This document shows positions 1 to 64,000 of a DNA stretch of 64,000 nt, in pieces. Origin of the DNA: Oxalobacteraceae bacterium. GTDB lineage: Bacteria; Pseudomonadota; Gammaproteobacteria; Burkholderiales; Burkholderiaceae_D. A program made the position numbers and the translations under genes. Each line of letters starts with the position of its first letter. Position 1 is the first letter of the stretch. Location: NCBI GenBank assembly GCA_947454475.1, contig CANGLD010000001.1, positions 1-64,000 on the forward strand, written 5' to 3'. Below the pieces are notes generated by a model. That model was not told the origin of the DNA. It ran no database searches and saw only the letters and a program-made list of their open reading frames with translations.

Positions 1-62
1 GCAAAGATCCTAAGAATGAAACCTTAAAAAATACGCTGCAACGTTTGCGTATTAAATTGTAA
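1..62 (+). CDS. 3' end of an upstream CDS (probably a TPR-repeat protein, as often precedes lolB)
   Basis: Frame from base 3 reads KDPKNETLKNTLQRLRIKL* with TAA at 60-62; family guess is from synteny only. Confidence 0.5.
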   Translation, partial: KDPKNETLKNTLQRLRIKL

Positions 63-96
63 TAGCATGATGCTCTCCGATTACTAACGAAACAGC

Positions 97-684
97 ATGC
101 GTTGTTTAATTCTGGCTTTCATCTTACTGATAGGCGCTTGTAGTACCGCGCCCAGTATGAAAGCCGCATCACCCTCTGCGCCTTACTATGAGGCGATAAA
201 CTTAAGTGGCCGACTCTCAGTGAGTTACCAACAACAAGGCAAAGCACAGTCGCTACAAGGTAAGTTCACTTGGGATCAAACTGCCACTACCACACACATT
301 TCACTTTTTACTCCGTTAGGTCAAACGATAGTGCAGATTGTGATCGAACCTGATCGCGCACTACTACAACAAACTGGTGAAGCTTTGCGTATTGCCAATG
401 ATGTGAGTGCCCTTACCACTGATACCTTAGGTTGGCCTTTACCTGTTGCAGGTTTAAAGGAATGGCTACAAGGTTTTTATTCAAATGCCTTAGGCAAACA
501 ACAAGTGGTCATACGTGACGCACAGTCTGGTTTTATCAATAACGGTTGGGAAATTCATTATGTGCAATGGCAAGATGATGTATCGGGCTATAGCATTCCT
601 AAACGCATCGATTTAAAACATGTGAGTCAACGTCATGGCGACATCCATTTAAAAATTGTGATTGATAGCTGGATACCGAAATGA
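97..684 (+). CDS. lolB: Outer-membrane lipoprotein LolB
   Basis: Signal peptide with lipobox LIGAC; LolB-like body; ATGA overlap with ispE. Confidence 0.85.
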   Translation: MRCLILAFILLIGACSTAPSMKAASPSAPYYEAINLSGRLSVSYQQQGKAQSLQGKFTWDQTATTTHISLFTPLGQTIVQIVIEPDRALLQQTGEALRIANDVSALTTDTLGWPLPVAGLKEWLQGFYSNALGKQQVVIRDAQSGFINNGWEIHYVQWQDDVSGYSIPKRIDLKHVSQRHGDIHLKIVIDSWIPK

Positions 685-1547
685 CTACGCATCACTTTCC
701 CGCTCCCGCTAAATTAAATTTATTTTTGCACGTGATAGGCCAACGCAATGATGGCTATCACTTACTGCAGTCGGTCTTTATGCTGGTAGATTTACAAGAT
801 CAGTTATCCATTAGCTTGCGAGAGGATGGAGCAATCCATCTTAATTCTGGTATTGCCGGTGTGGATACATCAACAAATCTGGTGATGCGTGCTGCACGTT
901 TGTTAGAACAGTTTGCACTAGAGCGCGGACTGCCAATCGCTGGCGCCGATCTCTCTCTCGAAAAACACATTCCTATGGGTGGCGGTCTGGGAGGGGGTTC
1001 TTCCGACGCGGCGACTACACTGATCGCGCTGAATCATCTTTGGCAGTTGGGTCTGACACAGAGTGAACTCATGCAAATGGGGCTGCGCTTAGGTGCAGAT
1101 GTTCCGTTTTTTCTGCTCGGGCAAAATGCTTTTGTGGAGGGGATAGGCGAGCAGCTCACCCCCCTTAACCCCGAGGATGCTTGGTTCGTGGTTCTGCACC
1201 CTGGTGTGGCGGTTCCTACGCCTCTGATATTTGGGGCACCTCATTTGACACGAGACACCAAGTCCGTCAAAATGTCGGACTTTTCTTCTGGGCTATTTTC
1301 ATTCGGAAGAAATGATTTACAAGCAGTCGCAGAAAAGGCATTTCCAGAGGTTGCAGCCGCTTTGCAGTGGCTAGGAAAATTTGGTGACGCTAGGATGTCT
1401 GGTTCGGGAGCATGTGTGTTTGCCCGCATGTCAGACCAATCTGCTGCACAGGCTGTAGTGAGTCAAGTACCTGCGGGGTCTGGATGGCAAGCATGGCACT
1501 GCCAATCCTTACAAAGCCACCCTTTAGCAGGGTTGCTAGAAAAGTAA
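681..1547 (+). CDS. ispE: 4-diphosphocytidyl-2-C-methyl-D-erythritol kinase
   Basis: PAPAKLNLFLHVIGQRNDGYH start and PMGGGLGGGSSDAATTL GHMP kinase motif. Confidence 0.95.
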   Translation: MTTHHFPAPAKLNLFLHVIGQRNDGYHLLQSVFMLVDLQDQLSISLREDGAIHLNSGIAGVDTSTNLVMRAARLLEQFALERGLPIAGADLSLEKHIPMGGGLGGGSSDAATTLIALNHLWQLGLTQSELMQMGLRLGADVPFFLLGQNAFVEGIGEQLTPLNPEDAWFVVLHPGVAVPTPLIFGAPHLTRDTKSVKMSDFSSGLFSFGRNDLQAVAEKAFPEVAAALQWLGKFGDARMSGSGACVFARMSDQSAAQAVVSQVPAGSGWQAWHCQSLQSHPLAGLLEK

Positions 1548-1607
1548 CATGTCGTTTTACACAAAATTTGTCTGGCGAGCTCAGCGCGACAGACACACCG
1601 GTTGTGT

Positions 1608-1684
1608 AGGGGAATCGCCAAGCTGGTTAAGGCACTGGATTTTGATTCCAGCATTCCAAGGTTCGAATCCTTGTTCCCCTGCCA
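1608..1684 (+). tRNA. tRNA-Gln (anticodon TTG), CCA encoded
   Basis: Acceptor stem aggggaa/ttcccct, anticodon loop attTTGatt, T-arm ggttcgaatcc, terminal gcca. Confidence 0.93.
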
Positions 1685-1774
1685 TTGATAGAAGCGCGAA
1701 ACATTCCGTCAAGCCGCACGCTCTTACAGAGCGAGCGGCTTTCCAACTTATAACGTATCGCATCCTGAGGTCCT

Positions 1775-2740
1775 ATGGTCCACGAAAACCTAATGGTTTT
1801 TACCGGCAGTGCTAACCCGGAACTGGCTGCAGGCGTAGTTGGTCAGCTCGGTATCGCACTGGGTAAAGCGGTTGTATCGCGTTTCTCAGATGGTGAGATT
1901 GTGGTGGAGATTAACGAGAATGTGCGCGGCAAAGATGTCTTCGTCTTGCAATCAACTTGCGCACCAACGAATGACCACTTGATGGAAATTATGCTGATGG
2001 TCGATGCTTTAAAGCGCGCATCAGCAGGTCGCATCACTGCAGCCATTCCTTACTACGGCTATTCACGACAAGATCGTCGTCCGCGTTCAGCGCGTGTTGC
2101 AATCTCTGCCAAAGTGGTCGCGAATATGTTGCAGGAAGCGGGTGTAGAGCGTGTGCTAATTATGGATTTGCATGCAGATCAGATTCAGGGATTCTTTGAT
2201 ATCCCTGTTGATAATATTTATGCCTCACCGATTTTGCTGACTGATTTAGTTGAAAAAAATTACGATGATTTACTCGTCGTGTCTCCTGATGTCGGTGGTG
2301 TTGTTCGCGCAAGAGCCTTAGCGAAACGATTAAATTGCGACTTAGCGATTATTGATAAACGTCGCCCTAAAGCCAATGTGTCTGAAGTCATGAACATTAT
2401 TGGTGAAGTAGAAGGTCGTAATTGCGTGATCATGGATGACATGGTTGATACAGCCGGCACGCTGACGAAAGCAGCAGAAGTGTTGAAAGAGCGTGGCGCA
2501 AAGAAAGTGGTGGCCTATTGCACGCACGCAGTGCTCTCTGGACCAGCAGTAGATCGTATACAGAACTCGCCATTAGATGAATTAGTTGTCACTGATACGA
2601 TTCCTTTGACCGCGCAAGCGAAAGCCTGCGGCAAGATCAGACAATTAACTTGCGCGTCCTTATTGGCTGAAACCTTTAAGCGTATCAGCCAAGGTAATTC
2701 AGTGATGTCTTTGTTTGCTGAGGATGAAGCAGGAAATTAA
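1775..2740 (+). CDS. prs: Ribose-phosphate pyrophosphokinase
   Basis: [12 protein letters not shown]..., [29 protein letters not shown]-binding motif. Confidence 0.97.
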
Positions 2741-2852
2741 GTTTGAGTTGTAAACAGAATGTGAGTGCAGTGTCATGCTGTACTTTAATCATCATCCCCT
2801 GGTCGCGGGGGATGACAATCTTGGGAAACTATTCCCTCTTTAGGAGTTAAAC

Positions 2853-3473
2853 ATGAAAATTGTTGCTTTTCCACGTACTGAGCAGGGGTCCGGAGCGAGC
2901 CGCCGCCTGCGCAAAGCGGGGCATACACCAGGCATTATTTATGGTGGTACCGCCGCACCAGTGAACATCGCTCTTGATCACAACGCGCTCTATCATGCGT
3001 TGAAAAAAGAAGCTTTTCATTCTTCCATTTTGGATATGGATGTAGGCGGTAAAGTTGAAAAAGTATTGCTGCGTGATTTTCAAGTCCATGCATACAAACA
3101 ATTAGTGTTGCATGCTGATTTTCAGCGCGTTGATGAAAACCAAAAAATCCACATGAAAGTGCCTCTGCATTTTGTTCACGCTGATGTATCTCCAGCAGTG
3201 AAATTAGGCGCTGGCATTATTAGCCATGTTATGACTGATTTGGACATTAGCTGCTTGCCGAAAGATCTGCCTGAATTCATCGAAGTAGATTTATCTAAGA
3301 TGGAATTAGGCACATCATTGCACTTAGCTGATCTGAAACTACCATCTGGTGTTTCTGCTGTTCATGCAAAAGACAATCCAACGATTGCTACCGCATCCGT
3401 ACCTGGCGGTGGTAAGGCTGATGCAGTTGCTGAACCTGCAGCTGCTGCACCTGCAGCTGAAGAGAAAAAATAA
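2853..3473 (+). CDS. rplY: 50S ribosomal protein L25/general stress protein Ctc
   Basis: L25/TL5 fold sequence with Ala/Glu-rich C-terminal tail; prs-rplY-pth synteny. Confidence 0.95.
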
Positions 3474-3502
3474 TTCTGCGCTTTTAACTAGGCAGAATAA
3501 TC

Positions 3503-3532
3503 AGCCCGCTCTTTTTGAGCGGGCTTTTTTTT
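3503..3532 (+). terminator. Rho-independent terminator after rplY
   Basis: AGCCCGCTC-ttttt-GAGCGGGCT followed by a T run. Confidence 0.9.
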
Positions 3533-3653
3533 ACGATATTCTCTTTAAAACACTCGCCATTAATTCAGTGCTCATAGATTGTTTGCATGCTCTAAGTAAT
3601 AACATGCATCACAAATGAGAGATAATCTTTGTATTCCATCACCTCGACTTATT

Positions 3654-4226
3654 ATGTCCATACGCTTAATCGTCGGCCTCGGCAATCCCGGTAGCGAATA
3701 CGAACTAACTCGACATAATGCTGGCTTCTGGCTCATTGATCGTCTCGCTGGCTCTGGCTTACAACGCGAAGCACGCTTTCATGGACTGGCAAAAAAAATG
3801 CGCGTTGCGGATGAAGAAGTGTTTTTACTCGAGCCACAAACTTTTATGAATCGTTCAGGACTCTCTGTCGCTGCGTTGAGTCGCTTTTATAAAATCGATC
3901 CTGATCAAATTCTTGTTGTACATGATGAATTAGATCTACCACCTGGTTCGTCGAAATTAAAAAAAGGGGGCTCTTCGGGTGGACATAATGGCCTAAAAGA
4001 TATTACGGCAGCACTCGGTACGCAAGAGTACTGGCGACTACGTTTAGGTATCGGTCATCCACGCGAATTACAACTGCAACAAGGCGTAGCGGATTTTGTA
4101 TTGCATCGACCACGCAAAGAAGAACAAAACCTGATTGATGAGGCCATAGATAAAAGTCTGGCTGTTATTCCTCTGCTGTGTCAGGGCTTGTTTGAAAAAG
4201 CCCTGCTAGAGCTGCATACGCGTTAA
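3654..4226 (+). CDS. pth: Peptidyl-tRNA hydrolase (start moved to ATG 3654)
   Basis: [29 protein letters not shown]; the ORF-track start at 3615 adds a non-homologous 13-aa extension. Confidence 0.95.
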
Positions 4227-4369
4227 TCCACTATTCGCACGCTGTTCACAATAACGATACTCTAAGCTTCATTGCGCGCCTTCCTGTGACCTGTTTTACC
4301 CAGTCACATCCCATCCCTTGTTTATGGGAGTGGCAGATTCCCTCCAAAAGAATTCACACTCTTTTATTA

Positions 4370-4425
4370 TTATCAAAAAAATATTAATCAAGGTATTACT
4401 TTTTTGATAACCCCTGACGTATAAT
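4370..4425 (+). promoter_or_regulatory. Candidate H-NS-gene promoter with overlapping AT-rich inverted repeat
   Basis: TTATCAAAAAA (4370-4380) / TTTTTTGATAA (4400-4410) perfect 11-bp arms, then TATAAT at 4420-4425. Confidence 0.55.
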
Positions 4426-4496
4426 CCCGCCACACGCCAGAAAATGGCCTCCTGGCTGGTTGATTTTTTGAAAACTTTCAATGACGGGGAATACTG

Positions 4497-4790
4497 ATGA
4501 GCACTTACAAAGAACTGCAAGGTCAAATTGAAAAACTACAACATGAAGCGGAAAACGCTAGAAAAAATGAATTAATAAACGCGATCAATGATATTCAAAT
4601 CAAAATGAAAGAATATGGTATTTCTGCAGATGATTTGGGTATAGGCGGTCGCAAAAGACTAGGCAAAGCTACACGCAAACCAGTGGCGCCTAAATATAGA
4701 AATAATACGACCGGAGAAACTTGGAGCGGTCGCGGCAAACCACCAAAATGGATGGCAGGTCACGATAAGTCGCAATACTTAATCAAATAA
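4497..4790 (+). CDS. H-NS family nucleoid-associated protein
   Basis: Coiled-coil N-terminus; C-terminal YRNNTTGETWSGRGKPPKWM DNA-binding motif. Confidence 0.95.
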   Translation: MSTYKELQGQIEKLQHEAENARKNELINAINDIQIKMKEYGISADDLGIGGRKRLGKATRKPVAPKYRNNTTGETWSGRGKPPKWMAGHDKSQYLIK

Positions 4791-4812
4791 ATCTAGTTTT
4801 ACCGTATAAAAA

Positions 4813-4848
4813 AAGTGCCGCTTGTTGCAAAACAAGCGGCACTTTTTT
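4813..4848 (+). terminator. Rho-independent terminator after the H-NS gene
   Basis: AGTGCCGCTTGTT / AACAAGCGGCACT stem followed by TTTTTT. Confidence 0.9.
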
Positions 4849-4933
4849 ATTTCAATTCAAAACAACCTGCGTATTACCCGATGTATTTTTAAAACCTCAT
4901 AACTACGCATACGTTTCAAAAATAATTTTGCGA

Positions 4934-5530
4934 TTAACGTAAAAAACCGCGCGCGAATCCTAAGAATAGGATGCGCGTATCTAACCAAAATCCTCGCTCT
5001 GCCACATAGCGCTTTGCATAATTTAATCGTATAGGTAAAACCTGCTCCACATAAGCTTGCTCAAGTTCATCGCCTTCTAAACCCGCTAGCATACGTTTTT
5101 CATCTGTAAATTCTATCGTGGCGAGATCAGCCAAACCCGGCTTGATAGACAAAATCAATTTTCTATCTTCAGTAGGATAACAACCTACATAGCGTGGCAA
5201 CTCAGCACGCGGCCCTACCAAACTTAAATCACCGCGCAATACATTCATCAACAAAGGCCATTGCGCGATGCCTAAGCGTCGTAACACACCCCCTACACGG
5301 GTTACTTGCTCATCATGACAACCGCCTACCATTTCCATAGCATCCGGTTCGGTAACAGCTGTATGAAATTCAAATACTTTCACCATCCGACCATGTCGAC
5401 CCACTCGATGAGGACGCGCCAAAACAGGTCCGCGTGATTCCAGCCAAATACATAGCGCAATCAAGATTGCAAACGGCATCAACACCAGCATGGCCAGTAA
5501 AGATAAAACCACATCAACACTACGTTTCAT
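4934..5530 (-). CDS. Small sugar transferase (monotopic phosphoglycosyl transferase family) with degenerate catalytic dyad
   Basis: N-terminal KRSVDVVLSLLAMLVLMPFAILIAL re-entrant helix, NVLRGDLSLVGPRAELPRYV, KPGLADLATIEF; canonical LDELPQL position reads IAQWPLL. Confidence 0.85.
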   Translation of the reverse strand: MKRSVDVVLSLLAMLVLMPFAILIALCIWLESRGPVLARPHRVGRHGRMVKVFEFHTAVTEPDAMEMVGGCHDEQVTRVGGVLRRLGIAQWPLLMNVLRGDLSLVGPRAELPRYVGCYPTEDRKLILSIKPGLADLATIEFTDEKRMLAGLEGDELEQAYVEQVLPIRLNYAKRYVAERGFWLDTRILFLGFARGFLR

Positions 5531-5719
5531 ACTTATCCACTCCTACGAATAATCACTACATCAACTTTGGCTGAATCTCACTCAGTTCTCAATTCAAACA
5601 CAGCAACCCAGCGCTACTACGAATGCGAGCATCACCAAGAGTACAATACTGCTTTTATTTTCTAGCGTGTGCAGGCTCGTTTGCAGCACACGAAAACACT
5701 CTCTTAGTCAGATCATCTC

Positions 5720-6811
5720 ATGAGTCTTCAATGCGGCATCGTCGGCCTACCTAACGTAGGCAAATCCACTCTGTTTAATGCGCTCACCAAAGCAGGCATA
5801 CCAGCAGAAAACTATCCATTTTGCACGATAGAACCGAATGTCGGTGTAGTGGAAGTGCCCGATCCACGTCTGGATCAGCTTGCTGAAATCGTCAAACCAG
5901 AGCGCGTTTTACCAGCGACGGTGGAATTCGTTGATATCGCCGGCCTCGTTGCAGGAGCATCTAAAGGCGAAGGCTTGGGCAATCAGTTTTTAGCGCACAT
6001 CCGTGAAACTGATGCCATCGTCAATGTCGTACGCTGTTTTGAAGATGCAAATGTGATTCACGTCGCCGGCAAAGTCAGCCCGTTGGATGATATCGCTGTG
6101 ATTCAAACCGAACTCGCTTTAGCGGATATGGGTACGGTAGAAAAAGCCATACATAGAGAAACGAAAAAAGCGCGCTCAGGCGATAAAGATGCTGCTGCAC
6201 TCGTGACACTCATGGAGAAAGTCCTGACTGGTCTGAATGATGCTATTCCAGTGCGTGCCATGGGCTTCGATAAAGACCAACTAGCTATGTTGAAGCCTTT
6301 GTGTTTGATAACAGCTAAACCCGCTATGTATGTAGCGAATGTGTCAGACACGGGATTTACGAATAATCCCTTGCTCGATACCTTAACGAATTATGCAAAA
6401 ACACAAAACGCACCTATCGTTGCGATTTGCGCTTCCATAGAATCAGAAATTGCAGATCTTGAAGATGCAGATAAAGAAGCATTTCTAACGGATATGGGTA
6501 TGCAAGAACCTGGCTTGAATCGTTTAATTCGTGCGGCTTTTTCTTTACTTGGTTTACAAACGTATTTCACTGCTGGCGTAAAAGAAGTCAGAGCATGGAC
6601 TATCCACACTGGCGACACAGCGCCTCAAGCAGCAGGTGTGATCCACACCGATTTTGAACGCGGTTTTATTCGCGCGCAAACTATCGCGTTTGAAGATTTC
6701 ATTGGTCACAAAGGCGAGCAAGGCGCAAAAGAAGCCGGCAAGATGCGCGCGGAAGGAAAAGAGTACATCGTGAAAGATGGCGATGTATTGAATTTCTTGT
6801 TTAACGTGTAA
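5720..6811 (+). CDS. ychF: Redox-regulated ATPase YchF
   Basis: [35 protein letters not shown]. Confidence 0.97.
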
Positions 6812-6830
6812 TTCCAATACGCGACTAAAA

Positions 6831-7085
6831 TTAACTTTGCGTGCTTTTTAGTTTTTCGTATTTAGCCATCAACTGTTCTTTGCTTTCATGCCAATCGGGA
6901 TCGAGTGGTATGCAAGCAACCGGACAAACTTGTTGACACTGTGGCTCATTGAAATGCCCCACGCATTCGGTGCATTTATTCGGATCGATCTGATAGATCT
7001 CTGCTCCCATGAAGATAGCTTCATTAGGACACTCGGGTTCGCACACATCGCAATTGATGCAGTCTTGTGTGATTTTTAATGCCAC
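6831..7085 (-). CDS. YfhL-type 2[4Fe-4S] ferredoxin
   Basis: CINCDVCEPECPNEAI ... CTECVGHFNEPQCQQVCPVACI. Confidence 0.93.
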   Translation of the reverse strand: MALKITQDCINCDVCEPECPNEAIFMGAEIYQIDPNKCTECVGHFNEPQCQQVCPVACIPLDPDWHESKEQLMAKYEKLKSTQS

Positions 7086-7099
7086 GATCGCAAACCCAA

Positions 7100-7594
<495 letters not shown>

Positions 7595-7659
7595 TCATAA
7601 TTTTCAAAGCGACCGACTAAATCGGTGCGCTCTCTACGGACGGGAATTATGCACTAAAT

Positions 7660-8262
7660 TTAGCGGGTATTTGCTGCTGACAACAAAGCATAATGCACCG
7701 CGCCAGCCTTGCCCGATCGTATGATGTCCCAACCGGAGAGCCAGTCCGGAAAAGCCTCGTCAGATAAGGCTTCTGCATGTTCGGCATACACCAAGCCTCC
7801 TGCTGCCAAACGCTCTTTACAGAGCGCCAACATGCTAGGCAAGATGTTCAATTGATAAGGCGGGTCTAAAAAAATCAGATCAAACTTATCCTGCATGGTC
7901 GCGAGCATTCTATGCGCGTCACCAGGCATTAGGGTCATCTGTGTTGCTTTAAGTTTCAACTGATTGGCTCTGAGTTGCGCAATTGCCGCCGGATGCGATT
8001 CCACCAACACAGCACGAGCTGCGCCGCGACTCATTGCTTCAAAGCCTAATGCACCAGTTCCAGCGAATAAATCCAAACAAGACAACTGTGACCAGTTAGC
8101 TGACTTTAAGTGCTCCAACCAATTGAATACGGTTTCACGCACTCTATCTGGAGTGGGACGCAATCCTTCAATCTCGGGTACTGGCAAGGGCGTGCGCTTC
8201 CACTGACCGCCTATGATGCGCACTTGTCGCGGCAACTGCTTAGACCGGTTTTTCATCTGCAT
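7660..8262 (-). CDS. rsmD: 16S rRNA (guanine966-N2)-methyltransferase
   Basis: RIIGGQWKRTPLPVP, RPTPDRVRETVFNWL, LDLFAGTGALGFEA, DPPY. Confidence 0.95.
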   Translation of the reverse strand: MQMKNRSKQLPRQVRIIGGQWKRTPLPVPEIEGLRPTPDRVRETVFNWLEHLKSANWSQLSCLDLFAGTGALGFEAMSRGAARAVLVESHPAAIAQLRANQLKLKATQMTLMPGDAHRMLATMQDKFDLIFLDPPYQLNILPSMLALCKERLAAGGLVYAEHAEALSDEAFPDWLSGWDIIRSGKAGAVHYALLSAANTR

Positions 8263-8273
8263 GGATTACCGAA

Positions 8274-9596
8274 TTAATTTCCACCTACTACCACCGTCAC
8301 CATCTTATCCATCGCAAGCTTGCGATTAAATGCTGAGCGTATATCTGTCAGCGTTACTTTCGCTACTTGCGCTGTCCACGTGTCTAAATAATCAAGTGGC
8401 ATTTGGTAATAACCAATCACGGCGATGTTATCTAAAATTTTGCGATTGTTATCGATACGTAATGCAAAACCACCAATTAAATTATCTTTAGCAGCTTTTA
8501 ATTCTGCTTCGGTTGGACCAGTTTGTAAGTACGCTGCAATTTGCTCACGCACTACTTTTAATGCCTCATCAGCTTGATCTTTACGGGTTTGTAATCCAGC
8601 TTGATAAGGGCCGGGCTGTTCCATCGCATTAAAGTAACTGTACACACTGTAAGCGAGGCCACGTTTTTCTCTGACTTCTTTTGTTAGTCGCGAAACAAAA
8701 CCTCCACCACCCAAGATGTAATTACCTACTGTGAGTGCAAACACATCGGCATCGCCACGTTGTAATGCAGGCATGCCTATCAAGATATGTGCTTGCGATG
8801 CAGGATGGGGTATGCGTTGCTCTACTGCTTTCGGCGCCACAACTGGTGTGATCGTTGCCAGCGGCCCACCTTGCGGCAAACGTGCAGTGAGTTGACGTGC
8901 TATCTCATCTGCTTGCGCACGATTGATATCACCAATTATGGCAATCACAGCGCGATTCGCCACATAGTGCGTAGCATGAAATTGCAGTAAATCTTCACGC
9001 GTAATCGCTGTTACTGTATCAACCGTCGCTTCATTGGCATAAGGATGTTCTGCATAAGCTAAATGCCAAAACGCTTTCTCTGCAATTGATTCAGGTTTAG
9101 TTTCCGCTTCTTTAATACTTGAAATCGTACGCGCTTTATCACGCACCAAAAAATCTTCTGGCATGCTTGGATGCGCTAACAAACGCGCTAACAATAAAAC
9201 CGCTTGTTGTCTCTCTGCTGCTGAAGCGAGTGTGCGCACTGACAAACCACTACGATCTGTACCAGGCCCTCCACCACGTTGCGCAGCAATATCCGCAAAT
9301 GCATCGGAAATTTGTGCTTCCGTTAGTGCAGGCTCCTCAGCGCCACTCGATAACTTAGCAGCACGAATACCTCGTCCCAACATACTATTAGTTAGAGCAG
9401 CAACACCGGATTTGCCTTTAGGATCACGCCTAGCACCTGCATCAAATTCCACGCTCACATCTAGCAGTGGAATACTATGATTCTCTACAAAATAAACACG
9501 CGCACCATTTTCTAATGTCCAGTGTTGAATATTCAATGCAGCTTGTGCAGCAGTCGATGCTAAGAGCACAAACATGATCAATGTTTTTTTAAACAT
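8274..9596 (-). CDS. M16 family peptidase-like protein lacking the HxxEH motif
   Basis: M16 architecture but the zinc-site position reads GVAALTNSML; signal peptide. Confidence 0.88.
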   Translation of the reverse strand: MFKKTLIMFVLLASTAAQAALNIQHWTLENGARVYFVENHSIPLLDVSVEFDAGARRDPKGKSGVAALTNSMLGRGIRAAKLSSGAEEPALTEAQISDAFADIAAQRGGGPGTDRSGLSVRTLASAAERQQAVLLLARLLAHPSMPEDFLVRDKARTISSIKEAETKPESIAEKAFWHLAYAEHPYANEATVDTVTAITREDLLQFHATHYVANRAVIAIIGDINRAQADEIARQLTARLPQGGPLATITPVVAPKAVEQRIPHPASQAHILIGMPALQRGDADVFALTVGNYILGGGGFVSRLTKEVREKRGLAYSVYSYFNAMEQPGPYQAGLQTRKDQADEALKVVREQIAAYLQTGPTEAELKAAKDNLIGGFALRIDNNRKILDNIAVIGYYQMPLDYLDTWTAQVAKVTLTDIRSAFNRKLAMDKMVTVVVGGN

Positions 9597-9633
9597 GATG
9601 ATTAATCCTTGTTATAAATAGATGTGCACTGAT

Positions 9634-11028
9634 TTAATGACGTAAGCCAGTTGGACTAGGTGCTTTTTTCTGACTTGCGTCGACTGGCAAAGGCACGAGT
9701 GATGCAACGGTGAGTTGATCATCAGTAAAATATTTTTTAGCGACTGCCTGTACTTGCTCAGGCGTCACAGCAGCTAGTTTTTCTATGATGCGATCTATCT
9801 GTTTATAGGAAATGCCAGCCATCTCCATCCCACCTATTTCCATAGCCTGACCAAAAATAGAATCGCGCTTATAGACTTGGCTAGCAATCAACTGTCGCTT
9901 CACACGGTTTAACTCTGAAGGCGACACACCATCTTTAGCAATGCGCGTAACTTCATCGCGTAAACGTTGTTCTAGTTGTTCTGTTGTCGTGCCTTGTGCT
10001 GGCACACCCATCAACATGAACAAACTTGGACCACGTGAGGTATTGTCGTAACTTGCACCTGCTGACGTGGCGACTCTATCGGTACGTACTAATTTTGCAG
10101 GTAATCGTGCATTGTCATACCCATCCAACACAGCAGACAGTACATCGAGTGCATGTACATCATCATCTTTTTCTACATCGCGCAGAGTTGGCGCTTTATA
10201 GGCAAGTACGAGATAAGGATTTTCTGCTGGCGCTTGCACCACCACACGTCGTATGCCAGTTTGTTGTGGTTCATTTTGCGGCTTAGTTTTTGGCAGCGTT
10301 TTCACTGGAATCTTGCCAAAATATTTTTCAGCTAAAACAAATACACGCTTTGCATCGACATCGCCTGTCACCACCATAGTCGCGTTATTAGGGGCATACC
10401 ACCGCTCATACCAAGCTAATGCATCAGCTGCTGTCATATTTTTCAAATCATCCATCCACCCTACGATAGGATTACGATAAGGATGCGCTACAAACGCTGT
10501 TGCATTCAATGCTTCAAAGACTTTAGAAATTGGTTGATCGTCTGTACGTAAACGACGCTCTTCCATCACGACATTAATTTCTTTGGCAAATTCAGCCTTA
10601 TCCATAGTTAAGTTTTGCATGCGATCAGCTTCTAGTGCCATCACATCCTCTAACCGTGATTTTTCAATTTGTTGAAAATAGGCGGTGTAATCTTTACTCG
10701 TGAAGGCATTATCTCGACCTCCCAGTGCGGCTACCTTTGCACTAAAGTCACCCGGCTTTAATTTTTTTGTGCCTTTGAACATCATGTGTTCAAGTACGTG
10801 AGCCACGCCAGTAGTGCCACTCAGCTCATCCATTGAGCCTATGCGATACCAAATCATGTGAGCAACGGTGGGAGCACGTTTATCTTCCTGCACAATAATG
10901 CGCAAACCATTTGCCAGCCTGTACTCTTGTGCTTGACTGCCTGCCACTGCTTGGGAAGTGAAACATCCCAGAATGGTTGTCAGACAAACACTGATAAACG
11001 CTATATTTTTAATCCAAAAATTCATCAT
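9634..11028 (-). CDS. M16 family zinc metallopeptidase
   Basis: GVAHVLEHMMFKGT (HxxEH) zinc motif; signal peptide. Confidence 0.92.
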   Translation of the reverse strand: MMNFWIKNIAFISVCLTTILGCFTSQAVAGSQAQEYRLANGLRIIVQEDKRAPTVAHMIWYRIGSMDELSGTTGVAHVLEHMMFKGTKKLKPGDFSAKVAALGGRDNAFTSKDYTAYFQQIEKSRLEDVMALEADRMQNLTMDKAEFAKEINVVMEERRLRTDDQPISKVFEALNATAFVAHPYRNPIVGWMDDLKNMTAADALAWYERWYAPNNATMVVTGDVDAKRVFVLAEKYFGKIPVKTLPKTKPQNEPQQTGIRRVVVQAPAENPYLVLAYKAPTLRDVEKDDDVHALDVLSAVLDGYDNARLPAKLVRTDRVATSAGASYDNTSRGPSLFMLMGVPAQGTTTEQLEQRLRDEVTRIAKDGVSPSELNRVKRQLIASQVYKRDSIFGQAMEIGGMEMAGISYKQIDRIIEKLAAVTPEQVQAVAKKYFTDDQLTVASLVPLPVDASQKKAPSPTGLRH

Positions 11029-11125
11029 CTCTGCTCTGCTAAAATAGAACGGTCTAAAGGCAAGGAAGTTTTGATTGTATCTGCTTGTTTTTATCTCTGC
11101 TTTTCACCTCACATAAATCAACCCG

Positions 11126-12082
11126 ATGTTTTCATTTTTCGCTAAAAAGTCATCGGATTCGAATAAACAGTCTTCCGCAGACCAACCTAAAACTTGGCTG
11201 CAGAATCTGCGATCCGGTCTCGCACGGACTTCATCTGGAATCAGCACGCTGTTCACAGGCGCGAAGATTGATGACGCCTTATACGACGAACTGGAATCGG
11301 CTTTGTTAATGGCAGATGCCGGCGTGCAGGCAACCAAAACACTGATGGATAAGCTACGCAAGAAAGTCAAAACAGAACATCTGACTGAAGCATCGCAAGT
11401 GAAAACTGCTTTGCATGAACTGATGCTAGAGCTATTGCTGCCTTTGCAAAAACCCTTTCATATAGGGCAGACTAAGCCTTTGGTGATCATGATTGCTGGC
11501 GTTAATGGCGCTGGTAAAACCACCACCATAGGTAAACTCACTTTACACTTACAAGAACATGGCCTAAAAGTTCTCTTGGCTGCAGGTGATACTTTCCGCG
11601 CCGCGGCTAGAGAGCAACTGGTGGAATGGGGCGAAAGAAATAATGTTGCGGTTATTTCTCAAGCTTCCGGTGATCCTGCTGCGGTCGCTTTCGATGCTGT
11701 TCAAGCTGGTATTGCACGTGGTGTTGATGTTGTTATCATCGACACTGCAGGTCGCTTACCTACGCAACTGCATTTGATGGATGAATTAAAAAAGATACAG
11801 CGCGTAATAGGAAAAGGCTGTCCTGGTGCGCCACATGAAACACTACTCGTCATAGACGGTAACACCGGACAAAATGCGCTTACACAGGTGCAAGCATTTG
11901 ATGATGCTTTAGGTTTAACTGGTTTAGTAGTCACTAAACTCGATGGCACTGCAAAAGGTGGCGTGCTAGCAGCTATCGTTGCACAGCGTCCTGTACCTGT
12001 TTATTACATAGGCATAGGCGAAGCTATTCATGATTTGCAGCCTTTTGTTGCAGAAGAATTTGTCGATGCTTTATTAGGTTAA
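11126..12082 (+). CDS. ftsY: Signal recognition particle receptor
   Basis: GVNGAGKTTTIGKL, DTAGRLPTQLHLMDEL, TKLDGTAKGG. Confidence 0.96.
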   Translation: MFSFFAKKSSDSNKQSSADQPKTWLQNLRSGLARTSSGISTLFTGAKIDDALYDELESALLMADAGVQATKTLMDKLRKKVKTEHLTEASQVKTALHELMLELLLPLQKPFHIGQTKPLVIMIAGVNGAGKTTTIGKLTLHLQEHGLKVLLAAGDTFRAAAREQLVEWGERNNVAVISQASGDPAAVAFDAVQAGIARGVDVVIIDTAGRLPTQLHLMDELKKIQRVIGKGCPGAPHETLLVIDGNTGQNALTQVQAFDDALGLTGLVVTKLDGTAKGGVLAAIVAQRPVPVYYIGIGEAIHDLQPFVAEEFVDALLG

Positions 12083-12093
12083 AGCGAAACTCT

Positions 12094-12780
12094 ATGTCTA
12101 TAATTTTATTTTCTGATGTGTCGCAAATTTACCCTGGAGAGATCAGGGCAATTTCACATGTTTCATTGGCCATTGAAGAAGGGGAATTAGTTTTTTTAAT
12201 GGGCCCTTCAGGCGCTGGTAAATCCACTTTGTTAAAGCTCATAGCCGGCATAGAGATGCCGAGTGCAGGCGTATTACAAATCATAGGGCAAGACATGAAG
12301 CAGTTGCATCGCGCTGCATTGCCTTATTTAAGACGTAAGCTCGGCCTCATATTGCAACAAAATAGCTTGTTAAATGATAGGCCTGTTTTAGCGAATGTCA
12401 TGTTACCCCTCATGGTGGTTGGTGCTTCCTATGAAGAAGCAGAGCAACGTGCTCGCGTTGCTTTAACCAAAGTTGGCTTAGCAAATAAAGCTGATGTGCT
12501 GCCTTATTCCCTCTCTGGCGGAGAACAACAAAGGGTTTCTATTGCACGTGCCATTGTTCATAAACCGCGCATTATTCTTGCAGATGAACCTACTGCCAAT
12601 CTCGATAGAGATAGTGCGCGTTTAGTATTAGATATGCTGCAAGCATTTAATGATGCTGGCGTCACTTGCGTTATTTCTACCCATGATGAACGTTTACTTG
12701 AACGCGCCAGTAAAATTTTTGTACTCGAGCATGGACGTATCACGGCAGTGCGTATGCCTGGTAATGAGGTGGGTTTATGA
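12094..12780 (+). CDS. ftsE: Cell division ATP-binding protein
   Basis: GPSGAGKSTLLKL, LSGGEQQR, ADEPTANLD; followed by ftsX. Confidence 0.95.
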   Translation: MSIILFSDVSQIYPGEIRAISHVSLAIEEGELVFLMGPSGAGKSTLLKLIAGIEMPSAGVLQIIGQDMKQLHRAALPYLRRKLGLILQQNSLLNDRPVLANVMLPLMVVGASYEEAEQRARVALTKVGLANKADVLPYSLSGGEQQRVSIARAIVHKPRIILADEPTANLDRDSARLVLDMLQAFNDAGVTCVISTHDERLLERASKIFVLEHGRITAVRMPGNEVGL

Positions 12781-13700
12781 AATGGTTGTCTTCACACTAT
12801 CGCGCTTTATTTGATGCGTCATTCAAAATTAAAATGGCGCCGCTCAGTTTTATTTTCAATGCTGTCGTAGTTGCATTAGCTTTGGCACTACCTATGACAG
12901 GGATGATCGTTCTACAAGACTTACAACCTTTATCTGGCCAAGTATCTGTCGATCCTGAAATCAGTATTTATCTCGCGATGGATTTACCACGTGATAAAGC
13001 GGAAGGCTTAGCAACTGACTTTAAGCGTTTAGCAAATCAGCATAGCGTTTCATCCTCACTGAAATTTATTCCTCGTGAATCTGCATTAGATCATTTAAAT
13101 AAACAAGCTGATCTCAGTGATGTGGTCAGTACCTTAGGCGCGAATCCTTTACCTGATGCTTATGTATTGAAACTGACTGATAGCGCAACGGAAGGCCGTG
13201 TAAAACAAGTGCAAGACTTAGCCGCTGCACTAGAAAAAATCGATGGTGTACAAACAGTACAACTTGATACTCTCTGGCTAAAACGTCTTGCTGCAGTCAT
13301 AACTCTTGCAACAAGTCTGTTCTGGTTTGTGGCCGCCACGCTTTGCTGCGTTGTCGTCGCGGTTGTATTCAACACCATACGGCTACAGCTACTCACCCAT
13401 GCTGAAGAAATTAATGTTTCCCGACTGTTGGGTGCGACTGATGCTTATGTCGCTAGGCCGTTTTATTACAGCGGCGCTTACCTAGGCTTGGTTGCTGGCG
13501 CTCTGGCTTTAGGTTTTGTACTTTCTGGCTTACGTCTCTTGAACCAGCCTGTCAGCGCTTTAGCGCAGTCTTACGGCACCTCTTTTCAGCTTAGCTACCC
13601 GAATCTTGGAACCATCATTTTTCTTCTTCTGGTTAGCATTTCGCTAGGCTTTGTGGGCGCCAGCCTCTCCGTTTGGCGCAGCTTGCGTCGCTCTGTTTAA
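12777..13700 (+). CDS. ftsX: Cell division permease-like protein
   Basis: Four-TM FtsX topology; ATGA overlap with ftsE. Confidence 0.93.
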   Translation: MKWLSSHYRALFDASFKIKMAPLSFIFNAVVVALALALPMTGMIVLQDLQPLSGQVSVDPEISIYLAMDLPRDKAEGLATDFKRLANQHSVSSSLKFIPRESALDHLNKQADLSDVVSTLGANPLPDAYVLKLTDSATEGRVKQVQDLAAALEKIDGVQTVQLDTLWLKRLAAVITLATSLFWFVAATLCCVVVAVVFNTIRLQLLTHAEEINVSRLLGATDAYVARPFYYSGAYLGLVAGALALGFVLSGLRLLNQPVSALAQSYGTSFQLSYPNLGTIIFLLLVSISLGFVGASLSVWRSLRRSV

Positions 13701-13810
13701 CTGATTTCTTGCGGTCTAGCTCCACCCAGCTCACTACGTTATCGGTATTTGTCTCCTGAATTTGTTGTCATTATTGTCATCTTGCCCTTCTCTACCTGCA
13801 TCCGCAGCTA

Positions 13811-13837
13811 TTAGCACTCTCTGCCGGAGAGTGCTAA
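13811..13837. promoter_or_regulatory. CIRCE element (HrcA operator) upstream of rpoH
   Basis: TTAGCACTC-tctgccgga-GAGTGCTAA: exact consensus arms with 9-bp spacer; symmetry extends to 13-bp arms (13809-13821 / 13827-13839). Confidence 0.93.
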
Positions 13838-13906
13838 TATAACGCCTATAGGGTTTACATCCCTAAATTCATAGCAAATTGAAAAGAAAGTCTTTAAGGA
13901 GAAACA

Positions 13907-14809
13907 ATGACAGCATCGTTCGCTTCCTCTGCCTTAGTGCCGGGTGGTCAGCAAGCGCTGGCGCTTGGTTTTTCTGGCAGTCTAGGAAATCTAGATTCTT
14001 ATATATCCGCAGTTAATCGTCTGCCCATGCTCTCGCATGAGGAAGAGATCTCGCTTGCGCAACGTCTTCGTGAACAAAATGACCTCGCTGCTGCGCAAAC
14101 CCTGGTTATGTCGCATCTACGCTTAGTCGTTTCTATTGCGCGCGGCTATCTAGGATATGGATTACCGCATGCTGATCTCATACAAGAAGGCAATGTCGGT
14201 TTAATGAAAGCTGTAAAACGTTTCGATCCAGATCAGGGTGTACGTTTAGTGTCCTATGCCATGCATTGGATTAAAGCTGAAATTCATGAATATATTTTAC
14301 GTAACTGGCGCATGGTTAAGCTGGCTACGACTAAAGCTCAACGTAAATTATTCTTTAATTTGCGTAGCCATAAAACTAGTCTTGATACGATGACACCCGA
14401 TCAAGTCGATGCTTTAGCGACCACGCTTAATGTTAAACCGGAAGATGTAACGGAAATGGAAATGCGCATGTCTGGTCGTGACATCGCACTTGAATCACCG
14501 ACTGATGATGAAGGTGAAGACAAATTTTCTCCTATCGCTTATTTATCGTCAGACGCAACCGAGCCTGCTAGAGTTTTAGAATCACGTCAATTTGATAAAT
14601 TGCAATCTGAAGGTTTAGAGGGTGCTTTGTCGAATCTCGATGCACGCTCACGACGCATTATTGAATCACGTTGGTTAGCAAATGATGATGGCTCGGGTGC
14701 GACCTTGCATGAACTTGCTGCTGAATTTAATGTGTCTGCAGAACGTATACGACAAATTGAAGCTAGCGCATTAAAGAAAATGAAAGCGTCTTTAGCTGAA
14801 TACGCTTAA
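13907..14809 (+). CDS. rpoH: RNA polymerase sigma-32 factor
   Basis: DLIQEGNVGLMKAVKRFDPDQGVRLVSYAMHWIKAEIHEYILRNWRMVK, RpoH box QRKLFFNLR. Confidence 0.97.
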   Translation: MTASFASSALVPGGQQALALGFSGSLGNLDSYISAVNRLPMLSHEEEISLAQRLREQNDLAAAQTLVMSHLRLVVSIARGYLGYGLPHADLIQEGNVGLMKAVKRFDPDQGVRLVSYAMHWIKAEIHEYILRNWRMVKLATTKAQRKLFFNLRSHKTSLDTMTPDQVDALATTLNVKPEDVTEMEMRMSGRDIALESPTDDEGEDKFSPIAYLSSDATEPARVLESRQFDKLQSEGLEGALSNLDARSRRIIESRWLANDDGSGATLHELAAEFNVSAERIRQIEASALKKMKASLAEYA

Positions 14810-14832
14810 TAGCTCACTCGCAAAACAAAAAA

Positions 14833-14862
14833 AAGCCCTTCTATCTCAGAAGGGCTTTTTTT
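14833..14862. terminator. Bidirectional terminator between rpoH and sco
   Basis: AAGCCCTTCT-atctc-AGAAGGGCTT flanked by A and T runs. Confidence 0.9.
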
Positions 14863-14884
14863 ATTCGTTTAACCGTTTGCTTAT

Positions 14885-15502
14885 TTACTTAGCACCTGAA
14901 GCAGTACTCAGTAAGCTACGTATATCTTGTGCAATCGGTTCTGCACCTTGACCATGCCGAATAAATAATCGGATGTGACCTTGTGTATCAAATAAATAGC
15001 TTCCTGCTGTGTGGTCTATCGTATAACCCGATCCAGTTTTTGCAGGAATTTTTTGTACAAACAATTTAAATTCTTTCACTACTTCATCCGTTGCTGCTTT
15101 ATCGCCCACCAAGCCTAGGAAGCTAGGATAAAAAGAAGGCACATAGCGCGACAATAAGGCTGGCGTATCTCTTTCAGGATCGAGTGTCACGAATAATACT
15201 TGAACCTTATCAGCATCTTTATCTAATAGCTTCATCACTTGCGCCATTTCAGATAAAGTCGTCGGACATACATCAGGGCATTGCGTATATCCAAAAAATA
15301 GTAAAACCAACTTACCGCGAAAATCTTCTAGTGTTCGCGCTTGACCTTGATGATCAGTCAGAGAAAATTTTTGCGCATAATCAATGCCAGTTATGTCTGT
15401 ATTAACAAAGGCAATTTTTGGTGTTGGCGTTGTTGATTTATTGTCACACGCTACACATAGCATCAACGCGCAAACAATCAGAGTAAAGATGCGCATGATC
15501 AA
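14885..15502 (-). CDS. SCO1/SenC family copper chaperone
   Basis: [15 protein letters not shown] CxxxC motif; IDHTAGSYL. Confidence 0.94.
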
Positions 15503-16389
15503 AGAGGAAAATAGTGATCTACTAGCAGCGCTACGAAAAGTACAGATAAGTAAATAATGGAATACGTAAATGCACGTCGCGCTATTAAATCAGAATAATG
15601 TTTATACAACTGCCATGCGTACCATAAATAAATAATGCCCAGTATGCTTGCGCTTGCCAAATAAATCAGACCACTCATTTTTACTGCAAAGGGCAACATC
15701 GTTGTTGCTACCAATACGATGGTGTACAACAAAATTTGAAACTGTGTAAATGCAAGTCCATGTGTAATGGGTAGCATAGGCAAGCCTGATTTTGCATAAT
15801 CATCGCGTCTATACAGGGCGAGTGACCAAAAATGCGGAGGCGTCCATACAAAAATAATCAAGACTAATATCCATGCTTGCATGGGTACATCATTCGCAAT
15901 TGCAGCCCAGCCTAATGCTGGCGGCATGGCACCCGAGAGTCCACCTATGACTATGTTTTGTGGTGTAGCTGGTTTTAAGATGATGGTGTAAATAACGGCG
16001 TAACCCACAAAGGTCGCGAAAGTAAGCCACATAGTGAGTGGATTAACGAGTGCATACAGCACCCACATACCTGCACCACCAATTACACCGGAAAAAAATA
16101 ATGTTTGAATGACAGTGATTTCACCACGCGCCATGGGTCGGCGAGCTGTGCGTGCCATACGTGAATCAATCTCACGTTCAACTAAACAATTCACCGCAAA
16201 GGCGGCACCAGCAAGTAACCATATACCTATGGTTGCGGATAACAATAAACGCCAATCAGGCAATCCTGGAACTGCGAGAAACATGCCTATCACTGCACAA
16301 AAAACGGCGAGCTGCGTCACTCTGGGCTTAGTGAGAGCCCAGTATTGCGCTATGCGATTTGTGTGTAATGTAAGAGTGTTCATACCCAA
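15499..16389 (-). CDS. cyoE: Protoheme IX farnesyltransferase
   Basis: UbiA fold; [36 protein letters not shown]. Confidence 0.95.
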
Positions 16390-16392
16390 TGA

Positions 16393-17502
16393 TTAGGCCT
16401 GCGAGCTCAGTTTGCTCTGTTCTGTCATTGCAGATTGATCTATAAAAGAGAGACGGTAGTTTAACATGGCAAGCAGACTAACCAGCAGAGCTGCGCCTGC
16501 GTTATGCGCTACTGCAGCCAGCAAGGGCCAATCAAATTGCACGGTGACTGCCCCAGTAATCACTTGCAATGCCAATACAGCTAACAATCCACTTGCGCCT
16601 TTTTTTAGCGCCGTGATTTTTCTCAACCTTAAAGCTAAGAATGCTATCGCCATTACGACAATGACTGCAAAACAGCGGTGCACCCAGTTGACTGCAATCA
16701 GTGCTGTGAAGGGTAAATAGTCTCCACTTGATGTCATGCCTAAATGCCGCCACAACGTAAAGCCTTGTTGTAGATTCATTTCCGGCATCCATTGCGACTG
16801 ACAAAGCGGGAAACCTCCACAGGCCAATGCGGCATAGTTAGTGCTGACCCAACCGCCTAATGCGATTTGCATGAATAATAAAATCAAGACGATCTTCGCC
16901 GGTATTTTTAATTGAAGCACATCGTGCGCATTGATTGCTACTTGCTCTGTTTGCCGCATTGCATGCCAACTCAATAATGCCAATAAGCTTATGCCTAGTA
17001 GTAAATGCGTAGTCACAATAATTGGCTGTAGTTTCAATGTGACTGTCCACGCACCAAAAGCACCTTGTATACAAACAAAAATAAATAGCACTATCGGTAA
17101 TACTGGTGAATAACGGTTGATTTTATTCTTACGCCACAATCGAACTGCGCCGATCAACGTGGCAATGATGAGCACGCCTACTGCCATCGCCAGATAGCGA
17201 TGTATCATTTCTATCCATGCTTTAAACACGGTCACAGGGCCTGTAGGCAATGCAGCTTGTGCAGCACTAATATCATCATGTGCCAAGAATGGATTGGCTT
17301 CGCCATAACAGCCCGGCCAATCAGGGCAACCTAAACCTGAATCAGTTAAACGCGTAAACGCGCCAAATACGATTAAATCAAAGGTTAAGAAAACCGTCAC
17401 CCATGCCAGTCTTTTAAATTTATCTTCACCTCGTGATAGATAAATTATCAGACCCGGCACAAATGCAATGAGGAGTCCTTTTAATGCAAGCAGCAGCAAC
17501 AT
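16393..17502 (-). CDS. ctaA: Heme A synthase (COX15/CtaA)
   Basis: GAFTRLTDSGLGCPDWPGCYG; EMIHRYLA; adjacent to cyoE. Confidence 0.95.
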   Translation of the reverse strand: MLLLLALKGLLIAFVPGLIIYLSRGEDKFKRLAWVTVFLTFDLIVFGAFTRLTDSGLGCPDWPGCYGEANPFLAHDDISAAQAALPTGPVTVFKAWIEMIHRYLAMAVGVLIIATLIGAVRLWRKNKINRYSPVLPIVLFIFVCIQGAFGAWTVTLKLQPIIVTTHLLLGISLLALLSWHAMRQTEQVAINAHDVLQLKIPAKIVLILLFMQIALGGWVSTNYAALACGGFPLCQSQWMPEMNLQQGFTLWRHLGMTSSGDYLPFTALIAVNWVHRCFAVIVVMAIAFLALRLRKITALKKGASGLLAVLALQVITGAVTVQFDWPLLAAVAHNAGAALLVSLLAMLNYRLSFIDQSAMTEQSKLSSQA

Positions 17503-17506
17503 GGAT

Positions 17507-18121
17507 TTATCCTATGCGTGAAGCTTTAAGTAATTTAATAATGTCTTTTTTGATTTTATTTGGATCACCTGATTGCGGGAATCGCATCATGAGATTTCCT
17601 AATGGATCGATCATATACAAATGATTTTCAATCTTTGAATCTGCCTCTATCGGCAACCATGCACGCAACTCTTCACTCTTTGCTCTTAACAAATGTGTTC
17701 CGTCATATTCACGCATTAAAACTGTTTCTAATGGCGCTTTATCTGTAATTAGCCACACACGCTCTATGCGATCCATATCCTTACCTTGCGTTAGCCGTAT
17801 CTGTCGCAAATAAAATAATTTTTCGTTACAAGCCTTATCGCAAGCTGAGCTATCCGCCATGAAAAAAATCCATTTACCTTTGAACTGATGTAAATCGGCA
17901 GCTTGTCCATCTAAGGTTTGTAAACTCAGTTGCGGAATAGGATGCGCTCTCGGATCTAACAATGCTCCGTAATTGGTTCGCGTTTCTGGCTTAATAACGT
18001 AATACGTTAGATAGGAAAATATTAACGGTGCAGCACAAGCTGCAATCACTAACAATAATATGAATTTATTTTTACGTGTCGTAACTGGCTTCACTTCGAC
18101 TTGTGTTTGATTATTTTGCAC
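17507..18121 (-). CDS. Membrane-anchored SCO/thioredoxin-fold-like protein of the cytochrome oxidase cluster
   Basis: One N-terminal TM; KWIFFMADSSACDKACNEKLFYLRQIR (CxxxC); between ctaA and surf1. Confidence 0.75.
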   Translation of the reverse strand: MQNNQTQVEVKPVTTRKNKFILLLVIAACAAPLIFSYLTYYVIKPETRTNYGALLDPRAHPIPQLSLQTLDGQAADLHQFKGKWIFFMADSSACDKACNEKLFYLRQIRLTQGKDMDRIERVWLITDKAPLETVLMREYDGTHLLRAKSEELRAWLPIEADSKIENHLYMIDPLGNLMMRFPQSGDPNKIKKDIIKLLKASRIG

Positions 18122-18821
18122 GCTTCAATCCTGTCACTATAAAAAATAACAAAGCAGTCACTGCCAGTCCATACCATTGAAAGGCATATCCTCGATGTTT
18201 GTCACTACCCACACTAGGCTGTGGCCAATCTCTTATTAATCCATCCGATGTTTCACTCGTTTGCTCGATGATGAATTTTTCGAAATGGAGTCCACTCGCC
18301 TTACTTAACTCTGCTACTTCAAGATTTTGTCTGATCACACCAGCTTGCAATGCCGGCTCACTTCCTAATTGCATTACATGACTCACAGAACCTCTTACAA
18401 CGCCCACTAGTTTTACTAATCCTTGCGGTGTAGGCGTAGCTGGTAACTTCTGTCTATCTTGTGTATCACGTGGCAACCAACCACGCATGACTAAAATTAT
18501 TTTTCCACTCCCATTTAACTTAAAGGGCATCAGCAAATAAAATCCTGCTTGTCCCCGATAAGGTCGGTTGTCTAAATAGATAGGCCATTGTGTTAAAAAT
18601 GTTCCCGTCATCATCACAGTGCGGAAATTTGCTGGAATTTCATCCCCTGATAATAATTGCAGATCTAAGGGTGGCTGTGCAGTTTGCAAACTCTGCTCTC
18701 TTGCCAGACTGAGTTTTTCCTCTGCGCGACGTGTCTGCCAATTACCTAGCGATAACCCGACTAATACAACTACGATAGTCGCTATGAATGGAATTAAACG
18801 GAATTGAAAAGACAATCGCAT
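18111..18821 (-). CDS. SURF1 family cytochrome oxidase biogenesis protein
   Basis: LGNWQTRRAEEKL, YLDNRPYRGQAGFYLLMPF, two TM helices. Confidence 0.93.
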   Translation of the reverse strand: MRLSFQFRLIPFIATIVVVLVGLSLGNWQTRRAEEKLSLAREQSLQTAQPPLDLQLLSGDEIPANFRTVMMTGTFLTQWPIYLDNRPYRGQAGFYLLMPFKLNGSGKIILVMRGWLPRDTQDRQKLPATPTPQGLVKLVGVVRGSVSHVMQLGSEPALQAGVIRQNLEVAELSKASGLHFEKFIIEQTSETSDGLIRDWPQPSVGSDKHRGYAFQWYGLAVTALLFFIVTGLKRAK

Positions 18822-18935
18822 TACAATGTTTCTCTGACTAGTTAGCTGTTTATCGTAAACTCTGTATTTATCGCATTAATTCACGCCTACTCCACTGCGT
18901 GGATTAATAACTGCCTTATCACCACCACTCTTATT

Positions 18936-19139
18936 ATGAAAATTCTTGTAGCGATTGCCTTTATTCTCATCATTGCTAGCTTAGGCTCTGCATTACTTTT
19001 CTTGATGCGCGATAAGGGTCAAAGCAATCGCACTGTATATGCTTTAGCCCTACGTGTAGGCCTATCCATCTTGTTGTTTGCCTTACTATTGATTGCACAT
19101 CGTTTAGGCTGGATACAACCTACAGGCATTGTGTATTAA
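18936..19139 (+). CDS. Twin-TM protein, DUF2909-like
   Basis: Small two-helix protein; RVGLSILLFALLLIAHRLGWIQPTGI typical of the family in cox clusters. Confidence 0.8.
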   Translation: MKILVAIAFILIIASLGSALLFLMRDKGQSNRTVYALALRVGLSILLFALLLIAHRLGWIQPTGIVY

Positions 19140-19168
19140 TGCTGATATTTTTGCTCGTCCATTAAAAA

Positions 19169-19193
19169 AGCCGCACCGAAGTGCGGCTTTTTT
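19169..19193. terminator. Bidirectional terminator
   Basis: AAGCCGCAC-cgaa-GTGCGGCTT flanked by A/T runs. Confidence 0.88.
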
Positions 19194-19205
19194 GTGTGTG
19201 GCCAA

Positions 19206-20066
19206 TTACAACCAATACACAATAACGTAAAGGCCAAGCCACACTACGTCAACAAAGTGCCAATACCAAGCAGCACCTTCGAATGCAAAATGGTGGTCTG
19301 GTGTGAAGTGACCTTTCATCACACGATACAGCACTACGGACAACATGATCGCACCCATGGTGACATGGAAACCATGAAAGCCCGTCAGCATAAAGAAGGT
19401 GGAACCGTAAATACCTGAGCTTAATTTCAGATTCAGTTCTGAATAAGCGTGCATGTATTCATAAGCTTGAAAGCCTACAAAGATCGCGCCCAATAAAATT
19501 GTCGCAAACAACCAGAGGGCTGTTTTGCTACGATCACCTTCACGTAATGCATGATGAGAAATCGTCAGCGTTACACCTGAGGTCAACAGCAAAGCGGTGT
19601 TAATCGTCGGGATAGGGAATGGACCCATCATCTCGAATTTTTCTACTACACCTGCTGGACCTACATTACCCCAATGCGCTGCAAAATCTGGCCACAAGAG
19701 TTTGTGATCGATATCAGCTAGCCACGGCATACTGATGCTACGTGCATAGAATAAGGCGCCGAAGAAGGCACCAAAGAACATGACCTCAGAGAAGATAAAC
19801 CAGCTCATACTCCAACGATACGATGTATCGATACGAGCACTGTATAAGCCGCCTTCGGATTCAGAGATGGCTTGACCAAACCAGAAATACAGTACCGCCA
19901 ACATCGCCACGATACCTAACAGGTTAACTGGCTGACCCCATGCCACACCATTCACCCAGGCAGAAGCACCTGCCATAGTGATCAGCATGGATAAACCAGC
20001 GAGTACCGGCCATTGCGATGGATTCGGTATGAAATAATATGGCGCTTTGCCTTGTTGTGTGCTCAT
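19206..20066 (-). CDS. ctaE: Cytochrome c oxidase subunit III
   Basis: Seven-TM; FFGAFFGALFY, GFHGFHV, YWHFVDVVWLGLYVIVYW. Confidence 0.96.
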   Translation of the reverse strand: MSTQQGKAPYYFIPNPSQWPVLAGLSMLITMAGASAWVNGVAWGQPVNLLGIVAMLAVLYFWFGQAISESEGGLYSARIDTSYRWSMSWFIFSEVMFFGAFFGALFYARSISMPWLADIDHKLLWPDFAAHWGNVGPAGVVEKFEMMGPFPIPTINTALLLTSGVTLTISHHALREGDRSKTALWLFATILLGAIFVGFQAYEYMHAYSELNLKLSSGIYGSTFFMLTGFHGFHVTMGAIMLSVVLYRVMKGHFTPDHHFAFEGAAWYWHFVDVVWLGLYVIVYWL

Positions 20067-20097
20067 CTACATCCCCTGATTACAGTGTTCAAACAAT

Positions 20098-20313
20098 TCA
20101 TTTTGCAACCACCATTTTTACTATAGACAGCAAGGTCAGAATAAAAATAATGGCAGCAATCACTCCAGCAATAATGACATGCAGTGGATTCAGTTTTGCT
20201 GTGTCTTCTTCATAAGCGCTGTTTTTGCGCACACCAAAAAAAGACCACATCACAGCTTTGACCGTCGCCAGAAATGACATTGGACGCTGACTTGCTTCTT
20301 TCAGTTCTTCCAT
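20098..20313 (-). CDS. DUF2970 family membrane protein
   Basis: MSFLATVKAVMWSFFGVRKN...PLHVIIAGV; position between ctaG and ctaE. Confidence 0.85.
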   Translation of the reverse strand: MEELKEASQRPMSFLATVKAVMWSFFGVRKNSAYEEDTAKLNPLHVIIAGVIAAIIFILTLLSIVKMVVAK

Positions 20314-20324
20314 ATGCCCTCGAG

Positions 20325-20897
20325 CTAGCTCGCCTGTTTTTTAACTGCACTACCCACTTCAAAAAATGTATAAGACAAAGTGATGGTCTGTACATTCTTA
20401 GGTAATGCCGGATCTACATAAAAACTCACCGGCATTTGTCGCATTTCTTTTGGTCCTAACACTTGCTGCTTAAAACAAAAGCACTCAAGCTTTTTAAAAT
20501 ACTGTGCTGCTTCTTGTGGCGCATAACTAGGGATCGCCTGAGCCTGCATACTGCGCGGCTGCGTATTCTCTACTTCATACACCACTTGCGCCATTTGTCC
20601 AGGATGCACCTGCAAACTAGACTGCAAAGGACGAAAATGCCAAGGCCCTTGCGAATTCGCATCAAATTCTATGGTTATCGTACGACTTATGTCGACCTGA
20701 GAATTTGCTGCTGTAACTGTTTTACTTTCTTGCACAGCCAACACATTGATACCAGTCAGCTCACAAATTTTTTGGTAGAGCGGAACTAACGCATAACCAA
20801 ACGCAAACATCATGATGGCAATTAATCCCAACTTACCAAACATTGTAACGTTACGTTTTTCCAGCCTTTCCTTGCGTGCCTGCTGCTTAGCGTCCAT
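20325..20897 (-). CDS. ctaG: Cytochrome c oxidase assembly protein CtaG/Cox11
   Basis: ECFCFKQQ copper motif; YFKKLECFCF...YVDPALP. Confidence 0.95.
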   Translation of the reverse strand: MDAKQQARKERLEKRNVTMFGKLGLIAIMMFAFGYALVPLYQKICELTGINVLAVQESKTVTAANSQVDISRTITIEFDANSQGPWHFRPLQSSLQVHPGQMAQVVYEVENTQPRSMQAQAIPSYAPQEAAQYFKKLECFCFKQQVLGPKEMRQMPVSFYVDPALPKNVQTITLSYTFFEVGSAVKKQAS

Positions 20898-20898
20898 C

Positions 20899-21009
20899 TC
20901 AGCGCAGTAAGCTCTGCTTAACGATAACGCCTACAAAAAACACTAATGCTACTGACAACAAAATCAGCGCAGTACGTAGATTGTTACTTGATTTATTTTG
21001 ATCAGACAT
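20899..21009 (-). CDS. 36-aa single-TM cytochrome oxidase small assembly-type protein (not in the ORF track)
   Basis: Manual translation MSDQNKSSNNLRTALILLSVALVFFVGVIVKQSLLR*; TGA stop ends 1 nt before the ctaG ATG. Confidence 0.85.
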   Translation of the reverse strand: MSDQNKSSNNLRTALILLSVALVFFVGVIVKQSLLR

Positions 21010-21053
21010 GAGTCTAGTGTGCCGGTGGCTTAACACCACCGGCATCAGAAAAA

Positions 21054-22643
21054 TTACTTAACAGTCGGAGGTACTTCAAATGTATGGAATGGTGCTGGAC
21101 TAGGAATAGTCCATTCCAAACCTTCTGCGCCGTCCCATGGTTTATCCGCAGCCTTTTCACCACCACGAATTGCTGGCAGCACAACAGCAAACAAGAAATA
21201 AACCTGTGACAAACCGAAACCGAATGCGCCTATGGAAGCAATCATGTTGAAGTCAGTGAACTGCGCTGCATAGTCAGCATAGCGACGTGGCATACCAGCC
21301 AGACCCAAGAAGTGCATAGGGAAGAAAGTGACGTTAAATGTGATCAACGAAGCCCAGAAGTGGATCTTGCCACGTGTTTCGTTGTACATGAAACCTGTCC
21401 ACTTAGGACCCCAGTAATAGAAGCCAGCAAACAGTGAGAACAGTGAACCTGCTACTAAAACATAGTGGAAATGCGCCACTACATAGTAAGTGTCTTGCAT
21501 TTGAATATCGACTGGTGTCACAGCCAAAATCAAACCAGTGAAACCACCCATGGTGAACACAAATAAGAAGCCGACTGCAAACAACATCGGTGTTTCAAAC
21601 GTCATAGAACCGCGCCACATAGTCGCAATCCAGTTAAACACTTTCACGCCAGTTGGCACAGCGATCAACATGGTTGCATACATGAAGAACAATTGGCTAG
21701 TGACAGGCATACCGGTTGCAAACATGTGATGCGCCCAAACGATGAACGACAAGATCGCGATAGACGATGTTGCATACACCATAGAAGCATAGCCAAACAA
21801 TGGCTTACGAGCGAATGCAGGAATGATTTGAGAAACGATACCAAACGCTGGCAAGATCATGATGTACACCTCTGGATGACCAAAGAACCAGAAGATATGT
21901 TGATACATCACAGGATCACCACCACCTGCAGCATTGAAGAATGAAGTACCGAAATGACGATCAGTCAGTGTCATGGTGATTGCACCTGCCAACACTGGCA
22001 TAACAGCAATCAGTAAGTACGCCGTGATCAACCATGTCCAGCAAAACATTGGCATCTTCATCAGTGTCATGCCAGGAGCGCGCATGTTCAAGATGGTAGT
22101 CACAATGTTGATCGAACCCATGATGGATGAAGCACCCATGATGTGCATGGCGAAAATACCCATGTCCATACCGATACCCATCTGGGTTGATAACGGTGCA
22201 TACAAAGTCCAGCCTGCTGCAGTTGCGCCACCTGGAACTAAGAAGGAAGACACCAACAGAATGGCTGCTGGTGGCAATAACCAGAAGGAGAAGTTATTCA
22301 TACGAGCGAATGCCATATCCGCAGCACCAATTTGCAGCGGAATCATCCAGTTCGCAAAACCTACGAAGGCCGGCATGATGGCACCGAACACCATGATCAG
22401 ACCATGCATGGTGGTTAACTGATTAAAGAATTCAGGCTTAAATAATTGCAAGCCAGGTTGGAAGAGTTCAGCACGAATACCTAATGCTAAAACACCACCA
22501 GTCAATAACATGGCAAACGAAAACCATAAATATAAGGTGCCGATATCTTTATGATTGGTCGCAAACAACCAACGCTGCCAACCATGAGGATGATGATCGT
22601 GCGCGTCGTGACCGTCGTGTGCGTGATCGATAGTTGTACTCAT
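21054..22643 (-). CDS. ctaD: Cytochrome c oxidase subunit I (aa3-type)
   Basis: HPEVYIMILPAFG, HHMFATGMP, HFHYVLVAGSLF; 529 aa. Confidence 0.97.
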   Translation of the reverse strand: MSTTIDHAHDGHDAHDHHPHGWQRWLFATNHKDIGTLYLWFSFAMLLTGGVLALGIRAELFQPGLQLFKPEFFNQLTTMHGLIMVFGAIMPAFVGFANWMIPLQIGAADMAFARMNNFSFWLLPPAAILLVSSFLVPGGATAAGWTLYAPLSTQMGIGMDMGIFAMHIMGASSIMGSINIVTTILNMRAPGMTLMKMPMFCWTWLITAYLLIAVMPVLAGAITMTLTDRHFGTSFFNAAGGGDPVMYQHIFWFFGHPEVYIMILPAFGIVSQIIPAFARKPLFGYASMVYATSSIAILSFIVWAHHMFATGMPVTSQLFFMYATMLIAVPTGVKVFNWIATMWRGSMTFETPMLFAVGFLFVFTMGGFTGLILAVTPVDIQMQDTYYVVAHFHYVLVAGSLFSLFAGFYYWGPKWTGFMYNETRGKIHFWASLITFNVTFFPMHFLGLAGMPRRYADYAAQFTDFNMIASIGAFGFGLSQVYFLFAVVLPAIRGGEKAADKPWDGAEGLEWTIPSPAPFHTFEVPPTVK

Positions 22644-22676
22644 CTGATTCTCCTGATATTTCAGTTCTATGCGTGA

Positions 22677-23831
22677 TTATTTGCGTGCAGCTAAAACTTC
22701 AGCTGCTTGCACGATATTTTGACCAGCCTTGTTCGACCAGTGATTACGGGTATAAGTAATCACCGCAGCGATTTCAGCGTCAGACAAGGTTTTCCATGAA
22801 GGCATAGCGTTTTTGCCATTCAACAGCAAAGCAACTTGATCAGCCTTAGGACCATTCACAACTTTGGATCCATCCAATGCAGGGAAAGCACCTGGTACGC
22901 CCTTACCGGTTTCTTGATGACAGGCTACGCAGTTAGCTGCATACACTGATGCACCACGTGTTGTCAGCTCAGCTAAGGTCAATGGCTTATTTGCATCTTC
23001 TGCACCAGCTGTTGAGCCCTTTTTCTTTTCTGCCACCCACTTTGCATAATCTTCTTCGCTGAGTACATTCACAACGATAGGCATGAACGCATGCTCTTTG
23101 CCACACAACTCATAGCAGTTACCGCGATAGGTACCTACCTTCTCAGCTTTAAACCATGTGTCGCGCACAAAACCAGGAATCGCATCTTGTTTCACGCCCA
23201 GAGCAGGAACACCCCATGCATGAATCACATCATTCGCTGTTGTGACGATACGAATTTTTTTATTCACTGGAACCACGAGTGGGTTATCCACTTCAATCAG
23301 ATAGTTGTCGCCCTTAGGTGCACCTTCGTGAATTTGATCACGTGGAGTGGCAAGTGCTGAGTAATAAGCGATACCTTCGCCTTCACCCTTGATGTAGTCA
23401 TAGCCCCATTTCCATTGCATACCCGTAGCTTTAATCGTGATATCTGCATTGGATGTGTCTTTCATCGCTACGACGGTTTTAGTCGCAGGCAACGCCATCA
23501 AAATAACGATTATGAATGGCACGACTGTCCATGCAATCTCCACCGTTGTGCTCTCGTGAAAGCTGGCCGCTTTATGACCTAAGGATTTACGATGTTTCAA
23601 TATGGAGTAAAACATCACACCGAACACAGCAAGGAAAATAACCACGCAGATCACCATCATCAACGTATGTAACTGATAAATATCAGCAGCAATCGCCGTC
23701 ACAGGTGTTTGGAAATTTAATTCACGAACGGCAGGACCACCCACCATATCATTGACAGCAAATGATGAGGTCGCAACCAGTTGCCCAGAAATTGCTGCAA
23801 TCATCATGAGTAGGCGCTTCGCGTATTTCAT
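22677..23831 (-). CDS. ctaC: Cytochrome c oxidase subunit II with C-terminal cytochrome c domain
   Basis: CuA motif CYELCGKEHAFMP; C-terminal CVACH heme-c motif. Confidence 0.96.
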   Translation of the reverse strand: MKYAKRLLMMIAAISGQLVATSSFAVNDMVGGPAVRELNFQTPVTAIAADIYQLHTLMMVICVVIFLAVFGVMFYSILKHRKSLGHKAASFHESTTVEIAWTVVPFIIVILMALPATKTVVAMKDTSNADITIKATGMQWKWGYDYIKGEGEGIAYYSALATPRDQIHEGAPKGDNYLIEVDNPLVVPVNKKIRIVTTANDVIHAWGVPALGVKQDAIPGFVRDTWFKAEKVGTYRGNCYELCGKEHAFMPIVVNVLSEEDYAKWVAEKKKGSTAGAEDANKPLTLAELTTRGASVYAANCVACHQETGKGVPGAFPALDGSKVVNGPKADQVALLLNGKNAMPSWKTLSDAEIAAVITYTRNHWSNKAGQNIVQAAEVLAARK

Positions 23832-23883
23832 ATTGTCCTCAAAAGCCTAAATAAAAAATTAATGCGGATGGTTAAGCATCCAA

Positions 23884-24378
23884 TTAAAAAAACTGAGGTG
23901 AACCTGCGTACTGCCCTAGTTCTTCACTCAGTTCTTTTGCAAATTCACGTCGCTTGCGTTCAGTGACAAATCGACCAACGTCCACTCTGGCACCGCCTGC
24001 TTCCAAACTGACCAATCCGTGTTTGACCTTAGGTAAAGCCACACGCGTTCTGCTTGGATCGAGTCTGATCTTTTCCGTTTTTTCTGCTCGCACCATTTCG
24101 ACCACGAGACCCGATGCACTTAAAGCTATCTGATCTCTGTCGCTTGCATGCCGCCCGAAATAAAGAAACGCAAAAGCAACCGCCAACATTTCACAAACCG
24201 CAAATACCATCACCACCCATGCGCCATGAAAAGTGAAGTAACTCGCTACTATCAATGAGGCAGCACATAAGACCGAGTAAGCCTTAATCAACTGGGTAGG
24301 CGAGATCGAGCAATTTTGTTTCAAAATCCACTCACGCGTCGCCAACACACAACACCTCAATCTAAGAACGGGCTGCAA
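23884..24378 (-). CDS. DUF2244 family membrane protein
   Basis: Two-TM plus soluble domain; located beside coxB as in related genomes. Confidence 0.75.
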   Translation of the reverse strand: MQPVLRLRCCVLATREWILKQNCSISPTQLIKAYSVLCAASLIVASYFTFHGAWVVMVFAVCEMLAVAFAFLYFGRHASDRDQIALSASGLVVEMVRAEKTEKIRLDPSRTRVALPKVKHGLVSLEAGGARVDVGRFVTERKRREFAKELSEELGQYAGSPQFF

Positions 24379-24487
24379 ATGTTTATCGGTTAACTTTGAA
24401 AGTATAAGTCAAAAGACAATTGATCGCCAAGAGGAAACACTTTCGTTACGGTTAGTAGACTAACCAGTCACTTTTTTGATCTATCGG

Positions 24488-25459
24488 TTACTTACGCAAA
24501 GCATCAAATCGGATGATGCTACTTCCATCGGCGGTTTGTTTAGGGACAGGCCTAAAAGCATGACCATTAATCAATTCCACGCTTAAGTGAATTTTTCCAT
24601 CCGGCTTGCGGCATTGCTCCAAGCCCTCACGCACTCGATCCCACATACGTTTTCCAACTAGGGATTTTCGTCTAGTCAGCAAAGGATTTCCGCCCAAAGA
24701 CCGAATATCTTGCAAAAGTTTTTCGATTGATGAATAAGTGATATTCATCATTTCCATATCCATCACGGGCGTAGCAAAACCAGCTGCCACCAGCATGTCA
24801 CCTAAATCATGCAAATCCACAAAAGGCAGCACGGCTTGTTGATGACCCAATTCTGCAAAAACATCGCTCAATGGCTTAAAGGTATTGGGACCAAAACAAG
24901 AAAACATTAGTAAACCGTTGACCCGCAAGACACGCCTCCATTCTGCAAATACGCGATCGGGCTGAGGATGCCAATGTAAAGCGAGATTCGACCAAACCAA
25001 ATCCAAACTGCCATCCCTCAAGGGTAATTGCGCAAAGTCAGCACAGCCCAACATGGAATGACCTGGACCGAAACCCTGACGAACGCTCAGGTGTGACAAC
25101 CAACGCTGAGGTAGCGACTTAGCTACTAGCGCTCGACTACGCGCCATTGCAAGCATGTCCTGCGAAGCATCCACACCACACAAGACCGCATCAGGAAAGC
25201 GGGTGCGCAAAGTCAATAAATCATCACCCTCACCACATCCGGCATCACATAGCGTGCTGGGATTAGTCTTAATCAAAGAGAGACGTTCAAACATGCGCGC
25301 TGAAATTTCACGTCGCAAAAATTGTGACTCTTGCACGCGATCAGTGTGCGTAAACAAACGCCGCACCTCTTTTAAAGAAATTGGTGCGCTTTGCAATGCA
25401 GTATTTTGCGAATCTAAATCTTGCACAGCCATGAAATAAACCATCCTGATGACAAACAA
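24488..25459 (-). CDS. BioC-like SAM methyltransferase
   Basis: LCDAGCGEGDDLLTLRTRFP motif I; LDLVWSNLALHW; start may be the internal ATG at 25432. Confidence 0.8.
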   Translation of the reverse strand: MFVIRMVYFMAVQDLDSQNTALQSAPISLKEVRRLFTHTDRVQESQFLRREISARMFERLSLIKTNPSTLCDAGCGEGDDLLTLRTRFPDAVLCGVDASQDMLAMARSRALVAKSLPQRWLSHLSVRQGFGPGHSMLGCADFAQLPLRDGSLDLVWSNLALHWHPQPDRVFAEWRRVLRVNGLLMFSCFGPNTFKPLSDVFAELGHQQAVLPFVDLHDLGDMLVAAGFATPVMDMEMMNITYSSIEKLLQDIRSLGGNPLLTRRKSLVGKRMWDRVREGLEQCRKPDGKIHLSVELINGHAFRPVPKQTADGSSIIRFDALRK

Positions 25460-25521
25460 ATAGGTAAGTTAGTTTACACGCGACTACCTTTCTTCATGCT
25501 GTATCACTCTATTTTTGAAAT

Positions 25522-26271
25522 ATGAACTTAAATTTAGTTTGCAAAAAATTGTTAGATCAACTCTTACCTAGCACGTGCGTCTTATGTGAATGCGCCATAC
25601 TTGACTTAAAAAATATGCAGCAATTCAGTCATACTGGCGTATGCGAGGCGTGTTTCTTGCGATTTTTTAATCAAAGAACATTGCGCTGCAAGATATGTGC
25701 AAATAAATTAGATATGACAGCAACTTATGCTTTATGTGGCACTTGCCTAACTCATCCACCCGCTTTCGATCACACTATTGCAGTTACTGATTACGTTGCT
25801 CCTTACAATACGCTGATACACGCATTGAAATTTCAGCATCGTCTCGCGCTAGCACCTCTGTTTGCTCAACTGTTAGCGCAAGCATGGACTCAATCTAAGA
25901 TAAAGCAAGTCGACATCATGACCGTTATTCCTTTATCTGCAGAACGACTCATAGAAAGAGGATTCAATCAATCATTAGAAATTGCTAAACCTCTTGCGAA
26001 AATTTTGTCTATTCCCTTGATGCCTAAACTAGCCATCAGAAGTCGTCATACACAAGCGCAAAGCAGCTTAGCTTTTCATAAAAGAAGGGATAATTTACGT
26101 GGAGCGTTTATCATTCCTACTACGTCACAGACATTTAAGAATAAACACATCCTCGTCATTGATGATGTGATGACGAGTGGGCACACTCTGAATGAATTCG
26201 CCGCTTGCTTAAAACGCCATGGCGCGGCGAGCGTGACCAATTTGATTGTTGCGCGTACTGTTGCGCATTAA
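25522..26271 (+). CDS. comF: ComF family phosphoribosyltransferase-like protein
   Basis: Zn-finger CVLC...CEAC...CKIC...CGTC; VIDDVMTSGHTLNEFA PRTase motif. Confidence 0.93.
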   Translation: MNLNLVCKKLLDQLLPSTCVLCECAILDLKNMQQFSHTGVCEACFLRFFNQRTLRCKICANKLDMTATYALCGTCLTHPPAFDHTIAVTDYVAPYNTLIHALKFQHRLALAPLFAQLLAQAWTQSKIKQVDIMTVIPLSAERLIERGFNQSLEIAKPLAKILSIPLMPKLAIRSRHTQAQSSLAFHKRRDNLRGAFIIPTTSQTFKNKHILVIDDVMTSGHTLNEFAACLKRHGAASVTNLIVARTVAH

Positions 26272-26293
26272 TTTTTCCGTTTAGGAGCAAGCC

Positions 26294-26764
26294 TTGTTTC
26301 ATGTCGTTTTAGTCGAACCAGAAATACCACCCAACACTGGCAATATCATTCGGCTATGCGCCAATAGCGGAGCACAACTACATTTAATTGAACCACTAGG
26401 CTTTCCTTTAGATGACGCCAGAATGCGCCGCGCCGGATTGGATTATCATGAGTACACGAACATGCAAGTGCATGCAGATTGGCCAGCATTTATCCATCAC
26501 TTACAACCCAATCCCACTCGATTATTCGCCATCACTACACATGGATCACACACTTATACGAAAACACAATTTCAAGCAGGTGATGTATTCGTATTTGGCT
26601 CTGAAACTAAAGGACTCGATCCCGCATTACGTAATCACTTTCCAGAGCAGCAGCGATTACGACTTCCTATGCAACCCGATAATCGCAGCTTAAATTTATC
26701 GAATGCAGTCGCGATCATTGTGTATGAGGCTTGGCGTCAACATGATTTTGTAGGTGGCAATTAA
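26294..26764 (+). CDS. trmL: tRNA (cytidine(34)-2'-O)-methyltransferase (TTG start)
   Basis: FHVVLVEPEIPPNTGNIIRLCAN; FGSETKGL; LPM...RSLNLSNAVAI SPOUT motifs. Confidence 0.94.
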   Translation: MFHVVLVEPEIPPNTGNIIRLCANSGAQLHLIEPLGFPLDDARMRRAGLDYHEYTNMQVHADWPAFIHHLQPNPTRLFAITTHGSHTYTKTQFQAGDVFVFGSETKGLDPALRNHFPEQQRLRLPMQPDNRSLNLSNAVAIIVYEAWRQHDFVGGN

Positions 26765-26806
26765 TCTTATCTATCTTTTTATTTTTTACTTATTCAAGGA
26801 ATTCAC

Positions 26807-27277
26807 ATGATCATTAAGAAAATTCTTATCGCCTGTTTCATGCTAAGCAGTGCATGCGCGCTTGCCCATGATTTTCAAGTTGGTAGCATCAAAGTGGATC
26901 ACCCCACTGCGCGCGCAACCGCAGCAGGCCAAACGAATGGCGCCGCCTTTATGGAAATTATGAATAAAGGAAAATCAGTTGATAAACTAATTTCTGCAAA
27001 TTCACCCACAGCAGAAACCGTAGAAATTCACAGCATGAGTATGGAAGGTGACGTGATGAAAATGCGTGCTGTGGAAAACTTGGAATTACCTGCAGGTTCC
27101 AATGTGAAATTACAGCATGGACAGGGTTATCACATTATGTTGTTAGGCTTAAAAAAGCCTTTAAGCGCAGGTGACAAATTTCCTATGACGTTGCAATTTG
27201 AAAAAGCAGGGAAATTAAAGTTAGTCGTGCATGTAGAAGAGAAACCAGCCCAACATGGGGCAGAACATCATCATTAA
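26807..27277 (+). CDS. Periplasmic copper chaperone PCu(A)C
   Basis: HPTARAT, AAFMEIMN, VEIHSM...M, GGYHIMLLGL-like (GYHIMLLGLKKPL). Confidence 0.92.
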   Translation: MIIKKILIACFMLSSACALAHDFQVGSIKVDHPTARATAAGQTNGAAFMEIMNKGKSVDKLISANSPTAETVEIHSMSMEGDVMKMRAVENLELPAGSNVKLQHGQGYHIMLLGLKKPLSAGDKFPMTLQFEKAGKLKLVVHVEEKPAQHGAEHHH

Positions 27278-27296
27278 ATCTTAATCAACAAGTTAT

Positions 27297-27334
27297 GACT
27301 AGCATGCGTAGAAACTTTAATTCACATGCTAGTC
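27297..27334. terminator. Candidate bidirectional hairpin between convergent genes
   Basis: GACTAGCATG (27297-27306) / CATGCTAGTC (27325-27334), flanked by AAGTT/AACTT. Confidence 0.5.
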
Positions 27335-27350
27335 AACTTATTCAGATTTT

Positions 27351-28211
27351 TTAAATCGCTGAGAGAGTCGCACCCTCTGCTCTTGCAATTGCTTCTTTGC
27401 GATAGCGATTCAAGTCCTGCACTGTCGTGAATGCACGCTCGAATAATAATGAGAGATTGTGCAAAATACGATCAACTACTTTTTTCTCCCACTCAGCATC
27501 AAAACAAATTTGTTTATCTAGCCATGCTTCTAACCAAGCAGGATCAGGCAAGCGACTTTGCACTGTGTCATTCGGAAAGAGCGCGCGGTTGACGTGTAAA
27601 TTTGTAGGATGCAATGGTTTTTCTGTGCGTCTTGCAGATGCCATGAGCACACCAATTTTTGCAAACGCTATACGTGCTGGCTCACCGACTTCACTTAACG
27701 CTTTTTTCATATAGCGCAGATACGCACCACCATGCCGTGCTTCATCTTGACTAATAATTTTATAAATCTGTCGAATAACAGGCTCAGTGTGCCATTCTGA
27801 TGCACAGCGATACCAGTGATTAAGACGAATCTCACCACAAAAATGCAGCATCAGTGTTTCTAATGGTGGTGCTGGATCAAATTCGAAACGTACTTTATCT
27901 AACTCCGCTTCAGTAGGAACCAGCTCTGGCCTAAAGCGTCGCAAATATTCCATTAATACGAGCGAGTGTTTTTGTTCTTCAAAAAACCACACCGACATGA
28001 ACGCAGAAAAATCACTATCGTGTCGGTTGTCTCTTAAAAACATTTCTGTCGCAGGCAAGGCTGACCATTCCGTGATGGCATTCATGCGTATGGTTTGCGC
28101 TTGCTCCTCTGTGAGACTCGCAGCATCAAACTGATCCCATGGAATATCGGTTTCCATGTTCCAGCGCACTTGTTCCAAGGACCTAAATAATTCGGGATAC
28201 AACATAGGCAT
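27351..28211 (-). CDS. Ferritin-like/acyl-ACP-desaturase-like di-iron protein
   Basis: FFEEQKHSLVL, CGEIRLNHWY, DEARHGGAYL di-iron ligand pattern. Confidence 0.8.
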   Translation of the reverse strand: MPMLYPELFRSLEQVRWNMETDIPWDQFDAASLTEEQAQTIRMNAITEWSALPATEMFLRDNRHDSDFSAFMSVWFFEEQKHSLVLMEYLRRFRPELVPTEAELDKVRFEFDPAPPLETLMLHFCGEIRLNHWYRCASEWHTEPVIRQIYKIISQDEARHGGAYLRYMKKALSEVGEPARIAFAKIGVLMASARRTEKPLHPTNLHVNRALFPNDTVQSRLPDPAWLEAWLDKQICFDAEWEKKVVDRILHNLSLLFERAFTTVQDLNRYRKEAIARAEGATLSAI

Positions 28212-28306
28212 GCTTTTTTGCTAAATAAATTGATGCTTGGATTCTACCAACAACATATGACAATTCTCTTATACCAATAACAAAAGTGCGTGTTTTCAAC
28301 TTGATA

Positions 28307-29851
28307 TTACAAACAATCTAAGTCTTCCAACATGATTGCTGCTCGCTGCCTAATTAATTCCAATTCATCAGGCTTAATCTTGTCGAGATTTTTTGCCATT
28401 AATGCAGTGCGAGGATTTGACGTTAGTTCAGCAGCGTGGCGATCTATGAAGTTCCAATACAGCGTTGTGAAGGGACAGGCATCTGCTCCGCTGCGTTGTG
28501 CAGGTTGATATTTACAGTTGTTACAGTAGTTACTCTGACGATTGATATAAGCACCACTAGAGATGTATGGCTTACTAGTGAATCTACTGCCACATGCATG
28601 CAACGCCATACCTGCCGTGTTAGGTAACTCTACCCATTCCACTGCGTCGACATAAATCGCTAAAAACCAATCTCCCACAGCCTGCGGTGAGAGCTCCGCC
28701 AACAAAGCAAAATTTCCCATAACCATTAAGCGCTGTATGTGATGCGCATAACCATAGCGCAAGGTTTGTCGCAAACTATCTTGCATACACGCCATTTGCG
28801 TTTCACCTGTCCAGTACCACGCCGGCAAGTTGCGCTGATGTGCATAGTGATTGGCCTGTTTCATTTTGGGCATATCCAACCAATACATACCGCGTATAAA
28901 TTCACGCCAGCCTAGAACCTGCCTAATGAAACCTTCTACATTTTCTAAGCTTGCCTGACCCTCGCTATAAGCTTGTTCAGCTCGTGCAATCACTTCCCTC
29001 GGATCGAGTAAATGTAAATTCAATGCAGCAGATAATAAGGAGTGCCAGCCATAGGGCGTATCCGTCCACATCGCATCTTGGTAGGTTCCGAACTGCGATA
29101 AGCGATGCATGATAAAAATATCTAATGCCTCTAATGCCTGTTCACGCGTAACCGGCCAGCTAAAATCTTTTAGTTCTCCCGGATGATCAGGAAACAATTT
29201 TTGCACTAAGGCCATGACTTCGAGAGTGATCGCATCGGGCAGAAATCCGGCGGGGGCTGGAATTAGCCCTGGACCAACTTGTGCTCCACGCTTGGGGTAA
29301 GCGCTTCTATTTTCAGCATCAAAATTCCACGTTCCTCCAACTGGCTGACCTTTATCCATCAGGACAGAATATTTTTTGCGCATGACACGATAAAAAAACT
29401 CCATGCGCAATTCTTTTTTACCAGCTGCCCAAGTAGAAAATTCCGCCCGACTGCACATGAAATGGGTGTCATCAATGACGAATAAAGTCATCCCCATTTG
29501 CTCGCAACTTTTCTCTATCATTTTTTGCATGCGCCACTCACCTGGATCCGCGACTCGCAAACCTGAGGCTAAGCAGCGCTGCAAAACCGATTCCAATCTG
29601 AGGGAAAAATCTGGTTCTAGTCTATCGTCCAGTTGTACATATTCCAGCGTCCAACCACGTGCTACAACCTGATTAGCAAAATGCCGCATAGCAGAGAGAA
29701 ACAGAGTAATTCTGGCCTTATGCGACCATACTGCTGTGGCTTCCCCAGCCGCCTCTATTAAAAGCACGCGATCTTGCGAAGGATCGAAACCCTCTAATGC
29801 GGGGTTAGTAAAACTGAGCTGATCCCCAAGTATCAGGACAAGATTGCGCAT
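28307..29851 (-). CDS. Fe-S-cluster cryptochrome/photolyase (FeS-BCP/CryPro-type)
   Basis: LVLILGDQLS start; HHIQRLMVMGNFALLAELSPQAVGDWFLAIYVDAVEWVELPNT; Cys set HACGSRF, YCNNCKY, ACPFTTLYW. Confidence 0.93.
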   Translation of the reverse strand: MRNLVLILGDQLSFTNPALEGFDPSQDRVLLIEAAGEATAVWSHKARITLFLSAMRHFANQVVARGWTLEYVQLDDRLEPDFSLRLESVLQRCLASGLRVADPGEWRMQKMIEKSCEQMGMTLFVIDDTHFMCSRAEFSTWAAGKKELRMEFFYRVMRKKYSVLMDKGQPVGGTWNFDAENRSAYPKRGAQVGPGLIPAPAGFLPDAITLEVMALVQKLFPDHPGELKDFSWPVTREQALEALDIFIMHRLSQFGTYQDAMWTDTPYGWHSLLSAALNLHLLDPREVIARAEQAYSEGQASLENVEGFIRQVLGWREFIRGMYWLDMPKMKQANHYAHQRNLPAWYWTGETQMACMQDSLRQTLRYGYAHHIQRLMVMGNFALLAELSPQAVGDWFLAIYVDAVEWVELPNTAGMALHACGSRFTSKPYISSGAYINRQSNYCNNCKYQPAQRSGADACPFTTLYWNFIDRHAAELTSNPRTALMAKNLDKIKPDELELIRQRAAIMLEDLDCL

Positions 29852-29975
29852 GGAACTGGCCTTTGTATGTGTCTTTTATATAAATATTTCAGCCTGATTA
29901 GCGCATCCCACAAGCTGCGGATTTGCGCTAGAATAGACTAATCAGTTTAAATTAAAACTTCTCGGTATTGTACCT

Positions 29976-30554
29976 ATGACAAACACTCTGCAGCGTTCTT
30001 TTTTATCCCAACTCAGCCGGTTTTGCTTGTTCGCCTGCACTAGCCTTGTGGCTGTCAGTGTTTACGCAAATGATTGCCCTAGCTTGCTGGATCATAAATT
30101 CAATCGCTTGCAAGACGATGCGCCGCAAAATCTTTGTCAATATGCGGGCAAAGTCGCCTTGGTCATTAATACGGCTAGCTATTGTGGATACACCGCGCAA
30201 TATGAAGGTTTAGAAAAACTCTACGCAAAATATAAAGATAAAGGCTTAGTCGTACTGGGTTTTCCTTCGAACGACTTTAGCCAAGAGCCTGGCAACAATA
30301 AAGAGATTGCAGATTTTTGCTACAACACCTACGGCGTGAAATTTCCTATGTTTGCGAAATCTTCCGTCAAAGGCAAAGACATGAATCCTTTATTTTCTGC
30401 TTTGTCTAAAGCGAGTGGAAAATCGCCTGGTTGGAATTTTCATAAATACTTAATTGATAAAGAAGGCAAATTAGTTGCTAACTATGGCAGCAGCGTTAGT
30501 CCTGATGATAAAAATTTAGTGGCTGCTATAGAAAAAGCACTCTCTGTAAAATAA
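29976..30554 (+). CDS. Glutathione peroxidase with N-terminal signal peptide
   Basis: INTASYCGYTAQYEGLEKLY; GFPSNDF; FHKYLIDKEGKLV. Confidence 0.93.
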   Translation: MTNTLQRSFLSQLSRFCLFACTSLVAVSVYANDCPSLLDHKFNRLQDDAPQNLCQYAGKVALVINTASYCGYTAQYEGLEKLYAKYKDKGLVVLGFPSNDFSQEPGNNKEIADFCYNTYGVKFPMFAKSSVKGKDMNPLFSALSKASGKSPGWNFHKYLIDKEGKLVANYGSSVSPDDKNLVAAIEKALSVK

Positions 30555-30760
30555 ATTGCCTTAACTAATAGACGTTTCGTATGTAGTACGTCCTGTTTCT
30601 GCTGTGATGACTCCAGCTCAGCTGGTGACCAGCACCAGAGTATGCTTTTCCCCAACCCAAATTTCTCTGGTCATCATCACAGCGTTTTTATTCCATAGGG
30701 TTGTGGCATTGTGCATGTCATTCTCATCCATGCGCAAAGCTGAATAACTAATTAATCTCC

Positions 30761-32044
30761 ATGAAAATAGCTGTCGTTGGTTCAGGCATTTCCGGTTTGT
30801 ATTCCGCATGGCAGCTTACACAAAGTGGCCATGAAGTCTCGCTATTTGAAGCGAATGATTATTTCGGCGGTCATACGAATACGGTGGATGTCACTCTCGA
30901 TGGTGTAACACATGGTGTTGATACTGGTTTTTTAGTTTTTAATGAACGAACCTATCCGAATCTGATTGCACTGTTTAATCACTTAGATGTGCACACGACC
31001 GGCAGTGATATGTCGTTCTCGGTAAAGCTTCCACTTAGCTCCGATAGTCATGCACGTACTTTGGAATGGGCAGGCGCTAATCTACAAACTGTCTTCGTAC
31101 AAAAACGTAATTTATTCAATATTCGTTTTTGGCGCATGTTGCGCGACATATTACGTTTCAATCGTCAAACCACTGCACTTGCTGAGCAATCAAACACCTC
31201 TTCACTCTCGCTAGGCGACTTCCTGATTCAACATCGTTATAGCCAAGAATTCAGAGATTGGTATTTACTCCCTATGGTCGGTTGTATCTGGTCATGCCCA
31301 ACCGAACAAATGCTAGCTTTTCCACTCGCTAGCTTTGTCTCGTTTTGTCATAACCATGGATTGTTACAAGTAGAAAATCGTCCTAAATGGTTTACGGTGA
31401 CAGGTGGTGCTAAAAATTATGTGGAAAAATTATTGAGTGCTATTCAACAAAAACACCTTCATTCCCCTGTGTTATCTATTAAAAGAGAAGACTTTGGTTT
31501 ACACAAGCAAGTTCGACTAGAAGTGCAAGGTACATCGCATTTATTTGATCACGTTGTATTAGCTACCCATAGCGATCAAAGTCTAGCCATGCTGAGCGAT
31601 GCTAGTGAAGATGAAAAAAATATTTTATCTGCAGTTACTTATCAGCCTAATCAAGCCATACTGCATACCGATGCTAGCTGCCTACCTAACAATAAGGATG
31701 CATGGTCAGCATGGAATTATGAAAGCATCAGTGGTGCAGAGCCACGCGTGTGTGTGCACTATCTGATTAATAAACTACAACCTCTGCCTTTCACTACACC
31801 AGTCATTGTGTCCCTTAATCCACTACATGAACCCGATCCAACAAAAATCTTAGGTCGCTATGATTATGCGCATCCAGTCTTTGATGCCGCTGCCATCACA
31901 GCACAAGAAAATTTGCATCGCATTCAAGGCCAGAACAACACATGGTTTGCAGGCGCATGGACTGGCTATGGCTTTCATGAAGATGGTTTGAAATCTGGCA
32001 TGCGTGTATGTCAAGCATTAGCCCAGAGTGCGGAACATCACTAA
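30761..32044 (+). CDS. FAD-dependent amine-oxidase-like protein
   Basis: KIAVVGSGISGLYSAWQLTQSGHEVSLFEANDYFGGHTNTV Rossmann motif; GAWTGYGFHEDGLKSG. Confidence 0.92.
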   Translation: MKIAVVGSGISGLYSAWQLTQSGHEVSLFEANDYFGGHTNTVDVTLDGVTHGVDTGFLVFNERTYPNLIALFNHLDVHTTGSDMSFSVKLPLSSDSHARTLEWAGANLQTVFVQKRNLFNIRFWRMLRDILRFNRQTTALAEQSNTSSLSLGDFLIQHRYSQEFRDWYLLPMVGCIWSCPTEQMLAFPLASFVSFCHNHGLLQVENRPKWFTVTGGAKNYVEKLLSAIQQKHLHSPVLSIKREDFGLHKQVRLEVQGTSHLFDHVVLATHSDQSLAMLSDASEDEKNILSAVTYQPNQAILHTDASCLPNNKDAWSAWNYESISGAEPRVCVHYLINKLQPLPFTTPVIVSLNPLHEPDPTKILGRYDYAHPVFDAAAITAQENLHRIQGQNNTWFAGAWTGYGFHEDGLKSGMRVCQALAQSAEHH

Positions 32045-32073
32045 CTATTAGCTGCTCACCCTGACTTATCTGT

Positions 32074-32868
32074 ATGCATCAACTCACTCCACAAGTACAT
32101 GTCAGTTGCGGCCTAGTGCGCCACACGCGTCTACGTCCTACTAACAATGCATTTAGCTATGGTGTATACACTTTGCTGCTACCGTTACGTAGCCTAGGCA
32201 ATGCAGCATTGCCTAGTAAATTATGTTCACGTAATCATTTTAATTTACTGGCATTTTATGACAGTGATCATGGTGACGGACACACACCACTTCTCACTTG
32301 GATCGATCAGTTATTACATCAAGAAGGCATTACCGATGCCGATGGTGAAATCTGGTTACAAGCCTTTCCCAGAGTATTAGGCTATGTATTTAATCCTGTT
32401 TCATTTTGGTTTTGTCATAAAAAATCAGGTGAACTACGCGCCATCCTCTGTGAAGTGAGAAACACCTTTGGTGAAAAGCATAGTTATTTACTCGACGTTG
32501 GTAGCAGCATGCCATGGGGTTTGCCATTAAGCGCAAAAAAGATTTTTCATGTTTCGCCTTTTTGCGAAGTGAAAGGTGCTTATCGTTTTCGCTTCATGTC
32601 GGCACAACAGCAGATTGCGCAGCATACTCACCATCGTATAACTGCACGCATAGATTATGACGATGCAGAGGGCCCGTTACTTTTGACCAGCATCTCTGGA
32701 AAAGTACAACCTATCACCGACAGCAAACTACTATTTGTCTTCTTACGATATCCCCTCATGACATTTGGCGTGATTTTCCGTATTCACTGGCAAGCCGCAA
32801 AATTATTTATTAAGGGCGTACCTTTTTTTAAAAAACCAGCACCACCATCTAGCGAATTAAGCCGATGA
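32074..32868 (+). CDS. DUF1365 family protein
   Basis: RHTRLRPTNNAFSYGVYTLLLPL; LGYVFNPVSFWFC; SPFCEVKGAYRF. Confidence 0.93.
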   Translation: MHQLTPQVHVSCGLVRHTRLRPTNNAFSYGVYTLLLPLRSLGNAALPSKLCSRNHFNLLAFYDSDHGDGHTPLLTWIDQLLHQEGITDADGEIWLQAFPRVLGYVFNPVSFWFCHKKSGELRAILCEVRNTFGEKHSYLLDVGSSMPWGLPLSAKKIFHVSPFCEVKGAYRFRFMSAQQQIAQHTHHRITARIDYDDAEGPLLLTSISGKVQPITDSKLLFVFLRYPLMTFGVIFRIHWQAAKLFIKGVPFFKKPAPPSSELSR

Positions 32869-34088
32869 CAAAATCAATGACTTCATCACCGATGCAAACA
32901 TCTAATAGCCATGCTGCGCTCGCTATGCCAGCACAAGCTAAATTAATTTTACAATTATTAAAAAAAATTAAGTATGGCTCTCTGCGATTGGAATGTCCTG
33001 ATCACAGTGTTCTGCATTATGGCGACCAGACTAATCCCGTCACACTCAGCTTAAAAAATTGGCAGCCTTGTATTGCAGCCGTGAAGTCTGGTGACATTGG
33101 TTTTGCAGAATCTTATATTCATGGCGATTGGACAACTGACAACTTGCCACGCTTACTCGAATTTTTTATTCATAATCGTCAAGCTGTAGAAACAGCAATC
33201 TATGGCACTTGGTGGGGCAGTCTGCTTTATCGTATTAAACATATTTTTAATCGCAACTCACGCTCAGGCAGTCGTCGCAATATCCATGCTCATTACGATA
33301 TAGGTAATCATTTTTATCGTTTGTGGCTGGATCCTTCCATGACCTACTCCAGTGCTTTATTTAAAGAAGAACAACACACTTTAGAACAGGCGCAACAAGC
33401 CAAATACGCACGTATTTATTCTCAGATTGATGTGCATGCAGGCAGTAAGATTTTAGAAATAGGCTGCGGCTGGGGTGGCTTTGCAGAATGCGCAACGCGA
33501 CTAGGCTCACATGTCACCGGACTCACCCTCTCAACTGAACAACTTGAATTTGCACGCGCTCGCTTAGCCGATGCTGGTCTAGATCAACATGCTGATTTGC
33601 GTTTACAAGATTATCGCGATACCGAAGGTGAATTTGATGCGATCGCTTCCATAGAAATGTTTGAAGCAGTGGGAGAGAATTATTGGGACAGCTATTTCTC
33701 TTGTGTTGCACAACGCTTGAAAACAGGTGGCAAAGCTTGCATACAAACTATCACCATTGCCGACGAGTTGTTTGAACGTTATCGCAAAGGCACAGACTTC
33801 ATTCAACAATATATTTTCCCAGGTGGCATGTTGCCTTCTCCCGCAGTTTTCCGTGCTCGCGCGGAAAAACATGGCTTACAGGTTATCGACGAATTTGCAT
33901 TTGGATTGGACTATGCGCGCACTCTGTCGCTGTGGGATCAAGCATTTCAAGCAAAGCAAGCAGAAATCTTTGAATTAGGTTTTGATGAACGTTTCAAACG
34001 TACTTGGGAATTTTATTTAGCTTATTGTGAAGCTGGATTTCGCGCTAAGAGTATTGATTTATTTCAATTCACTTTGCAAAAAAAATAG
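32865..34088 (+). CDS. Cyclopropane-fatty-acyl-phospholipid synthase family methyltransferase
   Basis: AHYDIGNHFYRLWLDPSMTYSSALF; ILEIGCGWGGFAE; FIQQYIFPGGMLPS. Confidence 0.94.
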   Translation: MTKSMTSSPMQTSNSHAALAMPAQAKLILQLLKKIKYGSLRLECPDHSVLHYGDQTNPVTLSLKNWQPCIAAVKSGDIGFAESYIHGDWTTDNLPRLLEFFIHNRQAVETAIYGTWWGSLLYRIKHIFNRNSRSGSRRNIHAHYDIGNHFYRLWLDPSMTYSSALFKEEQHTLEQAQQAKYARIYSQIDVHAGSKILEIGCGWGGFAECATRLGSHVTGLTLSTEQLEFARARLADAGLDQHADLRLQDYRDTEGEFDAIASIEMFEAVGENYWDSYFSCVAQRLKTGGKACIQTITIADELFERYRKGTDFIQQYIFPGGMLPSPAVFRARAEKHGLQVIDEFAFGLDYARTLSLWDQAFQAKQAEIFELGFDERFKRTWEFYLAYCEAGFRAKSIDLFQFTLQKK

Positions 34089-34089
34089 G

Positions 34090-34650
34090 ATGATGCATCG
34101 TTTTATGAAATTCATCGCTATCAGCGCTGGCATTGTTCTGTGCATCTTGCTCACAACACGCAGTGCTCATGCTTATATCGTGCCGGAATACATCAACGCA
34201 GAAATCTCTGAAGCCCAGCTGCAAGGACATGGCTTACTAACTTGGTTTGGTTTAAAAATTTATTCAGCTAATTTATGGGTAAGTAAAAAAAATAATTTGT
34301 CGCAGAATTTTTTGAATCAGCATTTTGCTCTTGAATTACATTATCAACGCAAATTAGAAGGTGCTGAGATAGCAAAAGTCAGCATAGAAGAAATTAAACG
34401 CTTAAACATAGGCACCGATGCGCAACAAGCAGTCTGGTTACGTAGCATGAAAGCGATTTTTCCTAATGTAGAAAAAGGTTCACATTTAACCGGCATACAT
34501 TTACCTGGAGAAGCCACGCGTTTTTATCGAGACGGAAAATTTTTAGGTGAAATCACTGACCCTTTATTTGGCACAGCATTTTTTTCTATTTGGCTAGATA
34601 CAAAAACCCGTGAACCCGCCCTGCGTCAGGCCTTATTAGGAATGAAGTGA
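34090..34650 (+). CDS. Chalcone isomerase-like periplasmic protein
   Basis: MMHRFMKFIAISAG signal peptide; LTWFGLKIYSANLWV, ALELHYQRKLEG; start revised from 34027. Confidence 0.85.
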   Translation: MMHRFMKFIAISAGIVLCILLTTRSAHAYIVPEYINAEISEAQLQGHGLLTWFGLKIYSANLWVSKKNNLSQNFLNQHFALELHYQRKLEGAEIAKVSIEEIKRLNIGTDAQQAVWLRSMKAIFPNVEKGSHLTGIHLPGEATRFYRDGKFLGEITDPLFGTAFFSIWLDTKTREPALRQALLGMK

Positions 34651-35885
34651 AGCACTTATCGCGCGCAGCATTATTTTCTTATGGCTTGTTTGGCCTGCCA
34701 CTGGCATTGGTTGCTTTGCCGATTTATGTTTTAGTGCCACAGCTTTATGCACAACAATTTGGTTTGTCCTTAACTGTGATTGGACTAACCCTGCTAGTTG
34801 CGCGCATCATGGATGCCTTCATTGATTTGCCCATAGGTTTATGGATAGATAAAAAAAATACCACCTTAGGCTATGCCTATTTTATTTTGCTGTCGTTACC
34901 GTTTTTATTGCTTGGATTTATTGCGCTTTTTCATCCCCAAGTTTCTGAATCAACGCCCCTTGCGATTTGGTTTTTTCTCAGCTTAACTTTGGTGTACTTA
35001 GGTTTTAGTCTTGCTAGCATTGCTCACAATAGCTGGGGTGCTAGCCTGACTTGGGAGCGTGGCGAACGAGCACGACTGACAGCAGTACGTGAAGGTTGCG
35101 GCTTACTGGGCGTTATTCTTGCCGCTGCAGTTCCTGCTGTATTTGGTCTAGCTTGGCTATCTGTTTTATTTAGTATTAGCTTACTACTTTGCGCATTTGT
35201 CTTATTGCGCTTCGCCCCTAAAGGACGACACACCGCAGTTAACACACAAGCTGAATCTTTATTTTCCCCTTTACGGAATAAACAATTTCTAAGCTTGCTC
35301 AGCGTTTTTGCAAGCAATGGTATTTCTGCGGCTATTCCTGCCAGCTTATTTCTTTTTTTTGTTTCAGATAGATTGCAATTAGCGAGCTATGCGGGTTTAT
35401 TTTTAGTTCTCTATTTTCTTGCAGCTGCTTGTGCACTTCCGCTTTGGATAAAACTAGCTCGCGAGTTTGGAGAAGCACGTTCTTGGTTAGTTGCTATGGC
35501 GTTAGCCCTTGCTTCATTTATTTGGGCGGCTAACTTAGCAAGCGGTTCTTTGCTTGGTTTCGCTTGTGTTTGTATCGCATCTGGCATCGCTTTAGGTGCC
35601 GATCTTGCACTGCCACCGGCTTTACTAGCAGCTGTAATAGGTGTCGCAGGTGACGATGGACATCGTGAGGGCACTTATTTTGGTATCTGGAGTTGGACGA
35701 CCAAAATGAATTTAGCTTTAGCAGCAGGCATATCACTACCCTTACTAGAATATTTAGGTTACAGCCCTGGTAGTACTACTCCCTCATCTTCTAGTGCACT
35801 CGTCATTGCTTATGTCTGGCTACCTTGTTTATTGAAATGTATCGCTATGTTTTTGTTATGGCGTGCCCCTTTAAAAAATTTATAA
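34647..35885 (+). CDS. MFS transporter
   Basis: About 12 TM helices; ARIMDAFIDLPIGLWIDKK. Confidence 0.9.
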   Translation: MKHLSRAALFSYGLFGLPLALVALPIYVLVPQLYAQQFGLSLTVIGLTLLVARIMDAFIDLPIGLWIDKKNTTLGYAYFILLSLPFLLLGFIALFHPQVSESTPLAIWFFLSLTLVYLGFSLASIAHNSWGASLTWERGERARLTAVREGCGLLGVILAAAVPAVFGLAWLSVLFSISLLLCAFVLLRFAPKGRHTAVNTQAESLFSPLRNKQFLSLLSVFASNGISAAIPASLFLFFVSDRLQLASYAGLFLVLYFLAAACALPLWIKLAREFGEARSWLVAMALALASFIWAANLASGSLLGFACVCIASGIALGADLALPPALLAAVIGVAGDDGHREGTYFGIWSWTTKMNLALAAGISLPLLEYLGYSPGSTTPSSSSALVIAYVWLPCLLKCIAMFLLWRAPLKNL

Positions 35886-35901
35886 ACCTGAAAGGTTGAT
35901 A

Positions 35902-36447
35902 ATGTTACTTAGAAAAATATCCATCTTACTGATGATAAGTAGCCTGAGTTTGTTGTCGAGCTGCAGCACGACGATCTCGCCCAATGACTATGCATCAGAA
36001 AAACCCACTTTAGATTTGCAAACTTATTTCAATGGCACTATTGATGCATGGGGCATGTTTCAAGATCGATCCGGCAAAGTAGTCAAACGTTTCACTGTCG
36101 TGATGCGTTGTACTTGGCAAGGTGATGTCGGTACCTTAGATGAGGATTTCACTTACTCAGATGGTAAAAAACAAAAACGCGTATGGACCTTAAAGAAAAT
36201 CGCACCGAATCGTTATGTGGGTAATGCTTCTGATGTTGTAGGTGTAGCAGAAGGCGTGGTCAGTGGTAATGCATTGCGTTGGCAGTATGTCTTAGCTTTA
36301 CCTGTAGATGATCATGTTTACAACATGAACTTTGAAGACTGGATGTTCCAAATGGATGACAAAGTCATGCTGAATCGTGCTGTGATGAGTAAATTTGGTA
36401 TACGGCTAGGCGAAGTCACACTCTCATTTACTAAGCGAGCTGAGTAA
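35902..36447 (+). CDS. DUF3833 lipoprotein
   Basis: Lipobox LLSSCSTT; YFNGTIDAWGMFQDRSGKVVKRFTV; ATG at 35902 preferred to the TTG at 35896. Confidence 0.88.
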   Translation: MLLRKISILLMISSLSLLSSCSTTISPNDYASEKPTLDLQTYFNGTIDAWGMFQDRSGKVVKRFTVVMRCTWQGDVGTLDEDFTYSDGKKQKRVWTLKKIAPNRYVGNASDVVGVAEGVVSGNALRWQYVLALPVDDHVYNMNFEDWMFQMDDKVMLNRAVMSKFGIRLGEVTLSFTKRAE

Positions 36448-36516
36448 TGCCCACACTATTTCTTAGCTTAGCTTTCTCTCCACAATCACGTTTAGATATT
36501 TCATACAAGGCAGCGC

Positions 36517-37284
36517 ATGAATCCCAAGATTAACTCGTGGAAGAATAAGCGTGTCTGGATTATTGGCGCCTCTTCCGGTATAGGCGCAGAGCTTGCTCTA
36601 CAATTATTAGTACTAGGCGCACGTGTTGCAGTCTCAGCTAGAAATCAATCTGCATTAACCAAGCTTGCGCAACCCTTTGATGCTGCAGTGGTGTTGCCCT
36701 TAGATGTGACAAACGCTGATCAAGTACAAGCAGCAGCAGATCAACTTAAGCAACAATGGCAGGGTATAGATTTAGTTTGTGTCGTGGCTGGTGTCTATAA
36801 TGAAATGCGTGCGGATACTTTTAATTTAGAAGTCGCGAATGCATTAATTGATGTCAACCTGCGCGGTGTGTTTAATTGTCTCGCAGCGACCCTACCTACT
36901 TTGCTTGAACAAAAAAATGGTGGCATCGCTATTGTGTCTTCCGTTGCGGGACTAAGCGGTCTTCCTAAAGCACTGATCTACGGCCCTACCAAAGCAGCAC
37001 TGATTAATTTATGTGAATCCTTGTATATCGATTTGCATTCCAGAGGGAATGCAGTGTATTTAATTAATCCTGGTTTTGTTGCAACCTCTGCTACAGCGAA
37101 TAATGATTTTGCTATGCCTGCATTGATAAGCGCAGAAATCGCCGCCAAAAAAATTATTTTAGGATTTGAACAAGGTGATTTTCATATTCACTTCCCGAAG
37201 CGCTTTACTAACTGGCTAAGACTAGCGCGCTTACTACCTTATGCTTGGTACTTCAAGCTTATACATAAAGTGACTGGATTATGA
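36517..37284 (+). CDS. Short-chain dehydrogenase/reductase
   Basis: VWIIGASSGIGAELAL; SSVAGLSGLPKALIYGPTKAAL (YxxxK). Confidence 0.92.
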   Translation: MNPKINSWKNKRVWIIGASSGIGAELALQLLVLGARVAVSARNQSALTKLAQPFDAAVVLPLDVTNADQVQAAADQLKQQWQGIDLVCVVAGVYNEMRADTFNLEVANALIDVNLRGVFNCLAATLPTLLEQKNGGIAIVSSVAGLSGLPKALIYGPTKAALINLCESLYIDLHSRGNAVYLINPGFVATSATANNDFAMPALISAEIAAKKIILGFEQGDFHIHFPKRFTNWLRLARLLPYAWYFKLIHKVTGL

Positions 37285-37712
37285 ACACGTCGCCTCGCCT
37301 AGATAATCTCATTCATTTCTTTGAAAATATTCGCAGAGAAAATATAAAAGATCTGGCAAAAATTTATACCGAAGATGTTTTTTTCAAAGATCCCTTTAAT
37401 GAAGTACATGACATCCAATCTGTGATCGCTATTTTTGATCACATGTTTGACCAACTCGATCAGCCTCGATTTGTGGTGACTACACAGGTGAGTCAAGGCG
37501 ATCAAGCTTTTCTGACTTGGGATTTTTTATTTAAGATGAAGCGCTATAAACGTGAGGAACAATGCATACGTGGCGCTAGTCATATACGATTTGCTGCTGA
37601 TGGCCGCGTTTGCATGCATAGAGATTATTGGGACGCAGCAGAAGAGCTGTATGAAAAACTACCTTTAATAGGCAGTGTTATGCGCGTATTGAAAAAAATG
37701 GCGAACAACTAA
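37281..37712 (+). CDS. NTF2-like/SnoaL-like protein
   Basis: IYTEDVFFKDPFNEVHDIQSVIAIFDHMF; ATGA overlap with the SDR. Confidence 0.88.
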   Translation: MNTSPRLDNLIHFFENIRRENIKDLAKIYTEDVFFKDPFNEVHDIQSVIAIFDHMFDQLDQPRFVVTTQVSQGDQAFLTWDFLFKMKRYKREEQCIRGASHIRFAADGRVCMHRDYWDAAEELYEKLPLIGSVMRVLKKMANN

Positions 37713-37723
37713 TTTCGAAGAAC

Positions 37724-38389
37724 TTAATCAGGTTTTTTTCTAGCTGTTGTCGTTGTTTTTTTCGCGCCACTGGTAGTCTTGGTACTTGCTTTTTTAGTGC
37801 CACTACTTGTTTTAGGTTTACTTGCTTTTGCTGCAGTAGTTTTCTGCCCTGTAGATTTTCCAGTCGATGAAGTTTCTGCTGATGTTGCCATGGCATTGCC
37901 CACAGCCTGTGAAAACTGATCTTGCACCACACTCCACCATGCAGCAGGATTAGTAAATTGCGCTGCCATATTCCCATTTTCTTCACTCTGCTCTGATTGC
38001 GCTGGCTTTTCAGGTTCTGGATCAGGTGCCGGTTTAGCGTAAGCATAACTAGCAAAAGGTGATTGAAATTCTTGCTTCTCAGGCTCTGGTTCTGGCGTCA
38101 TGGATTTCATGGTTTGCGCAAAATTATCACCCATGGTTTGCAAGGTAGTGAGTGTTGCGCTTTGCATTTCTAACGCTTGTATAGAACTACGCAGCATATT
38201 CATATTTAACTGCAGCCAAGACTCTACGGCCTTTAAGTCTGTTATTTGTTTATTGATTTCTTCTGGCGACATGGAGGGCATGGTCATGCCCGGTACTTTC
38301 ATAGCACCCCACATATTGCGTACAAATTCCATGGTGTCGTTCATGGCATTCATACCAGGTATTTCATTGTTGCCAGATTGTGTAGACAT
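37724..38389 (-). CDS. phaM: PhaM-like PHA granule/nucleoid regulatory protein
   Basis: MxxTMEFVRNMWG N-terminus, MNMLRSSIQALEMQSATLTTLQ; Lys/Thr/Ala/Ser-rich histone-like C-terminal tail. Confidence 0.8.
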   Translation of the reverse strand: MSTQSGNNEIPGMNAMNDTMEFVRNMWGAMKVPGMTMPSMSPEEINKQITDLKAVESWLQLNMNMLRSSIQALEMQSATLTTLQTMGDNFAQTMKSMTPEPEPEKQEFQSPFASYAYAKPAPDPEPEKPAQSEQSEENGNMAAQFTNPAAWWSVVQDQFSQAVGNAMATSAETSSTGKSTGQKTTAAKASKPKTSSGTKKASTKTTSGAKKTTTTARKKPD

Positions 38390-38602
38390 GTACTTCCCCT
38401 AAAAATAGGCCAGACCAAAAAGCTGGTTTTTCGCTGCCCGCTTCATTGCCAGTTTTTACTTCAATGGGCTAAGCGTAGCAGATCACGCCAATCTGGCAAA
38501 CAAAGTACTAAAAAAATCCGTTTCGCTATAAGACGCACATTTGCTTACTTTCATTTACAGTTCATATTTCAATAAGCTTATTGAACGCATTACACTCTTG
38601 CT

Positions 38603-39748
38603 ATGTCGCCTCGAATAGCCACTCTTACTCCTTACCCCGCTTTACGTCTAAGCTGGGCAGCTGTGGTCATTCTTAGCCTAACGCTACTGTTACATCTGCT
38701 CATGCTGCGATGGGTAGAAGATGAGCTAACCCTGTCTGTATTAACGCCACCAGATGCAGCCCTACTTGATATGGAGTTAGAGCCAACCACCAGTGTGACG
38801 TTATTACGAACACCTGCCCGAACATCCCTCAAACATAAATCGCCTGCTAATAAAAATCTGCCACCACCCTCTGCGACTCCTGAAGAAGCTATTGCAGCCT
38901 CGGACCCGACAACATCAGAGAACACTGCTCAAGCTGAAATCAGTCAAGCTGAGGCTACAGCTCCGGCAACAGCAGCTCCCCAAAATACCATTGACTCAGC
39001 CAACTCAGAAACAGCAACGGCTAACGCAGTACCTGAAGGCCAAGGTCTACCGCCACCGGTAGCAGCTTCTACTATTTTTACCAAGGTTAGTCTGCCACCT
39101 GCTGCAAATCTTAGCTATAGCGTGACTGCTGCCAGAGAAGGACGTAAGGTAGAAGGGCGCGGCACAATCAACTGGCAACCGAATGGTGAAACGTATTCCA
39201 TCTCTGGTGATGCTGGTATTATTTTTTTCACAGTACTCACTTATAAAAGTAGTGGCAGTGTCGATCTGTCTGGCATCTCACCAGAATTGTATGTAGAAAA
39301 ACGATTCGGCAAATCAGAAACGAATACGCATTTTCATCGTGAACGTAAAACGATAAGCTTTTCAGCTTCCACGAATAGTTATCCGACCTCAGGTGGCGAA
39401 CAAGATCGCGCCAGTGTGATTTGGCAAATTGCTGCTATGGGACGAGGCGATAGTGATAAATTCATACCTGGCTTACATTTCGGTATGCTCATAGCTGGTA
39501 CACGTTCAGCTGCTGTTTGGCGTGTCGTCGTGAACGGCAAAGAATCTCTACAACTTGCGGGCGAAACTTTGCAAGCTTGGCATTTAACTATTATGCCCGC
39601 CGAACAAAGTCAGGAATTACAATTTGAATTATGGCTAGCGCCACAAAAAGAATGGTATCCCGTTAAGCTCGTTTATTCAGACAAGAAAAGTGGTTATTTG
39701 GAATTAGTATTAAACAAACTCGAACAAAAGCTTACAAGCACGCGTTAA
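38603..39748 (+). CDS. DUF3108 domain protein with TM and Pro/Ala/Thr-rich linker
   Basis: LSYSVTAAREGRKVEGRGTINWQPNGETYSISGDAGI...SPELYVEKRFG. Confidence 0.85.
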   Translation: MSPRIATLTPYPALRLSWAAVVILSLTLLLHLLMLRWVEDELTLSVLTPPDAALLDMELEPTTSVTLLRTPARTSLKHKSPANKNLPPPSATPEEAIAASDPTTSENTAQAEISQAEATAPATAAPQNTIDSANSETATANAVPEGQGLPPPVAASTIFTKVSLPPAANLSYSVTAAREGRKVEGRGTINWQPNGETYSISGDAGIIFFTVLTYKSSGSVDLSGISPELYVEKRFGKSETNTHFHRERKTISFSASTNSYPTSGGEQDRASVIWQIAAMGRGDSDKFIPGLHFGMLIAGTRSAAVWRVVVNGKESLQLAGETLQAWHLTIMPAEQSQELQFELWLAPQKEWYPVKLVYSDKKSGYLELVLNKLEQKLTSTR

Positions 39749-39773
39749 TTTTTTATTCACTTATGAGTATTGT

Positions 39774-40529
39774 ATGAATTCTTCACTCGTTTTTTTCAAA
39801 CAAATTAAGCTAGTTATCTTATTTGCCTTAACATTTAGTTTTTGCTTTGCTACGCAAGCAGCAGAAAACAAAATCAAACTCAACTATCCGCCAACAGCAA
39901 AATTATTTTATTTTATTCGTGCTGATATCAAAGGCTTGAATATTGAAGGCGCAGGATTAATTGATTGGGATAAGGCTGGCGATAAATACCATATCAACTC
40001 TGAGACTAGAACTGCATTAACTGGCGTCTTAGTTGCTGAAAAAAGTGAAGGCTTGATCGATAACACTGGATTAGCGCCAGAAATTTTTTCAATTAAGCGT
40101 TTTCGTAAAGAACTGATTACAACACGCTTAGATAGAAAAAATCATCAAATTAATTATCAAGGCAATGCAAACCCTCAATCTTTACTAGGCACGGAACAAG
40201 ACAGATTAAGTGTCTTATGGCAGTTACTCTGTCTTGCCCGTTCAACACCGAATAAATTTTCTGCAGGCTCAAAACATAAATTTACAGTGATAGGCACTCA
40301 AGATAGTGAGCCTTGGATATTTGAAGTTAAAAACCCGCAACGTATACAAACCGGCTTAGGCGAAGTTGACGCACTACAAATCACGCGCCTGCCATCAGAA
40401 AATCCTGATGCACAAGGCATGGAAATTTGGCTTGCGCCTTCTTTAGATTGGTATCCTGTACAAATTCGACTCTCTGAAAAAAATGGTGACTACATAGAAC
40501 AGTCATTAGAAAAAATAGAAAAGAAATGA
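39774..40529 (+). CDS. DUF3108 domain protein (tandem paralogue)
   Basis: [37 protein letters not shown], aligns with the preceding ORF. Confidence 0.85.
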
Positions 40530-41224
40530 TGAACTCAGCACTGGTTTTATTTTCAGGCGGCCAAGATTCCACAACTTGTTTAGCCTGGGCACTCAATCGT
40601 TATGATCATGTTGAAACCCTAGGGTTTGATTATGGTCAGCGCCATGCTATCGAGTTAACGATGCGACCGCAGTTATTAGACAGCTTACGTGGCATGCGCC
40701 CTGATTGGAAAAATAAATTAGGCGATGATCACATGCTAGATCTATCACTACTAGCAGCCATCTCCGATACTGCATTAACTCGCGATGTCGTCATTAGCAT
40801 GCAAGAGAATGGTTTACCGAATACTTTTGTACCTGGCCGTAATTTATTATTTCTCACTAGTGCTGCTGCTTTAGCTTATCGACGCGGTATCAGCGATTTA
40901 GTAGGCGGTATGTGTGAAACCGATTATTCAGGCTACCCCGATTGTCGCGATGAAACCTTACGCAGCTTAGAACAAGCCATCAATTTAGGTATGGCGACCA
41001 AGCTAACTATACAAACGCCACTTATGTGGCTGAATAAAGCACAGAGCTGGGAATTGGCTGCAACACTAGGCGGTAAGGCATTGGTCGAATTAATTCGCAC
41101 CGATACACACACATGCTATCTGGGTGAGCGCGGTGTTTTACATGCATGGGGGCATGGTTGCGGTACTTGCCCCGCGTGCGAATTACGCGCACGCGGCTAT
41201 ACAGATTATTTAGCTACAAAATAA
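40526..41224 (+). CDS. queC: 7-cyano-7-deazaguanine synthase
   Basis: [36 protein letters not shown]. Confidence 0.96.
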
Positions 41225-41252
41225 AAACTCAACTACGCTAACCTAGCTGCGC

Positions 41253-44200
41253 TTAAGCAGCATGCTTACCTTGATCATCGCTGCCAAATTTTTGTAATGA
41301 CAGACTTGCTAGCAAATCCTTTTCTTTTTGTTTTGCTGCATGCAGATGTCTTTCTTTAACATGACCATAGCCACGTATCTCTTCAGGAATACTAGCGATA
41401 GCTATGATCTGCTGGTAATTATTTGCAGTTAAGTTAGGCAGCAAGGACATTATCTGTGCTTTATATTGCAGTATCAATGCACGTTCAGTCTTGCGTTCTT
41501 CGGTATAACCAAATGGATCAAGAAAACTGCCACGCAAAAACCGTAGGCTGGCTAGTATAGGAAAAACTTTTCCTACCCATGACCCAAATTCACGTTTAAT
41601 TAAATGCCCTTGTGCATCATGCTTAGATAACAAAGGTGGAGCTAAATGATATTTAATGGCGTAGTCGCCTTCAAATATAGTGGCAATTTTTTCTTTAAAG
41701 CGGCCATTTGAATGTAGACGTGCCACTTCATATTCATCTTTGTAAGCCATAAGTTTGAATAAATATTTTGCGACAGCTGTTGTCAGTTTTAATCCAGAAC
41801 TTCCTTCATGCAGCTTTTCTTCTGCTGCCTTTATCTGATTAACAAAATCTTCATAGCTTTTTGCATAAGCTTGGTTTTGATAAGCGCGTAAAAATGCACT
41901 ACGCTGCGCTACAACTTCTTCCAAGCTAGGCGTACGTTTAAATGTAATCACTTGCCCTGGTGCGATCACACTTAATTCTTTTTCCACGGCTGCTAAATCA
42001 TGGGCTGCCAGACGACCCCAAGCAAATGATTGCTGATTAAATTCTATAGACACGCCATTTAACGCTATTGATTGTAATATCGCAGCTTCTGATAAAGGCA
42101 CCCATCCTTGTTGCCATGCATAACCCAACATAAACATATTTGTAGCTATTGCATCACCCATGAGTGCGGTTGCAATTTTTCCTGCATCTATAGCTGCGAC
42201 AGCTTCTGCTCCACACGCTGTACGGATTTTTTCTACTGCACCTGCATCAGGATATTTCCAGTCTGGATTTTTTACAAAAGCTGCTGTTGGTGCAAGCGTA
42301 GAATTCAATGCTGCATGAGTGCGTTGATTACCCATACGTGACAGAGCATCTTTGCTTGCAGCGACAATCACATCACAACCTATGACGAGATCCGCTGCGC
42401 CAGTACCGACTCGCGTAGCATGTATCTGCTCAGGTGCATCAGCTAGTCGGACATGCGACATCACTGGCCCACCTTTTTGCGCTAAGCCACTCATGTCTAA
42501 GACTGTACAAGCTTTACCTTGTACATGCGCAGCCATAGCAAGAATTTGACCTACTGTGACCACACCTGTTCCCCCTATGCCTGTCACTAGCACGCCATAC
42601 GGTTGCGCTGTTGATGGCAATTGCGGAGTGGGTAGTGTTGCAGCACGTTCTAGCGCTGATATTTTTTTACCTGTTACATCAGCTAATGCGGCTTTCTTAG
42701 GTTTGCGTAGCTGACCACCTTCTACGGTAACAAAGCTAGGACAAAAACCTGTGACGCAAGAAAAATCTTTATTACAACTAGACTGATTAATTTCGCGCTT
42801 ACGTCCAAAATCTGTTTCTAATGGCTCTATAGATAAACAATTAGATTGCACACCACAATCACCACAACCTTCACATACAGCTTCATTAATCACGGTGCGT
42901 TTTGCTGGATCAGGATATTCATTGCGTTTACGACGACGTCTTTTTTCAGAAGCACATGTCTGGTCGTAAATCATGGCGGAAACACCTTTTACTTCACGTA
43001 GTTCGCGTTGCACTGCATCGAGCTCACTGCGATGACGTATCGTGACGCCGGGCGCCCAATTGGTATGCTCAGGATATTTATCTGGTTCATCTGTCACCAC
43101 GATGATTGGATGCACACCTTCTGCTGCCACTTGACGTGAAATAGTCGCGGGATCTAAAGGGCCATCATGATGCTGCCCACCTGTCATAGCGACTGCATCA
43201 TTAAATAAAATTTTATAGGTCATATTGACCTTTGCCGAGACAGCGGCACGAATGGCTAATAAGCCTGAATGAAAATAAGTGCCATCACCTATATTGGCAA
43301 ACACATGTTGTTCAGACGTGAAGGGCGCTTGACCTATCCATGTAGTTCCTTCTGCACCCATATGGGTAAAAGTGGTAGTAGATCTATCCATCCACAAGGC
43401 CATGTAATGACAACCTATACCGGCTAAAGCACGACTACCCTCTGGAACTTTAGTGGATGTGTTGTGTGGACAGCCCGAGCAAAAGTGCGGAATACGATCG
43501 GTTTGTGTATCAGGCTTGCTCGTGACTTTTAATACAGATTCACGCGCTTCAAGAAAAGCGATGCGCTCATTCACCCGTTTTTCTATAGGATGACCAACAT
43601 AATATTTTGCAATACGCGCAGCGATGGCACGCGCTATTTGTGTGGGATTAAGTTCATACGTGCCGGGCAATAACCAATCACCATGACCTTCACGACGGAC
43701 GTTGCTCCACTCTCCCGTGTCATCAAATTTTCCAACTACACGAGGACGCACATCATCACGCCAGTTATATAACTCTTCTTTTAATTGATACTCGAGTAGC
43801 TGACGTTTTTCTTCTACCACCAACACTTCTTCTAAGCCTTGCGCAAACTCTCGTACACCTGTTGCTTCTAAAGGCCACGTCATACCAACTTTATATAAAC
43901 GCAGGCCTATGTCACGCGCAACACTTTCATCTATTCCTAAATCTTCTAAAGCTTGTCGTGTATCGAGATAAGACTTACCAGCGGTAAGTATGCCAAAGCG
44001 GGCGTTAGGACTATCCCAAATTAATCGATCAATTTTATTTGCACGCACATAAGCTAGTGCTGCATACCATTTATGATTAACCAGTCGTTCTTCTTGATCC
44101 AACACGGCATCAGGCCAACGTATATTTAAACCACCCTGTGGCATAGCAAAATCATCGGGCAAAATAATATTTACACGATTAGGGTTGATATCAACGGTAG

Positions 44201-44858
44201 CACCTGATTCCACAATATCGGTGACACATTTAAGCGCTACCCACAAACCGGTATAGCGGCTCATAGCCCAACCGTGTAATCCGTAGTCTAAATATTCTTG
44301 TACAGATGATGGATAAAAAACCGGTATGCCACATGCTTTAAGTATGTGTTCACTTTGATGTGCATTGGTAGAGGATTTTGCTGCATGATCATCCCCTGCT
44401 AACACTAATACACCGCCATGGGGAGCAGTGCCTGCTCCGTTAGCATGTTTAAACACATCGCCTGATCGATCTACACCAGGCCCTTTGCCATACCAAATAG
44501 AAAATACGCCGTCGTACTGTGCGCCTGGAAACAGATTAACTTGCTGTGTGCCCCATACACTCGTCGCAGCTAGATCTTCATTCACACCCGGTACAAATTT
44601 CACATGATGTGCATCGAGATATTTTTTTGCCTTCATGGCAGTCTGATCCACACTGCCTAAAGGTGAACCACGATAACCAGTGATAAAGCCTGCTGTATTT
44701 AAGCCAGCGGCCATATCACGCTGTCTTTGCATCATAGGCAAGCGTATTAATGCCTGCGTTCCGGTCAAAAATACACGGCCATGATCTTTAGTGTATTTAT
44801 CGTCGAGAGAAATCGCATCTGCAAGTTGATCTTGCTGTTTCTCCATGGGTGCGTTCAT
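41253..44858 (-). CDS. Fused indolepyruvate ferredoxin oxidoreductase
   Basis: 1201 aa; GYRGSPLGSVD; CEGCGDCGVQSNC Fe-S; ITGIGGTGVVTVGQ-like gamma domain. Confidence 0.94.
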   Translation of the reverse strand: MNAPMEKQQDQLADAISLDDKYTKDHGRVFLTGTQALIRLPMMQRQRDMAAGLNTAGFITGYRGSPLGSVDQTAMKAKKYLDAHHVKFVPGVNEDLAATSVWGTQQVNLFPGAQYDGVFSIWYGKGPGVDRSGDVFKHANGAGTAPHGGVLVLAGDDHAAKSSTNAHQSEHILKACGIPVFYPSSVQEYLDYGLHGWAMSRYTGLWVALKCVTDIVESGATVDINPNRVNIILPDDFAMPQGGLNIRWPDAVLDQEERLVNHKWYAALAYVRANKIDRLIWDSPNARFGILTAGKSYLDTRQALEDLGIDESVARDIGLRLYKVGMTWPLEATGVREFAQGLEEVLVVEEKRQLLEYQLKEELYNWRDDVRPRVVGKFDDTGEWSNVRREGHGDWLLPGTYELNPTQIARAIAARIAKYYVGHPIEKRVNERIAFLEARESVLKVTSKPDTQTDRIPHFCSGCPHNTSTKVPEGSRALAGIGCHYMALWMDRSTTTFTHMGAEGTTWIGQAPFTSEQHVFANIGDGTYFHSGLLAIRAAVSAKVNMTYKILFNDAVAMTGGQHHDGPLDPATISRQVAAEGVHPIIVVTDEPDKYPEHTNWAPGVTIRHRSELDAVQRELREVKGVSAMIYDQTCASEKRRRRKRNEYPDPAKRTVINEAVCEGCGDCGVQSNCLSIEPLETDFGRKREINQSSCNKDFSCVTGFCPSFVTVEGGQLRKPKKAALADVTGKKISALERAATLPTPQLPSTAQPYGVLVTGIGGTGVVTVGQILAMAAHVQGKACTVLDMSGLAQKGGPVMSHVRLADAPEQIHATRVGTGAADLVIGCDVIVAASKDALSRMGNQRTHAALNSTLAPTAAFVKNPDWKYPDAGAVEKIRTACGAEAVAAIDAGKIATALMGDAIATNMFMLGYAWQQGWVPLSEAAILQSIALNGVSIEFNQQSFAWGRLAAHDLAAVEKELSVIAPGQVITFKRTPSLEEVVAQRSAFLRAYQNQAYAKSYEDFVNQIKAAEEKLHEGSSGLKLTTAVAKYLFKLMAYKDEYEVARLHSNGRFKEKIATIFEGDYAIKYHLAPPLLSKHDAQGHLIKREFGSWVGKVFPILASLRFLRGSFLDPFGYTEERKTERALILQYKAQIMSLLPNLTANNYQQIIAIASIPEEIRGYGHVKERHLHAAKQKEKDLLASLSLQKFGSDDQGKHAA

Positions 44859-45298
44859 GACCGTCCTTGTATTGGGTTACTAGCTAATTGCAGTATAGGC
44901 AGGGTATGCGCCCGCGACAAATCAAAAATATTCATGCTTATACATTAAGAATTGTAGTGCATGAAAGGGGATTCAACTTGCAGCTCGTTCTATTCTGGCG
45001 ACCATTATTTTCAGCCAAATTCAGGTGTTTTGGCGATTTACCCTTTCATAAGTGGCACTTAATATCTACTAACTGTGAGGAATCCTCGTTATTTATGTAA
45101 ATACCATGTTCCACCTCACGAAACCCCTCACTAGATAGGGTTAAGGTGATTTGCTCTCAGATTACGACTGCATTACGGAATGCGCTGTGAAGTCACACAG
45201 CAGGTTTCTGTAACTAGAAGTAATTCGGGCGCTGTTACTCACCTTATTCAGCAAATAATGTTTTGGGATTTTTTTAATCATTTTTTAGAAAGAGCTTT

Positions 45299-45769
45299 AT
45301 GAAAATGCATCAATTAGTCTTACTCACAGGTTTAGCCATTTCTGCCTTTGCACATGCTAATCATCATGAAGGCCATACTAAGCACGATGGTGATATGCGC
45401 GATGGTGGCATGCATCCCCTGTTTAGTCAGTTTGATAAAGACAAAGATGGAAAAATCAGTCAGGTAGAACTCAAAGAAGGTATGGATAAATTATTTACGG
45501 ATATCGATACCAACAAAGATGGCTTTATTACTAAAGACGAAATGCAAGCGCATCACAAGTTGATGCATGAAAAATATCAAGGTGCAATGCAAGAGCATTG
45601 GAAGCTGGCGGATAAAGATGGCGATGGCTTGCTAAGTAAGGCTGAAGCAGAAAGTGGTGATATGCCGCGCTTAGTAAAAGATTTCGACAAACTCGATAAA
45701 AACAAAGATGGCAAACTCAGCCATGAAGAAATTGAAGAGGGTATGAAAAAAAGACACAAGTCACATTAA
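45299..45769 (+). CDS. EF-hand calcium-binding protein, secreted
   Basis: Four loops: DKDKDGKISQVE, DTNKDGFITKDE, DKDGDGLLSKAE, DKNKDGKLSHEE; signal peptide. Confidence 0.93.
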   Translation: MKMHQLVLLTGLAISAFAHANHHEGHTKHDGDMRDGGMHPLFSQFDKDKDGKISQVELKEGMDKLFTDIDTNKDGFITKDEMQAHHKLMHEKYQGAMQEHWKLADKDGDGLLSKAEAESGDMPRLVKDFDKLDKNKDGKLSHEEIEEGMKKRHKSH

Positions 45770-45798
45770 TTTTTATTACACGCTGTTTTGCGTGTGCC

Positions 45799-45834
45799 GG
45801 ATCCGATCACCCCCTCGGATCCTTTTTTATTTTT
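45799..45834 (+). terminator. Rho-independent terminator after the EF-hand gene
   Basis: GGATCCGA-tcaccccc-TCGGATCC then T-rich tract. Confidence 0.88.
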
Positions 45835-45854
45835 AAAATTGATGACGAGCGCAT

Positions 45855-47108
45855 TTAATTCAACACTCGCTCTATAGCAGCCACTCGTGCTTTGTGTATA
45901 GCATCTGCAATAGGCTCAGCAGCATTGCCCGTTACTTGAGCAGACACGGTTGCAGCTATAGCTCCTGCCGGCACGGCCTGAGCTGCTGCAAGTGCTACTC
46001 TTAGTTTTGTAGTTTGAGGCAATATCAGATGATGTGATTCCGTTAGCGTTAGTTGATGACATTCCATGGCCACTAACAATTCACCAAAGCGCTCTGGTCT
46101 GCGCAATGCATCACAACGTTCTAATAATTTCACTAATAACTCTGCTGGTAACTCTTTTGCTCGATGCAGATTATTTAATTCTCTTGCAAGTATGATTGCT
46201 AAATCACGCACCTCATTTTGCATCTTTAGTCGAGCACAGAGTGTCTCGACTAATTTTGTACTGAGTGTTAAGAGTGTAGAAGTGTTAGATTCATTCTGAT
46301 TCTCTCTATTCACTTCCTCCACATCACACAGCAATGCCGCAACACGAATCGCTAGGTTAGTATTTTTTTCAGCTGCGGCATCGACCACCTGCATTGCATG
46401 TAAGAAGGCAGTCGTTTCTGACTGAGAAAAATTGGTATGCGGGGTTTTTTCTAGTGCAGCCAACTCAGGCAGAATTTTTTCTAACGCACCACATTCTTGC
46501 AAGACCTGAAGCATGCGCGATGGTTTTTTCTCCATCAGTCCACGCGATAATTCTTGCCACACGCGTTCTGGTACAAGTGCATCCACCTCACCAGCATGCA
46601 CCATATGCTGCATGAGCTGCATCGTTTCAGGAGCAATATTAAAATCATGAAACCGCGCTGCAAATCTCGCTAGTCGCAAGATGCGAACTGGGTCTTCAGC
46701 AAATGCGGTTGATACATGTCGGAAGATTTTATTTTGTATATCTGCTTGACCACCATAGGGATCCGTCAAATTGCCATGCTCATCCATCGCAATGGCATTG
46801 ATGGTCAAATCTCTACGCATTAAATCTTGTTCTAGCGTGACATCAGCTGCAGCATGAAAAACAAATCCAGCATAACCAGGTGCAGTTTTGCGCTCTGTAC
46901 GTGCTAATGCATATTCTTCGTGTGTGTCGGGATGAAGGAAGACAGGAAAATCTTTACCTACTGGTAAATATCCTAAGGCTTGCATTTGCTGTGGGTCTGC
47001 CCCCACTACCACATAGTCGCGATCTTTAACTGGCAGACCAAGTAAGGCATCTCGCACCGCGCCACCTACGGTATAGATAGAAAATGGCTGTGACATTTTT
47101 TTAGTCAC
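45855..47108 (-). CDS. cca: Multifunctional CCA tRNA nucleotidyltransferase
   Basis: YTVGGAVRDALLGLPVKDRDYVVVGA; RRDLTINAIAMDEHG; DPVRILRLARFAARF. Confidence 0.95.
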   Translation of the reverse strand: MTKKMSQPFSIYTVGGAVRDALLGLPVKDRDYVVVGADPQQMQALGYLPVGKDFPVFLHPDTHEEYALARTERKTAPGYAGFVFHAAADVTLEQDLMRRDLTINAIAMDEHGNLTDPYGGQADIQNKIFRHVSTAFAEDPVRILRLARFAARFHDFNIAPETMQLMQHMVHAGEVDALVPERVWQELSRGLMEKKPSRMLQVLQECGALEKILPELAALEKTPHTNFSQSETTAFLHAMQVVDAAAEKNTNLAIRVAALLCDVEEVNRENQNESNTSTLLTLSTKLVETLCARLKMQNEVRDLAIILARELNNLHRAKELPAELLVKLLERCDALRRPERFGELLVAMECHQLTLTESHHLILPQTTKLRVALAAAQAVPAGAIAATVSAQVTGNAAEPIADAIHKARVAAIERVLN

Positions 47109-48030
47109 GCGCTAAATAATGTGGCGCCACTGCCTCTAGCGGTGTGGCCTGCCAATCTGGCGGCAACTGACTACGAGAACCGGCCACATTATCTACTTTC
47201 ATAGAATCGACATTATCACGACTCATGAGTGGACCACCCGGCACATACTCCAGCATCCACGCCTGACATTTCGCTAAGAAATTCGGCAAGCCTATCAATG
47301 GCCGCATATGCCCACTATAAGACCCCGCTAGTTTAATTAACTCACGCAAGGTATAGACCTGCGAACCAACTAGATCATAGGTTTTTCCATACGTCTGCTG
47401 ATTATCTATTGCAGCAACAAATGCATGGGCTACGTCTCGGACATAGACTGGCTGAAATTTCGCCTCTGTTCCACCCAAGGCTAAGACAGGCATCAATTTT
47501 TGTAACTTGGCAAATAGATTGAGAAATTTATCTTCTTCACCAAACACCACTGATGGACGCATGATGGTGACATCTAAAAACGGTGCTTCCAACATAATTT
47601 TTTCAGCAGCCGCTTTGGAACGCAAATACATGGAAGGCGCATTTAAACCCACGCCAAGTGCACTCATATGTAAGCAACGTCTTACGTTTTGTGTACGACA
47701 AGCACGTACTAATTTGCGTGTTAGCTCAACATGTGCACGCTCAAAATCACGGCCCCATTTACTACCCGCTCGACTTTGCTGTGAATGCAATACACCAACT
47801 AAATTAATCACTGCATCAGCGCGTTGTACTAAGGACGATAACGTCGCATCATCCATGATGTCTGCTTCTACAATTTGCACAGTCGGCAATACCAATAAAT
47901 GACGCGCTCTGTTGTAACGTCGTGTAGGTACGATGACTTTATAACCTGCTGCTGCTAATTGTGCTGCAATATGGGTACCGATAAAACCGCTACCACCTAA
48001 GAGCAGAATAGATTCATGTCGCATAGTCAC
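47101..48030 (-). CDS. Complex I NDUFA9 subunit-like NAD-dependent epimerase
   Basis: ILLLGGSGFIGTHIAAQLAAAG; MRPSVVFGEEDKFLN; QPVYVRDVAHAF. Confidence 0.92.
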   Translation of the reverse strand: MTMRHESILLLGGSGFIGTHIAAQLAAAGYKVIVPTRRYNRARHLLVLPTVQIVEADIMDDATLSSLVQRADAVINLVGVLHSQQSRAGSKWGRDFERAHVELTRKLVRACRTQNVRRCLHMSALGVGLNAPSMYLRSKAAAEKIMLEAPFLDVTIMRPSVVFGEEDKFLNLFAKLQKLMPVLALGGTEAKFQPVYVRDVAHAFVAAIDNQQTYGKTYDLVGSQVYTLRELIKLAGSYSGHMRPLIGLPNFLAKCQAWMLEYVPGGPLMSRDNVDSMKVDNVAGSRSQLPPDWQATPLEAVAPHYLARD

Positions 48031-48048
48031 TCTGCAAAATTTATAACA

Positions 48049-50064
48049 TTAAGGAAGATCGCCTAATTCAGGCAAATTCGCATCACCTGGCATAACGTAG
48101 CCTAGTCTTGCTTTAAGTGATTGCGGTTTATTTTCAAACAAAGCTGCATACCACGTCGCATTCGCTAATACGCTTTTAACGTAATTACGCGTTTCTGAAA
48201 AAGGTATGGTTTCAGCAAATATGGCACCTTCTATCGGTTTTTCTAAAGTTGCACGCCACATTCTTGGTCGTCCTGGACCAGCATTGTAAGCTGCTGTTGC
48301 TAGTGTCTGTGAACCGCCTAAATTATTTAACACCATATTGAGATATTGCGTACCCAAGGTAATGTTAGTGCGTGTGTCATTTAAATTATTTAATGTAAAA
48401 CCAACCATACCAATTTTACGTGCCACATACTTTGCAGTCGATGGCATGATTTGCATTAAACCTGAGGCACCCACATTCGAACGAGCTGATTTAACAAAAC
48501 GCGATTCTTGACGTATCAATCCGTAGACCCACGCTTTATCTAAACCCATAGGTTGCGTTGCGGTGTGCATGATGTCATCGTGAGGAGCCGGATAACGATG
48601 CGTAAAATCTAATTCCACTCTAGCGCGATCTGCTGTTGTCACCATTCTGTCTAATACATCACTTTGACGCGCGAATTCTGCTGCTGCTAACAGCTGACGT
48701 TCATTCATCCGACGCAATTGCCAATTCCATTCGCGATTGCCTTCAAATCGCAAACCCAAATCAAAAAAACGAAATGCATGTTGAAAGCCTGGATTGTTAG
48801 AGGCTTCTGCTAATTCTTCCGACTTAGGCGCAACAGGCTTATCGGACACCATGGCTTTTTGACCCAGTTCTTCATTCGCTAACAAGCCATAAAAATTTGA
48901 GAGCGATGCGATGGATTGAAAATGTTTTTGCGCCTCTTCATTGCGACCCTGTGCTTTATCTGCTCGTCCATGCCAATACACCCAAGATGCATCTTTTTGT
49001 AATTCAGGTGGCATACTACTAATGGCCTTACTCACCATGCTCCAGTCACCTGCACGTAATGCAGCACGTGCACGCCATTGATAGCCATCTTGAGATAATT
49101 GCACACCCCATGTTCTACTCCAATAACTAGCCGCATCACGCGACAGTTGTAATGAAGCTTGTAATGCGATTTGTGCCCACGCTAGTGATTGCTCTTCTGC
49201 GCTTAATCTATTTAAAACTTTATTCAAAGCCTTAACAGATTTTGCAGGCTCATGTCGCGCTACGCGTCCTAAAGCGATAATAAATAATTCATGCGAGGTA
49301 CGCGGCGCAACAATGCCGCGATCAATGACTGATCCAGGTTTATCAATAGCTAAGGCTAATTGTTTTTCTGTCGCATCGGTCACGCTTGCAAGTCGGCGTG
49401 CCAAACTGATTTGGCTATATTCAGCTGCTAAACGAATCTGATGCCAGACATCATCCGTATTAAAATATTTTTCTTTGTAGAGATTTACAATTAATTCTGC
49501 ACAGGCGACACCATATTGATTCGGTTGCAACAGCAATTCTCTAGCTTGCTTGGCTACATTCTCACGTTTATTCACACGCGAAAGTAAGGCATAGCATTTA
49601 ACTTGCGTATCGTCATTTAGAGTAAATAAGGGATATTGCTCATCAAAGGTGCGCCATATATGAGCATGACCTAATAGTAGTAACCAGTCATTACGCAAAC
49701 GATCTGCAATAGCCGTACCTGCATATTTATCCATAAAGGCGCGTATTTCACCTTCTGGTGCTGAAATTAATCTAGGATACAGACGATAGTATTCAACGTA
49801 AGATGGAATAGGGTAGTTAGCAAGGCGATCCGCTATTCTTCCTGCTAGCGCAATGTCACCTCGCAATGAAGCATCACGCAGCATTAAAAAATCTGCATCG
49901 GCAGGTGTTAGCGTGAGTTCATTGCGCGCTGCGTTTGCTGGAGCACAAATGAAGGCGACACCGCTCAGTATTTCAAGCACGACGACAAGCAGACAAACAA
50001 TTTTCTTCATAATCCCTGTTTCAAATTTCCGAATATCAATAGTGTGTTTAGAATAGCATGTCAT
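48049..50064 (-). CDS. slt: Soluble lytic murein transglycosylase
   Basis: YGLIRQESRFVKSARSNVGASGLMQIMPSTAKYVA; AAYNAGPGR; start likely internal near MKKIVCLL. Confidence 0.93.
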   Translation of the reverse strand: MTCYSKHTIDIRKFETGIMKKIVCLLVVVLEILSGVAFICAPANAARNELTLTPADADFLMLRDASLRGDIALAGRIADRLANYPIPSYVEYYRLYPRLISAPEGEIRAFMDKYAGTAIADRLRNDWLLLLGHAHIWRTFDEQYPLFTLNDDTQVKCYALLSRVNKRENVAKQARELLLQPNQYGVACAELIVNLYKEKYFNTDDVWHQIRLAAEYSQISLARRLASVTDATEKQLALAIDKPGSVIDRGIVAPRTSHELFIIALGRVARHEPAKSVKALNKVLNRLSAEEQSLAWAQIALQASLQLSRDAASYWSRTWGVQLSQDGYQWRARAALRAGDWSMVSKAISSMPPELQKDASWVYWHGRADKAQGRNEEAQKHFQSIASLSNFYGLLANEELGQKAMVSDKPVAPKSEELAEASNNPGFQHAFRFFDLGLRFEGNREWNWQLRRMNERQLLAAAEFARQSDVLDRMVTTADRARVELDFTHRYPAPHDDIMHTATQPMGLDKAWVYGLIRQESRFVKSARSNVGASGLMQIMPSTAKYVARKIGMVGFTLNNLNDTRTNITLGTQYLNMVLNNLGGSQTLATAAYNAGPGRPRMWRATLEKPIEGAIFAETIPFSETRNYVKSVLANATWYAALFENKPQSLKARLGYVMPGDANLPELGDLP

Positions 50065-50101
50065 ACCTAATGAATCGGTATGAAATAACCATTATTAAGC
50101 T

Positions 50102-50656
50102 ATGCAAGCTAACCACGACAAATCTGCATTACGACACTCACTGATTGCGGCACGCAAGGCTTTATCAGCTGAAAACAAAATGCAGTCAGATCAACGCATC
50201 ATGGCGGGGATACTCGCCTTTCTGAACTCACACCCAGTGAGTGTATTGGGCGTTTATTTACCGTTATCAGGTGAGCCCGACCTCATGCCTCTGGTTGAAA
50301 CGCTGCATAAGCGTGATATTCGTATCGCACTACCCGTGGTGTTAGAAAAAAATCAGGCATTGCACTACGCAACTTGGCAGCCCGGTGACACACTTGTTAA
50401 AGATGCAAGCGGCACCATGGCACCCGCTAACCGCGATGCATTTATTTCACCTGAATTAATTCTTGTTCCGTGTGTAGGCTTTACAGAAACACGTTATCGC
50501 TTAGGCTATGGCGGTGGTTATTTTGATCGAACCCTAGCTCAACCAATCAAACCACTTGCAGTGGGTATCGCCTATGCTTTTACTTGCGTAGCATTTGCTG
50601 CATCGGCTCATGACATCGCACTAGACTGGATACTCACGGAAGAAAAATTAATTTGA
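50102..50656 (+). CDS. 5-formyltetrahydrofolate cyclo-ligase
   Basis: LILVPCVGFTETRYRLGYGGGYFDRTLA. Confidence 0.95.
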   Translation: MQANHDKSALRHSLIAARKALSAENKMQSDQRIMAGILAFLNSHPVSVLGVYLPLSGEPDLMPLVETLHKRDIRIALPVVLEKNQALHYATWQPGDTLVKDASGTMAPANRDAFISPELILVPCVGFTETRYRLGYGGGYFDRTLAQPIKPLAVGIAYAFTCVAFAASAHDIALDWILTEEKLI

Positions 50657-51502
50657 GTTAGCAAGACCCAAGCGCTGCAATATTGCCATGGTTGGCGCAG
50701 CTTGATTCAAGGTATAGAAATGCAGCCCAGGTGCACCACCTTTGAGTAATTGTTCACATAGCGCTGTCACGACATCTAAACCAAAGGCGCGTATAGATTC
50801 TGTATCGTCACCAAAGCTAGCTAGTTTTAATTTAACCCAACGCGGTATCTCTGCTCCACACATTTCAGAAAAGCGCATGAGTTGTGTGTAATTGGTGATA
50901 GGCATAATGCCGGCTACGATAGGCACATCCACACCCAGCTTGCGTGCTTCATCAACAAAACGGAAATACGCATCGGTATTATAAAAATATTGCGTGATTG
51001 CAGAATTTGCACCCGCCTGTATTTTGCGTACGAAATTTTTTATATCTTCTTGCGGCGATTTTGCTTGTGGATGCATTTCAGGATAGGCCGCCGCTTCTAT
51101 ATGAAACCAATCGCCGGTTTCTGCGCGTATAAATTCTATCAACTCATTTGCATAACTAAACTGGCCAGATGAAAAACCACCTGCGCCATAACCGCTAGGC
51201 AAATCACCACGTAAGGCAACTAATTGTTTAATGCCATGTGATTTATATTCTGTGATTAAGTCACGCAACTCTTCGCGAGTGCGTCCGATACAAGATAAAT
51301 GCGGCGCAGCTTGTAAACCTTCAGCGCGTATTTCTAAAACGGTGTCACGTGTACCGGATTGCGTAGAACCACCAGCACCGAAAGTAACGGAGAAATAAGC
51401 CGGATGTAAAGCAGCAAGCTTAGATCTAACGACACGTAATTTATCTGCACCTTCAGCTGTTTTAGGTGGGAAGAATTCAATACTAAATAATTGTTCGCGC
51501 AT
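50648..51502 (-). CDS. metF: Methylenetetrahydrofolate reductase
   Basis: FSIEFFPPKTAEGADKL; VTFGAGGSTQSGTR; ALRGDLPSG. Confidence 0.96.
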   Translation of the reverse strand: MREQLFSIEFFPPKTAEGADKLRVVRSKLAALHPAYFSVTFGAGGSTQSGTRDTVLEIRAEGLQAAPHLSCIGRTREELRDLITEYKSHGIKQLVALRGDLPSGYGAGGFSSGQFSYANELIEFIRAETGDWFHIEAAAYPEMHPQAKSPQEDIKNFVRKIQAGANSAITQYFYNTDAYFRFVDEARKLGVDVPIVAGIMPITNYTQLMRFSEMCGAEIPRWVKLKLASFGDDTESIRAFGLDVVTALCEQLLKGGAPGLHFYTLNQAAPTMAILQRLGLANSN

Positions 51503-51844
51503 TTATTTTCTTATGAAAATCGCTGACAGCAGCCATGAAATCACACTGTAAAGCAGTGCACCCATTACAGCCGAGGAAAACCCTGCCACCTGAAATCCTT
51601 GCACTAGATCAGAGGCTGCCCAAAACATCAGGCCATTAATCACGAGTATAAATAAACCCAGTGTGAGAACTGTGACAGGAAAGGTAAAAAAAATCAGTAT
51701 GGGTCGAATCAGCGTATTGATTAATCCCAGCACTAGCGCAGCAACGAATGCTGTCGCAAAGCTATCGATTTGCACTGTCTCTAAGATTAAGGGCAAAACG
51801 AATAAAGCGATGGTGTTAATCAGCCAGATCAGTAGCAAGCGCAT
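51503..51844 (-). CDS. Phage-holin-superfamily (holin IV-like) small membrane protein; start revised
   Basis: MRLLLIWLINTIALFVLPLILETVQIDSFATAFVAALVLGLINTLIRPIL; the upstream 22 codons of the ORF-track CDS are a REP-like hairpin. Confidence 0.85.
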   Translation of the reverse strand: MRLLLIWLINTIALFVLPLILETVQIDSFATAFVAALVLGLINTLIRPILIFFTFPVTVLTLGLFILVINGLMFWAASDLVQGFQVAGFSSAVMGALLYSVISWLLSAIFIRK

Positions 51845-51870
51845 CTTCGATCCGAAAAGTAAAAAATGAA

Positions 51871-51900
51871 AATGGATTCCGGCGCAAACCGGAATCCATT
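51871..51900. repeat. REP-like perfect hairpin
   Basis: AATGGATTCCGG-cgcaaa-CCGGAATCCATT, 12-bp perfect stem between ahcY and the holin-like gene. Confidence 0.8.
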
Positions 51901-51924
51901 CAAAGCACAAACACGAAGAACAAA

Positions 51925-53349
51925 TTAATAACGATATTGCTCAGGTTTGTATGGACCGTCTTGCTTCACACCGATGTACGCTGCTTGCTCTTCAGTCAGT
52001 TCAGTTAATTGTGCATTCAGTTTTTGTAACTGCAAACGCGCAACCTTCTCATCCAAATGCTTAGGCAAGGTATACACACCGATAGGATAATCCTTAGTGC
52101 GGGTATATAACTCGATTTGAGCAATGGTTTGATTCGCAAATGATGAGCTCATGACATAGGAAGGATGGCCGGTACCGCAACCGAGATTAACCAAACGACC
52201 TTCTGCTAACAAGATGAGACGCTTACCATCTGGGAACACGATGTGATCCACTTGTGGCTTAATGTTTTCCCATGTGTATTGCTTGAGTGCGGCAACTTCG
52301 ATTTCATTGTCGAAGTGACCGATGTTACAAACAATCGCTTGGTCTTTCATTTTTTTCATGTGTTCATGGGTGATCACATGATAGTTACCGGTTGCAGTGA
52401 CAAAGATATCTGCATGTTCTGCAGCGTAATCCATAGTCACAATACGATAACCTTCCATTGCAGCTTGCAATGCACAGATAGGATCAATCTCTGTCACCCA
52501 TACTTGCGCAGACAAAGCACGCAATGCTTGTGCTGAACCTTTGCCCACATCGCCATAGCCAGCAACAACAGCTACTTTACCTGCGATCATGACGTCAGTT
52601 GCACGTTTGATGCCATCAACTAAGGATTCACGGCAGCCATACAAGTTATCGAACTTGGATTTGGTGACGGAGTCATTCACGTTAATTGCTGGGAAGGCCA
52701 ATTTACCTTCTTTGTGCATTTGATATAAACGATGCACACCCGTCGTGGTTTCTTCTGTTACGCCTTTGACGTGCGCTAAACGAGTTGAATACCAAGTTGG
52801 ATCGGTTTTCAGTTTTGCTTTGATAGAGTTGAAGAGGCAAACTGCTTCTTCAGAATCTGGATTGTTCAAGACGCTTAAGTCTTTTTCTGCACGTGTACCT
52901 AAGTGCAGCAACATGGTGGCATCGCCGCCATCATCCAAAATCATGTTGGTGTAGCCGCCATCAGCCCATTCAAAAATACGATGGGTGTATTCCCAATATT
53001 CGTCTAAGTTTTCACCTTTGACTGCAAACACAGGTGTACCTGCTGCTGCAATTGCAGCTGCTGCATGGTCTTGAGTTGAATAGATATTGCAGGATGCCCA
53101 ACGCACTTCTGCACCCAGTGCTTCCAGAGTTTGGATTAACACTGCGGTCTGTATCGTCATATGCAACGATCCAGTAATGCGTGCGCCTTTTAAAGGTTGC
53201 GCTTTTGCGAACTCTTCACGAATTGCCATCAGACCTGGCATTTCGGTTTCGGCGATGCGGATTTCTTTATTGCCCCAGTCAGCTAAGCTGATGTCAGCAA
53301 TGATGTAGTCAGTGAATGAAGAATTAACGGTTTTTAATACGGCGCTCAT
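51925..53349 (-). CDS. ahcY: Adenosylhomocysteinase; start revised
   Basis: [45 protein letters not shown]-terminal PYKPEQYRY. Confidence 0.97.
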
Positions 53350-53373
53350 CACGCCCTCCTTTTCTGTGAAAGA

Positions 53374-53450
53374 AAGTAACGTGAGCGCAGTTGCAAAATG
53401 ACCAGCCAAGCCTGGCAGAGTGAAACTCTGTCGCAACGCTCCTTGGCAGG
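53374..53450 (-). ncRNA. S-adenosylhomocysteine (SAH) riboswitch
   Basis: Minus strand CCAAGGAGCGTTGCGACAGAGTTTCACTCTGCCAGGCTTGGCTGGTCATTTTGCAACTGCGCTCACGTT: P1 CCAAG/CTTGG, P2 CAGAGT/ACTCTG, pseudoknot AGCGTTGC/GCAA(CTG)CGCT; directly upstream of ahcY. Confidence 0.93.
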
Positions 53451-53551
53451 GCTGTATTTTAATCTAATTTAGAACTTTTCTGCTTGACAGCTTGTTAAAG
53501 TGCTCACCAATTTGAATAAGTTTTCAAAAAATTAATATCTTTAATAAAAAA

Positions 53552-53587
53552 GGACTAGCCGCAAGATTCTGCAAGCTAGTCCTTTTT
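53552..53587. terminator. Terminator between metK and ahcY (bidirectional)
   Basis: GGACTAGC ... GCTAGTCC flanked by A and T runs. Confidence 0.85.
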
Positions 53588-53602
53588 ATAGAGCGAGTGC
53601 TA

Positions 53603-54766
53603 TTAAATACCAGCCGCTGCTTTCAATGCTGCTGCCTTGTCCGTACGCTCCCATGTGAACTCTGGCTCTTCACGACCAAAGTGACCATAGGCTGCTGTTT
53701 TTTGATAAATAGGACGTAGCAAATCCAGCATTTGCACAATGCCTTTAGGACGCAAATCAAAATGCTCACTCACTAAGGCTGCAATTTTTTCATCGCTGAT
53801 TTTGCCGGTACCGAAAGTGGTCACCATCACCGAGGTAGGCTTAGCAATACCAATCGCATAAGAAATCTGAATCTGGCAACGTGAAGCCAGTCCAGCTGCA
53901 ACAATGTTCTTGGCTACATAGCGACCTGCATAGGCTGCAGAGCGGTCTACCTTGGTAGGATCCTTGCCTGAGAATGCACCACCACCATGGGGTGCTGCCC
54001 CGCCGTAGGTATCGACAATAATTTTACGACCGGTCAGGCCGCAATCACCTTGTGGACCACCGATCACAAATCGACCTGTAGGATTGACTAAATAACGGGT
54101 GTCTTTCAACCATTCTTTAGGCACGACTGGTTTGATGATGGATTCAATCGCTGCTTCTTCGATCTGCTTATGCTGCATTTCTGGCGCGTGCTGAGTAGAC
54201 AGAACAATCGTGTCAATCGCTACTGGTTTGCCATCGACATACTTAAGCGTGACTTGTGATTTTGCATCTGGACGTAACCAAGATAAGCGGCCATCTTTAC
54301 GCATTTGCGCCTGACGCTCAACGATACGATGTGAGTAGTAAATAGCAGCAGGCATGAGCTCTGGCGTTTCATCGCAAGCATAGCCAAACATCAGACCCTG
54401 ATCGCCAGCACCCTGATCGAGATCTAAGCCTTTGCCTTCGTCCACACCCTGCGCAATATCTGGTGACTGCTTGTCGTAGCACACCATGACTGCACAACCT
54501 TTGTAATCAATACCGTAATCGGTATTGTCATAGCCTATGCGCTTAATTGTGTCACGTGCCACTTTGATGTAATCGACATTCGCGTTGGTCGTGATTTCAC
54601 CCGCTAATACGACTAAACCCGTGTTACAGAGAGTTTCAGCGGCAACGCGTGAACGTGGATCCTGTTCGAGAATCGCGTCGAGAATCGCGTCGGAAATTTG
54701 ATCGGCTACTTTGTCCGGATGACCTTCAGATACGGACTCAGAGGTAAAGAAATATTCAGTTGACAT
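53603..54766 (-). CDS. metK: S-adenosylmethionine synthetase
   Basis: [52 protein letters not shown]. Confidence 0.98.
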
Positions 54767-54939
54767 GCAAGCTCCTTGTTAATGATTGACATAGTGTCGC
54801 GGTCAACCTAATGAGCCTGCGACGCTTTAGCGAAATTTATAGACCGCCTCGCAAGTTGTCTGTTAACTCGGCGGGTAACACTTCGTGGTATTTTACGCTT
54901 CTTGCTTCAATTCAGCAAAACCTCCTTACGACTTTTCGG

Positions 54940-55797
54940 ATGCTGCTGCGTTTTTTCCAGTTCCTTTCCATTTTTCCCTTGTCCTTCCTGCATGCTGCAG
55001 GCGTCTTGGCTGGATGGTTTGTCTATCTTTTATCACCCGGACATCGCCGTCGCATGCGCGAGAATCTGACGCGCGCAGGCTATCTCGACTATCTACATGA
55101 AGCAGTGGCCGAAGCAGGCAAAAATATTTTTGAATTGCCTTTTATCTGGTGTGCGCCTGCGCAAAGAGTTTTAAAAACCGCTGTCATTCATGATTGGGAA
55201 ATAGCGCAAAGTGCATTAAATGCCGGCAAAGGAGTGATTTTTCTCACCCCGCATTTAGGTTGTTTTGAAATCATTGCGCAAGCCATCGCAAGTCGCGTTC
55301 CCTTAACAGCGTTGTATCGTCCACCAAAAAAGAATGCGCTCAAGCCTCTCATGGAGACTGCTCGCGAACGTGAACAACTCCATCTCGCACCGGCCAATCT
55401 TGCAGGTGTGCGCGTTTTATTAAAAACGCTACGTAAAGGTGGTGCTATCGGTTTATTACCTGATCAAGTACCGCAAGCAGGTGAGGGCGTGTGGGCAAAA
55501 TTTTTTGGTAAATCTGCTTACACCATGACATTGCCAGGCAAATTAGCCAGTATGAGTGGTGCACAGCTCGTACTCTCCTATGCAAAGCGTTTACCACGTG
55601 GGGCAGGTTATGCCGTGCACTTTGAATTATTTGATGCACCGCTTCCTGAGCATGCATTAGATCAAGCCACACTCATTAACAGCGCGATGGAAAAACTGAT
55701 CGCACGTTGTCCCGCTCAATATTTTTGGGGTTATAACCGCTATAAAGGCTCACCTGACAATGATGAAGCGCAGTTGCTTGAGAAAGTCGCATCGTGA
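54940..55797 (+). CDS. Lipid A biosynthesis lauroyl/myristoyl acyltransferase-type (LpxL/HtrB family)
   Basis: GVIFLTPHLGCFEIIAQAIA (HX4D/E-type motif); GGAIGLLPDQVPQAGEGVWAKFFG; start revised to 54940. Confidence 0.9.
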   Translation: MLLRFFQFLSIFPLSFLHAAGVLAGWFVYLLSPGHRRRMRENLTRAGYLDYLHEAVAEAGKNIFELPFIWCAPAQRVLKTAVIHDWEIAQSALNAGKGVIFLTPHLGCFEIIAQAIASRVPLTALYRPPKKNALKPLMETAREREQLHLAPANLAGVRVLLKTLRKGGAIGLLPDQVPQAGEGVWAKFFGKSAYTMTLPGKLASMSGAQLVLSYAKRLPRGAGYAVHFELFDAPLPEHALDQATLINSAMEKLIARCPAQYFWGYNRYKGSPDNDEAQLLEKVAS

Positions 55798-56672
55798 GAT
55801 TACTGTTAGCGCTAATGTGGTTGTTGCACTGGCTACCTTTACCTCTACTAGGACGTATTGGTAAAGGCATAGGCAGCTTATTATTTGTGTTCATGCGTAA
55901 GCGTAGACACATCACACTCACGAATTTGCAACTTTGTTTACCTAACCTGACACAAGCTGAAAGACTGCATCTCGCGCGCAGCCATTTTCAATATTTCGCT
56001 CGTAGCGTATTAGAGCGCAGCATCTTATGGTGGGCCACACCTGCGCGACTATCTCGCTTAATTCAAGTCGTCTCTCCAGTACCGATTCAACAAATGATGA
56101 ATCGCCCCACGATTTTTCTTTGCCCCCATTTTGTTTGCCTCGAAGTTGCGGGTGTCGCCATCACGATGCAAGCACCTGCCTGCTCTATTTATACAAAACA
56201 GCGCAATAAAATTTTTGATGCGGCTTTACGTAAAGGACGTTTGCGCTTCACACCGGATGAAAATAATTTACTGTCACGCGAAGCTGGGGTTAAACCTATT
56301 ATTCGCGCTATGAAAAGTGGTCGAGCTTTTTTGATGTTGCCTGATATGGACTTTGGTGTGCGCGACTCTATATTCACATCTTTTTTTGGTGTTTCAGCTG
56401 CGACCTTAACTTCTCCGGCACGCTTAACGACTGCAACCGATGGGCAAATCATTCCTGTTGTCACTCGGTTTTTACCTTCTTATCAAGGGTGGCAAGTTAT
56501 TTTTTATCCGCCATGGGAAAACTATCCTGGCACTGATCTCAATGCAGCTACTCGCCGGATGAACGCCTTTATAGAAGAACGTGTACTAGAATCACCTGCA
56601 GAATATTTTTGGTCGCACAAGAGATTTAAAACGCGACCTGAAGGCGAAAAAAATGTTTATGCAATAGATTAA
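55794..56672 (+). CDS. Second LpxL/HtrB-family acyltransferase
   Basis: RPTIFLCPHFVCLEVAGVAI; FLMLPDMDFGVRDSIFTSFFG; ATGA-type overlap with the preceding gene. Confidence 0.9.
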   Translation: MRLLLALMWLLHWLPLPLLGRIGKGIGSLLFVFMRKRRHITLTNLQLCLPNLTQAERLHLARSHFQYFARSVLERSILWWATPARLSRLIQVVSPVPIQQMMNRPTIFLCPHFVCLEVAGVAITMQAPACSIYTKQRNKIFDAALRKGRLRFTPDENNLLSREAGVKPIIRAMKSGRAFLMLPDMDFGVRDSIFTSFFGVSAATLTSPARLTTATDGQIIPVVTRFLPSYQGWQVIFYPPWENYPGTDLNAATRRMNAFIEERVLESPAEYFWSHKRFKTRPEGEKNVYAID

Positions 56673-56728
56673 CGTAGCTTACCCTCACACAGCTCTCCTA
56701 CAAACTGCTTGCGACTTATAATTAACTC

Positions 56729-57580
56729 ATGACTCTTAAATTTACAAAAATGCATGGCGCAGGCAATGATTTCATTGTGATTGATGCTATCAATCAGTCA
56801 GTCAATCTCACTAGCGACTTATGCAAACAACTTGCAGACCGTCGCTTTGGCATAGGCGCTGATCAAATTTTATTAGTTGAAAAATCACACACTAAAGACG
56901 TTGATTTTCGCTATCGCATTTTTAACTCAGATGGTAGCGAAGTCGAGCAGTGTGGAAATGGTGCGCGCGCTTTTGTTAAATTTGTTGTTGATAAAGGTTT
57001 GACAGATCAACGTCAAATCAAAGTTGAAACGATGGCTGGCACTATCGCACCAAAACTAGAAGAAGATGGACGCATTACTGTGGACATGGGCGCACCTATT
57101 TTTTCTCCGAATCTCATTCCATTTGATGCACAAGGTTTGCAAAGCAGACAACAGCATGCTGCTGCTTTATGGCCGTTAAAGATTGGTGATGCAAGCGTTG
57201 AACTGTGTGTTGTTTCCATGGGCAATCCCCATGCAGTGCAGATAGTGCCTGATGCTGAAACCGCTGATGTTTTGCAATCAGGCCCTCTGATAGAAAATCA
57301 TGTTCGATTTCCTAAAAGAGTGAATGCAGGCTTCATGCAAATTGTGGATCGTCATCACATACACTTACGCGTTTATGAACGAGGTGCTGGTGAGACTTTG
57401 TCTTGTGGTACTGGAGCTTGTGCAGCAGCAGTAAGTGGCATACAACGTGGTGTGCTTGATTCGCCTGTGAAAGTTACCACGCACGGAGGAACTTTGTCGA
57501 TTGCTTGGGCTGGCGATCAACAATCTGTGATGATGACTGGTCCTGCTATGAATGTGTTTGAGGGCAGCATAGAAATTTAA
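56729..57580 (+). CDS. dapF: Diaminopimelate epimerase
   Basis: [36 protein letters not shown]. Confidence 0.97.
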
Positions 57581-57616
57581 AGTTCGTTGAGAATATTGAT
57601 GTATAAGGCATTCACT

Positions 57617-59176
57617 TTAAGCACAGAGTGAATTGTTTAAGCTATGCCTTTTACGCGCGCTCATTAAATTTCGGAAACGATATAAACGCTGCCTATAATT
57701 TCCTTCTGCTGCGGTTGCATGCTCACTAAATTTTTCTCTTAATTGCTCAAATCTATCGAGTACTTGACGCTGCTCACCCGTTTTGATTTCTATTAATCGA
57801 CGCCGGCTTCTAGGATGTTCTTCTCGTATATCTACTTCTAAGCAATGCCCATGATCTGCTGATTCTATTTCTAACAGCAAGGCCTCTGCTCGCGTCAATC
57901 CAAACCAATAACCTAGCTCTATACGTACTGCTAAAAATGGATATTGCGCACTCAGCTCCCGATTAAATTTTTCTCTCGCACTACGAGCCCATTCTGAAAG
58001 TCGTACAGGTTGTGTGATTTTTTTTATCAGCTTAGTCGCTTCTGTACTACCTTGATCGCGCGCTTGTTGTAACCAATACAAAGCTCGTATATCGGAACGC
58101 GGATCATTTCTTCTTCCACGCCATGCTGCCAATCCTAATTCTAATTGCGCACGCATATGTCCAGTTTTTGCAGCCATCTCTAAATGTCTGCGAGCCTCTG
58201 CTAAACAGCGTCTAGAAAATTCTGGCTTAAGATAAATACGCGACATGACGTACCATGCTGCTGACAAACCTTGTTCTGCTGCTTGCGATAACCAACGTAT
58301 CGCTTTTTTGTAGTGCGCCACACCCGGTATGGCATTAATCTTTGCGCCCGTATGGTCCATACGTGCCATCCACAAACCCAAAGAAAATTGGGCTTTGCTT
58401 TCTCCTGACTCTGCCAATATTTTTAAATACCTATCAATTAAATTGATATTGGTATCCATAGTCATGAGCAATGATGTCGCACAACGTGAAAAAATCTGTA
58501 GATCTTGCTCAGTAAATGACTTACGTTTTAATGCTGACGTCATTGCACGACGCTCACACTCTTGCGCTATCGGTAAAGCCCAAAATAAATATTTCACATA
58601 ATCAAATTCACGCCATGCACAATCTGCCATTAATCTTTGTGCGTCCACGATCCCACCTTTTGCAGCACGTGCCGCCCATTCCAATGCTATGGATCGCCTA
58701 TCCATAATTTCTTTATTCAGTCCTATAGGTGAGCGCGCTGCAAATTCCTTTGCGCCTTTTTGTTGCGCAAGCAACCACTGTCCTTGCGACAAGCCTGACT
58801 CAGCAGCGAAATGTAATGCCTGCAATGCTTTTTGTTGCAATGTGTGATGCGCTCGTGTCCAGTTAGCAAATACCAGCATCGCTAGTACTAAACCTGCACC
58901 GGGTTGTCCTTCTTCGAATGCACGCTCATACCAGATTGCTGCCCTCAATGGCTCACCAACTTGTGATGACACTTCGAATGGAATGTGAGCGCCTATCAAA
59001 ATCCATGCATCTCTTTGGTTTTGTTCAGCTGCTCTTTCTAACCAATGCAAAGCAGTAGATAAACTTTTCGGTAATCCCCCGCCACCAAATAAATAACGTT
59101 TGCCCAATGCAAGTTGTGCGACAGCTTGACCAGCTCTTGCGGCACGAATAATCAGTAATTCATCACGATTTGCCAT
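57617..59176 (-). CDS. Sel1-like repeat protein
   Basis: Repeated A..G...AQ..LG/ALYWLQQARDQGSTEA Sel1 units across 519 aa. Confidence 0.88.
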   Translation of the reverse strand: MANRDELLIIRAARAGQAVAQLALGKRYLFGGGGLPKSLSTALHWLERAAEQNQRDAWILIGAHIPFEVSSQVGEPLRAAIWYERAFEEGQPGAGLVLAMLVFANWTRAHHTLQQKALQALHFAAESGLSQGQWLLAQQKGAKEFAARSPIGLNKEIMDRRSIALEWAARAAKGGIVDAQRLMADCAWREFDYVKYLFWALPIAQECERRAMTSALKRKSFTEQDLQIFSRCATSLLMTMDTNINLIDRYLKILAESGESKAQFSLGLWMARMDHTGAKINAIPGVAHYKKAIRWLSQAAEQGLSAAWYVMSRIYLKPEFSRRCLAEARRHLEMAAKTGHMRAQLELGLAAWRGRRNDPRSDIRALYWLQQARDQGSTEATKLIKKITQPVRLSEWARSAREKFNRELSAQYPFLAVRIELGYWFGLTRAEALLLEIESADHGHCLEVDIREEHPRSRRRLIEIKTGEQRQVLDRFEQLREKFSEHATAAEGNYRQRLYRFRNLMSARKRHSLNNSLCA

Positions 59177-59546
59177 GTTTCTAATGCAACTCCAGCTAAT
59201 TTAGTTGAATGGCTTCAGGCGAAATTGCCGCCCAGCCTAGGCTTTTTGATGACGTACCCACCCACAACCAGCATTTAGTTTTTTTAGTCAGACAAAGCGC
59301 TTGCTGAAATCGTAGTACGCCACAAAAGTTATCAAATTGAGAAGCTCAACTGTGCGCTTTAGCTGGCTATCGCGTCAATGCGCTTAGTAGGAATAAAACA
59401 ACAGCGCCTAGCGAAGCAGATTGTTTCGTCCAAGTTCATCGTGAATTGAACGCCGCGCTTTAAAACAGTTTCCATTTAAGAAATTAATGTTCAGCCATCC
59501 GACTTCTACGGATTTTCAACAAACGTTCATTTCTGAGGATGGAAAA

Positions 59547-60617
59547 ATGAAAAAATCAATCGCTGCACTCGCCGTTGCCGGCACCCTGTGTGGATGGGCT
59601 CAAGCTCAATCTGCAGTCAATATTTACGGCATAGTTGATATGGGTTACGTCAACGAACGTGGCGGTGCTGCAGGCTCAAACAGCAAACTCACTAGCGGAG
59701 CACAATCGGGTACCCGTCTAGGCTTTAAAGGCACTGAAGATTTAGGCGACGGCATGAAAGCCCTGTTCGTGCTGGAGACCAGTGTAAAAACAGATGAGGG
59801 TGGTTTCAATCAAAACGGTACTGCATTCGGTAGACAAACTTTTGTGGGACTACAAAGCGACGGTGGCACACTGACTCTGGGTCGTCAGTACACTCCTTAC
59901 TTCCTGACCATCAATGCAGCCGATCCTTTTGCTTCCGGTACGGCTGGCACCGCACTGAATCTGTTCCCTAATGCGGGTAATGCTAACCGCATGAATAACT
60001 CCGTCAAATACGCCACACCAAACATTGATGGCTTTAGCGGCGAAATCGCTTATGGCTTCGGCGAAGTACAAGGCAGTAGCGAAAAAAATCGTCAAATCGG
60101 TGGTTCTTTAGGTTACGCAGCCAATGCGTTCAGTATCAAACTAGCGCATCACAATGTACGTAATGCGACTGACACTGATACAGCAAAAAATACATTATTG
60201 GGCGCCACTTGGGATTTGGAAGTTGCCAAGATTTTTGCTGCTATTAGTGATAATCGTGGCATAGCTAGCTCACTATACCCAAGCACACTTACATTAACTC
60301 CAAATCTCAATCCATATGGTTTACCTACCAATCCAGTCGCTTCTAGCAAAACGCGTGACTTCCTGATTGGTTTAAGTGTGCCTATCGAAAAACATACTTT
60401 CTTATTTTCTTATATCAACAAGGATGATCGCGTTGCGAACAATGATGCTAACCAGGTCGCGATTGGTTACACCTATGCTTTATCCAAGCAAACCAATCTG
60501 TATGCAGCTTACGCGCGTATCAACAATAAAAATCAAGCCTCTTACACTGTAGGCAATAACTCTGAACCTGGTTCAGGCAACAAGGCGCTAAATCTTGGTG
60601 TACGCGTTTTATTCTGA
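59547..60617 (+). CDS. Gram-negative general porin (betaproteobacterial type); start revised
   Basis: MKKSIAALAVAGTLCGWAQAQSAVNIYGIVDMGYV; GTRLGFKGTEDLGDGMKALFVLE; C-terminal LGVRVLF. Confidence 0.95.
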   Translation: MKKSIAALAVAGTLCGWAQAQSAVNIYGIVDMGYVNERGGAAGSNSKLTSGAQSGTRLGFKGTEDLGDGMKALFVLETSVKTDEGGFNQNGTAFGRQTFVGLQSDGGTLTLGRQYTPYFLTINAADPFASGTAGTALNLFPNAGNANRMNNSVKYATPNIDGFSGEIAYGFGEVQGSSEKNRQIGGSLGYAANAFSIKLAHHNVRNATDTDTAKNTLLGATWDLEVAKIFAAISDNRGIASSLYPSTLTLTPNLNPYGLPTNPVASSKTRDFLIGLSVPIEKHTFLFSYINKDDRVANNDANQVAIGYTYALSKQTNLYAAYARINNKNQASYTVGNNSEPGSGNKALNLGVRVLF

Positions 60618-60710
60618 TCGTATGATTGAAGGGATAGAAAGCTTCCCTTGTATGTTGTTTAGCTTTCTGATTCATTGACTGTAACCGTTTTAATCTCCTC
60701 TGTAATTCAT

Positions 60711-60735
60711 GGGCACCTAAGGGTGCCCTTTTTTT
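60711..60735 (+). terminator. Rho-independent terminator after the porin
   Basis: GGGCACC-taa-GGGTGCCC followed by TTTTTTT. Confidence 0.9.
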
Positions 60736-60933
60736 ATGGGCGAGTATTTTTATGTCTAGTCTTGTAGGCTCTGACCAGTACAAATCTTCCTCTAGTAAAG
60801 ACAGCCATATTTCATCTACTCTTTTCCTCGCAGGTAGAGGTAGAATGCACGCAGTCCAAGAGCGCTTGGACCTCAGTAAATAGCTGTGCCTCATGTGCAC
60901 CTATTTGATTATCAACATAAGAATGAACTATCT

Positions 60934-61602
60934 ATGACCGCAACGCTAGACGCTCGCTCAGTTGCTCTTTATCTGAAAGACAATCCTCGTTTTTTTGATG
61001 ACCATCCTGAGCTCCTCACTGGACTTAGACTCACCACTCAGCTTGGTGGTCGTACTGTCTCCCTACAAGAGCGACAAGCTGAAATTTTGCGTGAAAAACT
61101 CAAAGGTTTAGAGCTCAAGCTTTCCCATCTCAATCGCATAGCAAAAGAAAATGATGCCATCATGGCTAAATTTCATCTTTGGGTCGACGCCTTACTGCTA
61201 TCGCATGACACGAGCAAATCGCCAGACACTTTATTAACCGCCATGCGCGAAGGTTTCGATATACAAAGTGTGAGCCTACGTTTGTGGGATGTGGCTGATG
61301 AACATGCAAGCGCATGGTTTGCACAAAAAGTCAGTGATGAAACACGCGAGTTTGCTAATCAGTTGCATCAACCTTATTGTGGGCCAGCCTCGGGACAACC
61401 AGGTGTTGTTTGGTTGGATGATGCCGCTTCTATGCAATCCGTTGCTTTGCTTAGCTTGCAGCATTTATCTAGCAAAAAAAGTTTTGGTTTGTTAGTCCTG
61501 GGATCAACTGATTCACAGCGTTTTTCAGCTGACCTAGCTACAGATTTTTTATCACGCATTGCTCACACAGCCAGTGCGGCATTGCAAATTATGGTGAAAT
61601 AA
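60934..61602 (+). CDS. DUF484 family protein
   Basis: ALYLKDNPRFFDDHPELLTGLRL; SLQERQAEILREKLKGLELKL. Confidence 0.93.
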   Translation: MTATLDARSVALYLKDNPRFFDDHPELLTGLRLTTQLGGRTVSLQERQAEILREKLKGLELKLSHLNRIAKENDAIMAKFHLWVDALLLSHDTSKSPDTLLTAMREGFDIQSVSLRLWDVADEHASAWFAQKVSDETREFANQLHQPYCGPASGQPGVVWLDDAASMQSVALLSLQHLSSKKSFGLLVLGSTDSQRFSADLATDFLSRIAHTASAALQIMVK

Positions 61603-61611
61603 CTATCGCCT

Positions 61612-62580
61612 GTGAGTAATACTGCTGATCAGAATGTCATTCAAGATTATCTGCATTATTTGCAGATACAAAGGCAGTATTCTGCTCACACGATTAGTAA
61701 TTACCAGCGCGATCTCTTGCAATTAGTCACATTAGCAAGTGATCAAAATACTTTAGCGAAGCTAACCCATTTCGATATACGTCGCTACACAAGCAAGCTC
61801 CATGCACTTGGTCTGTCGGCCGCGACAATCGCTAGAAAATTATCCGCATGGCGAGGATTTTTTTCTTGGCTAGCGCATCGTCAAGCCATGGAATCGAATC
61901 CTGTCACTGGTGTGAAAGCACCGAAACGCGGCAAAGCTCTGCCAAAAGCATTAAGCGTAGATGATGCTATGCATTTAGTAAAAAGCACGCTTTCAGATGC
62001 CGAAGAAAATTCTCCTGATGTCATCTGCAATGCCGCTATGTTTGAATTGCTTTATTCAAGCGGCTTACGAGTTTCTGAATTAACCAGTCTAGATATTAGC
62101 TATACAAAAAATACCGAGCATCTATCAACAGCGTGGATAGATCTCAGCTCAGCAGAAGTTACTGTCACAGGCAAAGGAAACAAACGGCGTAGTGTCCCTA
62201 TGGGCGCAGCAGCTGTCACTGCTCTACGAAATTGGATAGAAGTACGAAATACATTTATTTCACAAATTGCTAACGCTGATACCGCAGCACTTTTTTTGAC
62301 TAGTCGAGGCAAACGTATGACGCCGCGCATAGTACAAGAGCGCTTGAAAAAACATGCCCGCTTAATTGGTATACCGAGCAATGTTCATCCTCATGTTTTA
62401 CGTCATTCATTTGCCTCTCATGTTTTACAATCTTCAGGAGATTTGCGGGCTGTACAAGAAATGCTAGGTCACGCATCTATCGCATCCACACAGGTATACA
62501 CTTCTTTAGATTTTCAAAGATTAGCGCAAGTGTATGATGCAGCACATCCTAGAGCTAAAAAACAAAACAGCCCTAGCTAA
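61612..62580 (+). CDS. xerC: Tyrosine recombinase XerC (GTG start)
   Basis: LLYSSGLRVSELTSLD; HVLRHSFASHVLQSSGDLRAVQEMLGHASIASTQVYTSLD; dapF/DUF484/xerC context. Confidence 0.95.
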   Translation: MSNTADQNVIQDYLHYLQIQRQYSAHTISNYQRDLLQLVTLASDQNTLAKLTHFDIRRYTSKLHALGLSAATIARKLSAWRGFFSWLAHRQAMESNPVTGVKAPKRGKALPKALSVDDAMHLVKSTLSDAEENSPDVICNAAMFELLYSSGLRVSELTSLDISYTKNTEHLSTAWIDLSSAEVTVTGKGNKRRSVPMGAAAVTALRNWIEVRNTFISQIANADTAALFLTSRGKRMTPRIVQERLKKHARLIGIPSNVHPHVLRHSFASHVLQSSGDLRAVQEMLGHASIASTQVYTSLDFQRLAQVYDAAHPRAKKQNSPS

Positions 62581-62654
62581 AACTGCAAACTCTCACACCC
62601 GCTTTTGCAGAATAATTCACCATCATCAGCTATTATTTTTTACATTAAGACCCT

Positions 62655-63707
62655 ATGTCACTCATTCCTACCACCATACTCACTGGCTTTCTCGGCGCTG
62701 GTAAAACTACTTTACTCAATCGCATACTGCATGAAGCGCATGGACAAAAAATCGCCGTTATTGAAAATGAATTTGGTGAAGAAAATATAGACAATGAAAT
62801 TCTTGTACAAGACAGTCGCGAACAAATTATAGAAATGAATAACGGTTGTATCTGCTGCACTGTGAGAGGTGATTTAATCGCAGCGCTGAGTGAGCTTGCA
62901 CGCAAACGATTAGCTGGTGAACTCCATTTTGATCGCGTAGTGATAGAAACAACCGGCTTAGCGAATCCCGGCCCTGTTGCGCAGACTTTTTTTATGGATG
63001 AAGAAATCGGTACGCATTATTTATTAGATGGCGTCATCACCATCGTCGATGCTAGCCATGCAATGCAGCAGCTAGATCAATATCAAGAAGCACAGCGACA
63101 AATTGGTTTTGCAGATCGTATGCTGCTCTCAAAAACTGATTTAGTCGAAGCGAATCAACTAGCCGCATTAGAAACACGACTAAAACGCATTAATCCTCGC
63201 GCGCCTATTGGGAAAAGTAATTTTGGCACCTCGCCCATCGCGGAAATTTTCGATATACGCGGCTTTAATCTGAACGAGAAATTAGAAATTGATCCCGATT
63301 TTTTAAAGGCTGATGAACATACCCATGATTGTGATGATCACTGCGATCACGATCATGATCATGCTGCACACCATCATCACCATGATCATGCTGGACATAC
63401 TCACACTGATGAGATTGCTGCCTTTGTCTTTCGGAGCGACCAACCATTTGACCCCGCGCGCCTAGAAGAATTCGTAGGCAGCATCGTCAAAGTTTATGGC
63501 CCTCGTATGCTGCGCTACAAAGGCATACTCTGGTTACAAGGTGCAGAACGTAAAGTTATCTTCCAAGGCGTGCATCAGACTATGGGGAGCGATCTGGGGG
63601 CAAAATGGAGCGCGGAGGAAAAAAAGGGAAGCAAAATCGTGTTTATTGGACAAGCATTGCCAAAACAGATATTTCTGGAAGGCTTAGAACAATGCCTGAT
63701 TTCATAG
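62655..63707 (+). CDS. CobW/COG0523 family metal-binding GTPase
   Basis: TGFLGAGKTTLLNRIL; NGCICCTVRGDL; His-rich HDCDDHCDHDHDHAAHHHHHDHAGHTH. Confidence 0.94.
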   Translation: MSLIPTTILTGFLGAGKTTLLNRILHEAHGQKIAVIENEFGEENIDNEILVQDSREQIIEMNNGCICCTVRGDLIAALSELARKRLAGELHFDRVVIETTGLANPGPVAQTFFMDEEIGTHYLLDGVITIVDASHAMQQLDQYQEAQRQIGFADRMLLSKTDLVEANQLAALETRLKRINPRAPIGKSNFGTSPIAEIFDIRGFNLNEKLEIDPDFLKADEHTHDCDDHCDHDHDHAAHHHHHDHAGHTHTDEIAAFVFRSDQPFDPARLEEFVGSIVKVYGPRMLRYKGILWLQGAERKVIFQGVHQTMGSDLGAKWSAEEKKGSKIVFIGQALPKQIFLEGLEQCLIS

Positions 63708-64000
63708 GGTTTTCGCAGCTCACTTAGCCTAAGAATGGTACTAATTCCTTGATTCAAATACATTTTCCACTAAAGAAACATTTAGTCCATTGATCAATGC
63801 CAGCATAAAATTTTAGGCGCAAAGTGACCAAAAATAGATTAAATACTCATCACGACTAGCCACAAAGCCATTACAATAGCCCCCGATTTTAAAAAACCGC
63901 TGCACCTCACATTGTGACGTGTAGCACCAAGCAGTAAATTTGGCTGCTATCTGGTTACACATAGATGGAAGTCGAGTTCTGCAAAGTAGGGCGAGTGATG

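What the first reader, a model, noticed from the sequence alone, without database searches (positions are those of the whole stretch)
4934..5530. Phosphoglycosyl-transferase-like protein with the catalytic Asp-Glu dyad replaced by Ala-Gln
The ORF keeps the re-entrant membrane helix and NVLRGDLSLVGPR core of small monotopic PGTs (PglC/WcaJ-type). Where the family has LRxxSLDELPQLxNVLxGD, this protein reads LRRLGIAQWPLLMNVLRGD. Codons at + strand 5261-5266 (ttgcgc) encode AQ in place of DE. The usual FRSM/FRTM segment also reads FEFHTAV. The gene stands alone, outside any glycan cluster. Since the Asp nucleophile is required in characterised members, this may be a pseudoenzyme or have a new role. 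The reading frame is otherwise intact, which argues against simple decay.
Basis: partly seen in the sequence, partly recalled or inferred. Interest (0 to 1): 0.66.

Follow-up and report, generated by a model that had tools for sequence, protein, structure and literature searches.

The report
Conserved sugar-transferase-like protein lacking active site
Every sampled species of a genus of uncultured Oxalobacteraceae-related bacteria keeps, at the same chromosomal spot, a protein with the shape and membrane anchor of a glycan-starting enzyme but with its whole catalytic and sugar-nucleotide pocket replaced, so it has almost certainly been re-used for a new, still unknown job.

Summary
Observation confirmed. 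The 198-aa ORF at 4934-5530 (-) is a genuine monotopic phosphoglycosyl-transferase (monoPGT) homologue (Pfam PF02397, 125 bits). Its AlphaFold model (pLDDT 90) matches only PglC and WbaP among solved structures. The catalytic Asp-Glu is Ala-Gln. This is neither a sequencing error nor a recent loss: all 21 sampled genomes of the genus carry an orthologue in a conserved neighbourhood, and none has the dyad. They read [A/G/S/T/V/E][R/Q]-Trp-Pro instead of Asp-Glu-Leu-Pro. All 51 aligned homologues outside this clade keep Lys59, Met63 and Glu94 (PglC numbering), and 50 keep Asp93. The clade also lost reported uridine contacts (Phe43, Met63, Arg79, the PRP proline), kept the membrane anchor (Lys7-Arg8, Pro24, Asp169) and Arg88/Arg112, and fixed new invariants (His41, Lys51, Glu54, Glu66, Cys71, Glu74, Trp91). 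It is one clade (support 100) under purifying selection (dN/dS about 0.1), while the nucleophile position is now among its most variable sites. In seven of 21 genomes it is the only PF02397 protein; near-complete G003 also has only MraY and no detected Wzx or Wzy. Best reading: a repurposed pseudo-PGT binding a lipid phosphate, new ligand or partner. Its exact function is inferred, not shown.

The parts
4934..5530 (-). pseudo-PGT gene (198 aa, PF02397 fold)
   Evidence: Pfam 124.9 bits; Foldseek to PglC/WbaP E 3e-11; orthologue in 21/21 genomes of the genus
5540..5544 (-). AGGAG ribosome-binding-like motif, 9 nt before the ATG
   Evidence: sequence
5474..5527 (-). first part of the re-entrant membrane helix with kept K2-R3 (PglC K7-R8) and P19 (P24); the Ser of Ser-Pro is Met
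   Evidence: motif roles PMC6133551
5357..5371 (-). E54-F-H-T-A58 in place of K59-F-x-T-M63: invariant Lys to Glu, uracil-contacting Met to Ala
   Evidence: 20/20 E54 against 51/51 K; Met63 role PMC12550135
5306..5335 (-). re-made mobile loop segment: new invariants E66, G70, C71, E74 in the clade; R79 equivalent is Q75
   Evidence: R79 role PMC12550135
5279..5281 (-). kept R84 (PglC R88, reported undecaprenyl-phosphate contact)
   Evidence: invariant in 71/71; PMC10519829
5261..5266 (-). A89-Q90 in place of the catalytic D93-E94 dyad
5258..5260 (-). W91, new invariant (Leu in 49/51 homologues outside the clade)
5204..5224 (-). S-L-V-G-P-R-A: phosphate motif with R108 (R112) kept and the second Pro of PRP lost
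   Evidence: PRP role PMC10653937
4979..4981 (-). kept D184 (PglC D169 equivalent, partner of Lys7)
   Evidence: invariant in 71/71; PMC6133551
4809..4848 (.). 18-bp hairpin with T-runs on both strands: terminator between the convergent pseudo-PGT and H-NS-like genes
   Evidence: z -6.3
4497..4790 (+). neighbour: H-NS family regulator (PF00816), conserved in synteny; not part of the protein

Best explanation
A monotopic phosphoglycosyl transferase from a polysaccharide-type lineage came to sit between pth and ychF in the ancestor of this genus, lost sugar-phosphate transfer, and was repurposed as a membrane-anchored pseudoenzyme. SHOWN by comparison: the fold and re-entrant membrane anchor are kept; the Asp nucleophile, Mg-binding Glu and uridine-contact residues are all gone in every orthologue; a new invariant residue set occupies the same pocket and mobile loop; the gene is genus-wide and under purifying selection; it persists in genomes without any catalytic PF02397 protein. 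INFERRED: it sits on the cytoplasmic face of the inner membrane, still grips an anionic lipid head group such as undecaprenyl phosphate through Arg84, Arg108 and often Arg142, and uses the re-made pocket to bind a ligand or protein other than Mg-UDP-sugar, acting as a lipid-phosphate-binding adaptor or sensor rather than as a PGT. The confidence given is for 'repurposed pseudo-PGT'; the lipid-phosphate part alone is about 0.3.
For: Orthologues in 21/21 genomes (14/14 of the near-complete ones), 56-73% identical. Synteny with the H-NS-like gene and pth on one side in the 20 neighbourhoods examined, ychF on the other in most. Catalytic and pocket positions lost in 20/20 aligned orthologues: K59->E, M63->A (one S), R79->E/Q/H, D93->A/G/E/S/T/V, E94->R/Q, P113->A/V, while K59, M63, E94 and P113 are kept in 51/51, D93 and R79 in 50/51 of the others. 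F43 is lost in all 20 but is F/Y in 35/35 of the nearest catalytic-type relatives; the D93 position ranks at the 98th percentile of variability in the clade yet is D in 35/35 of those relatives. New invariants H41, K51, E54, E66, G70, C71, E74, W91. Single clade, SH-aLRT 100, stem 0.96. dN/dS median 0.095, inside the range of neighbours from prs 0.031 to ispE 0.176. AlphaFold pLDDT 90.5 and significant PDB hits only to PglC/WbaP. Seven genomes hold no other PF02397; G003 (100% complete) has MraY as its only PF00953 protein and no PF01943 or PF04932 match. Reported UndP-contact Arg88 invariant, R145-equivalent Arg in 16/20.
Against: No ligand, partner or phenotype is known. The lipid-phosphate part rests on a few retained arginines that could be structural. 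Pseudoenzymes can migrate catalytic residues (PMC10211241), and conserved E54, E66, C71, E74 or H41 might do chemistry. The model used an alignment containing catalytic homologues, so it does not independently test the pocket geometry. The genomes are mostly MAGs, so absences are weaker than presences. The alignment of R142 to PglC R145 is approximate.
Confidence: 0.72

Rival explanations
1. Neo-enzyme: the fold now catalyses a different reaction on a lipid phosphate or other substrate, using a migrated nucleophile or acid (E54, E66, C71, E74 or H41 are invariant).
For: A fixed set of new polar residues lies in the old active site and mobile loop; most pocket positions are constrained, not relaxed, except the old nucleophile site.
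Against: No metal-binding acid pair is evident at the old Mg site, where Glu became Arg or Gln; no substrate or pathway gene is consistently linked.
Confidence: 0.15
2. Prozyme-like regulator: it pairs with a catalytic PGT of the same cell and controls its activity.
For: Large monoPGTs act as dimers, and one is activated by a partner protein (PMC12802240); the window genome also has a catalytic PGT with SLDELP.
Against: Seven of 21 genomes, three of them 99-100% complete, have no other PF02397 protein; the gene is universal while catalytic PGTs are patchy.
Confidence: 0.06
3. It is still a working PGT with a relaxed or alternative active site.
For: Fold and Arg112 kept; a nucleotide-sugar dehydrogenase gene is adjacent in six genomes.
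Against: Nucleophile, Mg ligand, invariant Lys and reported uridine contacts all lost; no detected Wzx or Wzy in G003 to use a product; the dehydrogenase is missing from, or not next to the gene in, most genomes.
Confidence: 0.04
4. Decaying gene without function, or an assembly artefact.
For: In G020 the protein has an internal in-frame deletion that removes the VGPR core.
Against: Intact in the other 20 genomes from separate assemblies; purifying selection; 57 invariant columns in the clade.
Confidence: 0.03

Closest known systems
Small monotopic PGTs (PglC of Campylobacter; PDB 8E37, 8G1N)
   Same: Size, re-entrant membrane helix, K-R and Pro motifs, Arg88 and Arg112, Asp169, overall fold
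   Different: No Asp-Glu dyad, K59 is Glu, M63 is Ala, F43 and R79 lost, PRP is PR[A/V]; new invariant His, Cys, Trp and Glu residues
Catalytic-type small PGTs of Oxalobacteraceae-like relatives and other Burkholderiales (YKLDELPQL / VGPRPEVPRYV type)
   Same: Nearest sequences outside the clade, 34-50% identical, alignable through the VLSVxPG-xD and C-terminal helices
   Different: They keep every catalytic residue and lie in polysaccharide-type clusters, in at least one case beside a DegT-type aminotransferase
Large PGTs WbaP / WcaJ / EpsZ
   Same: The C-terminal catalytic domain fold
   Different: This protein lacks the N-terminal transmembrane and regulatory domains and the catalytic residues
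Pseudoenzymes in general (e.g. pseudokinases; PMC10211241)
   Same: Fold kept, catalytic motif lost, gene retained by selection
   Different: That review holds no mention of PGTs and a search of the held library for PGT pseudoenzymes returned nothing

Membership tests
Monotopic PGT superfamily (PF02397, by homology) | Significant PF02397 match and PglC fold | tested here: met
   124.9 bits against cut-off 27; Foldseek E 3e-11, TM 0.73 to PglC
Monotopic PGT superfamily (PF02397, by homology) | N-terminal basic motif and helix-break-helix re-entrant membrane helix | tested here: met
   K2-R3 in 20/20 and P19 in 19/20; the Ser of Ser-Pro is Met in the window protein
Functional PGT enzyme | Asp-Glu catalytic dyad with Mg (described for all superfamily members, PMC10519829) | tested here: not met
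   Ala-Gln here, never Asp-Glu in 20 aligned orthologues nor in the 21st, G020
Functional PGT enzyme | Uridine-contact residues (PRP; F43, M63, R79) | tested here: not met
   PR[A/V]; F43, M63 and R79 lost in 20/20
Functional PGT enzyme | Phosphosugar transfer to undecaprenyl phosphate with UMP release | not testable with these tools
   needs a biochemical assay
Pseudoenzyme | Homologous fold, catalytic motif lost, gene retained by selection | tested here: met
Regulatory partner of a catalytic PGT | Co-occurs with a catalytic PF02397 protein | tested here: not met
   absent from 7/21 genomes
Polyprenyl-phosphate-binding protein | Basic residues that contact UndP (R88, R145, K179 in PglC) | tested here: inconclusive
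   R88 invariant, R145 equivalent Arg in 16/20 by an approximate alignment, K179 not mapped

The most novel reading that the evidence does not exclude
A first pseudoenzyme clade of the monotopic PGT superfamily whose pocket has been rebuilt to bind or act on a different ligand at the membrane face, as a core genus-wide function independent of lipid-linked glycan synthesis.
Probability: 0.5. Interest if true: 0.75.

Novelty: new variant of a known kind. Interest (0 to 1): 0.56.

Why it matters
The monotopic PGT superfamily is described as carrying an Asp-Glu dyad in all its members (PMC10519829). A genus-wide, selected clade that discarded the dyad and the reported uridine-contact residues but kept the membrane anchor shows that this fold can be used for something else. 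It gives a natural set of substitutions for learning which parts of the fold grip lipid and which grip sugar nucleotide. It also warns that PF02397 annotation ('sugar transferase') can be wrong in function for such proteins.

Tried and rejected
A displaced Asp-Glu at D73-E74 was considered and rejected: it aligns to the D77 loop and D73 is private to this species. Sequencing error and recent loss were rejected by 21 genomes. Partnership with a catalytic PGT was rejected as a general rule by seven genomes lacking one. A constant link to a glycan operon was looked for: a UDP-glucose dehydrogenase-like gene is adjacent in six genomes only. A first scan of genome contigs with the single protein found nothing; the alignment-based scan found 20 loci, all pseudo-PGT type, whose contig sizes match genomes of this genus. 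The first structure job on 15 close sequences was poor (pLDDT 53) and was replaced by one on 71 sequences. No paper on PGT pseudoenzymes was found in the held library. The ancestral locus was looked for in 11 related genomes: ten have no pth or pseudo-PGT within 1.5 kb of ychF (one of these is cut at the contig end), and one (G056) has pth directly before ychF with nothing between.

Full report
OBSERVATION. The ORF at 4934-5530 (-) encodes 198 aa with an AGGAG motif 9 nt before the ATG. It hits only PF02397 Bac_transf in Pfam, at 124.9 bits, and the best solved-structure sequence match is C. concisus PglC. In that alignment Ala89-Gln90 fall on D93-E94, Glu54 on K59, Ala58 on M63, Ala38 on F43, Gln75 on R79 and Ala109 on P113 of PRP, while K2-R3, P19, R84 and R108 match K7-R8, P24, R88 and R112 (chain numbering minus 4).

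NOT AN ERROR, NOT RECENT. All 21 genomes held for the genus have an orthologue, 56-73% identical, and none has Asp-Glu: the site reads [AGSTVE][RQ]WP. Gene order is conserved: in all 20 further neighbourhoods the H-NS-like gene and pth lie on one side (with rplY, prs, ispE and lolB as far as the contig reaches), and ychF is found on the other side in most. A scan of one genome per species in GTDB r220 with an alignment of the clade found 20 loci, all of this type and with contig sizes matching the genus genomes; their record titles are mostly Oxalobacteraceae, Burkholderiaceae or Burkholderiales MAGs. Samples of 394 genomes of the family and 399 of the order found relatives at 34-50% identity, and those examined keep Asp-Glu.

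WHAT CHANGED. In a 71-sequence alignment (20 clade members, 51 others) the clade differs from the others at positions that are invariant or nearly so in those: K59 (now Glu 20/20), M63 (Ala 19, Ser 1), R79 (Glu, Gln or His), D93 (A/G/E/S/T/V), E94 (Arg 17, Gln 3), L95 (Trp 20/20), Q97, M106, P113, T137. PMC12550135 ascribes contact with uracil to M63, F43 and R79; PMC10653937 names DE as catalytic and PRP as uridine-binding. Retained are the anchor motifs (K7-R8, P24, D169; roles in PMC6133551), R88, reported to contact undecaprenyl phosphate (PMC10519829), and R112. New strictly invariant residues include H41, K51, E54, E66, G70, C71, E74 and W91. The nucleophile position ranks at the 98th percentile of variability among the clade's sites although several neighbours are fixed. 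Release of the nucleophile with tight constraint around it is what a repurposed pocket predicts and what simple decay does not.

EVOLUTION. The clade is one side of a branch with SH-aLRT 100 and a long stem of 0.96 changes per site. Pairwise NG86 dN/dS has median 0.095 (20 pairs, dS below 1.2), compared with 0.031 for prs, 0.058 for pth, 0.089 for rplY, 0.135 for lolB and 0.176 for ispE. Nearest catalytic-type relatives lie in polysaccharide-type clusters; in one the neighbour is a DegT-type aminotransferase by Pfam, and similar proteins are seen beside others by eye. In one related genus, G056, pth and ychF are adjacent with no PGT or H-NS gene between, which suggests that the pair came in by insertion; the other related genomes have a different ychF neighbourhood.

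STRUCTURE. AlphaFold2 on the 71-sequence alignment gives pLDDT 90.5 and pTM 0.83. Foldseek against the PDB finds WbaP and PglC at E about 3e-11 and nothing else significant. No coordinates were available, so a proposed charge swap (E54 with R/Q90 in place of K59 with E94) remains inference.

PATHWAY CONTEXT. Catalytic PF02397 proteins are patchy: seven of 21 genomes (G001 99%, G003 100%, G004, G011, G017, G019 99%, G020) have only the pseudo-PGT. In G003 the single PF00953 protein is MraY, within a mur gene cluster, and no PF01943 flippase or PF04932 polymerase/ligase was found. The gene therefore outlives the Wzx/Wzy-type glycan machinery, which argues against both a hidden PGT activity and a subunit role for catalytic PGTs. 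Other flippase families and ABC-dependent export were not searched. In six genomes (G003, G004, G008, G010, G016, G019) a UDP-glucose dehydrogenase-family gene is divergently adjacent, in some with a large ALTTAQ-repeat protein; in others type I secretion-like ABC/OEP genes are nearby. These links are lineage-specific.

MECHANISM. Shown: fold, anchor, loss of catalysis-defining residues, new invariants, selection, independence from catalytic PGTs. Inferred: a cytoplasmic-face monotopic protein that keeps part of the lipid-phosphate grip and binds a new ligand or partner. A new chemistry cannot be excluded (PMC10211241 notes migrated catalytic residues).

VERDICT. By descent it belongs to PF02397; as an enzyme it fails the tested defining features, so it should not be called a phosphoglycosyl transferase. 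It is a new variant of a known kind: a conserved pseudo-PGT clade. No earlier description was found in the held literature, which does not cover most subscription journals.

Noticed in passing
L023 / G020:C40:1995-2513: The G020 orthologue has an in-frame deletion removing the VGPR core; its N-terminal half is divergent while its C-terminal half closely resembles the G015 orthologue: recombination, erosion or assembly chimera.
   Followed up: no
L027 (G039:C2:278847-279419): A PGT-like protein in another family of the order reads INELPQL, i.e. Asn for the catalytic Asp with Glu kept: possibly an independent loss.
   Followed up: no
L033:2511-6368, L042, L043: Large ALTTAQ-repeat protein (PF20080, 12 repeats in L033) between the dehydrogenase gene and ychF; type I secretion-like ABC and OEP genes occur on the same side of the pseudo-PGT in L035 and L052.
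   Followed up: partly
window 4497-4790: H-NS family protein conserved beside the pseudo-PGT; both are absent between pth and ychF in related genus G056 (L188), so they may have arrived together.
   Followed up: partly
G003, G001, G004 genomes: Species that appear to lack catalytic PGTs and the searched Wzx family, suggesting loss of lipid-linked surface glycans within the genus.
   Followed up: partly
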